A stretch of DNA of 64,000 nucleotides, taken from the NCBI RefSeq assembly GCF_000488275.1, contig NZ_KI530765.1, positions 1 to 64,000 on the forward strand, in the 5' to 3' direction. Shown piece after piece: positions 1 through 64,000 of this stretch. The notes beneath the pieces were generated by a model. That model saw only the letters and a program-made list of their open reading frames with translations. It ran no database searches and was not told the origin of the DNA. Both the position numbers and the translations under genes were made by a program. This stretch comes from Acinetobacter brisouii CIP 110357. GTDB lineage: Bacteria; Pseudomonadota; Gammaproteobacteria; Pseudomonadales; Moraxellaceae. Every line of letters starts with the position of its first letter. The stretch's first letter is position 1.

Positions 1-73
1 CAAACAATGTCTCTTTTAAATGTTTTTTGATCATACATCACATGTTATTTTTAAATCTATTATTTATAATAGA

Positions 74-100
74 CAAATTGGACTATTTTTAGTCAATTTG
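74..100. promoter_or_regulatory. Inverted repeat upstream of the serine recombinase
   Basis: An inverted repeat lies 11 bases before the recombinase start: outer arms CAAATT and AATTTG surround inner arms GACTA and TAGTC. It may be an operator or part of the site the recombinase acts on. The sequence shows only the symmetry; the role is inferred from position. Confidence 0.45.
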
Positions 101-111
101 GAGCGAAGTGT

Positions 112-675
112 ATGAAAGGTCAAAAAGTCGGCTATGTCCGAGTCAGCTCGGTTGAGCAAAATACTGGACGCCAACTTGAAGGCATCGAAATTGATAGGCT
201 GTTCATAGACAAAGCTTCGGGTAAAAATACTGACCGCCCCAAATTTCAGGAAATGCTGAACTATGTTCGGGAAGGGGACATGGTGGTGGTACATTCGATG
301 GATCGTTTTGCGCGAAGTCTCAAAGATCTGGTTGAAGAAGTAGATAAATTGGTTAAGCGGGGTATTGCAATTCAGTTCATTAAGGAAAAGATCACTTTTA
401 CTGCCCAAGCCACGCCGATGGATAACCTGATGTTGCAACTGATGGGGGCTTTTGCTCAGTTTGAGCGTGAGATTATTTTAGAACGGCAAAAAGAAGGCAT
501 TAAACTGGCAGCGGCTCAAGGTAAATATAAAGGTCGGGTCCATAAACTCAAACCTGATCAGGCGAATGCTTTACGTCAGGCTTGGGCAGAAGGGAAATAT
601 AGTTCGAAGGCTGCTTTGGGGAAGGCTTTTGGAATTAGCAGGCAGGCTGTTTATCGGTATTTAAAGATGGAATAA
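112..675 (+). CDS. Serine recombinase (resolvase/invertase family)
   Basis: The 187-residue protein has the resolvase N-terminal catalytic domain. YVRVSS near residue 8 places the nucleophilic serine at residue 12 and a conserved arginine at residue 10; MDRFARS and GAFAQFERE are further family signatures. The C-terminus (about residues 145-187) is a helix-turn-helix ending in GISRQAVYRYLK, which binds the recombination site. Family members resolve cointegrates or invert DNA through a 5' phosphoserine link. Length is normal for a small resolvase. No transposase is next to it, so it may be an orphan plasmid multimer resolvase or the leftover of a Tn3-type element. A C-terminal fragment of a related gene lies at 19013-19099. 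Confidence 0.9.
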   Translation: MKGQKVGYVRVSSVEQNTGRQLEGIEIDRLFIDKASGKNTDRPKFQEMLNYVREGDMVVVHSMDRFARSLKDLVEEVDKLVKRGIAIQFIKEKITFTAQATPMDNLMLQLMGAFAQFEREIILERQKEGIKLAAAQGKYKGRVHKLKPDQANALRQAWAEGKYSSKAALGKAFGISRQAVYRYLKME

Positions 676-726
676 GACGTTAGGAATTTGAGATAGCTTT
701 GAAATGAAGTTATCTCATATGTAGAT

Positions 727-743
727 GGTACTGTTGCAAATAG
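727..743. mobile_element. Possible IS6-family terminal repeat remnant
   Basis: GGTACTGTTGCAAATAG differs by one base from the start of the IS6-family remnant at 23893 and closely matches the known IS6 terminal repeat GGCACTGTTGCAAA. No transposase sequence follows, so only the tip would remain. It could also be chance. Confidence 0.3.
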
Positions 744-935
744 AAGTATTTAAGGAAGTTTTAAAGAGGCTACTTTGATATCTAGGATATTGCTAACTAT
801 TCAAGTTGACTTAATTTGTGTGATTTATAGAGGTTGCTAAATTAAAACAACCTCTATGAATCAGATATTTACTGATATATTTTTTAATTTAAACCTTAAA
901 CTTCTAATTTAAGTTTTAATCAAATAATTCTAATT

Positions 936-1499
936 TTATAAATTTTTTAATACCTTAGCTGGGACTCCACCCACAATTACATTTTGAGATACATCTTTCG
1001 TCACAACCGCCCCAGCCGCAATTACAGCACCATCATTGATGGTAACCCCAGACAATACTGTTGCATTTGCTCCAATCCAGACATTTTTTCCTATTCTGAT
1101 AGGTGCTGGAATGACAGTACTACGGTTATTCGGGTCAAGGTCATGGTTAAGGGTAGCTAACACCACGTTATGTCCTATAAGACTTCCATCTCCAATTTCA
1201 ATTCCACCTTGATCTTGAAAACTACAGCCAGCATTAATGAAGACATTTTTACCCACTGTAATATGTTGACCAAAATCGGTATGAAAAGGAGGAAATAAAG
1301 TGAAACTTTCATCTACTTCTTTATCAGTTAACTGAGAAAAGAGTGCTCTAATTTCTTCAGGGGAATGATACCTTCCATTTAATTCAGCTGTAATTCTTAA
1401 CGCAGATTGAGATATTTCACACATAGTCTGGAAGGCTTCAGTTTTAGGGACTATTGGTTGACGATTTTTCAATAATGTTAAAAGTTGATGTGTTTCCAT
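936..1499 (-). CDS. Sugar O-acetyltransferase, NodL/LacA/Maa type
   Basis: The 187-residue protein is a left-handed beta-helix acetyltransferase. An N-terminal helical cap (maltose/galactoside acetyltransferase type, residues 1-60) is followed by hexapeptide repeats such as [14 protein letters not shown] and [19 protein letters not shown]. His119 in TLNHD fits the catalytic histidine of LacA-type enzymes. These enzymes move acetyl from acetyl-CoA to a sugar hydroxyl in the cytoplasm. Full length for the family. It stands alone, facing the recombinase, with no sugar genes nearby, so the acceptor is unknown. Confidence 0.88.
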
Positions 1500-1627
1500 A
1501 AAATCCCTGCGAGAGTGAATTTGATATTTCTATAAAATTGAAATAAAAACAGGCAGCTAGAATGCGTATTTAGATTAACCTTTGGCTGCCTGTCCGTATG
1601 ATGAATAGTCAAAACTAAGTCATAGAT

Positions 1628-2767
1628 TTACTTAAGATTCGTTTTGAAAAACTGAGCGAATTTATCAAATGGAATGACCCCAGCCTGATTGTCATATAAA
1701 TCAACGTGATTGGCATTTGGGATAATGAGCAATTCTTTATTTTTGCTACCAATAGCCTTATAAGCATCTTCTGCAAAATAGCGAGAATGCGCTTTCTCCC
1801 CAGTCACGATCAGGGTCGGGATTGTGATTTCACTCGCATAACTTAATAAAGGCATGTTCATAAATGATAAGGGCATAGTTGTGTTCCATGCACTCGTTGA
1901 GTTAATTGATCGTGGATGATAACCACGTGGTGTACGGTAATAATCAAAAAATTCTTTTAAGACTGGATGAGGATGATCGGGTAGCACTTCAGGTAATCCT
2001 CGATCTGCAGCCATGACATTGCCATCTTTATCAACGTAGATATCATGATTTGAACGGGCAATCGTTCCACTCTCGGCATCTTTCCAACGCTGGTCATTGA
2101 TATATTTTAAGACAGCTCTACGATCTGCAGTTGAATAGCGATCTTTACCATCACCGACACCATGTCCCATGGCCCGACTCATGTCATACATCACACTGGT
2201 TGCAACCGCTTTGACACGTGTATCTGCTGCAACAGCGTTTAATGCCATTCCGCCTAAACCACAAATGCCTAATATGCCAATTCGATTTCGGTCAACTTCA
2301 TGTTGCAAACCTAAAAAATCGACCGCAGCGCTAAAGTCTTCGGTATTAATATCAGGCGATGCGACATTGCGTGGTTGTCCTCCACTTTCTCCAGTATAGG
2401 ATGGATCAAAAGCCAACGTGATAAATCCTTTCTCAGCAAGTGTTTGAGCATATAATCCACTCGATTGTTCTTTCACTGCACCAAATGGACCGCTAATTGC
2501 AATCGCTGAAAGTGGATGAGTACCACGGTTTTTAGGGAGATATAAATCGCCCACTAAAGTAATGCCATAGCGATTTTGAAAGGATACTTTTCGATGTTCT
2601 ACTTTATGACTTTCTGGGAATGTCTTATCCCATTGGGTAATCATAGATACAGGTAAATTTGGATTGGTGTTTTGAGCCATAGTCATTGTTGTAACTCCTG
2701 ACAATGCCGTTCCCAACATCAGGGAAGTGAAAATAGGTATAAATTTCTTTGAAATAGACTTCATCAT
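1628..2767 (-). CDS. Exported alpha/beta hydrolase, dienelactone-hydrolase-like
   Basis: The 379-residue protein starts with a signal peptide (basic MMKSISKK, hydrophobic stretch, cleavage near TMAQ at about 31). The fold is alpha/beta hydrolase, with the nucleophile elbow GICGLGG placing a cysteine at residue 169 where most relatives have serine; G-x-C-x-G is the dienelactone hydrolase signature. The histidine is probably that in NANHVDLYD near the C-terminus. AAGGAGT precedes two adjacent ATGs; either could be the start. It is divergent from a LysR gene at 2957, its likely regulator. A paralogue with the same Cys elbow is at 42248-43336. Substrate unknown. Confidence 0.82.
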   Translation of the reverse strand: MMKSISKKFIPIFTSLMLGTALSGVTTMTMAQNTNPNLPVSMITQWDKTFPESHKVEHRKVSFQNRYGITLVGDLYLPKNRGTHPLSAIAISGPFGAVKEQSSGLYAQTLAEKGFITLAFDPSYTGESGGQPRNVASPDINTEDFSAAVDFLGLQHEVDRNRIGILGICGLGGMALNAVAADTRVKAVATSVMYDMSRAMGHGVGDGKDRYSTADRRAVLKYINDQRWKDAESGTIARSNHDIYVDKDGNVMAADRGLPEVLPDHPHPVLKEFFDYYRTPRGYHPRSINSTSAWNTTMPLSFMNMPLLSYASEITIPTLIVTGEKAHSRYFAEDAYKAIGSKNKELLIIPNANHVDLYDNQAGVIPFDKFAQFFKTNLK

Positions 2768-2956
2768 TTAACTCCTTAAAGACAGAGTGTCAGCTCGTTT
2801 GTTGCTGATTTTCTAAACATGCAATTATTTTAATAAGAACTTATTGTGATGATTAGTTGCTATTTATAGATAATATTAATACCAAAATGATATAAATATT
2901 ATTTAAAGTCTTTCTTAAGATCGGCCAATAATTTTTAGTGTTTGGGTAATAGTGAA

Positions 2957-3841
2957 ATGCAGATTCGATATAGCTATAACGATTTACATGTTTTTATGTT
3001 GGTTGCTCGAGAGGGGAGCTTTACCAAAGCCGCAACAAAATTAGGTGTGGCGCAGTCAGGTGTAAGCCGTACAGTTCGAGAACTAGAAGAACATTTAGGA
3101 TTACAACTTTTAACTCGTACCACCCGAAAACTTTCATTAACACAAGCTGGTGAACAACTTTATAGAACAACCCTTGAAAGTTTCCAGACCCTTGAAAATG
3201 GTCTTTCAATGCTTGCTCACTATCGGGAGACACCTTCTGGTACAGTTAGAATTAATGCTAGTCAACATGCCATTGAAAAAGTCTTGCTGCCCAAGTTAGC
3301 CGTCTTTAAGGAACGTTATCCAGATATCAAGCTCGAACTGATCAGTGAAAGTCGCTTTGTTGATATCATTACGGAACAATTTGATGCAGGAGTACGCTTA
3401 GGTGGTGAAGTCAGTGAGGGCATGATTGCTGTCAGAATTACTCCTGATATGGAAATGGTGGTTGTCGCAACCCCAGAACATTTTCGCCGCTATGGATTTC
3501 CTGAAACACCTAAAGATTTGAGTCTTCATCCTTGTATTTCCTATCAATTAGAGGATGGAAATACTTATCAGTGGGAATTTTGGATGAATAATAAACAGGT
3601 ACTTCACAAACCTGAAGGGCAATGGGTGTTTTCAGATAGTTATATGGAAGTTGCAGCAGCAAGGATGGGGCTAGGTTTAGCATATGTACCAAAGGAATTA
3701 GTGACCGAAGACCTTGATCAAGGTAATCTCATTCAGGTATTAAAGCCATTCAGCCATCATTATGAAGGTCTATTTTTATATTATCCGCATAGAAATGTTT
3801 CACCAGCACTAAGGATGGTGGTTAATACACTAAAAATATAA
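2957..3841 (+). CDS. LysR-family transcriptional regulator
   Basis: The protein has the standard LysR layout: winged helix-turn-helix in the first 60 residues (FTKAATKLGVAQSGVSRTVR) and a periplasmic-binding-like effector domain from about residue 90. I chose the ATG of MQIRYSYNDL because the longer frame opens with TTG and lacks a better ribosome site. It is divergent from the DLH-like hydrolase at 1628-2767 across 190 AT-rich bases, the usual LysR target arrangement. Inducer unknown. Confidence 0.9.
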   Translation: MQIRYSYNDLHVFMLVAREGSFTKAATKLGVAQSGVSRTVRELEEHLGLQLLTRTTRKLSLTQAGEQLYRTTLESFQTLENGLSMLAHYRETPSGTVRINASQHAIEKVLLPKLAVFKERYPDIKLELISESRFVDIITEQFDAGVRLGGEVSEGMIAVRITPDMEMVVVATPEHFRRYGFPETPKDLSLHPCISYQLEDGNTYQWEFWMNNKQVLHKPEGQWVFSDSYMEVAAARMGLGLAYVPKELVTEDLDQGNLIQVLKPFSHHYEGLFLYYPHRNVSPALRMVVNTLKI

Positions 3842-4160
3842 GGCACTTCATTTGAGAATCTAAGGTTATTAAAAGATAAACTTTATTATCTAGAATTGAA
3901 TAAAACAGGGGAGCCAAAACATCCTCTTTACATCCATTCTTCAACTCAAATAAAGCCTTTTTTAGACTCTATTTAACTTATGTTCACCTAAATCCTAGTT
4001 CACAATAAATTATTAAAATTTATAGTTTATTTTCAATAATTTATTTCGATAAATTATTTTACTTAAAAAACATGGTTCATGAACCTAAGCTTTTTATTAA
4101 AACTAAACTTAAAACCATAAGTTCTTTCATTCGATTGAAGCCTACTCTCGTTTATTGAGG

Positions 4161-4186
4161 AAAAAGCATCAAAAGATGCCTTTTTT
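4161..4186. terminator. Rho-independent terminator
   Basis: AAAAAGCATC, loop AAAA, GATGCCTTTTTT: a short GC stem with an A tract before and a T tract after. It can end transcription from both sides and lies just beyond the stop of the oxidoreductase at 4202. The stretch 3842-4160 holds no gene that I can support. Confidence 0.7.
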
Positions 4187-4201
4187 CTCTTTTCCCTGAA
4201 T

Positions 4202-5200
4202 TTATTCTGAAATTTTTACGACGACTTTACCTTTTGCTCGTCCAGTATTCACATATTGTAAAGCATCTTTAATCTCTGGAAATGTATATGACTTATCAAC
4301 GATTGGATTTATTTTCCCAAACTCTACTAATTTTGAAATTTCAGATAGCTGTTGTCCATTCGGCTGCATAAACAAAAATGAGTAAGTCATTCCTCTCTTT
4401 TTAGCTTTTTTTCGGATTGACCAACTTAAAAGAGGAATAATACATTTCAATAACCAATTTGCATGAATTGCTTCTGCGAAATCACGATCAGGTGGACCAG
4501 AGATACTGATAATTCGACCACCACGTTTAAGAACATTTAGAGATTTCTCTAAAATTTTTCCACCTTGCGTATCTAAGACTACGTCATAGTCTTTAAGCTC
4601 TTGTTCAAAATCAGTTGTTTTGTAATCAATGATAATGTCTGCGCCTAATGCTTTGACCCATTGTGCATTTTTACCACTCGTGGTTGTCGCAACAGTGGCA
4701 CCTAAGTGTTTCGCAAGCTGAATAGCAATTGATCCAACACCGCCAGAACCTGCATGAATAAGCACTTTTTGTCCTGCTTGAACTTTCGCAATTTCAACCA
4801 AGGCCTGCCATGCAGTCAATGAAACAAGAGGAAGAGAAGCTGCGAGTTCCATAGAAATATTTTGAGGTTTTAGAGCCAGCGAAGATTGCTGAACTACGGT
4901 ATATTCAGCAAAAGCGCCATTTTGGTCAGTTTTGGCATACACGTCATCACCAGCTTTAAACTGTTTAACATTTGCGCCAACTTGAACAACTGTACCTGCA
5001 AAATCATTGCCTAAAATAAAAGGAAACTTTACAGGCTGAATTGCCTTAAATTCACCTTCTAAAACCCTTAAGTCCAGAGGATTAATACTTGCTGCATGTA
5101 TTTGAACAAGTACATCATTTTCTGTAATCAGTGGTTTAGATTGTTCATCTAGTTGCACATCATCAATATTGCCGTAACGGTTAATGTAGGCTGCTTTCAT
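4202..5200 (-). CDS. NADP-dependent quinone oxidoreductase-like dehydrogenase (MDR, zinc-independent)
   Basis: The 332-residue medium-chain dehydrogenase/reductase has a GroES-like N-terminal half (residues 1-125) and a Rossmann domain with GSGGVGSIAIQLAKHLGA near residue 150, binding NAD(P)H. The zinc-ligand cysteines of true alcohol dehydrogenases are absent, placing it with quinone oxidoreductase/enoyl reductase relatives. I start at MKAAYINRYG; the longer frame needs a TTG. It is divergent from the hydrolase operon at 5556, and the intergenic region carries the repeats shared with the HxlR promoter at 9630, so HxlR may control it. Likely role: reduction of reactive carbonyls or quinones. 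Confidence 0.88.
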   Translation of the reverse strand: MKAAYINRYGNIDDVQLDEQSKPLITENDVLVQIHAASINPLDLRVLEGEFKAIQPVKFPFILGNDFAGTVVQVGANVKQFKAGDDVYAKTDQNGAFAEYTVVQQSSLALKPQNISMELAASLPLVSLTAWQALVEIAKVQAGQKVLIHAGSGGVGSIAIQLAKHLGATVATTTSGKNAQWVKALGADIIIDYKTTDFEQELKDYDVVLDTQGGKILEKSLNVLKRGGRIISISGPPDRDFAEAIHANWLLKCIIPLLSWSIRKKAKKRGMTYSFLFMQPNGQQLSEISKLVEFGKINPIVDKSYTFPEIKDALQYVNTGRAKGKVVVKISE

Positions 5201-5365
5201 ATAAGACCTCAATTGGTTTGCTTTTTTTTTTAATGTTTTACACGTGTAAATCTACATTAAATTTTCAGACTAGGTTGCATATCAGACTCTTTAGTTAGTT
5301 AAAACTTAAAAGTGTATTCGAGTAATCAACAATGTTTATTTTTTTATCATAATCTAAAAAATTAG

Positions 5366-5392
5366 TAGTTACTACTAAAAAGATAGTGACTA
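5366..5392. promoter_or_regulatory. Tandem operator half-sites, candidate HxlR target
   Basis: TAGTTACTA (5366-5374) and TAGTGACTA (5384-5392) are direct repeats 18 bases apart, start to start. A third partial copy, TAGTGACAA, lies at 5429. The same motif with the same 18-base spacing occurs in front of the HxlR gene at 9630-9656. HxlR proteins are known to bind tandem direct repeats. The site lies between the divergent genes at 4202 and 5556. Confidence 0.5.
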
Positions 5393-5555
5393 TTTGAAAT
5401 TATTCCAGTATTGTTAGTATTAATTCGATAGTGACAATGATTTTTCCTATTGAAGAGTGCATAGACCAGCTCAACATATGAATGATTTTTAAAGTATGTG
5501 GTTCTTATTCTTAGGGTAGCGGTTTAGATATTAATCTTACTTTAGGTAATTAATC

Positions 5556-6512
5556 ATGCGTGGCTTACTCAAAAAAAGTCTGATTTCAATAGCTTTAACT
5601 GTATCTAGTTCAATCTATGCCGATGTAAATACAGCTATGACTCAGAATTCAGGAGCGATTGTAATGGCGGAAAAACAATATCAATGGACAACTGTTCCAA
5701 CTCAATTTATTTCAGCTGATGGCGTTAGCTTCGCATACCGAGAGTATGGTCAGCAAAATGGCGGTACACCTGTGATCTTCTTAAATCATTTAGCTGCTGT
5801 CTTAGACAATTGGGATCCACGAATCATTGATGGTATTGCAGCGAAACATCATGTCGTTATTTTTGATAATCGTGGTGTTGGTGCTTCTACTGGTGAGCCT
5901 GCAAAGTCCATTGAACAAATGGCAGATGATGCGATTACTTTTATTCAGGCGAAAGGGTTTAAACAAGTCGATTTATTCGGTTTTTCAATGGGTGGCATGA
6001 TTTCGCAAGAGATTGTTTTGAAACAACCACAATTGATCCGAAAAATGATTTTATCGGGAACTGGACCTGCTGGCGGAACTGGAATTAGTACAGTGGGTCG
6101 AGTTTCAAATTGGGATTTAGTTCGTGGTATGGCGACTCGTCAAGACCCTAAAGTTTACTTATTTTTTACTCGTACAGAGAATGGCAAAGCTGCTGCAAAA
6201 GAATTTGTGCAACGTATAAATGAACGTACTGAAAATCGCGATAAAGAAATAACGATTTCTGCATATCGTGCCCAGCTTAAAGCATTAAAAAAATGGGGAA
6301 ATAAGAAACCAGCCGATCTTTCTATCATTCAACAGCCAGTATTGGTGGCGAATGGTGATCATGATCGTATGGTTCCAACAGTGAATACCTACGACTTGGC
6401 AAAACGCCTTCCAAATAGCGCACTCATCATTTATCCAGATGCAGGACATGGTGGAATCTTTCAGTTTCATGATGATTTCGTCAAACAATCGCTCACTTTT
6501 TTAGCTAAATAA
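5556..6512 (+). CDS. Exported alpha/beta hydrolase
   Basis: The 318-residue protein has a signal peptide (MRGLLKKSLISIALTVSSSIYA, cleavage near 22). The alpha/beta hydrolase core shows FDNRGVGAST, the elbow GFSMGG with Ser144 as nucleophile, an acid near GDHDRMVP and a histidine in DAGHGG. Family members include haloalkane/epoxide hydrolases, C-C hydrolases and esterases; the motifs do not decide. It is followed after 41 bases by a cytoplasmic paralogue (6554), which lacks the signal peptide. This pair, the SCP2-like gene and the flavin oxidoreductase form one probable operon ending near 9118. Confidence 0.85.
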   Translation: MRGLLKKSLISIALTVSSSIYADVNTAMTQNSGAIVMAEKQYQWTTVPTQFISADGVSFAYREYGQQNGGTPVIFLNHLAAVLDNWDPRIIDGIAAKHHVVIFDNRGVGASTGEPAKSIEQMADDAITFIQAKGFKQVDLFGFSMGGMISQEIVLKQPQLIRKMILSGTGPAGGTGISTVGRVSNWDLVRGMATRQDPKVYLFFTRTENGKAAAKEFVQRINERTENRDKEITISAYRAQLKALKKWGNKKPADLSIIQQPVLVANGDHDRMVPTVNTYDLAKRLPNSALIIYPDAGHGGIFQFHDDFVKQSLTFLAK

Positions 6513-6553
6513 AATTAGACCCAACCAAATATTTAAAAATTAGGACAATCAAG

Positions 6554-7417
6554 ATGACCGCGATTACACATCAAACCGCTGAAACACAATTTATAGAAGT
6601 AGATGGAGCAACTTTTGCCTATCGTCGATGGGGTAATGTAAATACAGAGCAACCACCTTTATTTTTTCTTCAACATTTCCGTGGTGGTTTAGACAATTGG
6701 GATCCATTCATTACAGATGGATTAGCAGCTGGTCGAGAAGTCATTTTGTTCAATGGTCGTGGTGTCGCTTCATCTACAGGGCAACCACGAACTCGCATTG
6801 AAGATATGGCTGATGATGCTGCCGTAGTGATTCGAGCTTTAGGTTTGAAACAAGTTGATTTACTAGGCTTCTCTTTAGGAGGATTTCAGGCACAGGATTT
6901 AGTTCGTCGTCATCCTGAACTGGTCAGAAAATTAATGCTTTTGGGTACAGGACCACGAGGTGGAAAACCACGCGGTGATGATCCAGATGTACCAGCTTTA
7001 GTCTTGAAGCATGCCACCAGTGCTGTGCCTTCTGAAGAGGATTTTCTGTTTTTATTTTTTGGTCGATCAAAAGCCGCAATTCAAGCAGGTCGTGATTTTT
7101 GGCAACGTCGCCATCAACGTAAAGATCAAGATCCAGCAAGTTCAGTCGATGTGATGCAGGCCCAGATTGAAGCTAATATGCACTTTTTACCGAAGCTTGA
7201 TGAAAAGAATCCATTTGTACATTTACGTGAGATTAAACAGCCGACTTTTATTCTTAATGGTGTGGATGATGTGATGATTCCGACCATCAATGCCTATCAC
7301 ATGGCACTAAATATTCCAAATGCACAGCTATTCATTTACCCAGATGCAGGGCATGGCGCACAGTTTCAGTATCCAGAACGCTTCGTGAAGCATGCCATAC
7401 AGTTTCTAGATGAGTAA
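6554..7417 (+). CDS. Alpha/beta hydrolase, cytoplasmic paralogue of the preceding gene
   Basis: The 287-residue protein has the elbow GFSLGG (Ser107), FNGRGVASST, an acid region VDDVMIP and His in DAGHGAQF. It is clearly related to the preceding protein over the whole core (both carry LDNWDP and IE(D/Q)MADDA) but has no signal peptide, so the pair would act in different compartments on related substrates. Second gene of the probable operon. Confidence 0.85.
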   Translation: MTAITHQTAETQFIEVDGATFAYRRWGNVNTEQPPLFFLQHFRGGLDNWDPFITDGLAAGREVILFNGRGVASSTGQPRTRIEDMADDAAVVIRALGLKQVDLLGFSLGGFQAQDLVRRHPELVRKLMLLGTGPRGGKPRGDDPDVPALVLKHATSAVPSEEDFLFLFFGRSKAAIQAGRDFWQRRHQRKDQDPASSVDVMQAQIEANMHFLPKLDEKNPFVHLREIKQPTFILNGVDDVMIPTINAYHMALNIPNAQLFIYPDAGHGAQFQYPERFVKHAIQFLDE

Positions 7418-7468
7418 TTGATAAGAATTTCCTTAGTGTTTTTATATATTGATGAACTGAGAACTAAA

Positions 7469-7855
7469 ATGATGAAATTTAAATTACTACTGTGGATGTT
7501 GACTAAGCTGTTACAACGAGCTGTGAAAACCAATCCAAAATGTGCTGCATACGTGAAAGATAAAAATGTCACATTCCAAATCCAAACGGCAGGTGGTGAA
7601 GGGCGTTATTTTGAAGTCAAAAATAGTAAGATAAAGTCTCATGCTGGACGAACCAAATCCCCAAGTTTTACATTCACTTTTAAGAATGGCAGTACAGGTT
7701 TTGCTGTGCTATCCGCTAAAGATAGTGTCAATACGTTTCTCACTGCTCTTAGAACACAGGATCTCGTGATTACTGGAAACTTTTTAGATGTCATGTGGTT
7801 TCAAAGTTTAGTGGACTTTATTCAACCTCATTCTCAATCATCTTCCACTGTGTGA
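7469..7855 (+). CDS. SCP2-like lipid-binding-fold protein
   Basis: About 128 residues from the ATG ATG pair at 7469; the longer frame opens with TTG directly after the previous stop. The C-terminal 95 residues resemble the SCP2 sterol-carrier fold: VTFQIQTAGGEGRYFEV, then FTFTFKNGSTGF and LVITGNFLDVMWF. Such domains bind hydrophobic ligands or serve as accessory domains of redox enzymes. It sits 51 bases after the hydrolase and 9 bases before the flavin oxidoreductase, suggesting coexpression and perhaps delivery of a hydrophobic substrate. Fold call moderate, role inferred. Confidence 0.6.
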   Translation: MMKFKLLLWMLTKLLQRAVKTNPKCAAYVKDKNVTFQIQTAGGEGRYFEVKNSKIKSHAGRTKSPSFTFTFKNGSTGFAVLSAKDSVNTFLTALRTQDLVITGNFLDVMWFQSLVDFIQPHSQSSSTV

Positions 7856-7864
7856 GCGAAGCCC

Positions 7865-9118
7865 ATGACTCATTTGCAATTAAAAACGAATCTCCTCAAT
7901 CAGTCTTTAACGTTACCGAATGGTGTGGTGATTCCAAATCGTTTGGCCAAAGCAGCAACCAGTGAAACCTTAGCCACCTATTCCAATAATCCAACTGAAA
8001 AACATGTTCGTCTATACCAGCGTTGGGCGGCATTTGGAATTGGTATGATTATCACGGGTAACATTATGATCGACCGACGTGCCTTAGGTGAGCCAGGGAA
8101 CGTCGTTGTTGAAGATGAACGTGATTTCGCTGTTTTACAGAAATGGGCGAAAAGTGTTACCGAACAAGGTTCACAATTGTGGGCGCAACTCAACCATCCG
8201 GGGAAACAATCACCAAAAGGCTTAAATATCCGTAATATTTCTGCATCGGCTGTGCCATTTGGGGCTGAAATGCAATCTTTATTTGCAACCCCAGATGAAG
8301 CGACTCATGATGAAATCATAGAGATTATTCAACGCTTTGGTCGTAGTGCTGCAATATGTAAAAAGGCAGGATTTAGTGGTGTTGAAATCCATGCTGCACA
8401 TGGATATTTGATTAATCAATTTTTATCTCCATTACATAATTTAAGAAAGGACGAGTGGGGTGGTACACCTGAAAAGCGTCGTAAATTTCTAATGGAAGTT
8501 TATAAAGAGATTCGCAAACAAGTCGGTACAGATTTTCCAATCGCAATTAAGCTCAACTCGGCAGATTTTCAAAAAGGTGGGTTTACGGAAGAAGATTCAT
8601 TAGAAGTCATTAAAGTGTTAGCAGCCGCAGGGATTGATCTGATTGAAATTTCAGGTGGGACTTATGAGTCTGGTGTAGCTAAAGCGCCACAAAAACCTTC
8701 AACGATTATACGCGAAGCATTTTTTATTGAGTTTGCAGAAAAAGTGAGAAACCATGTAAAAACCCCACTAATGGTTACAGGTGGTTTTAGAACTGTAGAA
8801 GGTATGAACCAAGCGCTGGAATCCAATGCATTTGATATAGTCGGGATTGCAAGACTTATGGCAATTGATCCTGATGCTCCCAAATATTTGTTAGCAGGAA
8901 CCAATAGCAAACAAAATGTTCAACCGATTAAAACAGGAATTAAAAAAATCGACAGTCTTGGGATTATGGAGGTGCTTTGGTACACTCAACAGCTTAATCG
9001 TATTGCTCAAGGTAAAACACCAAAACCTAAAGAAAGCGGTTTATGGGCATTTATTAAGTCTGTTTTACGTAGTGGTTGGGGAACATATGCGACCCAGCGT
9101 ACCCGGATAAAATCATAA
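7865..9118 (+). CDS. NADH:flavin oxidoreductase (Old Yellow Enzyme family)
   Basis: The 417-residue FMN-dependent TIM-barrel protein belongs to the Old Yellow Enzyme family. The substrate-binding pair is His176/His179 in EIHAAHGYLINQFLSP, followed by the family signature RKDEWGG. VTGGFRT and IVGIARLMAIDPD are the phosphate-binding strands. Family enzymes reduce activated C=C bonds of enones or nitro compounds using NAD(P)H. A C-terminal extension of about 50 residues follows the barrel. Last gene of the probable operon starting at 5556; a bidirectional terminator follows. Confidence 0.9.
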   Translation: MTHLQLKTNLLNQSLTLPNGVVIPNRLAKAATSETLATYSNNPTEKHVRLYQRWAAFGIGMIITGNIMIDRRALGEPGNVVVEDERDFAVLQKWAKSVTEQGSQLWAQLNHPGKQSPKGLNIRNISASAVPFGAEMQSLFATPDEATHDEIIEIIQRFGRSAAICKKAGFSGVEIHAAHGYLINQFLSPLHNLRKDEWGGTPEKRRKFLMEVYKEIRKQVGTDFPIAIKLNSADFQKGGFTEEDSLEVIKVLAAAGIDLIEISGGTYESGVAKAPQKPSTIIREAFFIEFAEKVRNHVKTPLMVTGGFRTVEGMNQALESNAFDIVGIARLMAIDPDAPKYLLAGTNSKQNVQPIKTGIKKIDSLGIMEVLWYTQQLNRIAQGKTPKPKESGLWAFIKSVLRSGWGTYATQRTRIKS

Positions 9119-9130
9119 ACCCATTCGTTG

Positions 9131-9170
9131 AAGCTATAAAAAAGCACTCATTCTGGGTACTTTTTAGCTT
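9131..9170. terminator. Bidirectional terminator between convergent genes
   Basis: AAGCTA, an A tract and GCAC pair with GTAC, a T tract and TAGCTT around a short loop. It separates the flavin oxidoreductase (+) from the HxlR gene (-), whose stop codon lies at its right edge. Confidence 0.6.
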
Positions 9171-9610
9171 TATTCACCTCGTTGGCGAATAGGTCGTGTA
9201 CCAATTTCGGCTCCTGTCACTTGATCAATCACAATAGGCTTAATTTCAGTACCATTTTCAGCATCAAGAAACGTTACCATTTCTTCAGGATGTTCATAAG
9301 GTTTGTATTTACGCCCCCATGCACCAATCACAAATAATACAGGGAGAAAATCCTGACCAGCTTGAGTTAATACATATTCTTCACGAGGAGGATGTTCTGA
9401 ATATTGTCTTTTTTCAAGTAATCCTTCATCAACTAAAACAGACAAGCGTCTAGTTAACATTGTCGGAGCAATGCCTAAATTTTTACGAAATTGGTCAAAT
9501 CGAGTAAAACCTGCATGTGCATCTCGTAATATCAGCATACTCCAAGCATCACCTAAAACAGACAAACTTCTGGCAATTGGGCAGATTTCAAGACTGGTAT
9601 TTGTAGTCAT
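9170..9610 (-). CDS. HxlR-family winged-helix regulator
   Basis: The 146-residue protein shows the HxlR signature: CPIARSLSVLGDAWSMLILRDA at the N-terminus with the sensing-type cysteine at residue 11, RFDQFRKNLGIAPTMLTRRL as recognition region, and the wing PPREEYVLTQAG. Such regulators often sense aldehydes, quinones or oxidants and act next to oxidoreductase genes. Its own promoter carries two direct repeats (9630-9656) also found at 5366-5392, so it probably controls itself and the redox operons to its left. Confidence 0.9.
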   Translation of the reverse strand: MTTNTSLEICPIARSLSVLGDAWSMLILRDAHAGFTRFDQFRKNLGIAPTMLTRRLSVLVDEGLLEKRQYSEHPPREEYVLTQAGQDFLPVLFVIGAWGRKYKPYEHPEEMVTFLDAENGTEIKPIVIDQVTGAEIGTRPIRQRGE

Positions 9611-9629
9611 AGGGAATTAACAAACTGAA

Positions 9630-9656
9630 AAGTAACTACTATAATAATAGTAACAT
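9630..9656. promoter_or_regulatory. Tandem operator half-sites at the HxlR promoter
   Basis: AAGTAACTA (9630-9638) and TAGTAACAT (9648-9656) are direct repeats 18 bases apart, 20 bases upstream of the HxlR start codon. Matching repeats with identical spacing lie at 5366-5392. This fits autoregulation by the HxlR protein. Confidence 0.5.
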
Positions 9657-9690
9657 ACTCTGACTTATTCAACTATGCTTTGCTTTTTAA

Positions 9691-10351
9691 AGAAGAGCTA
9701 TTCATCAATCTGCTTTTTCTTTTAAAGATACGATGATTATTGGTACAGCAGGTTATACCGCTATGCTTTGTGTTATGGCTTTACAAAAGCATGGCATCAA
9801 ACCAAGTGATGGAAAAATTTTAGTAACTGGAGCAAATGGTGGGGTGGGTAGTATTGCGATTATTATTTTGAACCATCTTGGTTATGAGATCACAGCTTCA
9901 ACTGGTCGCCCCCAAGAATCAGAATATTTAACCTATTTAGGTGCGAGTGAAATTATTGATCGTGCTGAATTAGCTTCACAAGGAAAGCCTCTAAATAAGG
10001 AATAAGGAAATTTGGGCAGGTGTGATTGATACTGTTGGAAGCAATACTCTAGTCAATGCATGTGCTAGTACAAAATATCGAGGTGCAGTTGCTGCGTGTG
10101 GTTTGGCAGGCGGAATGGATTTTCCAGCGACAGTTGCTCCATTTATTCTAAGAGGGATTACATTATATGGAGTTGATAGTGTGATAGCACCAATCGAGTT
10201 AAGAAAAGAAGCTTGGGAACGTTTAGCTAAAGAATTAGATAAAACAAAATTGGAAACAATAACGACTGAAATTCAGATAACAGATGCTTTAAAAATTTCA
10301 AATGAAATTTTAGACGGCAAAGTTCGAGGTAGAGTTGTTGTACAGATATAA
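9691..10351 (+). pseudogene. Decayed YhdH/AcuI-like acrylyl-CoA reductase, N-terminus lost and frameshifted
   Basis: Two adjoining frames together encode the Rossmann domain and C-terminus of a YhdH/AcuI-type reductase (MIIGTAGYTAMLCV, GANGGVGSIAI, then VIDTVGSNTL, PFILRGITLYGVDSV, GKVRGRVVV). About 115-120 N-terminal residues typical of the family are missing. The break is a tandem duplication of the 7-mer ATAAGGA at 9995-10001 and 10002-10008; removing one copy restores NKEIWAGVIDTVG in one frame. The first frame now stops at 10005. Genes of this family often sit beside HxlR or TetR regulators and detoxify acrylyl-CoA-like compounds. Confidence 0.85.
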
Positions 10352-10410
10352 TTCAACAAAATGAGTTGTTGTCGTAAATACTTTTTGAGTTTCGAGAAAT
10401 TCTAGTATGA

Positions 10411-10450
10411 AGCGATAAAAGCCTTTTTCTATAAGGCTTTTATCGCTTTT
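10411..10450. terminator. Strong Rho-independent terminator
   Basis: Perfect 13-base arms AGCGATAAAAGCC and GGCTTTTATCGCT with an 11-base loop, followed by TTT. It lies between the yhdH-like pseudogene (+) and the DMT transporter gene (-). Confidence 0.85.
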
Positions 10451-10526
10451 AACTTATAATTTTCTCAGAGTCAGCTTCCTCAAATATCGTTACTTTTACG
10501 GCTATACCTATTTGTAGCGATCAAAA

Positions 10527-10994
10527 TTAAAAATTTTCTGACAATTTGTCACCTAATAGAGCAACAGTTAATCCAACCAGCATAACTACTGTTCCAGCTA
10601 GTTTGATCAAGGAAACTGGACGTTCAGTAGCTCCCAACAATCCAAAATGATCAATCATTAAAGAGGAGAGAATTTGCCCAGCAATTGCTAGTCCCAGTAA
10701 AGCAGACAATCCGATTCTTGGCGCAAGAATGACATAGCTCAGCAAGGCACACGAACCTAGAATTCCACCTAAAAGACTCCACCACGGCTGAGTCGGAATA
10801 GCAATTAGTGAAGGAATTATCCCACCCCGAACCAAAGAATAAACTCCAAGACATACCGCACCAACAGTAAATGAAAATAGTGCAGCAGCCACAGAATCTC
10901 CACCAACTCCTTTAGCCAGTTGACCATTCAATGTAGTTTGTAGAGTAATTCCTAATCCTGCTGCAAAGGCCATTAAATAATAGATAACATTCAT
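10527..10994 (-). CDS. DMT-family small membrane transporter (DUF606/YdcZ type)
   Basis: The 155-residue protein has about five hydrophobic helices and begins MNVIYYLMAFAAGLGITLQT, with LNGQLAK and a central GGILGSCALLSY, features of the YdcZ/DUF606 branch of drug/metabolite transporters. Inner-membrane protein. It starts 27 bases after the amidohydrolase stop, so the two are probably one operon and the carrier may move the amidohydrolase substrate or product. Confidence 0.85.
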   Translation of the reverse strand: MNVIYYLMAFAAGLGITLQTTLNGQLAKGVGGDSVAAALFSFTVGAVCLGVYSLVRGGIIPSLIAIPTQPWWSLLGGILGSCALLSYVILAPRIGLSALLGLAIAGQILSSLMIDHFGLLGATERPVSLIKLAGTVVMLVGLTVALLGDKLSENF

Positions 10995-11021
10995 ACTGTT
11001 TGTCCTCTTTTATATCATTTA

Positions 11022-12413
11022 CTAAAGAGGCAGAAATGTCTCAGCAAAAATGTCTGGAGTATAACCAGCGGTAGCAAAAAGATGCTGGCGAGATTCATCA
11101 ATTGCTGCACGTAGTCGTTCACTATCTACACCTAATACCTTACCGTCACGCTTCACAATGCGCCCAGCAATCATCACAGTATCAATATTACTGCGCTCGG
11201 TTGCATGAACTACAGTGCCAAAAGCATTGCCCGACGGATAAAGATTAATATCATCTGTTCTAATCAATATTAGATCAGCCTGTTTTCCAATGGATAGGCT
11301 GCCAATTTTTTCTTGTAGACCTGCACAAGTAGCACCATCAGTCGTCGCAGCTTTTAGAAGGTTTTGAGCATGAAGCGTCACTGGCGAATGTGCTGAACCA
11401 CAATATTTGTTCTGATGCATACCGATTACACGTTGTAAATAAAATGCTACACGCATTTCCATAAACATATCACCACTGTAAGAGGTTTCATTATCTACAC
11501 TTAAACCAGGTCTAATACCGTGACGTAGAGCTGATTGCATGGCGAACATACCATCTTCGATGCCATAGTGGGCATCTGATCTTGGGCATACGTTTACTCG
11601 TACTCCAGACTCGTGCAAAATTTCCCATCCAGCGTCTGGCAGTGAAGTACAGTGATTAAAGATATTATCTGGACCCAGTAAACCTTGTTGATGCAAACCC
11701 TCTAGTTCAGCAGCCATTTCCCCACCAAAAAATTCAGTAATAATTGGCAATCCTAATCTGCGTGCCTCCGCCCACAATTCAGGCTCAAGCTGGGCCATTG
11801 CAGCGAGTGATACCAAATTGTTTTCTTTATTTTGAAAATATTTATTTTGTAGGCGTTCGAGATTGCTAGGCCAGTTGTCTTTATCCCAATCTCCCGAGAC
11901 TGGTGCACCAGAAGCGTGTACAGCCCGAATACTGGCATCTAGCAAGGCTTCAACAGCTGCATCAGAGTGAGCGGCAGTACGGCTATTATGCGAGTTATCT
12001 ATCACTGTTGTGATACCTGCATCTATACACCCGAGAGCTGTAAGTAAATTACCGATGTATATATCTTTAGGTCGATAGTACTTGGCAAAAGAATAGTGCG
12101 TCGCGTTACAATAATCTTCTAACGTTTCTGCATTTGGATTAATTCGTCGTAGTTGCCCTTCCCATGAATGTCGATGTGTATCCACCATACCCGGCATCAC
12201 AATCATATTGGAAGCATCAATAACAGCAGCACCATCCGCTTCAATATTTTCACCAATGGCTGTAATCATGCTGTTCTCGATAAGAATATCTCCCCGAACC
12301 ATGTTCCCAATCGTGCTGTCCATACTCAGGATAGTGGCTCTACGAATAAGCGTTTTACTTGTGGAGGATTTTGTCAATTGCACAATGTTTCTGTTGTAAT
12401 CAGTCATATTCAT
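11022..12413 (-). CDS. Amidohydrolase of the cytosine deaminase/TrzA-AtzA type
   Basis: The metal-dependent hydrolase is about 463 residues from the chosen ATG; the frame is open further upstream but that would overlap the divergent LysR gene and adds sequence unlike the family. VDTHRHSW carries the HxH metal ligands, NHCTSLPD and SDAHYG later ligands, and KIGSLSIGKQADLILIRTDD is the typical end of the TrzA/AtzA group. Family members deaminate or dechlorinate heterocycles such as purines and triazines. It forms an operon with the DMT transporter and faces LysR at 12542. Substrate not predictable by eye. Confidence 0.87.
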   Translation of the reverse strand: MNMTDYNRNIVQLTKSSTSKTLIRRATILSMDSTIGNMVRGDILIENSMITAIGENIEADGAAVIDASNMIVMPGMVDTHRHSWEGQLRRINPNAETLEDYCNATHYSFAKYYRPKDIYIGNLLTALGCIDAGITTVIDNSHNSRTAAHSDAAVEALLDASIRAVHASGAPVSGDWDKDNWPSNLERLQNKYFQNKENNLVSLAAMAQLEPELWAEARRLGLPIITEFFGGEMAAELEGLHQQGLLGPDNIFNHCTSLPDAGWEILHESGVRVNVCPRSDAHYGIEDGMFAMQSALRHGIRPGLSVDNETSYSGDMFMEMRVAFYLQRVIGMHQNKYCGSAHSPVTLHAQNLLKAATTDGATCAGLQEKIGSLSIGKQADLILIRTDDINLYPSGNAFGTVVHATERSNIDTVMIAGRIVKRDGKVLGVDSERLRAAIDESRQHLFATAGYTPDIFAETFLPL

Positions 12414-12541
12414 TTCAACTTCAAAAAAGAATAGTGAAAATCTAAGTGAAGCGATAATGCTGAAAAAGCTAGTTAAACTGTTTTTATTATTCAGTAAAAG
12501 CGAATAATCTAAGAACATGCGGATAGTATTGGGATAAAGGA

Positions 12542-13447
12542 ATGAGATTGGATCGTATTCAAGCAATGCAGATTTTTGTTCGGGTAGCAGAAGCTGAAAG
12601 CTTTGTACATGCAGCTGAAACGCTTTCACTTCCAGCATCTACAGTAACTAACACAATTAAAAATCTTGAAAAGTATTTACAAGTACGTTTGTTGAACAGG
12701 ACAACTAGACGGGTAAACCTAACACCTGAGGGGGTACAGTATTTAATACAGTGCAAGGAAATACTTGATCTTATTGAGCATACTGAATCAAGCCTAACAG
12801 ATACAATGCAACAACCACAGGGACAGTTACGAGTTGATATGCCTGCGGGTATAGCTCATTCAATCATCATGCCCAATCTTAAAGAGTTTCAAAAACGCTA
12901 TCCAGACATCTATCTAATGATTGGTGTCAGCGATAGGCAAGTAGACTTGATCAAGGATGGGGTTGACTGTGTAATTCGAATGGGAAGCTTGAAAAGTTCC
13001 TCACTAGTAGCTCGTCCTCTTGGAAAGTTTCGCTGGGTGACGTGCGCCTCACCTGAATATTTGCAAAAGTATGGAACTCCACAAACTCTTGAAGATCTAG
13101 TATTTCATAAGGCGATTCATTATTTTTCAGACCATAATAGAAATACATGTGAAATGAACTTTGTGGATGATGTCGAAAAAAAAATAGTAAAAATGAATAC
13201 TGATATAGCTGTCAATGAGACTGAGCTTTATATAAAATTGTGTCTTGATGGGTATGGAATAGCACAACTTGCAGAAAAACTTGTGTTAGAACATCTGAAA
13301 GAAGGGAGATTAATTGCTGTATTGCAAAACTGGTGCCCGTTGCCAGTCACAGTAACTTTACTATACCCACATCAACGTTTTCTTTCACCAGCAATCCGCG
13401 TATTCTCAGATTGGGTCGCAGAACTAATAAGGGACAGCCAAATATAA
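12542..13447 (+). CDS. LysR-family regulator, divergent from the amidohydrolase operon
   Basis: The 301-residue protein has an N-terminal helix-turn-helix (FVHAAETLSLPASTVTNTIKNLE, abbreviated here as its first 60 residues) and an effector domain from residue 90 with DMPAGIAHSIIMP. The layout is of the aromatic/efflux LysR subgroup. It starts 128 bases from the divergent amidohydrolase start, so that operon is the likely target. Confidence 0.9.
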   Translation: MRLDRIQAMQIFVRVAEAESFVHAAETLSLPASTVTNTIKNLEKYLQVRLLNRTTRRVNLTPEGVQYLIQCKEILDLIEHTESSLTDTMQQPQGQLRVDMPAGIAHSIIMPNLKEFQKRYPDIYLMIGVSDRQVDLIKDGVDCVIRMGSLKSSSLVARPLGKFRWVTCASPEYLQKYGTPQTLEDLVFHKAIHYFSDHNRNTCEMNFVDDVEKKIVKMNTDIAVNETELYIKLCLDGYGIAQLAEKLVLEHLKEGRLIAVLQNWCPLPVTVTLLYPHQRFLSPAIRVFSDWVAELIRDSQI

Positions 13448-13624
13448 CTATACTGATTATGAAGGCTTCGTTCGATCGTGAATAACTTTGATAAAGTCGA
13501 AGATTTTTTAAATAAAAAAATGGCTGAAACTTTGTAACTTACAACAAAATAATAATCTTCACGTGAATAATGCATAAAGATTATTCTATATCATTAATAA
13601 TGAACTTAATGATAGGTGTTATTT

Positions 13625-13652
13625 ATTTAACATAATGGTGGTTATGCGAAAT
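13625..13652. other. XerD/XerC (pdif) recombination site, D/C orientation
   Basis: ATTTAACATAA, centre TGGTGG, TTATGCGAAAT: the 11+6+11 layout of Acinetobacter plasmid pdif sites (Re27-like). It is the left boundary of the brnTA module; the partner C/D site is at 14453. The following 120 bases are repeated at 43387-43502. Confidence 0.88.
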
Positions 13653-13720
13653 GCATTAAGTTAAAACAATATAAATCAATAATTTAAACAATTTCAAAAA
13701 ACCAAAAAGCCTCAAAAAGG

Positions 13721-13747
13721 CCGACTTTGAAACATGTCGGATTTTTT
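13721..13747. terminator. Terminator inside the pdif module left end
   Basis: CCGAC and GTCGG arms around an 11-base loop, followed by ATTTTTT. The same structure with longer arms is at 43446-43473, within a block shared by 13625-13776 and 43359-43502. Confidence 0.6.
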
Positions 13748-13834
13748 ATGCTCAATTCTGGAATCTTTCGCCAATAAAAATTGGCTAATTTTTGCATTTT
13801 TTACACTTTTGTATGAACAAAAAGCGATGCAAGT

Positions 13835-14146
13835 ATGAAAATTGAGTTTTCATGGGATGAGCATAAAGCACAAATCAACCTCAAAAAGCATGGTGTAGCT
13901 TTTGAAGATGCAACATTAGTTTTTTATGATGCTCATACCCTATATAAACAGGATCGCTTTGAGAATGGTGAATATCGTTGGCAGGCGATAGGTATCGTAC
14001 ATGGACAAGCGGTTTTATTGGTTGCCCATACGGTATAAGATCATAATGGGATTGATCATATTCGCATTATTTCGGCACGACAGGCAGAGAAAAAAGAGAG
14101 GAAACTGTATGAGCAAAACCGTTACTTACAAAATGGATTTGAATAA
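13835..14146 (+). pseudogene. brnT: BrnT-family toxin interrupted by an in-frame stop
   Basis: The frame begins MKIEFSWDEHKAQINLKKHG, the BrnT start, and continues with FEDATLVFYDA and RWQAIGIVHG. A TAA at 14036-14038 stops it after 67 residues, but the same frame then runs on through DHNGIDHIRIISARQAEKKE to 14146, giving about 103 codons, the usual length for this ribonuclease toxin. The C-terminal helix with IISARxA is a core part of the family, so the toxin is probably dead unless the stop is read through. The brnA antitoxin start overlaps the remaining frame, as in intact loci. Confidence 0.85.
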
Positions 14147-14423
14147 TCCTCCTGTCTTGTCTGATGAGCAAAAGGCAAGACTTGAAGCATTAGCTAAACG
14201 TCCAGATAGTGAAATCGATTTTTCAGATATTCCTGAACTTGACGAAAGCTTTTGGAAAAATGCTGTTCAGAATCCTTTCTATAAGCCAACTAAGCAAGTT
14301 ACAACTGTTCGTATTGATTCAGACGTTATGCAATGGTTAAAGGCTCAAGGTAAAGGCTATCAGACACGTATGAACAAAATTCTTCGGGATGCAATGCTGA
14401 AAGAGTTAAAGAATCATCAATAG
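14109..14423 (+). CDS. brnA: BrnA-family antitoxin
   Basis: The 104-residue protein begins MSKTVTYKMDLNNPP and ends with the BrnA/CopG-like module VTTVRIDSDVMQWLKAQGKG-YQTRMNKILRDAML, a ribbon-helix-helix that binds DNA and neutralises BrnT. It appears intact. Its start lies 38 bases inside the old brnT frame, showing translational coupling. BrnA normally represses its own operon; with the toxin broken it could still act as a repressor. Confidence 0.85.
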   Translation: MSKTVTYKMDLNNPPVLSDEQKARLEALAKRPDSEIDFSDIPELDESFWKNAVQNPFYKPTKQVTTVRIDSDVMQWLKAQGKGYQTRMNKILRDAMLKELKNHQ

Positions 14424-14448
14424 AAATGGGAGCTATATGCTCCCATTT
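14424..14448. terminator. Terminator of the brnTA module
   Basis: AAATGGGAGC, loop TATAT, GCTCCCATTT directly after the brnA stop. Nearly the same hairpin ends the RelE/NadS modules (44865, 50585) and a dead module (56649), always next to or near a pdif site. Confidence 0.75.
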
Positions 14449-14452
14449 CTGA

Positions 14453-14480
14453 ATTTCGTATAAGGTGTATTATTTTAATT
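14453..14480. other. XerC/XerD (pdif) recombination site, C/D orientation
   Basis: ATTTCGTATAA, centre GGTGTA, TTATTTTAATT. Inverted relative to 13625, closing an 856-base brnTA module. The centre GGTGTA is shared with sites at 17745, 40440 and (inverted) 50556. One XerD-arm base departs from TTATGTTAATT. Confidence 0.85.
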
Positions 14481-14592
14481 TTAGAAAAACTGTAAAGTAT
14501 CTACAAAATCTGTGGCTATTCATATCAATAATTAAAGTCTAAATATATTATTCTTAGCATGGGTATAAAACTCAAATAAAAGAAGGGAATCT

Positions 14593-15249
14593 ATGAAGTT
14601 CAAAGTTTTAAAATTAAGCATATTGAGTTGCTCATATTTTCTTACTTTACCTGTTAGTGCTGAACCTTTAGATACTCAAACTGCAACAGAACGCCTTGAA
14701 CAATTAAGTCATGCAGTTGCGCAAGGTTCTTACAGCTTAAAATCAAATGAAGTAGACAGTGATAAATCAGATTCAAATCAACAGAATGCTGCTCCTCTTC
14801 TCACTTCCCGTAAAGAAAGTGCGCGTAAATATGAAATAAAACCAAGTACATATTACTATGAAAAAAAAACTACATATCACTCCGACTTCAAACCACCAAC
14901 TTGGTTTGTTAATTGCCATAAAAAGAAATTTGACAACATGAAAGTCTGTTCAATGTCTTCAAAGGACTTATGGGTATTTCTTATCAACGGTAAATACAGT
15001 GTCAGTGTAGGGTCTGACAATTACCCAAGATCAAGAGGAGGTCTTAAAATTGATAATGGCCCCGCAATATACGGATATGAAGGTGAGCTTCCTAAGCCTT
15101 TAAGCGTTATAGAAAGACTCAAGAAGGGTAAAGTTGCTTATACTCGCTATCAAGAATGGCCTAATCAATACAATACTGATGGTGAAGTTAATCTGAAAGA
15201 TTTCAATCAGTATTTCAATCAAATGTTGAGCGAATATAAGAAGCTTTGA
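14593..15249 (+). CDS. Exported protein of unknown function
   Basis: The 218-residue protein has a signal peptide (MKFKVLKLSILSCSYF, cleavage near PVSAEP at about 24) and a ribosome site AAGAAGGGA. The mature part has a polar, serine-rich linker (about 50-80), then a compact domain with two cysteines (VNCHKKKF, KVCSMSS), fitting a periplasmic disulphide. I do not recognise the family. It is the first of three exported proteins between the pdif sites at 14453 and 17745. Confidence 0.75.
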   Translation: MKFKVLKLSILSCSYFLTLPVSAEPLDTQTATERLEQLSHAVAQGSYSLKSNEVDSDKSDSNQQNAAPLLTSRKESARKYEIKPSTYYYEKKTTYHSDFKPPTWFVNCHKKKFDNMKVCSMSSKDLWVFLINGKYSVSVGSDNYPRSRGGLKIDNGPAIYGYEGELPKPLSVIERLKKGKVAYTRYQEWPNQYNTDGEVNLKDFNQYFNQMLSEYKKL

Positions 15250-15410
15250 TTTCAATTTTTTATGAGTATAGTCCATTGAATACGATAAAAAATAACCCTC
15301 GACGTTCGTACCTGATTCAATCAATACATTTAAAAAATAATGAGTTATAGTTATTATTTTGATATATCATAATCTTCATGACTATCGACTGACCGATGCA
15401 AGACTTTAAA

Positions 15411-15995
15411 ATGACTAATATTAGAAAATTGATTGCACCCCTTTTGATTTGCACTTCCTTATTAGGAGGTTGTAAAAACCCTTTTGAATCAAAGGATAAA
15501 GGTGTGGAACAGCTAAATGAAATTGAAAAGCGTTGGGATGATGCTATAGATGTCGCATCTTCAACTGCTCGAATAGCTTTACCAACCCCAGTAGCTAAAT
15601 TACAAGATATCAAACGAGATTTGGGAAGCATTGAGTTAAGTGATTGTTTAAAACCTGCTCGAGAAGCACTCAATGATTATATGGATATAAAGATTAATGT
15701 TTTTCTTCAATTTATGGCTGATCAAGAGCCTACAAAATTTGGATCTGATGACAAATTAATTAAATATTTCTCTATTAAAAAAGAGTGTGCAGCTGATCAA
15801 GAGCCTAAAAAGCCCTCTAAATTAGCAACTGAGGCTACAGCAGCTGAAGTTATTGCTAAAACAAAAGCGACATCAGATGCTGCCGTTATGAAGGCTGCAA
15901 AGGAAAAAGGAATGAGTGTAGCTGAATTTGAGGCTATGGCAGCAGCATCAGAAGCTACAGCAGCGGCATCAGAAGCTATGGCAGCAAGTCACTAA
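15411..15995 (+). CDS. Putative lipoprotein with alanine-rich tail
   Basis: MTNIRKLIAPLLICTSLLGG is followed by cysteine: a lipobox (LLGGC), so the mature protein should be anchored to a membrane through that cysteine. An earlier ATG at 15396 is possible but gives a poorer signal sequence. The body is helical and charged; the last 60 residues are low-complexity alanine/glutamate with ASEATAAASEA-type repeats, likely a coiled or extended helix. Function unknown. Confidence 0.72.
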   Translation: MTNIRKLIAPLLICTSLLGGCKNPFESKDKGVEQLNEIEKRWDDAIDVASSTARIALPTPVAKLQDIKRDLGSIELSDCLKPAREALNDYMDIKINVFLQFMADQEPTKFGSDDKLIKYFSIKKECAADQEPKKPSKLATEATAAEVIAKTKATSDAAVMKAAKEKGMSVAEFEAMAAASEATAAASEAMAASH

Positions 15996-16031
15996 GTGTT
16001 ACGATTTGAGTAATTTGATAAATGAAAATAA

Positions 16032-16061
16032 AGAACCACCACAATTTTTTTGTAGTGGTTC
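16032..16061. terminator. Hairpin after the lipoprotein gene
   Basis: AGAACCAC and GTGGTTCT arms with a T-rich loop about 40 bases after the stop. There is no clear T tract after the stem, so the terminator call is tentative. Confidence 0.4.
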
Positions 16062-16386
16062 TAAGTGATTAACTAATCAAAGGTTGTATAAATTGTATCA
16101 GTTGAATTAGATCTGCAAACAGACTAATTGCTTGAAGCAATATATTGCCTAAACTGTTGTAAACATACATTTATTTTCCCATCCCTTTTATATCTGCGAA
16201 AAGCAGATACAGGGAGTGACAATAAGCTTTTGTTCATCTTAGATATGCAGGTTCGGCTTCTATAAAAGACAAAATTGAATTTTAATATCAATCGGTTTAC
16301 ATTGAAGGCTTTTCTGGGCTTCAGTACGTTATCAAGTCATTCTCGAGTTGTGGAAGATGAGAAAATGATTAGGTAAGAGAAACTAA

Positions 16387-16634
16387 ATGAATCGCTTAAA
16401 TGATATTGAAAGCCGTGATGCTCAACGAGATATTGGTGCTGAGCTACTGATGGCTGTAGATGAAATGCTGGCAAATACACCGTAAAAACTCACACCATTA
16501 CGCAGACAGATGTTGCCTTGGCTCGACAAAAATCAGAGTTAAGTCAGCGCCAGTTTGTAGATACCTTGGGTGTATCTGTGCGCACATTGGAAAGCTGGGA
16601 ACAAAGTGTACGTAAGCCATCTGATTCTAGCTAA
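16387..16634 (+). pseudogene. Frameshifted NadS/HigA-like antitoxin remnant
   Basis: The frame starts MNRLNDIESRDAQRDIGAEL and stops after NTP at 16483. One frame over, the sequence continues VALARQKSELSQRQFVDTLG and VRTLESWEQSVRKPS, a classic XRE helix-turn-helix antitoxin, ending at 16634. The shift fits loss of one base in or near the A run at 16484-16488. The C-terminal end is also cut short, and no toxin gene precedes it. Confidence 0.8.
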
Positions 16635-16805
16635 AATAGTGAACACAGCATCTCTTTAAACTACATGTAGTAGACATGTAATGTAGCGTGGTAAAAGATG
16701 TTGGTTTTTAAATGTTATTAGATTATAGCAAGTATACAGATTTTCTAGTTTTGGAATTAATAACTATTACTGGTTAACTTTAAATATCAAACACGTTGGT
16801 GAGAA

Positions 16806-17270
16806 ATGAAACTAAAAACCCTTCTAAGCGCATTATGCATTCTATTTTCAAGTACAGTCTATGCAGATTCTCTTGAGCAGGAAAAAATAAATTTTGTTAA
16901 AAAAGTATATGAAGATCAATTAAATGAAGATTTGATGGGAGTTGATGTATTAAAGTTGCATGCATCTAAAGAATTGCGCCTATTAATTCAGAAACGAGAT
17001 GCTATTGCTGATCTTCATGAGGGAGAGATGTGTGGATGGGTACGACAAGTGCTTATTCCGGGCAATGATCATGATGTCCGTGCTAATAAAATAAAATACT
17101 CAGTATTATCAAATGGACTGGTGCGTGCGCAGGCTAAAAATTTCGGAGAAAGCTTCCATGTAGATTTGGATATTAAATGTGATGCTCAAGGATGTAAAAT
17201 TACTGACATTTATGACCCAGGAAGCTATAAAAAAGAGCTAATTTCCATTGTGAAAAATGGTACATGTTGA
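16806..17270 (+). CDS. Exported protein of unknown function, possibly DUF3828-like
   Basis: The 154-residue protein has a clear signal peptide (MKLKTLLSALCILFSSTVYA, cleavage at about 20). The mature domain contains HASKELRLLIQKRDAI, MCGWVRQVLIPGNDHD and cysteines CDAQGC that could form disulphides; the end KITDIYDPGSYKKEL recalls DUF3828-type periplasmic proteins. Third exported protein of this segment. Function unknown. Confidence 0.72.
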   Translation: MKLKTLLSALCILFSSTVYADSLEQEKINFVKKVYEDQLNEDLMGVDVLKLHASKELRLLIQKRDAIADLHEGEMCGWVRQVLIPGNDHDVRANKIKYSVLSNGLVRAQAKNFGESFHVDLDIKCDAQGCKITDIYDPGSYKKELISIVKNGTC

Positions 17271-17293
17271 TAGCTGTTATGGAATAAGAAAAT

Positions 17294-17318
17294 GCCAGTC
17301 AATTTCTTAACTGACTGG
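17294..17318. terminator. Hairpin after the exported protein gene
   Basis: CCAGTCA and TGACTGG arms around an 11-base loop, 24 bases after the stop. No T tract follows; a terminator or mRNA stabiliser is possible. Confidence 0.4.
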
Positions 17319-17421
17319 TATTACTCGAGTGCAAAGGTTTTTTACATTCAAAAAAATCAATTTATAACTAATATGATTCTAAAATAGCTGTGTATTAATT
17401 GTCACTCTTCACTTATTTCTT

Positions 17422-17692
17422 GGCACTGTTGCAAATAACTATTGATGATAAGCTAAATAGTTTTTAGCTAAAGGTTCAGTATATGAATCCTTTTCATGGT
17501 CGGCATTTTCAGGGCGAAATCATTCTTTGAACTGTGTTGCTGTATTGTAAATATGGCATTAGTTATCGTGAGCTGCGGGAAATGCTTCCGACATCTTGGA
17601 CTGCTCTCCCAACATCTAAATAAATCAGATTTATTGGGGAGCCGATTTTTCATAACCTATGGCTGAATTATTCACGGAGACTAATCAAATCC
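17422..17692 (+). mobile_element. IS6-family left-end remnant (copy 1)
   Basis: GGCACTGTTGCAAA, the IS6-family terminal repeat, is followed by a transposase start MNPFHGRHFQGEIIL that hits TGA where the copy at 40073 has a tryptophan codon. Homology to the transposase ends after about 36 residues (REMLP in this copy) and continues as a sequence shared with 40073-40345 but not with known transposases. So copies 1 and 3 derive from one already-deleted element. Confidence 0.82.
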
Positions 17693-17744
17693 GTGGAACA
17701 CAACAATTAAAAGATAAGATATTGAAAAAATAATTACTAAGGTG

Positions 17745-17772
17745 GTTTCGTATAAGGTGTATTGTGTTAATT
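17745..17772. other. XerC/XerD (pdif) recombination site, C/D orientation
   Basis: GTTTCGTATAA, centre GGTGTA, TTGTGTTAATT: two bases off the perfect site at 40440, in the same orientation and with the same centre. The flank TTTTAGAGAAACT is also shared with that site (TTTTAGAAAAACT). Confidence 0.8.
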
Positions 17773-18025
17773 TTAGAGAAACTTAATTTTTAATATCCGT
17801 ATAGCAGCCTTAAACAAAGTTACAGAGTTAGGCTGACCACATACCCAAGTTGTCACTTAAATTTGCTTAGCTTAGAGAAGCTTTATATTTAAAAGCTTTA
17901 TGCAAAAAAGCCAAAAAGAATCAAAACCGTGTGTTAGGATTATGGAAATAATAGTCCCGTTTTTTGGTCTCTAAGATTTTTTTATAGAATATCATTAACT
18001 TAAGTCTTTATTCGTAACAGCGCTC

Positions 18026-18928
18026 TCAGGCCGATACAATTCTATCTTTCCCCCCATTTTTGGCTTTATACAGAGCTAGGTCAGCTCGTTTGATCGTATC
18101 TTTGTATGAACGATCTTCCGGCACTATAGCTGTCACCCCAATACTAGCTGTGACAACTGAACTGTCCACTGAAAACCGGCTTAACTCTTTTTTGGAACTG
18201 TCATGTATACGCTTGGCAAACTGAATTGCCTGCTCATGCTCAGTATTGGGCAAGGCAACCACAAACTCATCACCACCCAAGCGGCAGACACAATCAGTCT
18301 TCCGTAGTGTTGAGCGAAGAATGTTAGCTACTGCCCGAATCGCCTCATCGCCCACGTGATGCCCATTGCTGTCGTTGATTTTTTTTAGGTTATCAAGATC
18401 CAACATCAAGATGGAAGTTGGCACTGAATACCGTACGTATGACTCATAGTGTAGCGTCAACTCATGCTCCAGTTTTCTTCGGTTGAAAAGGCCAGTTAGC
18501 TGATCGGTATCGCCTAGTTCTCTCAGTCTGATTTCCAGGTCGTGTCGCTTTGAAATATTACTTGCGACCCAGAGCACCACATCTTCGTCGTCCACAGAAA
18601 AACTCAGTGCCTGGATGCGTCCTTCGAACCAAATCGGTTTTTCAGGGCCATGATCGGGTAGACCTTTTACATCCCTGTTGCTCAATTCGTACTCTTCGAT
18701 GATTAGTTTTCCAGACACCAGTGCCCGGCCAATCTGTTCAAGAAACCAGTTGGCCTTATCAGGCTTGATTAAATCTGAAATATACAGACCAACGAGACCG
18801 GAACCATCGTGGTAATAGCGCTTATCACGACCACCAAACACCGCAACGTATTTTCCACTTCGGGACAGGATAAAGGCAGGGTCTGGTAATGTATCAAGAA
18901 CTATGGACATCTGCTCAATGTTAATCAT
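18026..18928 (-). CDS. Diguanylate cyclase with PAS sensor domain
   Basis: The 300-residue protein has an N-terminal PAS domain (about residues 8-130, LPDPAFILSRSGKYVAVFGG) and a C-terminal GGDEF domain. RLGGDEFVVAL is an intact active site, so it should make cyclic di-GMP from two GTP. RKTD five residues before GGDEF matches the RxxD inhibitory product-binding site. No membrane segment: cytoplasmic. It lies between the C/D site at 17745 and a degenerate D/C site at 19114, so it may have moved as a pdif module. Likely effect: adhesion or biofilm control. Confidence 0.92.
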   Translation of the reverse strand: MINIEQMSIVLDTLPDPAFILSRSGKYVAVFGGRDKRYYHDGSGLVGLYISDLIKPDKANWFLEQIGRALVSGKLIIEEYELSNRDVKGLPDHGPEKPIWFEGRIQALSFSVDDEDVVLWVASNISKRHDLEIRLRELGDTDQLTGLFNRRKLEHELTLHYESYVRYSVPTSILMLDLDNLKKINDSNGHHVGDEAIRAVANILRSTLRKTDCVCRLGGDEFVVALPNTEHEQAIQFAKRIHDSSKKELSRFSVDSSVVTASIGVTAIVPEDRSYKDTIKRADLALYKAKNGGKDRIVSA

Positions 18929-19012
18929 GAAGCACTTCTTCTGCTTGATTTACAATAATTAATACATTAGTCAATTAAAAATAAAATGCACGTATTTTTT
19001 CGCCAAAAGCTA

Positions 19013-19099
19013 CTATTGGCTATTTGGTGGATACTGTTGCAAATATCTATAAACTGTTTGGCGACTAATTCCACACGCCTGCCCCAATGCTACTTTTGA
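19013..19099 (-). pseudogene. C-terminal fragment of a serine recombinase
   Basis: The minus strand reads SKVALGQACGISRQTVYRYL followed by QQYPPNSQ and a stop: the helix-turn-helix end of a resolvase like the one at 112-675 (SKAALGKAFGISRQAVYRYL). The catalytic domain is absent. The string ACTGTTGCAAATA here resembles an IS6 terminal repeat but is explained as codons of this fragment. Confidence 0.75.
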
Positions 19100-19113
19100 A
19101 GTATATTTCCTCT

Positions 19114-19141
19114 ATTGAACATAATGGTGATTATATTAAAT
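19114..19141. other. Degenerate pdif-like site, D/C orientation
   Basis: ATTGAACATAA, centre TGGTGA, TTATATTAAAT. The XerD arm has one mismatch and the centre differs by one base from that at 13636, but the XerC arm has three mismatches, so it may be inactive. With 17745 it brackets the diguanylate cyclase. Confidence 0.5.
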
Positions 19142-19215
19142 TCTTAAATTTATTTAATTATCATAAAGATAAAATAATTTTTTGAATGTTATTCACCAAT
19201 TAAAATGTCCTGTTT

Positions 19216-19497
19216 TTAAGCATAAGAGTCAAGCACAGGATTTAAATTTATTTGTTCAATGACAGCTTTCTGAGCTTTACGACTTGGCATACTTTTCTTG
19301 GATCGAGAATATTTATTCTGTTTTTCTAATTCTTCATGTTGTTGCTGGATATAGGCTAGCACAGAACCTAAACGCTTATTCTCAACGATTCCATTTTGCT
19401 GCACTCTCGATAGTTTATTAAAGATGCTGTAGTTAATTTTCCGCCCTTCATGCATGATGGCTACCGTTCCATCAGGGTAAAAGGCTAGAGGTTTGCC
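19216..19497 (-). pseudogene. C-terminal fragment of a transposase (ISNCY/IS1202-like)
   Basis: The frame reads GKPLAFYPDGTVAIMHEGRK followed by a basic, glutamine-rich tail to the stop. PDG(T)xAIxHxxRxxxY is typical of the C-terminus of DDE transposases of the ISNCY/IS1202 type, though I cannot confirm the group. A stop codon precedes GKP in frame and nothing upstream continues the domain, so this is a truncated remnant. Confidence 0.6.
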
Positions 19498-19899
19498 CTA
19501 TTGCTCAATATAGGATCTGGTTGAAAGCATATAGTCAAAGGTCGTTTGGAATGCTCCCAGTATCCTAGATATCAGACAGTCTCAGGGTGAAGTGTAGCTA
19601 GGTCTGAATAGAGTTTTCGGTTTCTAAGCACTTTTTAAAGGGAATACCCTCGACTCAAATCTCTATTGACAACAGTGCCAGCTGAATGTAATTCATATTT
19701 TCCGAGAAACAGCAGTTGAAAAGTCAGTGCTGCAAGCCAGTATTGAAATTTTTATGGGAAATTACAAAGTTTAATCAATGCCTTAAAGTATGTATCATGA
19801 TTCCTGAATAAAACCGAATTAATCATTCGTAAATCAATGTTTCATTTATGCTGAATGCAATTTTTAGCGGAATGAGTGATCTAAAGAAAGGAAAAAATC
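19498..19899. other. Gene-free stretch with insertion-sequence debris
   Basis: TTGACAACAGTGCC at 19666-19679 is two bases off an IS6-family right-end repeat. After it, 19684-19770 reads in one frame as VIHIFRETAVEKSVLQASIE followed by IFMGNYKV and a stop, which looks like the end of a lost gene. The last 120 bases are the AT-rich promoter region of the response regulator. Confidence 0.4.
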
Positions 19900-20583
19900 A
19901 TGCGCGTATTATTGGTTGAAGATGATCTGATGATCGGTGAAACACTGACTGAAGCATTACAAGATGAGGCCTATACTGCGGACTGGGTGAAAGATGGAAA
20001 ACATGCCATTTTAGCCATTGAAACCCAAGCCTATGATTTGATTCTACTCGATTTAGGATTACCCGAAATTGATGGTATGGGCGTTCTTAAAACCATTCGA
20101 AATTCCAAACTTGAAACGCCTGTATTGATTTTGACCGCGCGAGATGCGCTAAATGACCGTATCAAGGGACTCGATGCTGGAGCAGATGACTATGTCATTA
20201 AACCGTTTGAACTTGGTGAGCTGCTCGCCAGAATGCGAGTATTAATTCGTCGTTCACAAGGAAAAGCTGAAAATTTACTGACTGTGGGGAATTTAAGCCT
20301 AGACACGGCCAATAAGCGCGTAATGCTATCAGGCAAAACCGTGATTGATGTAACGGCTAAAGAATTTATGCTATTGACGACATTTATGCTATCTCCGGAC
20401 AAAGTATTATCAAAAAACCAATTGGAAGACTCACTATATGGCTGGGGAATGGAGGTTGAAAGTAATGCGATTGAATTCCTGATCTACAATTTACGTAAAA
20501 AGCTTGGTCATCAAACCATAAAAAATGTGCGAGGGCTGGGTTGGTATATTACTCAGCAGATGGATGATGAAGGTCATGCTTGA
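19900..20583 (+). CDS. OmpR-family response regulator (QseB/PmrA-like)
   Basis: The 227-residue protein has a receiver domain with acidic pair Glu7/Asp8, phosphoacceptor Asp51 (LLDLGLPEIDG) and Lys101 (VIKPF), and an OmpR-type winged helix (residues about 125-220: TAKEFMLLTTFMLSPDKVLS, VRGLGWYI). It is the DNA-binding partner of the kinase that overlaps its 3' end. The QseB/PmrA-like branch often controls envelope modification, which fits the PAP2 phosphatase downstream. Confidence 0.93.
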   Translation: MRVLLVEDDLMIGETLTEALQDEAYTADWVKDGKHAILAIETQAYDLILLDLGLPEIDGMGVLKTIRNSKLETPVLILTARDALNDRIKGLDAGADDYVIKPFELGELLARMRVLIRRSQGKAENLLTVGNLSLDTANKRVMLSGKTVIDVTAKEFMLLTTFMLSPDKVLSKNQLEDSLYGWGMEVESNAIEFLIYNLRKKLGHQTIKNVRGLGWYITQQMDDEGHA

Positions 20584-22207
20584 TAGTCAACCATCGTTAC
20601 AATTAAAAAGAAACCGTTCATTATTACAGCAAGTGATCATATGGACGGTTGTAACGTTACTTATTTTGGCGATTTTGGCAGGTGGATTTGCATTTTGGAA
20701 TAGTTATCGTCAAATCAGTAATTTTCAAAACGATAACCTCAAAAATATTGCGAATTTAATAGCTGACAATGAAAATCAAAATTTAAATCATAAAAGTTAC
20801 AACAACTTGGCCCAAGATTCAGTGATAGAACCATTGTCCAAAAGCCAGCATTATCAATTATCTAATAATGACGATGGAATTAGTATTGACGTTTTTAGAC
20901 TTGTTCAGCCTACTCAAGTTTCGACTGAAAAAAATACGCTCTTGGAGAATCACACCCACACTCAAATTCAATTCAACAAAAGTCCTTTGCAAAGTGATCG
21001 CTTAACATTTCAACAATTACAACATATTCCAAATGGCTTAAGCTCTCAGCAGATCTCTGGTGAAGAGTGGCGTGTTTATCGGCTAGATAAAAATAATGCG
21101 ATTATTATTGTTCGACAATTAACTGATTTACAAGCTGATTTGGCTGAAAGTAGCGCTATACAATCTCTTGCGCCATTGCTTTTGGCTATTCTGGCTCTGG
21201 GGGCAATATTGCCTTTAATCATGTGGCGCATGTTTCATCCAGTCAAGGTGCTGGCAAATACGGTGATGCAACGTCAGGATTTTGATTTTAGTCCATTACC
21301 TTTGACAAACTTGCCTGATGAAATTTTACCATTCATGACCGCAATTAATCAGTTATTGGTACAAGTCAAAAATAATGTTGAGCAACAGCAACGGTTTATT
21401 GCAGATACATCGCATGAGTTACGTTCACCACTGACTGCAATCTCTCTACAGGTACAACGATTACAGCGTTTAGCAACAGATGATACAATTCGAGCAGGAT
21501 TGGATAAATTGGCTTTAAGGGTTAAACGCAATCAAGATTTAGTTGAGCAATTACTCACTCTTGCACGACTAAATGCCAATCATGATCATATCCAACCAGT
21601 CGCTGTTCGTCCGCTATTAGAGCAAGCTGTTAATTTATTATTGCCCATTATTGATAATAAGCAGATTCAATTGGTTCTTGATATCAATAATTTTTCCCAG
21701 AATACTCACCATCAAGATGTTACGATCCATGCTGATGCTACAGCCATTTTATTGTTAATTAAAAATATTATTCAAAATGCGGTGCTATATACACCTGATG
21801 GTGGTCAAGTCAGTATTGCATTGAAATCTGTTGAAAACTGGCCAGATGTCTTAAAGTCCCAAAGTGTTTGTGTTATTGGGCCATCGCAACAAACGGCCTT
21901 TGATTTGCCTGCGAAACAAACCATCTTGCAAATTATTGATACGGGATGTGGAATTGATCAGGAACATTATCTGCAAGCTTTTGAGCCATTTGTCCGATTA
22001 AATTCCACGCAAGATATAACGGTTTACCGTTCTGATAATCTGGCAGTGAGCCAGGGACCAAAAGGTACTGGCTTAGGATTATCTATTGTAAAAACGGTCT
22101 GTGAACAGACTGGAATCTTACTATTTTTATCCTTGTCACAAGGTAGTGATTATAACTTAACCGTCAATCGGGGATTGTGCGTGACCTTAGTACTGCCCCA
22201 AGAGTGA
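20576..22207 (+). CDS. Sensor histidine kinase (QseC/PmrB-like)
   Basis: About 543 residues from ATG at 20576, overlapping the regulator stop by 8 bases. Two membrane helices (about residues 17-38 and 195-215) flank a periplasmic sensor region of some 150 residues. FIADTSHELRSPLTAI is the phosphoacceptor H-box, KNIIQNAVLYTPDG the N-box, DTGCGI and GTGLGLSIV the ATP-binding G boxes. An upstream in-frame ATG at 20564 is an alternative start. The periplasmic signal is unknown. Confidence 0.92.
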   Translation: MLDSQPSLQLKRNRSLLQQVIIWTVVTLLILAILAGGFAFWNSYRQISNFQNDNLKNIANLIADNENQNLNHKSYNNLAQDSVIEPLSKSQHYQLSNNDDGISIDVFRLVQPTQVSTEKNTLLENHTHTQIQFNKSPLQSDRLTFQQLQHIPNGLSSQQISGEEWRVYRLDKNNAIIIVRQLTDLQADLAESSAIQSLAPLLLAILALGAILPLIMWRMFHPVKVLANTVMQRQDFDFSPLPLTNLPDEILPFMTAINQLLVQVKNNVEQQQRFIADTSHELRSPLTAISLQVQRLQRLATDDTIRAGLDKLALRVKRNQDLVEQLLTLARLNANHDHIQPVAVRPLLEQAVNLLLPIIDNKQIQLVLDINNFSQNTHHQDVTIHADATAILLLIKNIIQNAVLYTPDGGQVSIALKSVENWPDVLKSQSVCVIGPSQQTAFDLPAKQTILQIIDTGCGIDQEHYLQAFEPFVRLNSTQDITVYRSDNLAVSQGPKGTGLGLSIVKTVCEQTGILLFLSLSQGSDYNLTVNRGLCVTLVLPQE

Positions 22208-22233
22208 TTAATTAAATCTGGTTATCCATTAAT

Positions 22234-22253
22234 CCCCGCTCTGAAGGGCGAGG
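22234..22253 (+). terminator. Hairpin between kinase and DUF347 gene
   Basis: CCCCGCTC, loop TGAA, GGGCGAGG, then TTTTA: an imperfect 8-pair stem. It could attenuate transcription between the kinase and the membrane protein gene. Similar strings occur at ends of IS200/IS605 elements, but nothing else supports one here. Confidence 0.4.
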
Positions 22254-22392
22254 TTTTACGGCTATACGGATAAAAAGTGTACATGACATCTCTTTGATAA
22301 GAGTCGCTAAGTTTCTGCTAAGTCTCAGCAACGTATCGTAACACCAACATTCGTTCGTTCGCGTTCAACTGACGTAAGCAGGAATTTTAAAA

Positions 22393-23214
22393 ATGCGTAC
22401 AATCAATCATAAAATGAATTCTGACCTTAACCGCTCAGACATTCCCTTAATCAATAAAGTTGCTGAAGTCACTTTTCTATTTTGGTTACTGAAAATTGTG
22501 GCAACGACCCTAGGTGAAACGCTAGGGGACTTTATTGCTCAAACATTAAATCTAGGTTATTTAACAGGAATCGCCATTACAGGTGTTGGTTTTCTGATTG
22601 TATTGGCTGTACAACTTCGCTTAAAAAAATTCATTCCTGTCGTGTTCTGGTTAGTGATTATCGGGACGACCACATTGGGAACAGAAATTTCAGATGCTAT
22701 TGACCGTACCTTCCATCTTGGCTACACAGGAGGTAGTTTGCTCTTGTTCTCTGGCTTAGTGGCAGCCTTAAGTTTTTGGTATAAAAAATATCGTAATTTG
22801 TCAGTCTACCCAATCTATGAATTACCCAAAGAACTGTATTACTGGATCGCGATTTTGTTCTCAAACAGTCTGGGTACAGCATTCGGTGACTTTTTAGGAG
22901 ACGCCTTGGGGCTGAGTTATTTACAAGGCTCAATGGTAACGGGGGGTATTATTGCGCTGGTTATTCTGTTGCATAAATTCTCCAAAGTGAATCATATCAT
23001 TTTGTTCTGGATCGCATTTGTATTTACTCGTCCATTTGGCGCAACTTTTGGGGACTTCCTGACAAAACCGATGGCAAAAGGTGGGCTGGATTTGGGGACA
23101 CTCAATGCATCATTGGTCGCTATAGCTATAATGGCAATATTAATAGTGTTGTCACACATTCAGCATAGCCGTAACTTGGCACAAAATGCAGATTTTCAAA
23201 TTTTAAAAGATTAG
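22393..23214 (+). CDS. Four-repeat integral membrane protein (DUF347/COG4705-like)
   Basis: The 273-residue inner-membrane protein is built from four internal repeats, each with a (T/F)GxxxGD(F/A) core: TTLGETLGDFIAQTL, TTLGTEISDAIDRTF, NSLGTAFGDFLGDAL and RPFGATFGDFLTKPM. About eight to nine helices are predicted by eye. This matches the DUF347 repeat family, of unknown biochemical role and often next to two-component systems in metal- or stress-response loci. It lies between the kinase and the PAP2 phosphatase, probably co-regulated. Confidence 0.8.
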   Translation: MRTINHKMNSDLNRSDIPLINKVAEVTFLFWLLKIVATTLGETLGDFIAQTLNLGYLTGIAITGVGFLIVLAVQLRLKKFIPVVFWLVIIGTTTLGTEISDAIDRTFHLGYTGGSLLLFSGLVAALSFWYKKYRNLSVYPIYELPKELYYWIAILFSNSLGTAFGDFLGDALGLSYLQGSMVTGGIIALVILLHKFSKVNHIILFWIAFVFTRPFGATFGDFLTKPMAKGGLDLGTLNASLVAIAIMAILIVLSHIQHSRNLAQNADFQILKD

Positions 23215-23232
23215 CAGATCAAGGAAAATAAG

Positions 23233-23829
23233 ATGTCATTAGAACCCTTCAATCTGCAACTTTTTTTGGCCATTAATGCTAGCCCCATGGCTCATTTATC
23301 AACGATTCATCTTGCGATTTTTATTGCCAATGATTTGTTATATCTGATACCGCTATTTTTGCTGGCTTACTGGGCTACTGGTGATCATATTCAAAAGCAA
23401 ATTGCATTGAAATCAGTATGTGTAGCGTTGTTGGCATTAGGTGTTGCTCAAATTATTGGCCATGTTTATCCACATCCTCGCCCGTTTATGATGGGGATTG
23501 GTCGAACGCTTATTTATCATGTGCCTGATCCGTCATTTCCTAGTGATCACATGACATTATTTAGCTCAATCGCAGTCACTTTTTTACTGTCCCGTAAGTA
23601 TTTAATTGGTTGGGTTATTTTTATAATGGCATGGATTGTAGCATGGGCACGGATATATATCGGTGTACATTTTCCATTCGATATGATTGGTGCGTTTATC
23701 TTGTCCATCAGCATTGCTTTACTAATGGAGCCAGTCTGGAAAAAAATTGGTGATCAATTTACTCAGCTATTCATTTATTTGTATGAAATGACTTTAGGGA
23801 GATTATTGAAGATCAATAAAGCAAATTAA
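23233..23829 (+). CDS. PAP2-family membrane phosphatase (BcrC-like undecaprenyl-diphosphatase)
   Basis: The 198-residue membrane protein has the three PAP2 motifs: HPRPF, PSDH and RIYIGVHFPFD, with catalytic histidines facing the periplasm. About six helices. BcrC-like enzymes dephosphorylate undecaprenyl diphosphate, recycling the carrier lipid of wall and surface-polymer synthesis; other family members act on lipid A. It starts 18 bases after the DUF347 gene, so both are probably one operon under the two-component system. Confidence 0.87.
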   Translation: MSLEPFNLQLFLAINASPMAHLSTIHLAIFIANDLLYLIPLFLLAYWATGDHIQKQIALKSVCVALLALGVAQIIGHVYPHPRPFMMGIGRTLIYHVPDPSFPSDHMTLFSSIAVTFLLSRKYLIGWVIFIMAWIVAWARIYIGVHFPFDMIGAFILSISIALLMEPVWKKIGDQFTQLFIYLYEMTLGRLLKINKAN

Positions 23830-23892
23830 AAAGTATCTTCCTGATCAGGAAACCTCACCTAAAAGTGAACATATCTTTTAGATGGGAATTAG

Positions 23893-24033
23893 CGCACTGT
23901 TGCAAATAGCCATTGATGATAAGCTAAATAATCTTTTAGCTAAAAGTTTAGTATATGAATCCCTTCCATGGTCGACATTTTCAGGGCGAAATTATTCTTT
24001 GGGCTGTGCGCTGGTATTGTAAATATGGCATTT
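23893..24033 (+). mobile_element. IS6-family left-end remnant (copy 2)
   Basis: CGCACTGTTGCAAA begins a copy of the IS6-family left end; the transposase start MNPFHGRHFQGEIILWAVRW continues to YCKYGI and then breaks at about 24033 into unrelated sequence. The breakpoint differs from copies 1 and 3. It sits beyond the stop of ttdB. Confidence 0.8.
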
Positions 24034-24106
24034 GGGAGGGAATTAGAAGGCTAGAATGAATTAAGTGGTATCCGCTCAATGGGAAGCAGATACCGAGAAA
24101 AATAGA

Positions 24107-24715
24107 TTATTGAATAAAACCAAGCTGTTTGCTGATTCTGTCCAAAACAGGTTGTTTCTTGGCTTGGAAAACAGTTTTATTGTCCTGAATCAGGTTATTG
24201 CCATGAGTATCAATCGAAATGATCAGTGGACCAAAGACTTTGACACGGTTAATCCATAAAGTTTCAGGCATGCCCAGATCTTGCCATTCTGCGCCTTCAA
24301 TTTCTTCAACCAACGTGGCAGCCAGTACCGCACAGCCACCTGGGAAAATGGCATGTACAGCTTTATGTTCCTGACAGCCTGCGGCAGTTTCAGGCCCCAT
24401 GCCACCTTTACCAACAATCAGTTTGACCCCAGTTTTAGCAATAAATTCGCGTTCGAATTTTTCCATACGCATACTGGTGGTTGGACCAATGGATACCATT
24501 TCAAAACGATCATCATCTTTTTTACGGACAATTGGGCCAGCATGGAAAATTGCGCCACCTTCCAAGTTCACTGGCAGTTCACGCCCTTGTTCAATCAGAC
24601 GACGATGCGCAACGTCACGGCAGGTCACTAAACGGCCTGTCAAATACACCACATCACCGACTTTCAGGTCAGCCAGATCTTCATCACGAATCGGGGTTGT
24701 CAGGATTTTTTTCAT
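24107..24715 (-). CDS. ttdB: Class I fumarase/L(+)-tartrate dehydratase, beta subunit
   Basis: The 202-residue protein matches the C-terminal domain of class I fumarases or the TtdB subunit: [25 protein letters not shown] and GKGGMG. With the alpha subunit it forms an iron-sulphur hydro-lyase acting on tartrate, fumarate or a related hydroxy acid. Its start overlaps the alpha-subunit stop (ATGA). The subunits alone do not settle tartrate versus fumarate; the adjoining carrier and LysR favour an imported dicarboxylate. Confidence 0.85.
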
Positions 24716-25611
24716 AGTACAACTCCTTCATGTGACAGGATTTCATAAGACATGTCAGGGTTAATCCGGATTTTGCCGCGGCGGTGTGCCCAGCAACCTG
24801 TGTTGACTGCAACTCCAATGGTGGATGGATGGCGCGCAGAGGATTCAATATTAACTCCCATTACGCTGTTGTTGCCTGTTAAGCCCTGTGGTCCAATACC
24901 AATTTCATTGAGACCTTGTTCCAGCAAGTCTTCCATCAGTGCAGCACGCGGGTTATCGCTTTTTGAATCGACTGGACGCATGATGGCGAGTTTAGACAGA
25001 CGTGCCGCGGTTTCTACGGAGGTTGATACGCCAACCCCAACCAAAAGTGGAGGGCAAGCATTTACACCACGCTCGGTGATCACATCCATCACAAATTCTG
25101 CAACACCTTCATAGCCTTGTCCTGGCATCAGGACTTTGGCAGCACCAGGAAGGGTACAACCGCCGCCTGCCATGTAGACATCAATGGTACAGGTATCGGT
25201 TTCTGGGACAATGCGCCAGTCCAGCCATGGAATTTGTGTGCCTGTGTTGGTTCCTGTATTTTTTTCGTCGAAGGTTTCTACAGCATTGTGACGTAAAGGA
25301 CCTTTGCGGGTGGCTTCAGCCGTCGCTTCCTGCAAAATTTCCTGCAATTCACCGAGTAATGGAAAATGTGCACCTGCTTCAACAAAGTACTGGATCACGC
25401 CTGTGTCTTGGCAGCTTGGTCGGTCAAGTTTGTCTGCGGCTTCTTGATTGGCATCCATCGAGTCATAGATTGATTTGGCGAGCGGATTGGTTTCCAGTGT
25501 GCGTAGCTCGATCAATTTTTTGTTGACATCTTTCGGTAAGCGTTTACCAATATAGGCTGTGAATTTCGCCATGGTGTCCGTAAGGGACTGGATGGCAAGC
25601 TGTTTGTCCAT
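24712..25611 (-). CDS. ttdA: Class I fumarase/L(+)-tartrate dehydratase, alpha subunit
   Basis: The 299-residue protein has three cysteines placed to bind a [4Fe-4S] cluster: [20 protein letters not shown] and [11 protein letters not shown] start at MDKQLAIQ because AAAGGAG sits 7 bases before it; a TTG extension would swallow that ribosome site. It pairs with the beta subunit by a 4-base overlap and follows the MFS carrier. Oxygen-labile dehydratase acting in the cytoplasm; L(+)-tartrate to oxaloacetate is the best guess. Confidence 0.86.
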
Positions 25612-25647
25612 GTGATACTCCTTTGACAAATCTGAAAAAATAGGTTG

Positions 25648-26952
25648 CTAGGCTTCGTTTGAAGCGTTGTTGGCATTCATCTTGGTTTTGTGGCTTGCAC
25701 TTAAAATCAGGGTAAGTACCGTAGAGATAACGAGTAGCCCTGCAATGAAATACAATCCACCATTGAAACTGCCTGTCTGATCTTTAATCCAGCCAATCAT
25801 CGCTGGTCCTGCAAAGCCGCCGAGGTTGCCAATCGAGTTGATGGTAGCGATTCCTGTTGCTGCGGCGGTACCTGACAGGAACATGGTTGGCATACTCCAA
25901 AGCGGTGGTTTTGAGCAGCTAATCCCGATATTGACGACACTCAGTGCAGCAATTAGCCCAAGCGCATTGTGGGTTTGGGCAGCAATCACTAGCCCTGCAA
26001 CCGCAATCAGGCAAGCAAGCGCAACATGCCATGTACGTTCACCCGTACGGTCAGAGTGGCGTGACCATAAAATCATGGCAATAACAGAGAGAATGGGTGG
26101 AATGGCATTTAGAAAGCCGACGGTCATTGCCGATACGCCTAATTCTTTAATAATTTGTGGTGCCCAAATTCCGAGGGTATATAATCCTGCCGATGTTCCA
26201 AAATACACGCAGGCAAGGGCAAGAACTTTCGGGTTGGTCAAACCACGGATGATGCTGTGGTGTTCATGAGTCTGTTTTTGCTGATGCTCTTGTTGCATGG
26301 TCTGAATCAACCATTCTTTTTCATCAGCAGCTAACCATGTGGCTTTTTCTGGGCGATCGGTCATGTAGAAAAACACCACCACACCTAAAATCAGCGCAGG
26401 TACAGCTTCAATCAGAAACATCCACTGCCAGCCAGCCAAATTCATAAAACCGTGCATTTCCAGTAATGCTGCGGAAATTGGTGAGCCAATCGCGGTTGCA
26501 ATTGGGGCAGCCGCCATAAATAAAGCAATCACACTTGCACGATAGCGCACAGGAAACCAATAGCTAAGGTACAAAATAATGCCAGGGAAGAAGCCAGCTT
26601 CAGCCACGCCAAGCAAGAAGCGCATGACATAAAAACTGGTCGAGCTATGTATAAAAGCCATACCACCTGCAATCAGTCCCCACGTGAGCATGACGCGGGC
26701 AATCCAGAGCCGTGCGCCAACTTTATGCAAAATAATGTTGGATGGGACTTCAAAGAGAAAATAACCTACGAAGAAAATCCCTGCACCAAAACCAAGAACT
26801 GAGGCACTAAAACCAAGGTCTTGTTTCATGGTCAGTGCAGCAAAACCAATATTGACCCGATCAATATACGCAATCAGATATAACAGCATGATAAACGGTA
26901 CAATTCTCCACGTAATTTTGCGTAGTACCCGTTTCTCTAAATCCATATCCAT
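25648..26952 (-). CDS. MFS transporter, anion:cation symporter type
   Basis: The 434-residue protein has twelve hydrophobic helices and the ACS-branch signatures YIDRVNIGFAAL in helix 1 and RFLLGVAEAGFFPG in helix 4. Relatives take up organic acids (phthalate, tartrate, hexuronates) with protons. It lies 36 bases upstream of ttdA in the same direction, so it likely imports the dehydratase substrate. The divergent LysR at 27161 probably controls the operon. Confidence 0.9.
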   Translation of the reverse strand: MDMDLEKRVLRKITWRIVPFIMLLYLIAYIDRVNIGFAALTMKQDLGFSASVLGFGAGIFFVGYFLFEVPSNIILHKVGARLWIARVMLTWGLIAGGMAFIHSSTSFYVMRFLLGVAEAGFFPGIILYLSYWFPVRYRASVIALFMAAAPIATAIGSPISAALLEMHGFMNLAGWQWMFLIEAVPALILGVVVFFYMTDRPEKATWLAADEKEWLIQTMQQEHQQKQTHEHHSIIRGLTNPKVLALACVYFGTSAGLYTLGIWAPQIIKELGVSAMTVGFLNAIPPILSVIAMILWSRHSDRTGERTWHVALACLIAVAGLVIAAQTHNALGLIAALSVVNIGISCSKPPLWSMPTMFLSGTAAATGIATINSIGNLGGFAGPAMIGWIKDQTGSFNGGLYFIAGLLVISTVLTLILSASHKTKMNANNASNEA

Positions 26953-27160
26953 GAGAAGAATTCTCCATTTTTCCTAAAGATTACCAATCGATACTTCATG
27001 ATCGAATTTGACGAATGGCTTCCTTGTACCAAGCCGCATTCCTCTGCGACTTTTATTGTTGTGATGGGTACAAGGAGGTAACCTGAAGCCATAGTAGCGG
27101 CTTTGAAAAATAGAAAAATCGCGCTAAAGTTAAATCACTATTGCAAAAAACTGAATAATC

Positions 27161-28066
27161 ATGAGTACGGATACAGAATTAGGATTTTTTTGTTTACTAA
27201 TAAAACAGGGAAGCCTTGTTGCCACAGCACGGGAATTAAACCTGACACCACCCGCGGTTTCGCGGCGTTTAAACCAGATTGAACAACGCCTGGGGGTGCG
27301 CTTGCTGAATCGAACAACGCGTCGTATTAGTCTGACTCATGAAGGCGAAATTTATTATGAAAATGCACTGCGGATTTTGAATGAAATTGATGACATGGAA
27401 CGACTGGTTGCCAGTAGTCGTGTTGCCCCGAAAGGCTTATTACGCATCAATGCACCTTTGGGCTTTGGTCGATCCTATATTGCGCCAGCGATTAGCCAGT
27501 TTGCCAAAATTTATCCTGATGTTGAAGTTCAGCTACATTTGAGTGATCGTCCAGTGACTTTGCCTGATGATGCCGTCGATGTCGTGATCCGATTTGGTGA
27601 ACTGCCAGATTCACGTATTATTGCCAAGAAGCTGATAGCACATCGGCGTTTGCTTTGCGCTTCACCGATTTATTTAAAGAAAAATGGTGTACCGCAAGTT
27701 CCGCATGATTTAACCCTACATCAGTGTATTGTGCTGCGGCAAAATGATACGGCATATGGGAATTGGCGTTTTAATAGAGCAGCACAGCTTGAAACCATTA
27801 AAGTACATGGCAAGTTGAGCACGAATGATGGTGCAGTGGCACTCAATTGGGCGCTTGAGGGGCATGGGATTTTAATGCGTGCCGAATGGGAAGTTGCTAA
27901 ATACTTGAAAAGTGGTCGCTTGGTGCAGATTTTAACAGAATATAATACTGCTCCCGCGGATGTGTATGCTGTGTACTTGGATCGACTACAACATTCTCCA
28001 CGAGTATCGTATTTTATTGATTATTTACATGGATATTTAGAAAAATGTATTGATCAATTACAATGA
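27161..28066 (+). CDS. LysR-family regulator of the dehydratase operon
   Basis: The 301-residue protein has an N-terminal helix-turn-helix (VATARELNLTPPAVSRRLNQ) and an effector domain from about residue 88. It diverges from the MFS-ttdA-ttdB operon across 208 bases, the usual LysR target position, and resembles the TtdR/DmlR type in layout. Effector presumably the imported hydroxy acid. Confidence 0.88.
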   Translation: MSTDTELGFFCLLIKQGSLVATARELNLTPPAVSRRLNQIEQRLGVRLLNRTTRRISLTHEGEIYYENALRILNEIDDMERLVASSRVAPKGLLRINAPLGFGRSYIAPAISQFAKIYPDVEVQLHLSDRPVTLPDDAVDVVIRFGELPDSRIIAKKLIAHRRLLCASPIYLKKNGVPQVPHDLTLHQCIVLRQNDTAYGNWRFNRAAQLETIKVHGKLSTNDGAVALNWALEGHGILMRAEWEVAKYLKSGRLVQILTEYNTAPADVYAVYLDRLQHSPRVSYFIDYLHGYLEKCIDQLQ

Positions 28067-28397
28067 TTGAGTAATGTTCATTCCTATCTTTGTCAGAAAA
28101 CTTGGCAACATAAATTTTAAATTGGATTGAGGCTGTGTTTCAGTGCTTTTATAAGTATGATTGTAATAGATCATGAGGGTACCCAAGATTAAGGAATGGG
28201 TTCATCATGATGATATGTAAGTGAATCTTTAAAAATTAGATTCTGAATTTTTATCTTTTTAATAACTTTATTAATAAATCAGCATTATAATATTGATGAT
28301 TAGATTTCAAAATATCCTATTATTTCCATTATAGTTTTTATTTGAGAAATTTTGTCTTACCAACAAAGAATAGAAAAATAGTTTTCTATACAAACCA

Positions 28398-28431
28398 TGA
28401 TAAAAACTCATGTATACATGAGTTTTTATCA
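28398..28431. promoter_or_regulatory. Perfect 34-base palindrome upstream of the YddG-like gene
   Basis: Arms TGATAAAAACTCATGTA and TACATGAGTTTTTATCA meet with no loop, 67 bases before the start codon. Each arm carries CATGAGTTTTTNTCA, which recurs at 36872 and 40028. A dimer-binding operator is more likely than a terminator here. The rest of 28067-28497 is AT-rich with no gene I can support. Confidence 0.6.
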
Positions 28432-28497
28432 ATTTAATTCAACTTTAAAATTCTTGAATAAAAAATTATGATTTATTTTTTTAATTAGATAAATCTT

Positions 28498-29403
28498 ATG
28501 AATCGTCAAATTGCAACATTAATAGGTATTTCAGCTTTATTGCTTTGGTCTACTCTAGTAGGTTTACTTAGGCTTTCAACTGAAAAGTTTGGTCCAATCT
28601 ATACAGTTACTTATGTTTATACTTTAAGTGCTATGATTTTATATTTATCCTATGGGCTACCAGATTTCAAAAAAGTTTCTAAAAAATTCTTATTTATTTC
28701 TAGTCTGCTTTTCGTTATTTTTGAATTATGCTTTGCATTTTCAATTACTTTATCAAACTCATCTGAAAAATCTATTGAGATGAATATTATTTTTAGCTTA
28801 TGGCCAACCTTAATTATTTTAATGATGGCATTCCTAAAAGAAGAAAAAGTTAACTTTTTAACTATCATTGGTGTATTGGTTAGCTTTAGTGGCGTTATCT
28901 TAATTAATTATCATAAAAAATTAAATTTTGTGGATAATTTCCATAAAAGCCCAGTCAGTTACTTACTTATCTTTATTGCATCTTTACTTTGGGCAGTATA
29001 TTGCATTTATACTAAAAAGCACAGTAATGGCACCAATGCCATTTCATTGTATTTTATCTTAACAGCTATTGCATTATGGATTTTAACCTTATTCACTCAA
29101 GGTTTTCATCTACCCCAAATAGACGGTTTTATGAGTTATACGGTTATTGGTATAAATGCTGTTTTCTTTGCTATGGGTTATTTGGCATGGAATACAGGTA
29201 TTATTAAAGGGAATATGCCGGTATTAATCATGTTATCTTATTTTTCACCAATTCTTTCATCAGTTTTTTCAACCATAGTTTTGAATTCAAGTTTATCTTC
29301 AAATTTCTGGTATGGAGCGTTAACTGTCACTCTTGGATCATTAATTTGCTGGTTTTCGATTCATAAAAACCACAATACCAAAAATCTTGAGGTAGCATCC
29401 TAG
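28498..29403 (+). CDS. yddG: EamA/DMT exporter, YddG-like (aromatic amino acid efflux)
   Basis: The 301-residue protein has ten hydrophobic helices and close positional similarity to E. coli YddG: start NRQIATLIGISALLLWSTLV, WAVYCIYTKK in the middle, and AWNTGI-x-GN with SYFSP(I)LSS near the end. YddG exports aromatic amino acids and some methylated compounds through the inner membrane. It stands as a single gene with a large palindrome in its promoter and a strong terminator downstream. Confidence 0.82.
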   Translation: MNRQIATLIGISALLLWSTLVGLLRLSTEKFGPIYTVTYVYTLSAMILYLSYGLPDFKKVSKKFLFISSLLFVIFELCFAFSITLSNSSEKSIEMNIIFSLWPTLIILMMAFLKEEKVNFLTIIGVLVSFSGVILINYHKKLNFVDNFHKSPVSYLLIFIASLLWAVYCIYTKKHSNGTNAISLYFILTAIALWILTLFTQGFHLPQIDGFMSYTVIGINAVFFAMGYLAWNTGIIKGNMPVLIMLSYFSPILSSVFSTIVLNSSLSSNFWYGALTVTLGSLICWFSIHKNHNTKNLEVAS

Positions 29404-29632
29404 TTGATTGACATGAGAGTAATGCCCGAGATGCTTATCTTCAAAATTGATTATGAATAACTAAAACAATCATAATTATTTTACGGAAGTTCAAAATTCC
29501 GACCTCTAATATTTTAATTCCTAGTTCAGATAAAAGGCTAAATAAATCATAATAACCAATATAATGACATAACTGCTAAATTCGAAAAATTCGATTATTA
29601 GAATGATATTTTAAATAAAAAACTTATTATAA

Positions 29633-29670
29633 AAAATTAAGGAAGCCTAATAGGCTTCCTTAATTTTTTA
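29633..29670. terminator. Bidirectional terminator between yddG-like gene and porin
   Basis: AAAAATTAAGGAAGCCTA and TAGGCTTCCTTAATTTTT are near-perfect arms around a single base. It can stop both the + strand exporter and the - strand porin transcript. 29404-29632 shows no gene. Confidence 0.8.
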
Positions 29671-29696
29671 ATAGCTTAAGTTAAGGTTATTTAACT

Positions 29697-30854
29697 TCAG
29701 AAATTGTAAATAAACATGATATTCAACAATTTATCCAATTTTCCATCATCACCTTGTGCCAATGAATTTCTCGCCCCACCAACAAATGGATCATTTTTGC
29801 TCATGACATATTCAGTATATAGCGTTATATTTTTATGGCTCCAAGCAACCCCTAGAATATTTCGCTCTGAATCTGCAAAATTTTTATCTTTTTTATCAAA
29901 CCCACTATAAACAAAATAAGGTGTGATATTCAGGAAGTTCCTTACATTATTAAATGTATAATTTATATCTACCGTATAAAAATAGCCTGTGTTCGCAATA
30001 TCATATTCAGCATCAAATGAACCAAACGTTGATACTGCGGGAATAAGCACATCTTTATTGTCGATTGAGGTTTTACCACCAGTTAAAGAAATGCCCAGGT
30101 TTTTATAACTCATTGTATTGAACAGTGCCCAAGCTTTACGAGAACCATCTTGTGAGGTGCTACGATTTTTAATATCTGAATACCAGTAACTTCCACCTAC
30201 TGTCATTTTCAAATCATCATACGGATGAATGTCCTGACTGACGCGCGCCATCCACATATTTTTTTCTTGTAAATTTGTCTCTGATGACTTTACCAAGTTT
30301 GCTGTATAGCGGGCTGCATCTTGGCTTGCACCATGATAGTTACCACCATCAGTTAAAAAATAAGCTAAGTCAAACTTGGTCGATGAAGGCATCTCAAAAT
30401 GATATTTCACACCGAGGTCATGTGCATCTTGCAAGCCCATAGTGTTGTTGATTCCCGCATAGAAACTACTGTCCCAATATTGACCTGGGCCAAATGGAAT
30501 TGGCTGCAAACCAACAGTAAGATTGTCCGTCGAGTTCATTTTATAGCCCATGTAACCATCAACCAAAGTTGAAAAGTCACAAAGTTTGTCGTATTGATAA
30601 CAACGGTATTCGGCGCGCCCAAACAACTTCTTAGATTGATAATCTAATTTTAAAATACCCGCATCAAACTGCACTTTTTGATCGGATGCCGACTCACCAT
30701 ATTGTTTGTCTTGATAACTGGCACGCACAGCACCTGATACGGTCAATGCCCCTAAATCACTGTCTGGATTACCTAAAGTAATCCCTGCAAAAGATGGCAA
30801 GCCTATTCCTGCTATTAATAAACCAATACTGGCTTTAAGAAAAACTTGATTCAT
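29697..30854 (-). CDS. Outer-membrane porin
   Basis: The 385-residue protein has a signal peptide (MNQVFLKASIGLLIAGIGLPSFA). The mature chain alternates polar and hydrophobic residues with strands such as LTVSGAVRASYQ and FDLAYFLTDGG, and ends in IMFIYNF with a terminal phenylalanine, the outer-membrane insertion signal. It resembles the general or DcaP/OprO-like porins of Acinetobacter and Pseudomonas. Gene order suggests passage of the substrate for the adjacent oxygenase cluster, but there is a 340-base gap to the cupin gene. Confidence 0.78.
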   Translation of the reverse strand: MNQVFLKASIGLLIAGIGLPSFAGITLGNPDSDLGALTVSGAVRASYQDKQYGESASDQKVQFDAGILKLDYQSKKLFGRAEYRCYQYDKLCDFSTLVDGYMGYKMNSTDNLTVGLQPIPFGPGQYWDSSFYAGINNTMGLQDAHDLGVKYHFEMPSSTKFDLAYFLTDGGNYHGASQDAARYTANLVKSSETNLQEKNMWMARVSQDIHPYDDLKMTVGGSYWYSDIKNRSTSQDGSRKAWALFNTMSYKNLGISLTGGKTSIDNKDVLIPAVSTFGSFDAEYDIANTGYFYTVDINYTFNNVRNFLNITPYFVYSGFDKKDKNFADSERNILGVAWSHKNITLYTEYVMSKNDPFVGGARNSLAQGDDGKLDKLLNIMFIYNF

Positions 30855-30972
30855 TTAGTCACATGTCCTTTTTAAATGAAACTTTAAGAAAAATTTAATC
30901 CCTTTTGTCTTACGTGTTCAGGTGACACATCACTATTTTTTAATGACATGCTTAGCCTGAGTACCTACTTTC

Positions 30973-31007
30973 AGCTACAGGAGATCTATGAAAAATCACC
31001 TGTAGCT
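30973..31007. terminator. Hairpin between cupin gene and porin
   Basis: AGCTACAGG and CCTGTAGCT arms around a 17-base loop. It lies after the last gene of the oxygenase operon; no T tract follows on that strand, so it may be a processing or attenuation hairpin. Confidence 0.4.
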
Positions 31008-31040
31008 TTAGAAAAAAACTTTTAAATACAACGATTATTT

Positions 31041-31394
31041 TTAAGCAATACCATGCAGTTCTTTCCAGTTACCTGGATGGACAACATATCCAAACAAAGC
31101 ATGCCCACCATAAACAAGCTCTGTTCCCTCTGGAATCCACAACATTTGTCCTGGACGAACCTCATATTTTTGACCGTTGGCAGTTAGTTCAAAACAGCCC
31201 TCTATCACAAAAACCACTTCGTCATAGAGAACCTGCCAAGTCACTTCTGCACCTTCCCAACGCGCAAAACCAATTCCCATATTGGGTGACACATCAGCTC
31301 CTAATGCTCTGGCAACATAAGCCGTACCATTTGGGGTTTCGCCGCGTAAATTAAAATTGAGTTGAGCACTATCAACTAACTTCACTTCTTTCAT
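31041..31394 (-). CDS. Small cupin-domain protein (EutQ/DUF861-like)
   Basis: About 117 residues from MKEVKLVDSA; the longer frame overlaps the upstream gene. One cupin beta-barrel is visible: WEGAEVTWQVLYDEVVFVIE, GQKYEVRPGQMLWIPEGTEL. It starts 13 bases after the oxidase, as the last gene of the Rieske operon. Single-domain cupins of this type occur beside amine-catabolic genes, with roles in sensing or small-molecule isomerisation. Confidence 0.75.
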   Translation of the reverse strand: MKEVKLVDSAQLNFNLRGETPNGTAYVARALGADVSPNMGIGFARWEGAEVTWQVLYDEVVFVIEGCFELTANGQKYEVRPGQMLWIPEGTELVYGGHALFGYVVHPGNWKELHGIA

Positions 31395-31407
31395 ATCTTT
31401 ACTTCGC

Positions 31408-32724
31408 TTACAATTCACTACGACTGCGCCATTTCTCGAATGCAATACGCGTTTTCACCCCAATCCCTAAAAATGGTTCTGGTGGGTTTAAACTCGGCAT
31501 ACCTGTCACATACTGAATATCACTCAAGGCTTGAGAATCTGTACCCACAACTAAATCTGCCAGTAAAGTCCCTGAAATGGTTCCCCATGCAGCACCGACT
31601 CCATTGTCACAAGCACTGGCATAAACACCATCTTCCAACTGACCAAAGAAGTTAGTGAAATTACGAGAAATGGCATAAACACCACCCCATGTATGGGTAA
31701 ATGGAACATCAGCCAAATCTGGATAACGTGCCAAATATGCTTTGCGATGGTCTTCTTGTATCCAACGTCGAGTTTCATCAGTCACATTTGCACCATACTT
31801 CGGCACATGCTTGTAAGTATTACGAATCAGGATACGACGATCTGCAGTCATACGTAATGTTGTCCCTGCATGATCAGCAGGCGTAAGCCCCCAATCTAAT
31901 TCACCATGATAGCGTCGCATTTCTGCATCAGTTAAAGGTCGAGTCCAACTTGCAAAAGTCATAACAGGTAACAAACGATTTTTTAAATAACCGAATTCTT
32001 TGGTAAAGATACTTGTGGCTAATAGCACTTTAGGGGTAGTTACTGTGCCCTGATCACCTTGGAGAATCCATTGCCCATCGCTTTTCTTTAAGCTTCGAAC
32101 TGGAGATTGTTCCAATAACTCAACATTCTCAGGCAAATGATCACCCATGCCTCGTACCAAGGCTGCTGGCTGCATTAAATAAGAACCAGGAGTAAAAATC
32201 GCTCGGCTATAGTAATCTGTCCCCAATACTTTCTTGAGTTGTTCTTTTTCCACCCAGTGATAGGGTTCGCCCAAATCTTTCATCAAGTGTTCAAAATGAT
32301 TGAGATGTGCTTCACCTCGCTCACCGATAGCCCCTTGATATTTACCTGCTGCAGACCATTGGCACTGAATATTGTGCTTGTTAACCAACCCTTCCAATTG
32401 TGCAATTGCCGAGCGGTTTAACTTTAATAATTTTTGCTTATGTGCTGGATCTGGGTGCCCTAATGCGAATTTATGCGGTAAATCAATCACAAATCCAGAG
32501 TTACGACCAGAAGCGCCTTCTGCAACACGTTGAGCATCAATTAAAATAATACGAGCATTAGGCTTTAGTTCAGCTAATCTGCGTGCTGCTGCCAGACCTG
32601 CAAAACCCGCTCCAATAATTGCATAATCAACTTTTTGTAAACCTACTAACTTTTTAGCTGGCGCTGCGGGTGGCAACGCTGCATACCAACCACAGGTATG
32701 ATCATCATTCGGTAAAGCAATCAT
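31408..32724 (-). CDS. FAD-dependent amine/amino-acid oxidase (DAO fold)
   Basis: The 438-residue protein has an FAD Rossmann motif VDYAIIGAGFAGLAAARRLA near residue 32 and the second DAO signature GRNSGFVIDLP. The layout matches gamma-glutamylputrescine oxidase- and sarcosine oxidase-like enzymes, which oxidise C-N bonds and release an aldehyde or demethylated amine. It lies 12 bases after the rubredoxin-reductase gene. In this cluster it likely oxidises the amine left by the Rieske oxygenase. Confidence 0.82.
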   Translation of the reverse strand: MIALPNDDHTCGWYAALPPAAPAKKLVGLQKVDYAIIGAGFAGLAAARRLAELKPNARIILIDAQRVAEGASGRNSGFVIDLPHKFALGHPDPAHKQKLLKLNRSAIAQLEGLVNKHNIQCQWSAAGKYQGAIGERGEAHLNHFEHLMKDLGEPYHWVEKEQLKKVLGTDYYSRAIFTPGSYLMQPAALVRGMGDHLPENVELLEQSPVRSLKKSDGQWILQGDQGTVTTPKVLLATSIFTKEFGYLKNRLLPVMTFASWTRPLTDAEMRRYHGELDWGLTPADHAGTTLRMTADRRILIRNTYKHVPKYGANVTDETRRWIQEDHRKAYLARYPDLADVPFTHTWGGVYAISRNFTNFFGQLEDGVYASACDNGVGAAWGTISGTLLADLVVGTDSQALSDIQYVTGMPSLNPPEPFLGIGVKTRIAFEKWRSRSEL

Positions 32725-32736
32725 TTTGTTATTCCC

Positions 32737-34092
32737 TTAAACTGTAGATGGAGATGCATTCATTTTTTCAAGCCATTGGCTACGCTGCTGCTGTAACTTA
32801 TGACCAAGTAAAGCAAAACCTGTCAAATGACCAGTTTCATCATAAAATCCCGCTGCCCATTCACCATCGTGTTGTTCTACACGCCACTCACCCATACCCG
32901 TTGCTGGTAAAACTGATAACGGCAATATAGGTGTTTTGACTATAACTGGTGTTGCTTTAAGAGCTGCATTAGTCGGTTGCCCTAAAAGGCTATTGACTAA
33001 TGCAGGAAGTGCCTGATTAATTGGGTTAATGTAGGGAGCCCATTGACCTTCAACTTCTGCACAATCACCTAAAGCAAAAATCGAAGCATCACTACTACGG
33101 TGATCAAGATTTGTACGAACACCACGTCCTATTTCAAGGCCAGCAGCCTGTGCTAAAGTAATATTTGGGCGCAAACCTACAGCACTAAGAATTAAATCAG
33201 TCTCTAAAAGTTGTCCATCTTGTAACTTAACTCGGTAACGATCGTGTACCGCCTGAATTGAATGAATACTATTTTGTAATTTCCATTCAACCCCTATCTG
33301 GCTAAGTGCATTTTGTAAAGCATGCCCTAATTCCTTTGGAATTAGACGCCCCATTACTGATTGACCTAAACCAACAACAGTGACCTGCATACCATGTGCA
33401 GCTAGATCATTGGCAAATTCACAACCAATGAGCCCATCACCTAAAATCGTGACATGCTGTTTTCCACTCAATTTCTGACGAAAATGGCGGTAATCTGCCA
33501 GATCGTTGACACTTAAAGTTGCTGAAGCTTCGCCTTCAACAGGAATCACAATAGGTGTTGCACCTGTGGCTAGAACTAAGCGACCGTAAGGATAATCACC
33601 AATTGTGGTCTGAATTTTTTTGTTGACACGGTCAATATGAGTCACTTTGGTATGTGGGTAGACACGTATATTTAGACGTTGTTCCCAACTGAGTGCCGAC
33701 TCACGAACTAAACTCTCTCCATCTTTACCCAATGCCAAAGCATTGGATAAAGCAGGTTTACTGTAAAGAGCGCCATCGTCAGCCGTAAATAAGGTAATAG
33801 ATAAATCGGGAGATTGGGCACGTAAAGTTGAGGCCAGTTGATAACCTGCATGTCCACTACCAATAATAACAATCGGCTCAATAGCTGAAGCTACCGCAGT
33901 TTGCGGTTGCTCCTCAATATCAACATCGGTAATGTCCAACATTTCAAAATCAGCTTTACCCACTTGGCAATCAGGGCATAACCAATCATCTGGAACATCT
34001 TCCCATTTGGTACCTGGTGCAATTCCATCATCAGGCCAGCCTTTTGCTTCATCATAAATCCAGCCACAGACAATACATAACCACTTTCTCAT
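32737..34092 (-). CDS. Rubredoxin fused to an NAD(P)H-dependent FAD reductase
   Basis: The 451-residue fusion starts with a rubredoxin: CIVCG (Cys6, Cys9) and CPDC (Cys39, Cys42) hold the single iron, with the aromatic core [14 protein letters not shown]. From residue 72 it is a two-dinucleotide reductase: [18 protein letters not shown] binds [16 protein letters not shown] binds [12 protein letters not shown] is the second FAD contact. One polypeptide thus makes an electron chain from NADH to rubredoxin. Lying between oxidase and aldehyde dehydrogenase genes in the Rieske operon, it probably feeds the oxygenase, replacing the usual ferredoxin-type reductase. Confidence 0.88.
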
Positions 34093-34120
34093 CGTGTCTA
34101 TTCCCTTTTCTCGTACTTAT

Positions 34121-35551
34121 TTACGCGTGATGTTGCAAACGAATACCAATATTGCGCGTTTGCACATAACTGTAGATGGCTTCCTGCCCTTTTTCACGAC
34201 CAAAACCAGATAAACCCACACCACCAAATGGTGTCTCAATACCGCCAGCAAACCATTCGTTAATAAAGACCTGACCAGCGATCAGTCGATTTGCCACTCG
34301 AAGTGTCTGATTTAGATTTTCACCAAATACACCAGCCACCAGACCAAAGTCTGTGCCATTGGCAATGGCAACTGCTTCATCTTCATCCTCAAACGGAATA
34401 ATGACTTGGACAGGGCCAAAGACTTCTTCTTGTGCAATTGACATATTTGCCGTGGCTTCAATAATGGTTGGTAATACAAAGTAGCCATCCAAATCAGCAG
34501 CTTTCCCACCCGTTAAGATGTTTGCACCCTCTTGACGAGCTTTTTCAATCATCGTGAGGATTTGTTGCTGTTGATCTTTAGAAACAACTGGCGTCAACTC
34601 AGCATTGGATTCACCAATACCAATAGTCAGACTCTCAGCTAGGTTTACTACTGCGGCTTTTACTTCTTCATAACGGCTACGCTGTACCAATAATCGAGAC
34701 ATTGCGGAACAGACTTGACCAGAGTTATAAAAAATACCGACTTTTACACTCTGCAATAATTGCTCGAGATTGACATCGGCAAATGCGATAGCGGCTGATT
34801 TGCCACCAAGTTCCATGACAGATGGAGTGGCACGTGCTGCAGCATCTTTTAAAATACGTTGTCCTGTTGGTACAGAACCTGTGAACACGATTTGGTTGGT
34901 TTCCTGATGTGTCACCAAATGGGTACCAACTTCAGAACCTTTACCGCAAAGTAAGTTCACTGCGCCTTGAGGAAATCCAGCTTTCTCAATGGCTTTAATT
35001 AATAAAACCATCCCTAAAGGTGAAACTTCTGGTGACTTGATGACAACCGCATTCCCTGCTGCCAAAGCTGGCGCAAGTGAACGAGCACAAATTGATACAG
35101 GAAAGTTCCAAGGCACTATCTGAACCGAAATACCCATTGGAATGTATTGGGTAAAATCAATATAGTCTTTGCCTAAAGGGACTGAAATCCCTTCAATTTT
35201 ATCGGCCATACCTGCGTAATATTCAAAATAGCGTGCAGCCTCATCAAATTCTTCACGAGCAGTCTGTAGATTCTTACCATTTTCACGGCAAAGGATAAGT
35301 GCTCCTTCTTCAGTGATTTCACGGATCGCCTCAGCTGCTTTAAGCAACCATGCTGTACGCTGTGCAGGGCGAACATCCGTTAATGCGCCACTATTTACAC
35401 AGCGGCGTGCTGCAGCCATTGCTGCATCAGCGTCTTCAATACTTGCTTGAGCAACTGTTGCAAACACTTTATCTGTTGCCGGATTAATAACCGCCAATTG
35501 GCGAGAAGCATCTCGCCATTGACCATCAAAATAATTGAGGTAATGTTGCAT
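34121..35551 (-). CDS. NAD(P)-dependent aldehyde dehydrogenase
   Basis: The 476-residue protein has all hallmarks of the superfamily: PWNFP (Asn149), VMELGGKSAAIAF with general base Glu247, and nucleophile Cys281 in NSGQVCSA. It ends near one base before the Rieske gene stop region (start 35551, next gene ends 35553), so the genes are tightly coupled. It likely oxidises the aldehyde made by the oxygenase or the DAO enzyme, for example a betaine- or semialdehyde-type product. Confidence 0.92.
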   Translation of the reverse strand: MQHYLNYFDGQWRDASRQLAVINPATDKVFATVAQASIEDADAAMAAARRCVNSGALTDVRPAQRTAWLLKAAEAIREITEEGALILCRENGKNLQTAREEFDEAARYFEYYAGMADKIEGISVPLGKDYIDFTQYIPMGISVQIVPWNFPVSICARSLAPALAAGNAVVIKSPEVSPLGMVLLIKAIEKAGFPQGAVNLLCGKGSEVGTHLVTHQETNQIVFTGSVPTGQRILKDAAARATPSVMELGGKSAAIAFADVNLEQLLQSVKVGIFYNSGQVCSAMSRLLVQRSRYEEVKAAVVNLAESLTIGIGESNAELTPVVSKDQQQQILTMIEKARQEGANILTGGKAADLDGYFVLPTIIEATANMSIAQEEVFGPVQVIIPFEDEDEAVAIANGTDFGLVAGVFGENLNQTLRVANRLIAGQVFINEWFAGGIETPFGGVGLSGFGREKGQEAIYSYVQTRNIGIRLQHHA

Positions 35552-35552
35552 A

Positions 35553-36743
35553 TTATGCCTCCAACGCCTTTTTAGCTTGAGTGGCTAACCATTTCTGGAA
35601 GAAGTGTGTTGGTAAGTCCATTTCTGGTGAGAAAACACCACCACCAAAGCCTGGGGAATGACGACCTTTTTGCATCGTTTCAACTGCAAATACATCTTCA
35701 CTAAACACGACTTTCCACGACTCTAAAGTTGCTTTTCGGCATTCGTCGTATTTAGGGTCTAATGATTTATCACCCACATAATACAAACGAAGATTTTCAA
35801 TCGTTTTTTCAGGTGCAACTGGGTCTAACATAATCGCAAAGGCATGGTCAGCCTGAATACCAATGAGTGCATTTGGGAAAATAGACAGATATTCTGCTTG
35901 GCGTAATTTATCTTCTGGCCAACTTGGAAAAACAGGTAAATGCGTCCCAGCTGTTGATGATAAGTTGTATTTATAACTACCCTGACCTGAAAAACGATCC
36001 TCAATCATAATGTTGTAGTGATCTTCAAGCTTTGAGTAAGTATTTAAGGCAGGGTGTACCCAAGGTAAATGGTATGCTTCACAATAGTTTTCAACAGCAA
36101 GTTTCCAGTTACTTTCTACAGGTAATTGGAAAGTCGAACCAATTTTGCTGGTACGAATTAAATCTAAACCATTTTTACCTAAGAATTCTTTCCAACGTTC
36201 TGTAACAGGCGCAATGTGATCTTCAAATGCAGTAGCATCCCCAGAAATATTAATAAACACCATGTCCATCCAGATGGCTGAACGGAGTGCTTTTAAGCCA
36301 TGTTTTTCACATTTAAAGCGTTCATCTTTGTGCTGATTAATCCCACCAATATGTGGTGTTCCTTTTAAGTTACCATTGATGTCATAACTCCAAGAATGGT
36401 ACTGGCAACGAATCACGCCTTCAATCGTGCCTTCTTCTTGTACTAAAATCATTCCACGGTGGCTACACACATTATGAAACACTTGTAAGACGCCTTCACG
36501 ATTACGCATCATTACCAGCGGCATACCCATAAAATTTACAGGTTTTACATAGTTATTTTTAGGCAAGTCAGAAGAAAAACCGATACAAACCCAAGTTTTG
36601 CTTAAAATATTATCCCGTTCAAAATTAAAATATTCACTACTGGTATATGCTAAATTTGGCATACCATTTGATTCAGTAATTGAATTTAAAACGTTATCGA
36701 CTTGCTGAACCGTAATTAATTGCTGGCTAACTCGACTATTCAT
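35553..36743 (-). CDS. Rieske non-haem iron oxygenase, alpha subunit (GbcA/CntA-like group)
   Basis: The 396-residue protein has a Rieske [2Fe-2S] motif Cys93-x-His95 ... Cys113-x2-His116 (CSHRG, CQYHSW) and a mononuclear iron site in VENYCEAYHLPWVHP (His225, His230; Glu218 at the electron-bridging position). Oxygenases with this layout demethylate or cleave quaternary amines such as glycine betaine, carnitine and stachydrine. First gene of a five-gene operon and divergent from a BCCT carrier, which supports that substrate class. The exact substrate cannot be read from the sequence. Confidence 0.88.
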   Translation of the reverse strand: MNSRVSQQLITVQQVDNVLNSITESNGMPNLAYTSSEYFNFERDNILSKTWVCIGFSSDLPKNNYVKPVNFMGMPLVMMRNREGVLQVFHNVCSHRGMILVQEEGTIEGVIRCQYHSWSYDINGNLKGTPHIGGINQHKDERFKCEKHGLKALRSAIWMDMVFINISGDATAFEDHIAPVTERWKEFLGKNGLDLIRTSKIGSTFQLPVESNWKLAVENYCEAYHLPWVHPALNTYSKLEDHYNIMIEDRFSGQGSYKYNLSSTAGTHLPVFPSWPEDKLRQAEYLSIFPNALIGIQADHAFAIMLDPVAPEKTIENLRLYYVGDKSLDPKYDECRKATLESWKVVFSEDVFAVETMQKGRHSPGFGGGVFSPEMDLPTHFFQKWLATQAKKALEA

Positions 36744-36871
36744 CTGATGATCTCCATATATTTAAAACAAACGCAGAACTCCCTGCGCTGAGTGATTTGC
36801 ATACTCTGCTATCTCTTCTGCGATTGTGTTAAATATCGATACACCCGACAAACGACTTTTTAGCTAGGTAT

Positions 36872-36960
36872 GCATGAGTTTTTGTCATCTATTTTTTCTT
36901 TATAGCTATGCATTCATACGCGATTGCGATATCTAAAAAATGATGCATGACTAAAACTCA
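36872..36960. promoter_or_regulatory. Paired inverted operator motif between the oxygenase operon and BCCT gene
   Basis: GCATGAGTTTTTGTCAT (36872-36888) and the inverted ATGACTAAAACTCA (36947-36960) match arms of the palindrome at 28398 and the motif at 40028. They lie in the 329-base divergent promoter region. The LysR regulator at 38885, which has the motif upstream of itself, is the prime candidate to bind. Confidence 0.5.
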
Positions 36961-37030
36961 CCCATGGATGAGAATAAATCGGTTGAGCAATCTTTATACT
37001 CATCACTACTCTTTGACGATGAGCATAAAA

Positions 37031-37051
37031 CAGTTAACAGGCTGTTAACTG
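37031..37051. promoter_or_regulatory. Inverted repeat in the BCCT leader
   Basis: CAGTTAAC, loop AGGCT, GTTAACTG ends 10 bases before the ribosome site AAGGAGGAG. It could be an operator or an mRNA stem affecting translation of the transporter. Confidence 0.45.
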
Positions 37052-37072
37052 ATACGTATCCAAGGAGGAGTT

Positions 37073-38800
37073 ATGCGCAATACAACACAAGTCTTAAAAG
37101 GGCTTAACCCCGCAGTCTCAATAGGCTCAAAACTACTACTATTTGTTTTTATTGCTTTTTGTATTTTTAGAGAACAGCAGGCAGGCGAATATTTCCAGTT
37201 TATTTCAACCAGTTTGCTAAATAATGCAAAATGGTTTCTTCTCCTACTGGCAACATTGTTATTGGTTTTTTTAGTTTATTTATGTATGAGTCGCTATGGA
37301 CATATTCGACTAGGAAAAGATGATGAAAAGCCTGAATACAGCAATATTGCTTGGATCTCCATGCTGTTTTCCTGTGGAATGGGTGTTGGGCTATTATTTT
37401 GGTCAGTAGCAGAACCTATTACCCACTATGCCAGTAATCCTTTTACTCAAGGCTTCACAGATGAAGCAGCCAGCATGGCAATGCAGATTACATTTTTCCA
37501 CTGGGGGCTACACCCTTGGGGGCTATTTTGCATGGCGGCAGTTGCTTTAGGTTATTTCTGCTATCGTAAGGACTTACCTTTTGCCATGCGTTCGATTTTA
37601 TATCCACTAATTGGCAACCGAATTTATGGCCCGATTGGAAATATCGTTGATATTTTAACAATTGTGATCACGGCCTTTGGTGTTTCTCAATCTCTGAGTA
37701 TGGGCATTTTGGAGCTTAACACAGGGCTTAATCATACCTTTGGTATTAATATTGACGTAAAAATTCAGCTCGCTATGGTCATCGTCTTATGTACTTTGGC
37801 GACCATTTCCCTCATGTCAGCGATCAGTAAAGGCTTTAAAGTGATTGCTGAGGGCAACATGATCATCTCTTATTTTTTAGTCTTTGTCGTGATTGTATTG
37901 GGCGCGACTCGCTATATTTTCAACTCTTTCTTTGAAGGGGTTGGTGATTATCTACAACATATCGTTGGTATGAGCTTATGGAGTGATGCCCAAAAAGATT
38001 CAGGCTGGCAAAACTGGTGGACTGCATATTATTGGCCTTGGTGGATGACTTGGGCACCATTTGTCGGTATGTTTATCGCCCGTATTTCTAGAGGACGGAC
38101 GATCCGTGAGCTCATTTGCTGTACCTTATTTGCCCCGACTTTACTAACGTTCATCTGGATTGCAGCATTTGGTGGTGCTTCACTCAAGATCGAAAAAGAA
38201 GCTCGGGCGAGACCAGCGCATGAACTGGTGATCAATCAACAACATGGCAGCAATACTAGCAGTAATGCCAAAGCTGATATTGCAAAGCATGAGCCACATA
38301 AAATGTCGATTGCTGAGGCAACCAAAGCAGATCCGACTCGTGCTGTTTTCGTATTCTTTGACCACATTAGTTCTAGCTCAACAACTAAAATTTTCCTTAG
38401 CTCCCTTCTATGTTTATTGTTAGCAATTCACATTATTACCTTAGTCAACTCTGGAACCCTAGTGCTATGTTTTCTTGATGCGAATGGAACAACAGATCCG
38501 TCTATTAGTATCCGTCTGATCTGGGGAATTATTATCCCATTAATTGGAGGTGGTTTAATCATCGCTGGTGGGCTTAAAGCCATTCAAACAGCAACCATTA
38601 TTGCAGGTTTTCCAATTGCAATATTACTGGGAATCATGGCCGTTTCTTTATTCAAAAGCTTACGTCAAGAACCACAAGCATGGGCAATGATGCCTGAGCA
38701 TGTTCGACCAGACTTCTGTAAAGCCGAAAGTGATAAGCCTGTAGATAAAAATAGCTCTCTTCAGACAATTTCAAAAGATCATCTCGCCATAAAAGAATAA
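37073..38800 (+). CDS. BCCT-family transporter for quaternary ammonium compounds
   Basis: The 575-residue protein has about twelve helices, a strong ribosome site and the BCCT core signature WWMTWAPFVGMFIARISRGR followed by TIRE. FSCGMGVGLLFWSVAEP is the glycine-rich unwound helix that binds sodium and substrate. Relatives carry choline, glycine betaine or carnitine. A hydrophilic insertion of about 55 residues (about 375-430, rich in Ser, Asn, Lys) is unusual for the family. Divergent from the Rieske operon and followed by the LysR gene. Confidence 0.92.
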   Translation: MRNTTQVLKGLNPAVSIGSKLLLFVFIAFCIFREQQAGEYFQFISTSLLNNAKWFLLLLATLLLVFLVYLCMSRYGHIRLGKDDEKPEYSNIAWISMLFSCGMGVGLLFWSVAEPITHYASNPFTQGFTDEAASMAMQITFFHWGLHPWGLFCMAAVALGYFCYRKDLPFAMRSILYPLIGNRIYGPIGNIVDILTIVITAFGVSQSLSMGILELNTGLNHTFGINIDVKIQLAMVIVLCTLATISLMSAISKGFKVIAEGNMIISYFLVFVVIVLGATRYIFNSFFEGVGDYLQHIVGMSLWSDAQKDSGWQNWWTAYYWPWWMTWAPFVGMFIARISRGRTIRELICCTLFAPTLLTFIWIAAFGGASLKIEKEARARPAHELVINQQHGSNTSSNAKADIAKHEPHKMSIAEATKADPTRAVFVFFDHISSSSTTKIFLSSLLCLLLAIHIITLVNSGTLVLCFLDANGTTDPSISIRLIWGIIIPLIGGGLIIAGGLKAIQTATIIAGFPIAILLGIMAVSLFKSLRQEPQAWAMMPEHVRPDFCKAESDKPVDKNSSLQTISKDHLAIKE

Positions 38801-38807
38801 GAAAGAC

Positions 38808-38836
38808 AAATAGGGATCTTTCAGATCCCTATTTTT
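38808..38836. terminator. Terminator between BCCT and LysR genes
   Basis: AAATAGGGATCT, loop TTC, AGATCCCTATTT plus T-rich sequence. Perfect 12-base arms; works for the BCCT transcript and for LysR on the other strand. Confidence 0.85.
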
Positions 38837-38884
38837 ATTTTCATCCATTTCGATTTCGTTTAACTTCTCAGAAAAAATAGACTC

Positions 38885-39829
38885 TTAACTTTCTACACTC
38901 ACCACATTACTTAAACCAGTTGGTCCTATATCATTTGAAACCTGTTCCAAAAGCCAGCTGCGAAAACGCTTTACGCTTGAGGAAATTACACCCCGATCTA
39001 TTGATTCTAACATACAGAAATTTGCCTGAGTCTTAAGTACGGTATCTATTGGGCGAACCAAAACCCCTGTTTCTAGATAATCGTTTAATAGTGAACTCCA
39101 AGCTAACGCAATACCCTGACCATTTATTGCCGCCTGAAGCAATAATGGATAATTATTGATATTCACTTTGTTCCTAGGCTTAATGAGAGGATATCCGACT
39201 GATTCAAACCATTTTGGCCATGTCATCCAGTCTTGCTGAGATTCATCCAAATACAATAAAGTCTTGCCAAAAATTTCCTGAGGATCCTGAGAGCCATTTA
39301 ATTGTTTAAGGTAATTTGGACTGCATACAGGAAAAACCTCCTCAGAAAATAGAGGGGTAACCTTCATTCCGCTTGGGGGGGGGTTACAATAAAATAAGGC
39401 AATATCGCAATCTATTTTATCCAAGTCTAGAATATTTTCTGTAGTTAAAATCCTTAAATCAATACCTTCTGTTTGCTGAAAATCGGCTATCTTCGGCAAT
39501 AACCAAAGTGCAGCCATTGCGCTGGTTGTTGCTACAGTGACCTGATGTTCACCCTTCCATTTTTTAATTTCAGCTGTTGCCTGTGATACATCCAATAATG
39601 CACCATAAATCGTTTGATAATACTGTAATCCTGTAGAAGTTAAAAAAATATGGCGATTGGCTCTTACAAAGAGTTCTTTACCCAGATATTCTTCCAATTG
39701 GCGAATCTGGCGACTAATCGCTCCTTGCGTAACATTTAACTCATTTGCAGCTTGTGTAAAACTGAGGTGGCGTGCAGCTGCCTCGAATACAATCAGGCTA
39801 TTCATTGGCGGCAATGGCTTGATTTTCAT
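38885..39829 (-). CDS. LysR-family regulator (GcvA-like) of the oxygenase cluster
   Basis: About 314 residues from MKIKPLPPMNSL with TAGGAG 5 bases before it; the GTG two codons earlier leaves no spacing. The LysR helix-turn-helix (FTQAANELNVTQGAISRQIR) is near residue 20 and the start PLPPMNSLIVFEAAARHLSF is GcvA-like. Convergent with the BCCT gene. CATGAGTTTTTCTCATGAG lies about 200 bases upstream and recurs at 36872 and 28398, which outlines a possible regulon. Confidence 0.88.
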   Translation of the reverse strand: MKIKPLPPMNSLIVFEAAARHLSFTQAANELNVTQGAISRQIRQLEEYLGKELFVRANRHIFLTSTGLQYYQTIYGALLDVSQATAEIKKWKGEHQVTVATTSAMAALWLLPKIADFQQTEGIDLRILTTENILDLDKIDCDIALFYCNPPPSGMKVTPLFSEEVFPVCSPNYLKQLNGSQDPQEIFGKTLLYLDESQQDWMTWPKWFESVGYPLIKPRNKVNINNYPLLLQAAINGQGIALAWSSLLNDYLETGVLVRPIDTVLKTQANFCMLESIDRGVISSSVKRFRSWLLEQVSNDIGPTGLSNVVSVES

Positions 39830-40027
39830 GGACACTCCTAATTTGTCCGTTCCTATACTTGATTCTACTAAAATCCAGCATCATCTTTCAGATGATGCAG
39901 TAAAACCATTTTCATTAACTTAATGCAATCCCTACAAATAGTTAGAACATCAACGTTTGCCTATGTTTTATCTGCCAACAAAATCTCATAATTGAAAAAT
40001 AATATAAAGTGAGAAAAAATATTCCTT

Positions 40028-40044
40028 GCATGAGTTTTTCTCAT
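40028..40044. promoter_or_regulatory. Operator-like motif upstream of LysR
   Basis: GCATGAGTTTTTCTCAT matches 36872-36888 in 16 of 17 bases and the palindrome arm at 28415-28431. It lies about 200 bases upstream of the LysR start and just before the IS6 remnant. Confidence 0.45.
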
Positions 40045-40072
40045 GAGTTAAAGATAATTCACCTTATTTACG

Positions 40073-40345
40073 GACACTATTGCAAATAGCCATAGATGAT
40101 AAGCTAAATAAGCTTTTAGCTAAAAGTTCAGTATATGAATCCTTTCCATGGTCGACATTTTCAGGGCGAAATTATTCTTTGGGCTGTGCCCTGGTATTGT
40201 AAATATGGCATTAGCTATCGTGAGCTGCAGGAAATGCTTCCGACATCTTGGACTGCTCTCCCAATATCTAAATAAATCAGCTTTATTGGGGAGCCGATTT
40301 TTCATAACCTATGGCTGAATTATTCACAGAGGCTAATCAAATCCG
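40073..40345 (+). mobile_element. IS6-family left-end remnant (copy 3)
   Basis: GACACTATTGCAAA (two changes from the IS6 terminal repeat) is followed by a transposase start MNPFHGRHFQGEIILWAVPW through RELQEMLP, then the same non-transposase continuation as copy 1. It forms a direct repeat with 17422-17692. An extra 40-base insert with the hairpin GCCCGA/TCGGGC (40371-40392) lies between it and the pdif site. Confidence 0.82.
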
Positions 40346-40439
40346 TGGAACGCGACAATTCACGTAAAAAGCCCGACTTTAACAAATCGGGCTTCATTAT
40401 AGATCATAAGATACTGAAAAGTAATGAAATACTTAGTTG

Positions 40440-40467
40440 ATTTCGTATAAGGTGTATTATGTTAATT
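40440..40467. other. XerC/XerD (pdif) recombination site, C/D orientation, perfect match
   Basis: ATTTCGTATAA, centre GGTGTA, TTATGTTAATT: both arms match the Acinetobacter plasmid consensus exactly. With the D/C site at 43359 it brackets the AraC/MdaB/hydrolase segment. Same orientation and centre as 14453 and 17745. Confidence 0.92.
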
Positions 40468-40535
40468 TTAGAAAAACTAAAATTAATTTATTCAACTTAG
40501 AAAAGATAAGAAAAAACTTTATTCCTATTCTTTTC

Positions 40536-41432
40536 TTAATTAATTAGAGCCCGAGTGCGCTTTATATCTCTAAGCGGAGGCTCACCAAACATACGAGCGT
40601 ATTCTCTATTAAACTGAGTAACACTCTCATAACCAACGCGTATAGCAGCACTACTAGCATCCATATCTTCATAAAGCATCCAATGCCGTGCATCTTGTAG
40701 GCGCAAATTTTTTAAATACTGCAAAGGGCTTAAGCCTGTAATTGTGCGGAAATGCTGTCTAAAAGTAGATGAGCTCATATGAGCTTTGGCTGCTAATTCA
40801 TTTATTGAAATACTATTGATGTAGTTTAATTTCATCCATGTAATCACTTGGGATATTTGATGACTTGGTGAGCCGACAGTAGCAAGGTGCTGGAGCATCG
40901 GACCATGTTCTCCATCCAACAATCGGATGATAATTTCTCTTTGAATTAATGGTGTAATCAATGGAATTTTGCTAGGTTCATTTAAAAGTCTTATTAAACG
41001 CGTTAAAGCATCAAGTATCCCATCATCTAATGCAATAACGGACATCGCTCTTAAAGGACCACCTTTGCATATCCCCGAAGTATTCATTTCCGCAGCAATT
41101 TGTACAATTAAATTTGCATCAAGATCTAAGCGTAAACCTAAATAAGGTTCTGTTATTGTGGCTTGCGTTACATAAGACACAACGGGTAAATCAATCGAAT
41201 TAATAAGCGCTTGCCCAGAGCTATAATTAAAAACTTCATTTCCAAGCGTTACACGCTTGCCGCCTTGAATGGTAACACCCAAACCTAGGCCAAAAATACA
41301 GGGCATCGGATCAGTGACTGCACTGCGACGATAAATAGATAATATTGGAATTGCTGTATTGTAGTCCCCGTCGTTTTGAGCAATATCTTCAACTAAAGAC
41401 TGGAGTAGGTTATATACATTAGGCTGATTCAT
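40536..41432 (-). CDS. AraC-family regulator (YqhC-like N-terminal domain)
   Basis: The 298-residue protein has an AraC_N sensor domain (residues 20-180, PCIFGLGLGVTIQGGKRVTL) and two C-terminal helix-turn-helix motifs: SINELAAKAHMSSSTFRQHF and AIRVGYESVTQFNREYARMF. The same architecture is found in YqhC, which activates aldehyde-reductase genes. It is divergent from the mdaB-like gene across 190 bases and likely controls it and the hydrolase. Confidence 0.88.
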   Translation of the reverse strand: MNQPNVYNLLQSLVEDIAQNDGDYNTAIPILSIYRRSAVTDPMPCIFGLGLGVTIQGGKRVTLGNEVFNYSSGQALINSIDLPVVSYVTQATITEPYLGLRLDLDANLIVQIAAEMNTSGICKGGPLRAMSVIALDDGILDALTRLIRLLNEPSKIPLITPLIQREIIIRLLDGEHGPMLQHLATVGSPSHQISQVITWMKLNYINSISINELAAKAHMSSSTFRQHFRTITGLSPLQYLKNLRLQDARHWMLYEDMDASSAAIRVGYESVTQFNREYARMFGEPPLRDIKRTRALIN

Positions 41433-41623
41433 TTTAACTCCACCATCACAAAATCAAGATATCTATAGACTGTTTAAGATTAACAGATTAAAAAATGATT
41501 GGTTGCGCTTTAGTTATTTCTCATCATATTGGGCAAGAATTACAGCAGATTTGGCAATCGAATTTTTGATCTATAGTCCAAAATAATATCCTCACTAGGC
41601 AAATATAATTCCGGGTATATGTG

Positions 41624-42217
41624 ATGAAAAAAGTATTAATTATTAATACACATCAGTTCTATGAAGGTATTTCTACTGGCACATTAAATAGCTCAATAGT
41701 TGAAATTATTAAAGACACTATGCTTAGTCTGGGTTGTGAAATTCAACTTACCGAAGTTGAAAAAGGCTATGACATCAATGAAGAGGTAAGTAAACACTTA
41801 TGGGCAGATTTAATTATCACTCAGTCTCCAGTGTATTGGTTTGGTTCTCCGTGGATCTATAAAAAATATATTGATGAAGTGTTTACTGCAGGAATGATAC
41901 AGGGAAGTTTTTTAACTGGTGACGGACGTACACGACAAGATCCAACCAAGCAATATGGTACAGGTGGAAAGCTTTTCGGTAAAAAGTACATGTTATCGCT
42001 AACATGGAATGCACCACGAGAAGCATTTAATGATTCTAAGCAAGAATTATTTGAAGGTAGATCTGTTGATGATGTCTTTATTCACAACACAGCAAACTAC
42101 AAATTTTGTGGTGTCGAAGTGCTACCGACATTTTCATTTTTCGATGTCATAAAATCCCCTCAAATCAACAATGATATCGATCGTCTAAAACAACAACTCA
42201 CTCAAATTTTTGACTAA
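41624..42217 (+). CDS. mdaB: NAD(P)H-dependent FMN/FAD quinone reductase, MdaB-like
   Basis: The 197-residue flavodoxin-fold protein starts MKKVLIINTHQFYEG (flavin phosphate region) and has QSPVYWFGSPWIYKKYIDEV, typical of the MdaB/NQO branch. These enzymes reduce quinones by two electrons, avoiding semiquinones. The GTG three bases earlier is an alternative start. It is followed 30 bases later by the DLH-like hydrolase, giving a two-gene stress or detoxification operon under AraC. Confidence 0.86.
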   Translation: MKKVLIINTHQFYEGISTGTLNSSIVEIIKDTMLSLGCEIQLTEVEKGYDINEEVSKHLWADLIITQSPVYWFGSPWIYKKYIDEVFTAGMIQGSFLTGDGRTRQDPTKQYGTGGKLFGKKYMLSLTWNAPREAFNDSKQELFEGRSVDDVFIHNTANYKFCGVEVLPTFSFFDVIKSPQINNDIDRLKQQLTQIFD

Positions 42218-42247
42218 TTTTTATTAATTTTCAATGAGGTTAGTAAC

Positions 42248-43336
42248 ATGAAAAATAGCACTTCGATTATCTTAAACACGAGACTAGAAACAGGAAAATC
42301 CCAATTACATAGACTAGTTAAAAAAGGATTTTTAATTTCAACGCTAACATTTGGAACGATGATTTTTACTGCTCAAGCCACTTTTGCAGTAGAAGTAAAA
42401 ACAAAGAGTAGCTCAGAAGTAAGCCAACAAAATACACGACATATAACTTTCAAAAATGGCCAGATCCTCATGGCTGGTAATTTATATTTACCAGATAACT
42501 TCAATGAGAAAAAACAATATCCTACAATTATTGTGACTCATCCTGGTGGTGGTGTAAAAGAACAAACAGCAGGTTTATATGCACAAAAGCTGGCTAAAAA
42601 AGGCTTTATCACCTTGGCATTTGATGCCTCTCACCAAGGTGAAAGTGGCGGTGAACCTCGATTTTTAGAGAATCCAACCGAACGTGTAGAAGATATTCGT
42701 AGTGGCGTTGATTATCTCACGACATTGAAATTCGTTGACAAGAATCGCATCGCTGCACTTGGCATTTGTGCTGGTGGTGGATACAGTATTAATGCAGCAA
42801 TGACAGAGCATCGGATTAAGGCAGTCGGTACTGTGAGTGCAGTGGATATTGGTTTGGGATTCCGTAAGGGTTGGAATGGTGATGGAACTTTATCAGATCA
42901 ACTAAAACTACTTGATAGTGTTGCTCAGCAACGAACTCTAGAAGCAAATGGTGCAAACCCGTTATATATCAACTATGTTCCAGAACAGCCCAATGCAAAC
43001 ACACCACGTGATTTAAGAGAGGCTACTGAATACTATAGAACCCCTCGAGGGCAACATAAAAACTCTGGGAATCAATTGCTATTTTCAAGTGTAGATAAAA
43101 TTATTGCATTTGATGCCGCAGAAAATATCCAAGAATTACTTACACAGCCTCTTCTATTAATAGCTGGTAGTGATGCTGGATCTTTATGGCAAAGTAAGCA
43201 TTTTTATGATTTAGCAAAAACTAAGAAAGAGTTATTTCTTGTTGACCATGCAACACATATGACAATGTATGATCAACCAGATCATGTTGATAAAGCAGTA
43301 GCCAAATTGGCTTCTTTTTATAATACAAATCTTTAA
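42248..43336 (+). CDS. Exported DLH-like alpha/beta hydrolase with cysteine nucleophile
   Basis: The 362-residue protein has an unusually long signal region (hydrophobic residues 28-45, cleavage near TFAV at about 48). Core motifs: VTHPGGGVKEQTAGLYAQ, GFITLAFDASHQGESGG, nucleophile elbow GICAGGG with Cys174, and His in DHATHMTMYD. It is a paralogue of the protein at 1628-2767, sharing KEQ(S/T)(A/S)GLYAQ and KGFITLAFD. Sits within the 40440-43386 pdif segment. Confidence 0.83.
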   Translation: MKNSTSIILNTRLETGKSQLHRLVKKGFLISTLTFGTMIFTAQATFAVEVKTKSSSEVSQQNTRHITFKNGQILMAGNLYLPDNFNEKKQYPTIIVTHPGGGVKEQTAGLYAQKLAKKGFITLAFDASHQGESGGEPRFLENPTERVEDIRSGVDYLTTLKFVDKNRIAALGICAGGGYSINAAMTEHRIKAVGTVSAVDIGLGFRKGWNGDGTLSDQLKLLDSVAQQRTLEANGANPLYINYVPEQPNANTPRDLREATEYYRTPRGQHKNSGNQLLFSSVDKIIAFDAAENIQELLTQPLLLIAGSDAGSLWQSKHFYDLAKTKKELFLVDHATHMTMYDQPDHVDKAVAKLASFYNTNL

Positions 43337-43358
43337 TTTTCGTGCTTAAATATTGACT

Positions 43359-43386
43359 ATTTAACATAATGGTCGTTATGCGAAAC
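43359..43386. other. XerD/XerC (pdif) recombination site, D/C orientation
   Basis: ATTTAACATAA, centre TGGTCG, TTATGCGAAAC. The XerD arm is perfect. The site and the next 115 bases repeat 13625-13776, so two modules share a left end. Confidence 0.88.
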
Positions 43387-43445
43387 GCATTAAGTTAAAT
43401 AAATATAAATCAATAACTTAAAAAATTTCAAAAAACCCAAAAAAA

Positions 43446-43473
43446 GCCGACTTTGAAACAAGTCGGCTTTTTT
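43446..43473. terminator. Rho-independent terminator
   Basis: GCCGAC and GTCGGC arms, loop TTTGAAACAA, followed by TTTTTT. Part of the repeated module left end. From 43474 to 43683 I see no gene. Confidence 0.75.
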
Positions 43474-43683
43474 ATGCTCAATTCTGGAATCTTTCGCCAA
43501 TAGAATTGATTATTTTTTAATCAAAAATAGCAATTCCATATGCTTTATAAGCCTTTTATGGTCAAAAGAATCCACAATTTCTGCGGATAACCCTTGGGAT
43601 AAATTTTAAACAATCCTGTACGCTCAGGAGGACATAAATTAGGGATCATTGCGTCTATGTCAGTATGGAGATTTTTCTTATGA

Positions 43684-43820
43684 TGAAGTCATGCAGGAAC
43701 AGGATGTTCCGGAACGTAAAATGGATATTTATGTTCTAGCGCAAGGATCGTGAGGTACGACAGGATGTTATACCTAGAACTGAATATGAAAAACCCCGGC
43801 AGGATGTCGGGGTTTTTCAT
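43684..43820 (+). ncRNA. Putative small RNA, CAGGAUG-loop family (copy A)
   Basis: GGAACAGGATGTTCC forms a hairpin with loop AGGAT; AAGGATCGTGAGG and CGACAGGATGTTATA follow; the 3' end is a terminator ACCCCGGCAGGATGTCGGGGTT with the loop again containing AGGAT (given here in parts as positions 43789-43817). The same layout occurs at 51827-51971 and 57670-57797. This is the most divergent copy. Confidence 0.55.
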
Positions 43821-43836
43821 TGCTTAAATATAACAA

Positions 43837-44187
43837 TCAGTTGGCAGTATCTAATTGGTTTTGGTTGATAAATTTAATCAATGAATCCTGAATAAATTCT
43901 TCAAATTCAATATCTTTCTCTTTTAAGATTTCTTCAATTTTTTCTATAGTTTCACTTTCTAACTCAAATTCTATTTCACCTGATGTTTCCATGAGTAAAT
44001 CATAGTTATTTTCGACCATCTTTTTAAAGGTCGCTTCTAGGTCATTTTTCAATGGCACATTGAAAGACAGATGTAATGAGCTATTAATAATTTCAACATG
44101 GGTATACCCAATAGATTCAGTACATTTTCCTACAAATCCTAAGTGCTTCATAATGATTCTTAAATGTAGTGATAGCACTTTCATCAT
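43837..44187 (-). CDS. Small acidic protein of unknown function
   Basis: The 116-residue frame (or 104 from the inner ATG at 44151) encodes an acidic protein; the C-terminal 50 residues are glutamate-rich and helical (EIEFELESETIEKIEEILKE). No clear ribosome site decides the start. It lies inside the pdif segment 43359-44922, divergent from the RelE/NadS pair. It could be an accessory or immunity-type gene, but nothing in the sequence says so. Confidence 0.5.
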   Translation of the reverse strand: MMKVLSLHLRIIMKHLGFVGKCTESIGYTHVEIINSSLHLSFNVPLKNDLEATFKKMVENNYDLLMETSGEIEFELESETIEKIEEILKEKDIEFEEFIQDSLIKFINQNQLDTAN

Positions 44188-44240
44188 ACTTCAGAGATTA
44201 CTTAGCTCTAGTTTTTTTATGTTTTAACTGTTAAAATTTT

Positions 44241-44259
44241 TATACGCCATTGACGTATA
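44241..44259. promoter_or_regulatory. Operator of RelE/NadS copy 1
   Basis: TATACGCCATTGACGTATA: arms TATACG and CGTATA around 7 bases, just before the toxin start. The same site precedes copy 2 at 51220. Antitoxins of this type repress their own operon by binding such repeats. Confidence 0.6.
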
Positions 44260-44267
44260 AAGAGTCC

Positions 44268-44588
44268 ATGTTATTCATTGAAACTAGCATCTTTACCAAG
44301 CAAATTAAAGACCTTGTATCTGATGAGGAATACCGCCAACTTCAACAAGATCTTTTGGTTCAGCCTGATAAAGGTGATCTTATCAAAAATGGCGGTGGTA
44401 TTCGCAAAGTACGTTGTGCTCAAGGTAACAAAGGGAAAAGTGGCGGAATACGAGTGATTTATTATTGGGTCACCGAGGACGATCAAATCTTTTTCTTAGT
44501 GGCTTATCCAAAATCAGTGAAAGATAACTTAACTGATAAGGAAACAGCCATTCTGCGCCAACTCGTGAAGGAGCAATTTCATGGATAA
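44268..44588 (+). CDS. RelE/ParE-superfamily toxin (copy 1)
   Basis: The 106-residue protein starts at ATG 44268 (AAAGAG before it; the longer frame opens with TTG). It has the RelE fold: FTKQIKDLVSDEEYRQLQQD, KVRCAQGNKGKSGGIRVIYY and the C-terminal strand FFLVAYPKS. Such toxins cleave mRNA at the ribosome. Its stop overlaps the antitoxin start by 8 bases. The protein is identical to that at 50891-51211. Confidence 0.87.
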   Translation: MLFIETSIFTKQIKDLVSDEEYRQLQQDLLVQPDKGDLIKNGGGIRKVRCAQGNKGKSGGIRVIYYWVTEDDQIFFLVAYPKSVKDNLTDKETAILRQLVKEQFHG

Positions 44589-44853
44589 CAACTTATTTGA
44601 TGACTTGGTTGCTTCAATCAAAGAAGCTGGAGCTATCAAACGTAAAGAGGTAAAAGCAAGCCGAGTTACAGAACTCGAATTGCCTGATATTAAAGAAGTA
44701 CGTGAAAAAACTGGCTTGAGCCAAAATGAATTTGCTGCACGTCTACATATTAGCCCACGTACCTTGCAAAATTGGGAACAGGGACGACGCTATCCAACAG
44801 GACCAGCAGCTACATTAATTCGAATTTTAGATGCTCACCCAAGCCTTATTTGA
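44581..44853 (+). CDS. NadS/HigA-like helix-turn-helix antitoxin (copy 1)
   Basis: The 90-residue protein has an XRE helix-turn-helix at residues 48-75 (GLSQNEFAARLHISPRTLQNW), with EQGRRYPTGPAA typical of the NadS group encoded after a RelE-type toxin. It neutralises the toxin and represses the operon. Its protein sequence is identical to copy 2, but the genes differ at many third codon positions. Confidence 0.88.
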   Translation: MDNNLFDDLVASIKEAGAIKRKEVKASRVTELELPDIKEVREKTGLSQNEFAARLHISPRTLQNWEQGRRYPTGPAATLIRILDAHPSLI

Positions 44854-44864
44854 AAAAATAATTT

Positions 44865-44895
44865 AAAAAATGGGAGCTTAATGCTCCCATTTTTG
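44865..44895. terminator. Terminator of RelE/NadS copy 1
   Basis: AAAAAATGGGAGC, loop TTAAT, GCTCCCATTTTT, touching the pdif site at 44896. Confidence 0.8.
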
Positions 44896-44922
44896 ACTTC
44901 GCATAAGAGATTTATGTTAAAT
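44896..44922. other. pdif-like site with 5-base centre, C/D orientation
   Basis: ACTTCGCATAA, centre GAGAT (five bases, not six), TTATGTTAAAT. Both arms are good matches. It forms the left boundary of the restriction-modification segment, whose right boundary is 50556. Confidence 0.7.
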
Positions 44923-45022
44923 ATTTAATAAAAAGCCCAAATCTAATGACCTAGACTTTAAATTTTACATCTTCTTAAAATTGAGAAGTTAATTTACTTA
45001 TCTTAGGTGGCTAATTTAATCT

Positions 45023-46735
45023 TTAGTTAATCTCTGTCAACTGATATACCTTATTTGCTAAAGATTTACTTCTGATTTGAATTTCTTCTTCAGAGCCACT
45101 CCAGTTTTGATCTAAAAAATTCTCTGTTAGATGGTAGTTATGTTCTTGTAATAATTTAACTTTATCTTTTAAATCTAGATCCTTTAGTTTTTCATTGTTG
45201 AGTTTAGAACCTACTAGAAGTAAATTTCCGATATTAGCCATATATGGAAGTTTAGTAGATTGGCTAATTAAATGTTCAATGGTTAAATCAGAAAACTCGC
45301 TACTGTAAGGTTTATTAGGTATATTATCTAATACTGTAAATAAAGAATATTTAATGACATTTTTATGTTTAGTATTCTTATTATCATAAGTTAATTTCTC
45401 AAAATTAAGAATAAACTCATCTTTGGAAACAGCTATTTTTTTCAATGCCTTCTTAAATTCAGTAAAGATCGAATTGAGGTCAGCTACGTTTTGAGCTTTA
45501 TGAACACTCTGAGCTGTTTCATTATATAGAGTCGTTAATGTTCCACCTGTTTTTCGACGGCAAACACCATTAAATTGAAAGTGAAATTTTTCAATAGTAG
45601 AGATAAAATTTCTAAGGAGTCTTGTAGTCATTATCTCTTTTTTTGAAGAAATTAGTATGGATAATAGCAGTGGATAAACAATCTTAATCTTTAGATCTTG
45701 TATGGTTTTTAAACTAAAAATTAAAGGTTTATTTTTAGTATCTTTCTGAATTGTGTCGGGATCTAGAATATTTAGATAGCAATCACTACTTTCAACAAGA
45801 TTTTTTAAAAAAACTTGGCAATCTATTGGCTTATCACCTAACTTTTCTTTAATTGTAGGAAATAATTTTTTTACAGTTGTAATGCTTTCTGTTGCATTCC
45901 AATAATGATAAAGATATTGGTCAACAATAGTTTTATCTTGTTTATCTTTTAAAGTATCTAATTTTTCGATCAAGGATAACCATAATCCTTCAGATTCATC
46001 ATAATCGACATGGGAATTTGGTAAATTTTTTAATAGTAAGTTTTTTACTAGATCTGAGACATTTAACTCTCGACCACGAGCATTTAAAGTTTCAAATATT
46101 AAGTAAGCATCAACTTCGTTATCCAACAAGATATACACTAATTTTAATTTTAAAATTTTTGATCGTACATCTTTTACCTTTTGTATTAGTGTTTCTCGAT
46201 AAGTAGATGATTCTTTATTCAGTTTAAATTTTTCTAGGTAATCATCCAAAAGTTGCTTAATTAAGTTAAAAGCATCTTTAAGTTTGGTCTCTTCAAAGCT
46301 CATGCTTTGAGATGTTTGATTAAGATGTACAGTTTCATATTTTTGTATTTCACGCTGAAAATATGGATATGATGTTTCTGGAGCTAAGATAAATTGTTTT
46401 TTGTTATCAGCATCATTACCTTCAATATAATTTTGTACACCCTTAGCTAATTCTTCCTCACCTAATTCTTTAAATTTTTCACGAATTGCAGAGAGAATAA
46501 TCGTCACAGTTGTAAAACGTTGCTGACCATCCACTAAACCGACCATTGGTTTTTCCACAATATAGGCAACAACAGAACCGATAAAGTAGTTGGCATCCTG
46601 ATTTTCGACTATATCATTCCAAAAGTCTTCTATCTCTTCAGACTCCCAAGAATAAGCTCTTTGGAATCTAGGTATTTTAAAGAAGGTCCCTCTAAGTAGT
46701 TCTTGAATTTCTTTATCTTGCGCTTCAATTTTCAT
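45023..46735 (-). CDS. DUF262/DUF1524 protein (GmrSD-like)
   Basis: About 570 residues from MKIEAQDKEI (the longer frame needs TTG). N-terminal DUF262: IPRFQRAYSWESEEIEDFW and VDGQQRFTT (about residue 70), a ParB-like nucleotide-binding fold. C-terminal DUF1524-like region: LTIEHLISQS and NIGNLLLVGSKLN, an HNH-nuclease-type fold. The pairing defines GmrSD-type modification-dependent restriction and related anti-phage proteins. It ends the REase operon (17 bases after the REase stop) and likely cleaves modified foreign DNA. Confidence 0.8.
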   Translation of the reverse strand: MKIEAQDKEIQELLRGTFFKIPRFQRAYSWESEEIEDFWNDIVENQDANYFIGSVVAYIVEKPMVGLVDGQQRFTTVTIILSAIREKFKELGEEELAKGVQNYIEGNDADNKKQFILAPETSYPYFQREIQKYETVHLNQTSQSMSFEETKLKDAFNLIKQLLDDYLEKFKLNKESSTYRETLIQKVKDVRSKILKLKLVYILLDNEVDAYLIFETLNARGRELNVSDLVKNLLLKNLPNSHVDYDESEGLWLSLIEKLDTLKDKQDKTIVDQYLYHYWNATESITTVKKLFPTIKEKLGDKPIDCQVFLKNLVESSDCYLNILDPDTIQKDTKNKPLIFSLKTIQDLKIKIVYPLLLSILISSKKEIMTTRLLRNFISTIEKFHFQFNGVCRRKTGGTLTTLYNETAQSVHKAQNVADLNSIFTEFKKALKKIAVSKDEFILNFEKLTYDNKNTKHKNVIKYSLFTVLDNIPNKPYSSEFSDLTIEHLISQSTKLPYMANIGNLLLVGSKLNNEKLKDLDLKDKVKLLQEHNYHLTENFLDQNWSGSEEEIQIRSKSLANKVYQLTEIN

Positions 46736-46752
46736 TTTTAATTCCAAACTAT

Positions 46753-47883
46753 TTAGATGTCAGATGGTGTTTCAGGAAAACATTCATTCCAAATATTTCT
46801 AGTATTTATTGGTCTATCATAAGCATTAATGAACGTTCTTAATTGAGCTAATAAGTATTCCAATTGAACGGCATCTAGTAGTGTTATTTGGGAACAAATA
46901 AAACTTTGAATATCAATGAAGTTGAAAGTATGAGGGTTCTTAATAAATCCTGATGATTTATTCAAATTAGCAATTTCTTTTAAGGCTTGTGTATCTTCAG
47001 GAATACGACAAATAAAGGTGATTGGCGTATCTAAGTGGTTCAGCGCATGCAGAACATCATAGCTATCACTAAGTCTTTTATTATCAATTTTTTTCAATGT
47101 AACTTCTAATATAGAAAAAGCTTTTCTATCCCTCAAAAGAACTAAATCACCAGGTTTTTTAGAAGTTGTATTCGTTCCCGAAACACTTTCTCTTGTCCCT
47201 TCTACAATTACTTTTTGATCATGTAGATAAATGGCTTCAAGAAGAATACCTATAAAAAATTGAGGAATTGTTCCACCTTCTACTGCAGTAGAAATGAACT
47301 TCCATAGATTAAGAGCCAATTCTTGAGATGATGCTATATCTACAATACCTACTGAAACTGTAGACTGTGCATGAATGTCGGCTAATTCTTTAAGCCTAAA
47401 CATGAATAAATTAATCAAAAAACTATAATCTTCTGTTTGACTAAAGTTTTTATCAAGTAATTTTAAATAGTTTACTACGGCTTCAGCTGCTCGTTGAGGT
47501 CTTTTACCCTCTGCCCACTCCATACTCAGCACATTGGTATTTTTAGCAACGTTTAATGGATCTGATTTACCACATGGTATTTTCAAATCTCTTAATGCTA
47601 AAAAAATACCGTTTTCAAAAATTGCTCGTGGGCTACAGTCATAAAACTTGTTTAAAAAATCATAACTACTGTTTAAGTGTTTTCCTACAATAGCAGTGAG
47701 AACAATTCCCCTAAAACCCTTTGCAGTAATTTTGGCATGCACAACATTTTGTAAAATTGAATCGGCCTGTTCAAATAAAGGATGGCTAGAAAAATCATCT
47801 ATAGTCAAATGACTTATATTTGAATATAAATCTTCAACATATTGTTTAGCTTTAATATTTCTTTCTTCAGGTGTGATCGACAT
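46753..47883 (-). CDS. Type II restriction endonuclease, SacI-like
   Basis: The 376-residue protein has an N-terminal helical region (AKITAKGFRGIVLTAIVG, GKSDPLNVAKN) that I associate with the SacI endonuclease family, and a PD-(D/E)xK-like core: GDLVLL (Asp246) and ILEVTLKK (Glu260). Gene context (controller upstream, cytosine methyltransferase divergent) makes a type II enzyme very likely; the SacI assignment and thus GAGCTC as target are from memory of the family and not proven. Start abuts the controller stop (TAAATG). Confidence 0.65.
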   Translation of the reverse strand: MSITPEERNIKAKQYVEDLYSNISHLTIDDFSSHPLFEQADSILQNVVHAKITAKGFRGIVLTAIVGKHLNSSYDFLNKFYDCSPRAIFENGIFLALRDLKIPCGKSDPLNVAKNTNVLSMEWAEGKRPQRAAEAVVNYLKLLDKNFSQTEDYSFLINLFMFRLKELADIHAQSTVSVGIVDIASSQELALNLWKFISTAVEGGTIPQFFIGILLEAIYLHDQKVIVEGTRESVSGTNTTSKKPGDLVLLRDRKAFSILEVTLKKIDNKRLSDSYDVLHALNHLDTPITFICRIPEDTQALKEIANLNKSSGFIKNPHTFNFIDIQSFICSQITLLDAVQLEYLLAQLRTFINAYDRPINTRNIWNECFPETPSDI

Positions 47884-48135
47884 TTAAAACTCAAAAAATT
47901 TTAGAACTAAGTTCTGAAGGTTCTGATTAGATGAAATTCGATAAATTTTCAGTAAACTTTTTAGCTCTAAAATGTCTAAACGTCTTTCTAATCTTTCAAT
48001 TTTAGAAATATCTGCCTGAGAAATATCTAACAATGTAGCTACTTCTTTTTGAGAGATTCCTAATCTTTTTCTTTCACTAGATAAGATTTGGATAAGCTCA
48101 ATATAATCAGAATTATAAATAGTTTTTACTTTCAT
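47884..48135 (-). CDS. XRE-type controller (C) protein
   Basis: The 83-residue protein carries a central XRE helix-turn-helix (LGISQKEVATLLDISQADIS). Small regulators directly upstream of a restriction gene are controller proteins that delay endonuclease synthesis. It is translationally coupled to the REase and divergent from the methyltransferase, with the 9-base-arm inverted repeat at 48177-48201 between them. Confidence 0.8.
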   Translation of the reverse strand: MKVKTIYNSDYIELIQILSSERKRLGISQKEVATLLDISQADISKIERLERRLDILELKSLLKIYRISSNQNLQNLVLKFFEF

Positions 48136-48176
48136 ATATTTACCAAATATCTAGTGACTTATTTTAAAGAAAATGT

Positions 48177-48201
48177 AAAATATTCGAAATTGGAATATTT
48201 T
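48177..48201. promoter_or_regulatory. Candidate controller-protein operator
   Basis: AAAATATTC, spacer GAAATTG, GAATATTTT: a perfect 9-base inverted repeat ending 13 bases before the methyltransferase start and 42 bases from the controller start. Position and symmetry fit a C-box controlling both directions. Confidence 0.6.
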
Positions 48202-48213
48202 GAGATTGATTTA

Positions 48214-49299
48214 ATGAAGGCTATTTCTTTATTTAGTGGAGCAGGAGGCATGGATGTGGGAATGATTACCGCAGGATTCTCCGTTCAAATAGCCAATGAA
48301 ATTGATCCAACTGCTTGTAAAACTTATGCTTTAAATCATAAAAGCTGTTTATTGATTGAGGGTGATCTTGATCAAAATCTAGAAAAATTCAATGGAATAT
48401 CAGATATTGATTTAATCTTTGGTGGTCCCCCATGCCAAGGTTTTTCTGTAGCAGGCAAAATGGATCTGAAAGATCCTCGTTCGAAGCTAGTATTTTCATT
48501 TTTAGATGTAGTAAGACGAGTTTCTCCTAATGCGTTTGTTATGGAAAATGTCAAAGCATTAGGTGCATTAGAAAAGTTTAGCCACATTAAACAAGAAATC
48601 ATCTCCCAAGCTAATGATATGGGTTATAGAGTTTCCGTAATTCAACTAAATGCAAAAGATTTTGGTGTTCCTCAATCTCGTGAACGTGTCTTTTTCATTG
48701 GCTTAAAAAATGGGGATCACATTACATTAGATGATTTTGAACAATATTGTGAGGATGCCCCTAGTATTAGAGAAGCAATTTCTCATTTAGGTGCAGCAGG
48801 ATCAGTAACGAATCCTCATATCACCAATGCAAAAATTACGATTGCCAAGAATCCAGTTTTAAGAAAATCTGCCTATGCAGGAATGTTATTTAATGGGCAA
48901 GGTAGACCCTTAAATCCTGACTCATGGAGTAGTACTCTACCAGCATCAATGGGTGGGAATAGAACGCCAATTATTGATGAAAATCACTTATATGATTACG
49001 GTGAAAGTTGGGTTGAGAAATATCATTCAGATTTAATTAATGGTAAGGATATTACTACTCTACAAGTCCCTAAATCCTTAAGAAGGCTAACGATTGATGA
49101 AGCTAAAATCATTCAAACTTTTCCAGAGGACTATAAATTTTATGGAACTCAATCAAGAATTTTTACACAAATCGGAAATGCTGTTCCATGTAAATTGGCT
49201 GAAGTTGTCGGGGCGGTTGTAAAAAACAAATTAGATAATAAAGTATTAAAAACAACTCGAAATGAATATAAAAGTGATCTATTTCCTGAATTGATGTAA
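48214..49299 (+). CDS. DNA C5-cytosine methyltransferase
   Basis: About 361 residues from MKAISLFSGAGGMDVG; the frame is open upstream but motif I sits at this start. Motif I SLFSGAGG binds AdoMet, motif IV GGPPCQGFS holds catalytic Cys74, motif VI is ENVKAL, motif VIII QSRERVFFIG and motif X QIGNAVP. The target recognition domain lies at about residues 190-290. It protects host DNA from the divergent endonuclease. A terminator follows at 49333. Confidence 0.93.
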   Translation: MKAISLFSGAGGMDVGMITAGFSVQIANEIDPTACKTYALNHKSCLLIEGDLDQNLEKFNGISDIDLIFGGPPCQGFSVAGKMDLKDPRSKLVFSFLDVVRRVSPNAFVMENVKALGALEKFSHIKQEIISQANDMGYRVSVIQLNAKDFGVPQSRERVFFIGLKNGDHITLDDFEQYCEDAPSIREAISHLGAAGSVTNPHITNAKITIAKNPVLRKSAYAGMLFNGQGRPLNPDSWSSTLPASMGGNRTPIIDENHLYDYGESWVEKYHSDLINGKDITTLQVPKSLRRLTIDEAKIIQTFPEDYKFYGTQSRIFTQIGNAVPCKLAEVVGAVVKNKLDNKVLKTTRNEYKSDLFPELM

Positions 49300-49332
49300 G
49301 ACTCAGAGTTGTTTTATTTCAATATAAGTTTT

Positions 49333-49362
49333 AAAGCCTAGATCTGAGGTCTAGGCTTTTTT
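49333..49362 (+). terminator. Methyltransferase terminator
   Basis: AAAGCCTAGA, loop TCTGAGG, TCTAGGCTTTT: 10-base arms and a T tract, 34 bases after the stop. 49363-49571 shows no gene. Confidence 0.85.
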
Positions 49363-49571
49363 GATTTCATATATATAACAGCAATTCTCTCCTAGATGAA
49401 CGATGTATGGCGCTTCAGTCTAAAAGGCTTGTCCTAGGAGTAGGGGAAATTGAGTGAGAGCATTTAATTGATTTATGCGACAAAGGCTGTCGTTAGGATT
49501 TTTCCGCCTATGTATATTGTTTCTATTACGTATTAATATTTATAAGTAAATTTTTAAATAAGAGGGAAATT

Positions 49572-50540
49572 ATGGGAGTAAGAGCAACAATAAATTCTTA
49601 TGATGAAATATTTTTACTTGGTAATTTTGTAGAAAATAAAGAAATCACCTTAGAAAATTTTGAAAATATTGTGGTTGATTATGAAATTAAAGATACAGAG
49701 CTAAAGTGTTGTTTAACTGATGAAAAAGGTAAGTGTGGTCAGATCCATCAAAAAGGTTACTTAGTCTTATTAAGTGATGGTACTTACAGTTTGATGGGAG
49801 GAACGTGTGGCAGAACTAAATTTAATGCAGATAGTACAATTTCCAAAAATATTGCCTCATTCGAAAATGAACGTAAAAGACAAGAAAAGCTGGGTAGTCT
49901 TTATGATTTTATAAATAATAAAGAAAAATACCAAAATATAATTAATAGCTTAAAAGAAATAGTTGGTGAAATAACAGCATTTTATCGAGAGATTCAAATA
50001 CTAGGTTTTAACCTTAAAATATTGAATGATAGATATAAATCATCTGATAGAGCTGTTCTAATAAAAACATATAAATATGATGAGAAAGGTAATTCTAGAT
50101 ACCAAACGACAGAAAGAATTGGATATTTACAGGAGCTTAATCTGTTTGATGCAAAAGATACTGGGAGCTATGGTCTAGACGTTCATAGACTAATAATAGG
50201 ACTAAAAAAAGCTTGTGAGCTAGATGATCAAATAAAGCAAAAGCCAAAAGCTCGGGTTGATAAGCAAGTCAATGATCTGGTAAGAGATTTAAGCCATTTT
50301 GAGAGTTTGCAAGATGAATTATTGATGAGAAAATCTAGCATAGAACGGTTTAAAAATTCAGACTTATCACTGCTATGTTATTTAACAAATAGTTATCATC
50401 TTAGACAAGATGCTGCCAAGTATTTTCTACGAAGTAAAGGTAGAGATATTTCTAAGACTGAATCTTATTTAGCAAACAAAGATAGCTCCTATTTAGATCA
50501 ATATAGTTGTGATGAACTAAGGGTTAAATCAAAGCATTAA
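49572..50540 (+). CDS. Unknown 322-residue protein in the restriction-modification segment
   Basis: Good ribosome site AGAGGGAAA before ATG. Residues 45-80 carry a possible zinc-binding cluster (LKCCLTDEKGKCGQIHQKGY, then GGTCGRTKF). The middle is helical and charged, with likely coiled coil (ENERKRQEKLGSLYDFINN), and the C-terminus is rich in Lys, Tyr and Ser. I do not recognise the family. It lies between the methyltransferase and the pdif site at 50556, so it may be defence or anti-defence cargo. Confidence 0.7.
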   Translation: MGVRATINSYDEIFLLGNFVENKEITLENFENIVVDYEIKDTELKCCLTDEKGKCGQIHQKGYLVLLSDGTYSLMGGTCGRTKFNADSTISKNIASFENERKRQEKLGSLYDFINNKEKYQNIINSLKEIVGEITAFYREIQILGFNLKILNDRYKSSDRAVLIKTYKYDEKGNSRYQTTERIGYLQELNLFDAKDTGSYGLDVHRLIIGLKKACELDDQIKQKPKARVDKQVNDLVRDLSHFESLQDELLMRKSSIERFKNSDLSLLCYLTNSYHLRQDAAKYFLRSKGRDISKTESYLANKDSSYLDQYSCDELRVKSKH

Positions 50541-50555
50541 GTTAAGTTTCCCTAA

Positions 50556-50583
50556 AATTAACATAATACACCTTATACGAAGT
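50556..50583. other. XerD/XerC (pdif) recombination site, D/C orientation
   Basis: AATTAACATAA, centre TACACC (GGTGTA on the other strand), TTATACGAAGT. Apart from one base it equals the inverse of the perfect site at 40440. It borders RelE/NadS copy 2. Confidence 0.9.
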
Positions 50584-50584
50584 C

Positions 50585-50614
50585 AAAAATGGGAGCTTTA
50601 AGCCCCCATTTTTT
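50585..50614. terminator. Terminator of RelE/NadS copy 2
   Basis: AAAAATGGGAGC/GCCCCCATTTTTT type hairpin between the antitoxin stop and the pdif site; one mismatch in the stem relative to copy 1. Confidence 0.75.
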
Positions 50615-50625
50615 AAATATTTTTT

Positions 50626-50898
50626 TCAAATAAGGCTTGGGTGAGCATCTAAAATACGAATTAATGTAGCTGCTGGTCCTGTTGGATAGCGTCGTCCCTG
50701 TTCCCAATTCTGTAAGGTACGAGGGCTAATATGTAGGCGTGCAGCAAACTCATTTTGGCTCAAACCAGTTTTTTCACGTACTTCTTTAATATCAGGCAGT
50801 TCAAGTTCTGTAACTCGACTTGCTTTAACCTCTTTACGCTTAATTGCTCCTGCTTCTTTGATTGAAGCAACCAAGTCATCAAATAAGTTGTTATCCAT
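50626..50898 (-). CDS. NadS/HigA-like antitoxin (copy 2)
   Basis: The 90-residue protein is identical to that at 44581-44853, including the helix-turn-helix and the RRYPTGPAATLIRILDAHPS tail. The DNA differs at synonymous positions (for example GGAGCAATTAAGCGT here against GGAGCTATCAAACGT in copy 1). Overlaps the toxin stop by 8 bases. Confidence 0.88.
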   Translation of the reverse strand: MDNNLFDDLVASIKEAGAIKRKEVKASRVTELELPDIKEVREKTGLSQNEFAARLHISPRTLQNWEQGRRYPTGPAATLIRILDAHPSLI

Positions 50899-51211
50899 GA
50901 AATTGCTCCTTCACGAGTTGGCGTAGAATGGCTGTTTCCTTATCGGTTAAATTGTCTTTCACTGATTTTGGATAGGCCACTAAGAAAAAGATCTGATCGT
51001 CCTCGGTGACCCAATAATAAATCACTCGTATGCCGCCACTTTTCCCTTTGTTACCTTGAGCACAACGTACTTTGCGAATACCACCGCCATTCTTGATTAG
51101 GTCACCTTTATCTGGCTGAACTAAAAGATCTTGCTGAAGTTGGCGATATTCCTCATCAGATACAAGGTCTTTAATTTGCTTGGTAAAGATGCTGGTTTCA
51201 ATAAATAACAT
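50891..51211 (-). CDS. RelE/ParE-superfamily toxin (copy 2)
   Basis: The 106-residue toxin is identical in protein sequence to copy 1 from its ATG on, with scattered synonymous changes. The two copies face each other across 5.7 kb of restriction-modification genes, each adjacent to a pdif site on the inner side. Either copy's antitoxin can presumably neutralise both toxins. Confidence 0.87.
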   Translation of the reverse strand: MLFIETSIFTKQIKDLVSDEEYRQLQQDLLVQPDKGDLIKNGGGIRKVRCAQGNKGKSGGIRVIYYWVTEDDQIFFLVAYPKSVKDNLTDKETAILRQLVKEQFHG

Positions 51212-51219
51212 GGACTCTA

Positions 51220-51238
51220 TATACGTCAATGGCGTATA
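51220..51238. promoter_or_regulatory. Operator of RelE/NadS copy 2
   Basis: TATACGTCAATGGCGTATA, the reverse complement of the copy 1 site, extended here by further TA pairs on both sides. Confidence 0.6.
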
Positions 51239-51310
51239 TAAATTCTAGCAGCTTTCATAACAAAAAACGAGAGCTGATGAATCTCTGTTATTCAGGCATT
51301 TCCAGCATGT

Positions 51311-51337
51311 ATTTAACATAAATTTATTGCACGAAAT
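51311..51337. other. Degenerate pdif-like site with 5-base centre, D/C orientation
   Basis: ATTTAACATAA (perfect XerD arm), ATTTA, TTGCACGAAAT (two mismatches). As at 44896, the centre is five bases. It closes RelE/NadS copy 2 on the outer side, though in the same orientation as 50556. Confidence 0.5.
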
Positions 51338-51419
51338 CAAACTATCCCTAGTTATCTTGACAAATTTTTAGTTAAAAAAAAGAAAAGGTGCAGTATTCTT
51401 AAATGGATGAATTATAAAA

Positions 51420-51788
51420 TCAGTGATTATAAGTTTTTGAATTTATTTTATAGTTTTTAGCTAATTCATCAACCAAATATTGAACATACTCCTCTGAACT
51501 ATTTTCAATAATTTCATTAAGAAATTGGGGCTCATTGATCAGATTAACAGGGATCTGTGCTGTATTAGACTGCCGTTGAAGTGCTAATAAAATCGTTAAT
51601 AATTCATATGTATAGCTAAATTTCGAATCATTTTTAATCACCTCTATAACATATGAAGACATTTCAAAAGCATCAGGTGGGGATAACTTACAAACAAATT
51701 CATCAATGAAATTAGATAAATACCATTCTTCAAGTTCAGATTCAGCATTTATTTTTTGCAGAAAACTCATTAAGGAATCTATAAACAT
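51420..51788 (-). CDS. Small acidic helical protein of unknown function
   Basis: The 122-residue protein is acidic and all-helical by eye (MFIDSLMSFLQKINAESELE, LLTILLALQRQS). No motif recognised. No strong ribosome site. It sits between a degenerate pdif site and small-RNA copy B, so it may be module cargo. Confidence 0.55.
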   Translation of the reverse strand: MFIDSLMSFLQKINAESELEEWYLSNFIDEFVCKLSPPDAFEMSSYVIEVIKNDSKFSYTYELLTILLALQRQSNTAQIPVNLINEPQFLNEIIENSSEEYVQYLVDELAKNYKINSKTYNH

Positions 51789-51826
51789 TTCTATTTTTCC
51801 TAAAGTTAATAAAATCTCTGATATGA

Positions 51827-51971
51827 AATGAAAAAAGCCCCAACATCCTGTTGGGGCTTTTTCCGTATTTGCGTCTTAGGGTCAACTCCTGTCATCCCTC
51901 ACGATCCTGATGCGAGAACTTATTATTTTTGTTTGATATTCCGGAACATCCTGTTCCTTGATGAGTTCAGA
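51827..51971 (-). ncRNA. Putative small RNA, CAGGAUG-loop family (copy B)
   Basis: On the minus strand: AGGAACAGGATGTTCCGG hairpin, then AATAATAAGTTCTCGCATCA with GGATCGTGAGGGATGACAGG, and a terminator GCCCCAACAGGATGTTGGGG with T tract. Four CAGGA motifs; two lie exactly in hairpin loops. Highly similar to copy C at 57670 over most of its length. No protein of note is encoded. Confidence 0.6.
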
Positions 51972-51994
51972 ATAAGAAATTTGATCAAGCTTGA

Positions 51995-52015
51995 ATAGGG
52001 GACATTGTCCCCTAT
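51995..52015. repeat. Perfect inverted repeat downstream of the helicase gene
   Basis: ATAGGGGACA, one base, TGTCCCCTAT. No T tract on the helicase strand; role open (operator for copy B, or a processing hairpin). Confidence 0.45.
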
Positions 52016-52130
52016 CCGTGTGAGATATGGCGTACAGCGTTAGAGAAAAATTCACCAAGGCAATCAGGCTATCAAAAGGGCCAGAATGCTCAATGTTGCA
52101 AGCTCAGGGGGCTAGAGATGAGTTTTATCC

Positions 52131-54977
52131 TTAAGCCATAAACTTCTTCTTATTCTTACATTGGTCATGTGGAATACCATAACCGGAACATCCCCAGAAC
52201 TTTCCATAATGCCCGGTACGTAATCGCATCGGTCGGCCACATTGATCACAGATCCTGATTTCTTTTCGACAATTTGGATTTTGACAAATGCTATGCTCTT
52301 GCTGGTCTAGGCTAGGTGAGCCACATTGTTCACATACTCTCGGTTTAGACCGGCAGATACTGCCTGAGCTACAGCGATAGAATTCCCCAAACTGGCCATC
52401 TGCCATCTTGAAGTAGCCGTCAGTACAGACTGGGCACTTAAAGATTTGGCGATCTTCACTGGCAAAACTTTCAGACAGGATATTCAGTTGATATTTGGGT
52501 GCAAGGAGTTCGGTAATGAATTCCGAAGGTGCTCTTGAATCAGCCAGAATATAGCACTTGTGTTTGGCCCGGGTGATTGCAACATACAATAGCCGTCGTT
52601 CTTCAGAATGTGGATAGCGATCCAGCGACGGAAGCAAGGCATCCACAACCGCATCTTCTTTATTCTGGTTGGGAAAACCGGTTTTTCCCTGAGAAAATCC
52701 AATCAAGATACAGTAGTCTGCTTCCAGACCTTTAGAACCATGGAAAGTCCAGTAAGCAATATTGGCGTATGTTGATCGTACTTGGTCTTTGACGTTATTC
52801 AACAAATAGCGATAGCGTGCCAGGACGGCAATCGATGCCGTGGCATTCTCCTGTCTGATTGCTCGAATCAGTTCAATAACCTGACCTTCCAATGTTTGAT
52901 GCTGAGCATGACTATCCAGCAAATACACGGCTGATTGTTCAACCTGTGTGGCTGTGACCACATTTTTCTGATACTGCTCTGGATTTTGCATCACAAACTT
53001 GCCTGCAGTTAAGGCAATACTGTTGTTATAGCGATAGGTCTTTTCCAGTTTGGTCAGGGAATGGGGACCCACCAGATCGGCAAATCGTGTGGTGAGTTCC
53101 AGTTTTCCACCTGAGAAGCGATAAATTGACTGCCAGTCATCGCCTACCACGGTTAAAATCGGGGATGGACCTTGTCGGATTAATGCCTGCAACAGTTGCA
53201 TCCGAGCCATGGAAATATCCTGGAACTCATCTACCAGAATATGGGTCCATGGTGGGCAAAAAGCATCGGGGCGAATCAGGTCTGTGGCCTGCAGAATCAT
53301 GTCATCAAAATCAATGCTGTGATCATCTTGTAATTTCTGGCAGTAGGCTTGATGGATTTGATCCAGCAGCTTGGCATAACGTTCAGCAAATGCGATACCT
53401 TGCTGCTGAAGGCGTTGTAGAATGGCCGTGCGGTCTAAGCGTTCCACTCGAATCGCAGCCAAACTCTTGACGTAGCGCTTGGCGGTGCTACTGATCATGC
53501 CAGCCTGATTCAGCACCTCAAAAATTTCCTGAGCCGATTTCTGAATCACTGGAATCTGCTGTTGCTGCATCAATTGCGCTAATCGCTGTTCAAGCCGATT
53601 CTCGGTCCAGTCATAGTGATAGGTTTCTAATAAAGTGGTGCCACAGCTTTGATGTAATTCCCGTTTCTTGCGAATAATGGCATTGTATTCTTGTGATGGG
53701 ATATCCGGTCGGGTTTTACCTTGACGATCAATGCCAAAGTGTTCCAGATAAACATCTGCATCGCTTAAGTAAAAGTCTGGGCGATAGTCGAAGCCCAGTT
53801 CAATTCGTCGCTTGGTGATATAAGGCGCTTCATACTGATAGGCAATGCCATGCAGAAATAACCAGTTGGCAATCAGCAGTTCCTGATAACCGCGTACCCG
53901 TTCACCTTGCAAGGTACGATATTCATGATCACGCACATAACGATCATATTCCGCTTTCGTTTTAAAATCGAAGGCATTGACCGGCTGGTAACTTAATTCA
54001 ATAAAGCGGCTCAGCCCATCTGGATCAGACTGGATATAGTGACTCAGCCATTCGGTCATCCAGATTTCTAATTTGGTCGGATCTTCTGTAAAAACTGATA
54101 AATGGGTGGGGATTTTTTGTTGCTGCAGAATACTGCGTCCTAAAGCATGGAAGGTCATCACTTCAGGACAATCCTCTGCGGCAAGACCACAACTTAGACT
54201 GCGCTTTTCTAAGCGCTCTCGCAATTCTTTGGCTGCTGCATTGTTATATGCCAGGATTAAAATCTCATGCTGATGGGCTAAGTCGGAATCAATCAAATCT
54301 AGGGCCTTTGCCACCATCACCGAGGTCTTTCCTGTTCCGGCCGCAGCCAGAACCAGATTACGATCGTCATTGCGAATGACTGCCAGACGTTGTTGCTCAG
54401 TCAGTGGATTAGACTCAATCTGCTCAAAAAAGCTGTGGCGCTGCTGTAACTGTTGTTGTTCGTATTCCTGACGGAGAACAGACTTGCCTTGATCTAAAGG
54501 CAGGTAGGTCAGCATCTGATCTAATTTCTGCAGCATTTCTGGATCAAGCTGTTTTTGCCAAACAGTCTGAGCCGTCAGGTAATTCTGCAGTAATGGAACC
54601 AGTGTTGTCTTTAGCGTCGCGAGACTGGATTCACGTAAATACTGTTGTTGTGCCAGCGTTTGAAAACCGTTCAGGGCTTGAGTGAGATTCTGATTGAGCG
54701 CTACCTGACTTGCCTGGACAATGCCCTCAAAACAACCATTTAAATCTGCCTGATTCAGCATGGAATAATCTAAAAACTGCTCTGCAACATGCCATGAAAA
54801 TCTAGATCCCCAGAAACCCTGTTGAAGCTGGGCAATACCTTGACTCTGTTGATATGGAAATTGGCGTGTGTCTTGATTCTTATACTGAACTTCAATGTAG
54901 TCTGTTGTCACAATCATCTGACGGATTGGGCTAAATAACTTGCCCAAAAAACTGGTTCGAATAATTTTACGGGTCAC
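52131..54977 (-). CDS. UvrD-type DNA helicase, helicase IV (HelD)-like, with C-terminal zinc fingers
   Basis: The 948-residue superfamily 1 helicase has an N-terminal region resembling helicase IV (EVQYKNQDTRQFPYQQSQGI), Walker A AAAGTGKTS at 211-219, Walker B VDEFQDIS, GDDWQSIYRFSGG and motif VI YVAITRAKHK. After residue 850 come topoisomerase-type C4 zinc fingers: CPVCTDG, CEQCG, CDQCGRPM ... CSGYG. The zinc fingers are absent from E. coli helicase IV. It would unwind DNA with ATP, perhaps in plasmid repair or replication. It stands alone. Confidence 0.88.
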   Translation of the reverse strand: MTRKIIRTSFLGKLFSPIRQMIVTTDYIEVQYKNQDTRQFPYQQSQGIAQLQQGFWGSRFSWHVAEQFLDYSMLNQADLNGCFEGIVQASQVALNQNLTQALNGFQTLAQQQYLRESSLATLKTTLVPLLQNYLTAQTVWQKQLDPEMLQKLDQMLTYLPLDQGKSVLRQEYEQQQLQQRHSFFEQIESNPLTEQQRLAVIRNDDRNLVLAAAGTGKTSVMVAKALDLIDSDLAHQHEILILAYNNAAAKELRERLEKRSLSCGLAAEDCPEVMTFHALGRSILQQQKIPTHLSVFTEDPTKLEIWMTEWLSHYIQSDPDGLSRFIELSYQPVNAFDFKTKAEYDRYVRDHEYRTLQGERVRGYQELLIANWLFLHGIAYQYEAPYITKRRIELGFDYRPDFYLSDADVYLEHFGIDRQGKTRPDIPSQEYNAIIRKKRELHQSCGTTLLETYHYDWTENRLEQRLAQLMQQQQIPVIQKSAQEIFEVLNQAGMISSTAKRYVKSLAAIRVERLDRTAILQRLQQQGIAFAERYAKLLDQIHQAYCQKLQDDHSIDFDDMILQATDLIRPDAFCPPWTHILVDEFQDISMARMQLLQALIRQGPSPILTVVGDDWQSIYRFSGGKLELTTRFADLVGPHSLTKLEKTYRYNNSIALTAGKFVMQNPEQYQKNVVTATQVEQSAVYLLDSHAQHQTLEGQVIELIRAIRQENATASIAVLARYRYLLNNVKDQVRSTYANIAYWTFHGSKGLEADYCILIGFSQGKTGFPNQNKEDAVVDALLPSLDRYPHSEERRLLYVAITRAKHKCYILADSRAPSEFITELLAPKYQLNILSESFASEDRQIFKCPVCTDGYFKMADGQFGEFYRCSSGSICRSKPRVCEQCGSPSLDQQEHSICQNPNCRKEIRICDQCGRPMRLRTGHYGKFWGCSGYGIPHDQCKNKKKFMA

Positions 54978-55209
54978 ACTTTTACCTAAAGAGCATCAAT
55001 ACACAAGAACCTAGCACAGCTCTAATTAAGAACAGTGCTAGGTAAATCTGGTTTCATTAAGATTTAGATTACTACTATATTTATCCTAGAAATATCGTTT
55101 TAGTCGTCTTAATTCAGGCTATTTCATGGGGTATACACTGAATATTTCATGGTTCTTCAATAAAAAAGAGAGCTGAATAGCCGCCAAAATTCTAAAGCCA
55201 TATAGCCAT

Positions 55210-55401
55210 CTACGCTTTAATCTTTCTTTCTTCTAGCATTTCAGATAGCCAGATCGCTGTTTCCTCAACGCTTTGATGTTTAGGTACATCAATAATCCCA
55301 GAAGTTAAACCTTTTTTAATTTTTTCAATATCATAGTTTACCCCTTTAACATCTCTAAGTTCAGTGCTATTACGACGATTCAAATGGTTTTCTATAGCCA
55401 T
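55210..55401 (-). CDS. Small basic protein of unknown function
   Basis: About 63 residues from MAIENHLNRRNST, preceded by AAAGG; the longer frame adds a hydrophobic leader without a ribosome site. The charged middle (DIEKIKKGLTSGIIDVPKHQ) and helical tail are not a family I know. It follows the XRE regulator gene by 77 bases on the same strand. Confidence 0.5.
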   Translation of the reverse strand: MAIENHLNRRNSTELRDVKGVNYDIEKIKKGLTSGIIDVPKHQSVEETAIWLSEMLEERKIKA

Positions 55402-55478
55402 AATACAAGCCTTTATGAAAATTGATAAAAAGAAAAAATATCCACTCAACAGCTTACAGTACTTAAAGAATGAGTCTT

Positions 55479-55703
55479 TTATTCTGGTGAATATGACTTA
55501 ATTTTTTCAAAAACTGGATAGAAATCTAATCCCTCATCTTTCATCGTCGAAATCAATGCAACAATTACAGCAATATGCATAGGAACCACACCTTGTTTAC
55601 TGTAATTCGTAATCGAATTGGGCTTCATATCTAATAATGCAGCAAACTCCTTAATTGAAAGGCCTGCTTTACCGATAAGACGTTGGAATTCACTATATGG
55701 CAT
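55479..55703 (-). CDS. Small XRE-type helix-turn-helix regulator
   Basis: The 74-residue protein contains a helix-turn-helix (LSIKEFAALLDMKPNSITNY). It is divergent from the gene at 55860 with the large palindrome at 55764-55804 between them, so it probably represses both. Such single-domain repressors are common on plasmids. Confidence 0.75.
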   Translation of the reverse strand: MPYSEFQRLIGKAGLSIKEFAALLDMKPNSITNYSKQGVVPMHIAVIVALISTMKDEGLDFYPVFEKIKSYSPE

Positions 55704-55763
55704 TTGATTAAATTTATAGAAATTGTGTTGCAGGATTATAGCATAGGGTGATATTTACATAAA

Positions 55764-55804
55764 AACACATAAATATATGTGTCTAACACATATATTTATG
55801 TGTT
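55764..55804. promoter_or_regulatory. Large perfect palindromic operator
   Basis: Arms ACACATAAATATATGTGT (55765-55782) and ACACATATATTTATGTGT (55786-55803) pair perfectly around CTA, with one more pair outside. Each arm is itself nearly symmetric (ACACATA ... TATGTGT), suggesting two dimer sites. It is placed between two divergent genes. Confidence 0.7.
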
Positions 55805-55859
55805 ATAAATGGTTTTATCCAATAAACCTATTTATTCATCTCTATCGGAGAAATGTCCT

Positions 55860-56105
55860 ATGTACTCATATCCTAACTCAATCAATGAAAAGAAAATTGC
55901 CCTTATGATCATGAATGACTTTTTCATTCAAAAAGCACATGAACTTTGGCTTTTTTTACAACTTGACCAGAGCTTTAATGATTATGAAGCCACCCTGATT
56001 TGGACTCGACGTTATCTGGAAGAAAATCCAGAGGGTGAATATAGCGATATTCGAAAAGCCTTCATCTCTTGTTTCCCTGAGAATTTCTTCAACTTTGAGG
56101 ATTAA
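55860..56105 (+). CDS. Small protein of unknown function, plasmid backbone
   Basis: About 81 residues from MYSYPNSINEKK, with CGGAGA 9 bases upstream; an ATG at 55809 has no ribosome site and lies in the operator. The C-terminal half (FNDYEATLIWTRRYLEENPE, then DIRKAFISCFPENF) resembles that of the protein at 62413-62667 (NNHEAILVRLDHLL ... RALLRHFPES). Function unknown. Confidence 0.6.
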   Translation: MYSYPNSINEKKIALMIMNDFFIQKAHELWLFLQLDQSFNDYEATLIWTRRYLEENPEGEYSDIRKAFISCFPENFFNFED

Positions 56106-56314
56106 TTTTCTAAACGGTCGTTCCTCTTTTTTAGCATTTGATCTCCGAGTGAATGCGATCAAAGAGGAATGATTGAGTTCTAAACATGAAAATGATGAGG
56201 TATAGCCGTAGCTTCGCATTTTAAAAATCAGTTTTAAAAGTTTAAAAAATTCTTTAAGCTCTTCTTATATATTTTTAAAGGATTTTAAAAGCATGAATTA
56301 CTTTTCAGAGGATC

Positions 56315-56340
56315 CCTTCTAGGTAATGTGACCTAGGAGG
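56315..56340 (+). promoter_or_regulatory. Hairpin that buries the ribosome-binding site
   Basis: CCTTCTAGGT, loop AATGTG, ACCTAGGAGG: ten pairs including one G-U, with the GGAGG ribosome site inside the 3' arm and the ATG 5 bases later. When folded it would block translation of the gene at 56345; heat, a ligand or a trans RNA could open it. Confidence 0.65.
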
Positions 56341-56344
56341 AAAA

Positions 56345-56647
56345 ATGAAAAAACTGAAATATCAGTATCGGAAAGCCATACAGAGTACGCGTCATGACTA
56401 CTTCAGGGAAATTTATCCCAATGTCAGAAGTTCTAGATTTAAGAAATTTAGCACCCACCAAGAGCGTAGTTTTTATTTTATGCATCGCATTGAATATAAA
56501 GACTATCCACTTAAATTTCGTGTAGCACGTGGCACGGGCTTACCTTATATTTGGGATGACTTACCAGCGTATGTCTATGACGTTGCTAAGAGCTGGAAGC
56601 ACAATTCCAAACGTAAAAACCAATACTATAAAGAACATGTCCAATAA
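56345..56647 (+). CDS. Small basic protein of unknown function
   Basis: The 100-residue protein is strongly basic and aromatic (MKKLKYQYRKAIQSTRHDYF, RNQYYKEHVQ-like tail). Its charge fits nucleic-acid binding, but no family is recognised. The ribosome site AGGAGG is strong yet sits in the hairpin at 56315-56340. Confidence 0.65.
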   Translation: MKKLKYQYRKAIQSTRHDYFREIYPNVRSSRFKKFSTHQERSFYFMHRIEYKDYPLKFRVARGTGLPYIWDDLPAYVYDVAKSWKHNSKRKNQYYKEHVQ

Positions 56648-56648
56648 G

Positions 56649-56678
56649 AAATGGGAGCTATGTTATTAGCTCCCATTT
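56649..56678. terminator. Terminator shared with toxin-antitoxin modules
   Basis: AAATGGGAGCTA, loop TGTTAT, TAGCTCCCATTT. It matches the brnTA terminator at 14424 and belongs to the dead antitoxin on the minus strand; it also ends the + strand gene. Confidence 0.7.
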
Positions 56679-56790
56679 GCTTGAATATGATTCGGATAAG
56701 CATCTACAACGCGGATTAATGCCGCGGCTGATCCAGTTGGATAGCATCGTTCCGATTCCCAACTTTTTGGATAGCGAGTAGTGCTTTTGG
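56666..56790 (-). pseudogene. C-terminal remnant of a NadS/HigA-like antitoxin
   Basis: The minus strand reads TTRYPKSWESERCYPTGSAA then ALIRVVDAYPNHIQANGS and a stop, matching LQNWEQGRRYPTGPAATLIR in the intact copies. The N-terminal half and the toxin are gone. Confidence 0.75.
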
Positions 56791-56801
56791 CCCTCCAAAA
56801 A

Positions 56802-57020
56802 CTAACGTCGCTGCTTCCCTTGCTCTTCTCGTTTCATTTGAAATCCGGCTTCAAACTCATTCACTGCTTCTTGCATTATTCCCCATGGATTTTCGATCGG
56901 GGGGAGTTGGACATCATGGCCAAATTGTTTAATTGCGTCCGGATGGTAATTAAAGCGGAATGATTCAGGCAGCCTGACCGTTTGACGTCGACCAATTTTC
57001 AGAATTTTAGTCACTTTCAT
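56802..57020 (-). CDS. VapB-type AbrB-fold antitoxin, orphan
   Basis: The 72-residue protein opens with VTKILKIGRRQTVRLPESFR, the swapped-hairpin AbrB/SpoVT DNA-binding fold of VapB antitoxins, followed by a toxin-binding tail (NPWGIMQEAVNEFEAGF). No PIN-domain toxin follows: the next sequence is the NadS remnant. Good ribosome site on the minus strand (GGAGGT near 57027). Confidence 0.75.
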   Translation of the reverse strand: MKVTKILKIGRRQTVRLPESFRFNYHPDAIKQFGHDVQLPPIENPWGIMQEAVNEFEAGFQMKREEQGKQRR

Positions 57021-57410
57021 TTTGACCTCCGGATGACGATGAGATCAGTCACACTGATATATCACCATCAAACTAGACCATTTTATCTGAAGAATTTGTT
57101 GTCATCGAGAAGTTACATGATGAGAAAAAATAGAGTCTTCAGATTCAATTCACATAAAAAACGGGACCGGTTGACGATTCATATCAGTTTCAGTGAATGC
57201 ATTATTTGAGATCCTCGAGATGGAATCTGACCTAAAAAATCGCTTTCAGTCGTCTAATTCGGCTTCTTTATTAACAGAAAAGAGGTGATTTTTTGCTGTT
57301 TTCTCCAGATTTTGAGCGGGTAAAAATTGAGACCGAGCGTGAGCGAGCTCGAGATTTTATAGACTTGAACAATGTGATATACATTGTTCCATCCTGTAAG
57401 TTTTTGGGAC

Positions 57411-57601
57411 TTCGTTACACGTTCAAATCGAGGGTTTTTAGTACTTCGTTACACGTTCAAATGATTATTTTTTGATCTTTGTTACACGTTCAAAGGGGGT
57501 GTTTTCGAGCTTTGTTACACATTCAACCCCGTTTTGTTACACATTCAAATGAACTTTTTCCGCTTTGTTACACGTTCAACCCGTTTTTGTTACACATTCA
57601 T
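57411..57601. repeat. Iteron array, seven copies (candidate replication or incompatibility region)
   Basis: Seven 16-base direct repeats of consensus TTYGTTACACRTTCAA start at 57411, 57445, 57478, 57511, 57533, 57564 and 57586. Steps are 34, 33, 33, 22, 31 and 22 bases, close to whole turns of the helix. Such iterons bind Rep proteins in theta-replicating plasmids. A partial copy is near 57636. No rep gene lies nearby, so this may be the origin of a gene located outside the window or a copy-control locus. 57021-57410 holds no gene I can support. Confidence 0.8.
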
Positions 57602-57669
57602 TTGTAAGCAATAACGTACAAATAAGGGGATAATGCCCCACGTTCAAACTTGGTCAAATTTCTTCTTCT

Positions 57670-57797
57670 GGATTCATCGAGGAACAGGATGTTTCGGAAC
57701 AGCAAACAAAAATAATAAGTTCTCGCATCAGGATCGTGAGGGATGACCGTTGAAATGAAAAAAGCCCCAACAGGAAGTTAGGGCTTTTTTCATTTCG
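57670..57797 (+). ncRNA. Putative small RNA, CAGGAUG-loop family (copy C)
   Basis: GAGGAACAGGATGTTTCGGA hairpin, AATAATAAGTTCTCGCATCA with GGATCGTGAGGGATGAC, and terminator AAAGCCCCAACAGGAAGTT with its partner arm and a T tract. Very similar to copy B over about 100 bases. It follows the iterons directly and could affect copy control or act in trans. 57798-58057 has no gene. Confidence 0.6.
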
Positions 57798-58057
57798 TAT
57801 TTTCCAATCATTGGATCATGCTTTATTCACAACAGAATAGAAGAATCCAATAACGAGCCAAACAACGCCTAAGCCAACTGTTTAGACTTAGACAAGATAT
57901 CTGCATTCACGATATTCTAGAGTTTATAATGGACATAGCATCTAAGGTTTTAAGCACTGTAAATTAGACAGCCTGATCGAAAAAAATAAATCTACATTTT
58001 TTGATGTTCACATTCATATTCAGGGAATGAACATGAACCCAGCACCGGAGAGATGTC

Positions 58058-58414
58058 ATGAATCGATTGGAAGCAACCGCAGAACAACAACGAGTTTTGG
58101 CAAAAGCAGTGATGAATGTTACCACCCAGTTAAATCTTACCCACGTTCAGCTCGCAGAGATACTGGGTCTAGATCCTTTAAGCATGGCCCAGCTAGAAGC
58201 ACTACCCGAGTTAGATCCACACACGGAAACCGGACAAAGGGCGATGTTTCTGGTGCAGATTTTTAAACGTTTATTTGCCATGACGGGTGGTGATGCGGTC
58301 TGGATGCAACAGTTTATACATACACGAAATCAGGTAAGCAACGGCATTCCAGTTGAACAAATGAAGAGTCTGGACGGGATGAAGAATATTCTGGCCTTTC
58401 TTAACATGCAGTAA
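58058..58414 (+). CDS. MbcA/ParS/Xre-type antitoxin-domain protein (DUF2384), orphan
   Basis: The 118-residue protein has an N-terminal helical region with a helix-turn-helix (LTHVQLAEILGLDPLSMAQL) and a C-terminal DUF2384-like toxin-binding domain (FKRLFAMTGGDAVWMQQFIH, GIPVEQMKSLDGMKNIL). RES-domain toxins normally accompany it, but none is here. It may work as a plasmid regulator. Ribosome site GGAGAGATG. Confidence 0.75.
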   Translation: MNRLEATAEQQRVLAKAVMNVTTQLNLTHVQLAEILGLDPLSMAQLEALPELDPHTETGQRAMFLVQIFKRLFAMTGGDAVWMQQFIHTRNQVSNGIPVEQMKSLDGMKNILAFLNMQ

Positions 58415-58448
58415 TTGATGTTTCAGTATTCATCGCAATATTGTGATG

Positions 58449-58646
58449 TTAAAAGCCGTCCTGATCTAGCAGCTGCGCGGCTTGTGTTAAGCGCTCCGAA
58501 ACCTTTGGTGGGGTATTCACCAGCTGCTGCAAATGTTCAAACTCAGCATCACTGAGTTGAATCTGTACCTGTTCGGTCAATGCTGCAGTTTCACTGGCCT
58601 GTTGATGCTCTTGCCCACAGGCTTGCTGATGTTGATTCATCGGCAA
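58449..58646 (-). CDS. Small protein with DUF1778/TacA-like tail
   Basis: The 65-residue protein has a glutamine-rich start and a tail IQLSDAEFEHLQQLVNTPPK, VSERLTQ that resembles the toxin-binding end of TacA-type (DUF1778) antitoxins. The usual ribbon-helix-helix start and the acetyltransferase toxin are missing, so it is either a truncated antitoxin or an unrelated small protein. Confidence 0.5.
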   Translation of the reverse strand: MPMNQHQQACGQEHQQASETAALTEQVQIQLSDAEFEHLQQLVNTPPKVSERLTQAAQLLDQDGF

Positions 58647-58739
58647 TGCTCCTTGTTATTTTATTGTGCTTTGAATACGGTGTTATTCAATGAATCTAGC
58701 GCTTGTGCCTCATTTATATATGATCAATGCTACAACTGA

Positions 58740-59267
58740 TGTGATTTTCTGTGGACTGGTTATATCACCAATCAACACTTTGGCCATTCGATCTTGAAGA
58801 TGATCGATTATACAACAGGCAACTGTACCCTAGTGGATAGAATGTTCGGTATCGAAGGTTATACCTTCCCGTCACTCAACTCAAACGGGTGCCGTCCCAA
58901 TAAAAAATTTGAATCATTCAAATGCAATCGATGCCTGATGGCCCAGCTGCATGGTTCTATCTCCCAATTGCATGACTTTGGTTTTTTAGCCTTGATTTTA
59001 CCTACAAGGTCATAAAACTCTGACGGCCTCTCGTTCATAGTTCGGACGATATCTCTAAAAAAGCATCAATAAAATAAACCGAAAAACCTCACTTTTTTCC
59101 CGTTTTCTGGCTTTTTGCTGATCCTCATTTGTACACTGAAACTGAGGCATAGAGACAACGACATGATGCGGCAATGGATCGCTATTGCTGACATCTGCTC
59201 CTCATTCGAACTCACTGATGCTGGGTCTAAAACTTTATAAACACTTAAAAAAAACACGGAGCATTGC
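58740..59267. other. Gene-free stretch upstream of the mobilization genes, candidate oriT
   Basis: GAAGGTTATACCTTC (58854-58868) is an inverted repeat in the region just before the mobilization operon, where oriT normally lies; CCCGTCACTC follows it. Reading frames here are short and unconvincing. The nick site cannot be placed by eye. Confidence 0.45.
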
Positions 59268-59582
59268 ATGCGCAATAAACAAATTCTGATTCGACTCAGC
59301 GATGCAGAACATCGACAACTGGCTGAACTGTGTCAGCAGCTGGAGCTAAATCAGTCAGAAGTGATTCGGCATCAGTTATTCAACCAGAAGCCATCAGCAC
59401 ATGTAGAGCTGGCACAGGTTCAAGAGCTTCGCATGATTGCTTTGCAGCTCAAACACATTTTACAGCACGATAATTGTCTCTCCGCAGCTGAACGGGCGGA
59501 TCATGCAACGGATCTTGAAGCACTGATCGAGGAGCTTAAACTGATCGTGCGTAAGTTGAGTCAAGGAGTGCATCTCGCATGA
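59268..59582 (+). CDS. MobC-like relaxosome accessory protein
   Basis: The 104-residue protein has a ribbon-helix-helix-like start (NKQILIRLSDAEHRQLAELC, then SEVIRHQLF) and a helical coiled-coil tail. Small DNA-binding proteins of this kind load the relaxase at oriT. It ends with a 4-base ATGA overlap into the relaxase gene. A ribosome site GGAGC sits before the start. Confidence 0.75.
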   Translation: MRNKQILIRLSDAEHRQLAELCQQLELNQSEVIRHQLFNQKPSAHVELAQVQELRMIALQLKHILQHDNCLSAAERADHATDLEALIEELKLIVRKLSQGVHLA

Positions 59583-62392
59583 TCTTAAAGCTGATCGCAA
59601 ACACTCGCTCCACGTCATTGAAACAACGCGTCAATGGACTATTAAACTATATTCAAAATCCCGAAAATACCCGTGCCAAAAATTTGAGCAACTATATCCG
59701 TCAGCCATTTGCATCTCAGCCTGCATGGAATGAGGATGCGCTGCTTGAAAAATGTGTTTATGCCAGCTCAAGGAATTTTCTGGATGATGATCCTGAGCAG
59801 CAAAAAATCGAAATGCTGCAAACCGCGAGTTTAAATCGTCGTGTAGAAGACCCGATCGTGCACCTTGTGGCGAGTTTTAAAAAATTTGAAGTTCCAACAA
59901 TTCAGCAAATCGAAGAGCAGATCGATATTCTGCTCCGGCATTTAAATGCTAAAGCGCTGCAAGTGCAGTATGCAATGCATCTCGATACAGATAATGCGCA
60001 TTATCATGTTGTGATCAACAAGATTCATCCTTTTGAAAAAAATCAGCATCAGCAGCACAAATGCGTCAATCTCGGTGACGGCTGGATCCTCAATGCACTG
60101 CACCGCAGTGCTGCAGAAATTGAAGCCACGCAGGGCTGGAGCTCCGAACCCAATCCGATGTTTGTTTATAATCGACGCACTCAAACAGTAGAAAGCAATC
60201 CTGCATACATGAAAATCTCGGATGCAGAGAAACTTCCTGCACCCATTCTGGATCGGGCTTACCGACATCAACAACCGAGCACGTTACAGCAGGAGATTCA
60301 CTTTGCAAAAAGCTATCAGCAGTATGTTGAATCTTCTGTGCAGAATATTTTGCGTCGCGCCAACTCTTGGCAGGACTGGCATCAGGCGTTAGCGGAAAAA
60401 GGTCTGACGTTTGAAAAAAAACGTAATGGCGCCATTTTTCAGTTAAAGACTTTCACTGAACAGATCACATTTAAAGCGTCCTTGTTTTGTCAGAAGCAAG
60501 CTACCCTGCCCCAGCTGCAGCATCACTGGGGGCCATATCAGACCGCAGCCGAGGGAATCCGTCCCCAAGCCGTCCCGGATCAGGAAGTTCAGTCCCGAGT
60601 AACGTCTCCGTCCAGCAAGACGAAGATCCATCCATTTCATTTATTTCAATCTCAAGATTATCTGGTCGCAGAATTGCACAATGTCTATCTCACCCTGAAA
60701 ATGCAGAAAGATCAAATTACCGACCTGCACAAACAGGCTGCGGCTGAAATCAAGCAGAATCATGAAGATTATCAATTTTTTGAAAGAGATCTACAGATTA
60801 AACAGCAGCAACAGCAATCACCAAACATGGCCTTAGATCAGATTGAAGCCACGCTGGATGATCAGCACGCTCTCCAGCAGAAAAATGATCGATCGGATAG
60901 ACGGACCCAGTATGCACTGAGTCACCAGCAATTGACGGCCAAGTTAGTCAAGGATGGGATGGGACAACTGCTCTTTTCATCACCAAAGATAAATTCGGCA
61001 CAGATCACCTCCTACGCGGATTTTATCTCGCATCTTGATCGGGAACATCCACTGGTTATTGCGCAGCAGTTTCTGCTGGATCAGCGTCAGTCTGCCAATT
61101 TTATTCATGCACCGAATCCCAAATGCCGTCAAGCCCAGCTGATCTATGACGAGCAGCTTAAACATGAACCAATTGCGGTGATGAACCAGTACGGCATCCA
61201 GATGTTTAGCCAGTATTCCATACCGCGAATTCAGCAATGCCTGAAATTGCTGAATGCTGATACTTCAATTGAATTTTCTGGAGAATCATCATTTAAACAA
61301 CAGGCGCAGATTGCCCTGCAGCATCGGGATCACCAGATTGAAGATCCTAACCCACAGCATGAACTGCCGCGACTGGAGCAGATCTCATCCTCTGATCTTG
61401 AGGTGTTTTTTGATCAGCTGTATCAGCACTTTCAGCAACATCACAATCTGCAGACCGCGATTTTCAAAGCCAATTTGCTACTCAGCTGCTGCCATGTGAA
61501 TAGCGATCGACTGGAGCGGAACCTGAAAGAATACAGCGATGAATTTTTTAATTTCAACTTGCAGGCGCCGGATCGCAACAATTTGATGCTGCGCTTAAAA
61601 AGCGTGCTCTGCACCCAGCCCATCGCGCAGAACCGGCAATATTTTAATGCACAGGATCTTGATTTGGTTTGGCAGGTCGCATTAAAACTTGAATACAATT
61701 TATTAAAACGAAAAACAGCCAAAATCATCAACAAGCCAAAGCCGCAAGGTGGTTCGAAACTCGTGATTGAAGAGATTGTGTTACCCGAGAGAGATCCGGA
61801 TTTTTTAAATGAGGTGATGCAAGAATTATCATTCCAGCGTCGCAAATCACGGCTGCAGCAACAGTTCCTCGAAGTTTCTGAGATCAGTTCAACTTCAAAT
61901 TCGTTCGGTGCATGTCAACGCATCGATGCTGAAGTGAAATCCCTACCGCACTTTCCTAAAGACCGATATAAAATCATCTGTCAGTTTGAGCATCAGTTTT
62001 ATATCGACCGTGAGCTCAATCAGACCGCCTTTATTGAAAACACGCATCAGGCATATATTACCGTCGTCAGTCCGCTGGAGGTTCATGTCCGTGATGCCCT
62101 ATTTCTGGCCCATGCGCGATATGGGGAAGTCATGATTTCTGGCAACGAGCAATTCAAGGCACAGGTGGAAGCGATTGCACGCCAGTATCAAATTCCCGTG
62201 ATCCGGGAAGAACATCTCGAACAGCGACAAGCGCAATCGGAGGTTCCGGCCCAGCCGTCAGCAGCTGGGGTTACAGGACATGATCGCCAGACAAATCGAC
62301 CTCAACAGGATTCAACACCACCGCTTGAACCACAACAGCGCCCTAACCCCACATCTCAGAAAAGCGCATATGGTCATGACTTTGATTTATAG
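59579..62392 (+). CDS. Relaxase (MobP-type TraI/MobA) with C-terminal LPD7-like domain
   Basis: The 937-residue protein nicks oriT and pilots the strand in conjugation. The relaxase domain (residues 1-300) has a candidate catalytic Tyr24 (LLNYIQNPEN) and motif III with the metal triad His134/His141/His143 (MHLDTDNAHYHVVINK). The middle is long, glutamine-rich and helical. At about 810-890 (YKIICQFEHQFYIDRELNQT ... VHVRDALFLAHARYG) it resembles the LPD7 domain of other plasmid relaxases. Disordered proline-rich tail. No primase or helicase domain. The plasmid is thus mobilizable but lacks its own transfer channel in this window. Confidence 0.88.
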   Translation: MILKLIANTRSTSLKQRVNGLLNYIQNPENTRAKNLSNYIRQPFASQPAWNEDALLEKCVYASSRNFLDDDPEQQKIEMLQTASLNRRVEDPIVHLVASFKKFEVPTIQQIEEQIDILLRHLNAKALQVQYAMHLDTDNAHYHVVINKIHPFEKNQHQQHKCVNLGDGWILNALHRSAAEIEATQGWSSEPNPMFVYNRRTQTVESNPAYMKISDAEKLPAPILDRAYRHQQPSTLQQEIHFAKSYQQYVESSVQNILRRANSWQDWHQALAEKGLTFEKKRNGAIFQLKTFTEQITFKASLFCQKQATLPQLQHHWGPYQTAAEGIRPQAVPDQEVQSRVTSPSSKTKIHPFHLFQSQDYLVAELHNVYLTLKMQKDQITDLHKQAAAEIKQNHEDYQFFERDLQIKQQQQQSPNMALDQIEATLDDQHALQQKNDRSDRRTQYALSHQQLTAKLVKDGMGQLLFSSPKINSAQITSYADFISHLDREHPLVIAQQFLLDQRQSANFIHAPNPKCRQAQLIYDEQLKHEPIAVMNQYGIQMFSQYSIPRIQQCLKLLNADTSIEFSGESSFKQQAQIALQHRDHQIEDPNPQHELPRLEQISSSDLEVFFDQLYQHFQQHHNLQTAIFKANLLLSCCHVNSDRLERNLKEYSDEFFNFNLQAPDRNNLMLRLKSVLCTQPIAQNRQYFNAQDLDLVWQVALKLEYNLLKRKTAKIINKPKPQGGSKLVIEEIVLPERDPDFLNEVMQELSFQRRKSRLQQQFLEVSEISSTSNSFGACQRIDAEVKSLPHFPKDRYKIICQFEHQFYIDRELNQTAFIENTHQAYITVVSPLEVHVRDALFLAHARYGEVMISGNEQFKAQVEAIARQYQIPVIREEHLEQRQAQSEVPAQPSAAGVTGHDRQTNRPQQDSTPPLEPQQRPNPTSQKSAYGHDFDL

Positions 62393-62412
62393 AAAAAGTC
62401 TAAGTTTCTAAC

Positions 62413-62667
62413 TTAGGCTAAGACATAAGAAGATTCAGGAAAATGTCTTAAAAGAGCCCTTTTCACTGAATCAGGCGTATTGACTTCAGGCTGGACGGCC
62501 AACAAATGGTCCAGCCTGACCAGGATGGCTTCATGATTGTTATAACAGTGATTGACGTCCAGATAACTGGCCATACCGAAGCCCATCGCCACGTTCAGTT
62601 CTCTGATCAATTGATAGCCTAAAGACCTGGCTTCCGGGCTAATCCATAATTCATGGGGTGTCATCAT
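62413..62667 (-). CDS. Small protein of unknown function
   Basis: The 84-residue protein reads MMTPHELWISPEARSLGYQL, with the end YNNHEAILVRLDHLL ... RALLRHFPES related in pattern to the protein at 55860-56105 (Y/FN--EA-L, a proline-glutamate turn, A-----FPE). Convergent with the relaxase; a small hairpin CTAAGTTTCTAACTTAG at 62400-62416 separates them. Function unknown. Confidence 0.6.
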   Translation of the reverse strand: MMTPHELWISPEARSLGYQLIRELNVAMGFGMASYLDVNHCYNNHEAILVRLDHLLAVQPEVNTPDSVKRALLRHFPESSYVLA

Positions 62668-62770
62668 GATAAAACCTTTTTTGCAATTGATGTTGTCTCG
62701 GGTTCTATCGCCCTGGATTACAAGTTATAATTACTGTGTAACGAGGAAATAATACTTGTAAAAGGTAGAT

Positions 62771-62843
62771 ATAACCTGCTGTAGGTTATAAATTACCAAA
62801 GTATTAATTGCATTGCAATAAAAAATAACTTGCAGTAGGTTAT
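62771..62843. promoter_or_regulatory. Two operator copies upstream of an XRE regulator
   Basis: ATAACCTGCTGTAGGTTAT (62771-62789, symmetric arms ATAACCT/AGGTTAT) and ATAACTTGCAGTAGGTTAT (62825-62843) differ in three bases. They sit 22 and 76 bases before the start codon, fitting autoregulation by the encoded protein. Confidence 0.65.
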
Positions 62844-62864
62844 TTTTATATTTTAGAAAACAAT

Positions 62865-63092
62865 ATGATTCATTGTAAGTTATCTAGCCTGATGGGCGAT
62901 CGTAAGATTTTAAAGTTGAGTGATGTAGCCAATGCCACAGGAATTAACCGGAATACATTGACCAGCATGTACTACGATCGTGCCGTCAGAATTGAACTAC
63001 CAGTTGCAGATAAACTGTGTAAGTTCTTTAATTGCAGCATGAATGAGCTGTTTGAATATAGCGATGAAGAGAATGATACCGAATCAGCCTGA
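62865..63092 (+). CDS. Small XRE/Cro-type regulator
   Basis: The 75-residue protein matches the single-domain Cro/YozG type: ILKLSDVANATGINRNTLTS as the helix-turn-helix, LPVADKLCKFFNCSMNELFE as the typical dimer-side tail, and an acidic end. Two symmetric operators precede it. It may control replication or transfer functions. Confidence 0.82.
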   Translation: MIHCKLSSLMGDRKILKLSDVANATGINRNTLTSMYYDRAVRIELPVADKLCKFFNCSMNELFEYSDEENDTESA

Positions 63093-64000
63093 TTTGATCC
63101 TTCCCTGCAAGATCCACATAGATACCCACTAATTGCCTTGGTGTCATTCAACACGCCTCAATGCCTAATGGCGCTATACTGCTTTAAAAGATCAATCCCA
63201 ACCCTTAGATTGATCGTTCACGATGTTGTTACGCCATCCCCGCTTCATCCAGCTTAGATCCCGACATAAATTTCGCAATCACAGAAATCGTCCGCAGCAA
63301 TCTGCTGCTACGTGCGAAGATATATGCTCATAATTTCATCAAAAATAGTAAAAAATCACTGTTTAAGTGTGATTTACAAATTTTTTTGATGAAAACGCCT
63401 AAAAACCACATCAATCGAAAGGTCAAAATTTTTTTTTTGATACGCTCCACCTGTCAGAAAATCGCTAATTTTTAAAAAAATTTTACGCGACCTGATGTGG
63501 TGTGGGTGGAAGGATTAAGCGACGCTAGCGCACCACAGCGATTGTTCTAAGGCATTTAGAGCAAGAGTTGCTACTAGGGTATATCGACAAAGCAACAACG
63601 TGATGAGTAGCTGAATACTTGGCTTAAATCGTATATTGGGGAAACCCTTGCGGAGATGGTTAGTTCAGTTGGTTTGGGAACGTGTCGATGCGGTGTGTGA
63701 ATCGTAATCTCAGCCTATGTAGGAAAGCACAATTACCTACTGCAGATACGACCGATGCGTGGCTCCGTCAGCCCGAAATTGGCATTCGGCAATACTTTAA
63801 GAGCAGGCAATTTTTGCTGGCTCTTAGGGTGAGTATTGCCGAAACTCTTTCAACGTTCACCATCAGCCCAAAGGGCTTGCCCGACGGCTGGTGGGACTGT
63901 TGAAAAGTTGAGCGCTTTAGATGATTAAATATTTACATACTAGCTTGAATATTCTTATGCGAATTTACTGGCTTAGATCCTCATTATTCTTTTTATTTTG
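63093..64000. other. Gene-free region dense in inverted repeats (candidate structured RNA or origin)
   Basis: No convincing gene. Hairpins: GCAGCA/TGCTGC (63294-63308); TTTCATCAAAAA/TTTTTGATGAAA (63334-63345 with 63383-63394) enclosing AAATCAC/GTGATTT; ACCACATCA (63405-63413) with TGATGTGGT (63493-63501); GTAGG/CCTAC near 63719-63742; and a strong nested stem CGGCAATACT ... AGTATTGCCG with AAGAGC/GCTCTT inside, near 63786-63842. From about 63500 the base composition is more GC-rich than its surroundings. It could be a large non-coding RNA, a replication origin or a transfer site. Confidence 0.5.

Follow-up and report, generated by a model that had tools for sequence, protein, structure and literature searches.

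Replication of ColE1 is primed by RNA: an RNA–DNA hybrid is formed, RNase H cleaves it, and Pol I starts from it. The ColE1-like plasmids described across the gamma-Proteobacteria (PMC8683028) represent the origin class into which the family reported here would fall; the profiles used in that work recovered one ColE1 plasmid in Acinetobacter, and whether this reflects rarity or low sensitivity was left undecided there, whereas the present RNA family is widespread in the genus. Among A. baumannii plasmids, 142 of 621 have no identifiable Rep, and pRAY*, pD36-1, pA85-1b, and pNDM-BJ01 are named among these Rep-less plasmids (PMC9927589).

Several published plasmids are relevant here. A ColE1-like antisense mechanism has been guessed for pRAY* (PMC6160057), and the same ColE1-type guess was made for pRAY in PMC5559437; a HindIII deletion of pRAY* measuring 2,808 bp, pRAY*-delta1, still replicates (PMC6160057). 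For pAbe229-4 of A. bereziniae, also a small Rep-less Acinetobacter plasmid, RNAI and RNAII have been proposed (PMC6863613), but that proposal rests on 54% and 44% identity to ColE1, and the comparison made here is with the published description only. A 4,450-bp contig (L168), considered for its length as a candidate for pAbe229-4, was rejected: its GC content is 38.2% against the published 36.4%, and no more than the 3′ end of the RNA is present, where the contig breaks off. For pAhaeAN54e, an 834-bp minimal replicon has been mapped and ascribed to three peptides, P2, P3, and P4 (PMC11142715); it contains the same element as the one studied here, for which those authors propose peptides instead. 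The accessible text of that paper uses the word "antisense" nowhere and mentions ColE1 once, for a vector. Among the papers listed in searches of the open-licence PMC literature, none defines this RNA family.

The window analyzed here is a stretch of 64,000 nucleotides, bases 1–64000 of an 86,482-bp contig (G000:C4) of Acinetobacter brisouii CIP 110357. A preliminary description of its right edge, from 63093 onward, had proposed a structured noncoding region, for which three possible identities were offered: a large noncoding RNA, an origin, and a transfer region of unknown type. The structure is real, in that both halves of the region fold better than dinucleotide shuffles; conservation is confined to 63495–63920 and the left and right halves do not make up one conserved unit. 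We interpret 63495–63920 as, very probably, the 3′ portion of a pre-primer RNA resembling RNAII, from a family of ColE1-type replicons that occurs on Moraxellaceae plasmids and does not depend on Rep. This reading rests on covariation, on an RNAI-like layout, on the absence of Rep from small carriers, and on overlap with two published replicating fragments. The first two of the proposed identities would then hold jointly, with covariation indicating an RNA and context pointing to an RNA-primed replication origin. Features of the region and its surroundings are collected in the table.

Features of the structured region and neighboring genes (coordinates are those of contig G000:C4)
Feature	Coordinates	Strand	Basis or remarks
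MobA-type relaxase gene	59579–62392		Left of structured region; with a NikA-like partner
Short frame		−	Left of structured region
Cro/C1-type regulator	62865–63092		Left of structured region
Diverged 5′ region, strongly folded, where other copies have the putative RNAI/5′ RNAII block	63093–63494	+	z −4.2, 0/100 shuffles
AT-rich hairpin, outer stem kept in relative L005	63334–63394		Repeat search
Conserved structured RNA domain (probable RNAII-like pre-primer, 3′ part)	63495–63920	+	Starts of blastn homologues, covariation, model R1
Helix P1 with conserved purine-rich apical region	63496–63537 (arms 63496–63504/63529–63537)	+	Covariation
GGGG-AAA-CCC hairpin	63638–63647	+	Variants GGGGAAACCC / GGAGAAATCC / GGGTAATACCC in relatives; helix 8, 99.5% paired
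Long hairpin with T-rich apical loop	63785–63843 (arms 63785–63796/63832–63843)	+	Repeat search; helix 13, 95.3% paired
Terminal helix, 3′ limit of conservation	63847–63907 (about 63847–63854/63899–63907)	+	Alignments; helix 17, 89.6% paired
Fic/YhfG pair		−	Right of region, at window edge
Rep_3 initiator gene	65111–66112 (domain 65189–65638)		Right of Fic/YhfG
ParA-type ATPase gene			Right of Fic/YhfG

A repeat search of 62800–64000 recovered two of the stems seen earlier, those of the AT-rich hairpin (63334–63359/63369–63394, 81% complementary) and of the long hairpin (100% complementary), and added a pair, 62831/63731, lying 886 nt apart; a long-range pair described at 63405/63493 is no longer than about 7 nt and did not appear in the search output. 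The rise in GC content said to begin at 63500 is weak to modest (0.40 over 63400–63599, 0.47 over 63600–63799, and 0.405 over 63800–63999, against 0.34–0.415 before). No gene is evident from 63500 onward, as had been stated: a 73-aa frame inside the element (63682–63903) has no Pfam match, ARAGORN found no tRNA or tmRNA, and the next gene encodes a Fic protein on the − strand, ending at 63993.

The best blastn homologues of the window sequence start at 63495, and homology stops near 63920. Querying 72,556 plasmid records with this interval returned 164 matches at E ≤1e−5, 161 of them in Acinetobacter, and phage records contained no match to the element. With a longer query, no annotated gene underlay the match in 60 of 60 cases among the matches listed, the gene table being known to be incomplete. 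When one genome per species was considered, 39 of 149 members of the genus matched the window query and 43 of 175 matched a query from a related copy, L038. A model of 113 positions (R1), with the window in its training set, matched 53 of 348 Moraxellaceae genomes: 48 from the window's genus and five from a second genus. The long hairpin is also present in pNDM-BJ01, which shares the terminal helix as well (z −4.1). A comparison with Rfam, suggested in the preliminary description, yielded no family at the gathering score for the window, nor for L038, L042, or L077 (pNDM-BJ01). Below the cut-off nothing usable appeared; the hit to ctRNA_pGA1 (28.9 bits against a cut-off of 45) falls on the terminator hairpin of the putative RNAI in L038.

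On the + strand, 63490–63930 folds with a z score of −3.6, with 0 of 100 shuffles as good, as compared with −2.7 and 1 of 100 for the opposite strand; fold energies for the right half are −156.3 and −119.5 kcal/mol on the + and − strands, respectively. Covariation was assessed in an alignment (A2) of 23 rows, hand-picked for diversity and including the window and pNDM-BJ01, against an RNAalifold structure of 101 pairs computed from 22 rows, without pNDM-BJ01. Across the 23 sequences, 91.9% of cells are paired and 45 of the 101 pairs show changes on both sides. Two-sided cells number 205, against 71 after shuffling, and none of 500 shuffles reached as high, with the qualification that the shuffles ignore relatedness; the number of further pair types was reached by 14 of the 500. 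The check for covariance in homologues proposed in the preliminary description thus returned a strong signal. Sliding the partner by one to three columns left 37–47% of cells paired, a control that favors the structure because this very alignment was used to derive it. Helix P1 has two-sided changes in nine of nine pairs and 98.6% pairing over 23 sequences, and 29 GU and no AC combinations over 22 rows. For the structure as a whole, the same 22 rows contain 343 GU pairs versus 43 AC mismatches, as expected for an RNA of the + strand, and the consensus structure scores −139.7 in sense versus −108.0 in antisense. The interval 63495–63920 is a covarying RNA on the + strand, rather than a DNA motif. 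Of a further alignment (A4), 28 of 35 rows were taken.

In most of the relatives examined, a second conserved block lies about 290 nt before helix P1; by one motif, that of hairpin II, it is present in 55 of 71 candidate copies. These 55 cluster to 33, and the alignment built from them (A1) has 31 rows, leaving out L037, which spans the record start, and L073, the longest. Read on the opposite strand, the block contains three stem-loops, with a run of T after the final one (pNDM-BJ01, L038, and pRAY*). A terminator scan of pNDM-BJ01 identified this final hairpin on the − strand, with 13 pairs, and also scored it, less strongly, on the + strand. Over 34 pairs of these hairpins in 31 sequences, 92.3% of cells are paired, and 89 two-sided cells compare with 28 after shuffling (0 of 500 as high), while further pair types were reached by 23 of 500 shuffles. 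Counted in the sense orientation, hairpin I has 13 AC and 5 GU and so leans toward the opposite strand; hairpin III favors neither strand (18 GU, 14 AC), a point against the ColE1-type reading. The loop of hairpin II appears hypervariable by eye, and eight of its 11 stem pairs are invariant. An opposite-strand CTTG is invariant in all 31 rows of A1 and forms the −35 element of the best antisense promoter match in 23 of them; as that match is equalled by 32% of shuffles per row, any strength of the antisense promoter lies in its shared position. No sense (RNAII) promoter stands out, the best match being equalled by 82% of shuffles, and promoter-like sites in pNDM-BJ01 occur at chance level, which also counts against the ColE1-type reading. 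At the level of sequence, then, the 5′ block is predicted to encode an antisense RNA resembling RNAI, one loop of which is hypervariable, behind a promoter-like motif. The five loci of the second genus (L082–L086) display, by eye, the same order: an opposite-strand terminator-like hairpin, two stem-loops, one with a variable loop, and the 3′ domain.

As compared with ColE1 (NC_001371; RF00106), the family possesses a long structured sense RNA, which by its covariation would correspond to pre-primer RNAII, and a short putative antisense RNA with three stem-loops, the last terminator-like, opposite the 5′ end. In complete relatives, but not in the window copy, this matches by sequence the ColE1 layout, in which an RNAI about 100 nt long, made up of stem-loops and a terminator, lies opposite the RNAII 5′ end. 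No Rep protein was found on the family's small carriers, and among 58 carrier ORFs one has an MbeB domain and one an MbeD domain. The differences lie in sequence: the Rfam RNAI model finds ColE1 (645–749, 73.8 bits) and nothing in L038, L042, or L077, and R1 has no match in ColE1. Since no sequence homology to RNAI/RNAII was found, we class the family with ColE1 by its presumed mode of action and make no claim of proven homology. The ColE1 record (L092) itself annotates a "replication initiation protein" (784–942, − strand) just beside the Rfam RNAI match. This frame, which we take to fall within the expected RNAII region, illustrates how a small frame within an RNA origin can be given a protein name.

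Among the 48 genomes of the genus with the RNA, 81 contigs carry it, 54 of them under 10 kb; several of these genomes are drafts, and some of the small contigs are fragments of such assemblies that may represent just part of a plasmid, which counts against the ColE1-type reading. None of the 54 carriers under 10 kb has a match to Rep_3 (PF01051), Replicase (PF03090), or Rep_1 (PF01446). A Rep family is present in nine of 19 carriers of 10–60 kb and in four of eight above 60 kb, figures that count against the ColE1-type reading. The same 48 genomes contain 225 contigs with a Rep-family match, one of which (Rep_1) is under its cut-off. The plasmid of L038, a carrier of 3,618 bp with the element at about 2570–3345, is annotated with three genes, and no Rep is among them. 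In 11 complete carriers, 65 ORFs of at least 100 aa were collected (shorter ORFs were left out), and the 58 that do not span record ends were scanned; no replication initiator domain occurred among the matches listed (25 of 43 Pfam families). Of the seven ORFs spanning record ends, which were inspected by eye, six are presumably other proteins and one (106 aa) has no name. A gene of L041 annotated as "plasmid replication DNA-binding protein" has weak helix-turn-helix matches only; helix-turn-helix proteins so annotated, or resembling it, were observed in L041 (4333–4872) and L082 (5848–6375). As judged computationally, no plasmid-encoded initiator appears to be needed on the small carriers; the window's own contig has Rep_3. 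The element was found in pRAY*, pD36-1, pA85-1b, and pNDM-BJ01. A copy was also observed at G075:C1:2262029–2262149, with a score of 70.1 bits, similar to that of pNDM-BJ01, on a 3.17-Mb contig; such a plasmid may therefore be chromosomally integrated.

By analogy with ColE1, host RNA polymerase would make the pre-primer, which would stay hybridized close to where the element ends on its 3′ side; DNA synthesis would be started at the hybrid by RNase H and Pol I, and RNAI would pair with the 5′ stem-loops, block priming, and set the copy number. It is from this analogy that we infer transcription, hybrid formation, priming, and inhibition by RNAI. In 16 of 23 rows, the final 60 nt include a run of at least four G (three in the window); as a sign of an RNA–DNA hybrid, such a run is only suggestive.

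The window copy departs from this layout. It has no recognizable RNAI block, the place of which is taken by the folded sequence at 63093–63494, and this counts against the ColE1-type reading. The 5′ half matches three of 172 other genomes of the genus: L005 (G132:C3) over most of its length, G139 over about 97 nt, and G044 over 31 nt. The last of these matches is to part of the AT-rich hairpin, at 90% identity with G044:C32:80312–80342. The idea of the 5′ half as a conserved RNA of the same family found no support, as only L005 shares most of it. The corresponding region of L005 folds with a z score of −1.95. A two-sequence consensus fold of the 5′ half scored somewhat better in antisense, but was set aside as uninformative because its pairs were chosen on the same two sequences.

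The contigs that carry the window and L005 copies are large, and each has a Rep_3 gene or genes. On the window's plasmid, direct repeats visible by eye precede the Rep_3 gene, and this Rep_3 iteron replicon, about 1.2 kb to the right of the element, is a separate replicon from the RNA element. Given a large Rep_3 plasmid and a replaced RNAI block, the window copy is probably a secondary replicon, derived from fusion with a small plasmid, its control block having been replaced. Alternatively, the element in the window may be a dead relic, a reading to which we give somewhat less than an even chance. The RNAI block and its terminator are absent (between 63000 and 64000, no intrinsic terminator and one promoter-like site, versus 2.0 expected, were found), and a Rep_3 gene with direct repeats lies 1–2 kb to the right, all of which a relic would explain. 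Of 97 pairs compared between the window and L005, 85 are the same, two are compensated on both sides, and four are changed on one side and still paired, while six are broken in one of the two copies, again in the direction of decay. Set against this, the RNA domain is 88.8% identical between the two, like the neighboring gene (89.5%), versus 65.2% for 63093–63494, and R1 gives the window copy 110 bits (63748–63854), within the 108–125 of complete small carriers, although the window was a member of the training set.

For the family as a whole, it is improbable that the RNA has no part in replication and serves its plasmids in regulation or addiction instead. It would account for a free-standing structured RNA, and some carriers do hold toxin–antitoxin genes; however, the RNA is present on Rep-less plasmids down to 3.6 kb, terminator scans of pNDM-BJ01 and the window gave none at its 3′ end, and it is wholly or almost wholly kept in both mapped replicating fragments. 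The only single HindIII deletion of pRAY* that leaves 2,808 bp removes 1742 to 5012 and retains the element at 5194–5618. The coordinates of the 834-bp replicon convert by one constant to 37372–38206 of pNDM-BJ01, a conversion checked by the recovery there of the 66-, 47-, and 47-aa frames, with P2 off by one base. Within this interval are the RNAI block, preceded by 65 bases upstream of hairpin I, as well as helix P1 and the long hairpin. It stops at 38206, and the 3′ arm of the terminal helix lies at about 38206–38226, so that the last 20-odd bases fall outside, against the ColE1-type reading; either the arm was unneeded in that test, or the transition from RNA to DNA takes place upstream of it.

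The model of PMC11142715, in which peptides P2, P3, and P4 from the opposite strand start replication as a protein-type initiator, is very improbable. Base changes at the start of each peptide frame abolished replication (PMC11142715), the frames are present in pNDM-BJ01 at the stated lengths, and P2 is open in L169 and L090, though without a start codon. However, P2 and P3 start at the aligned place in none of 30 relatives, and P4, which does so in 20 of 30, is open in two of 30 over the alignable 90 of 145 nt; conserved P2, P3, and P4 frames were not found. L088, a 39-kb contig from a genome without a Rep_3 or Replicase match, is 93% identical over P2, where it has lost one base, gained one, and acquired three stops, and it has stops in P3 as well; L169 has stops in P3 and P4, and L087 is identical to pNDM-BJ01. 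A tblastn search found no relative of P2 or P3 below E 0.5, and its P4 matches, down to E 1e−5, lie over the conserved hairpins, several of them with stops. The published base changes also strike the RNA, since hairpin II contains the start of P4 and the long hairpin that of P2; the RNA thus explains the loss of replication as well.

An origin of transfer or relaxosome recognition structure, the last identity put forward in the preliminary description, is scarcely credible: many carriers are mobilizable with mob genes nearby, and the window's relaxase gene ends 1.1 kb upstream of the element, yet the same RNA occurs with MOBQ, with MOBP, and on plasmids typed as nonmobilizable, its strand bias is that of an RNA, and pRAY*-delta1, without mobA and mobC, is not mobilized but replicates, with the element present (PMC6160057).

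Under the ColE1-type reading, the repeated guess about pRAY becomes a defined, testable RNA origin, and a different reading is offered for the published 834-bp replicon (PMC11142715). Types whose named member has the element account for 62 of the 142 Rep-less plasmids (27 pRAY*, 7 pD36-1, 20 pA85-1b, and 8 pNDM-BJ01-related; PMC9927589). The element would serve as a typing marker for plasmids missed by rep typing, and the hypervariable loop of the putative RNAI predicts incompatibility. Carriers include plasmids that spread drug resistance, and the origin proposed here gives a testable answer to how they copy themselves. A broader evolutionary proposal, in which the Moraxellaceae family of RNA-primed origins arose separately from ColE1 and, in addition, the window's lineage acquired an unrelated structured block in place of its antisense control block, so that the replicon has either a new specificity or no specificity at all, is as a whole rather doubtful.

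Two minor observations concern sequence beside the element. In L006, a 37-nt stretch (127–164 of the extended copy) matches several places in L077 (41734–44547), in both orientations. In the second genus (L082–L086), three TTGTCCA words resembling DnaA boxes are visible by eye downstream of the long hairpin, after the RNA.
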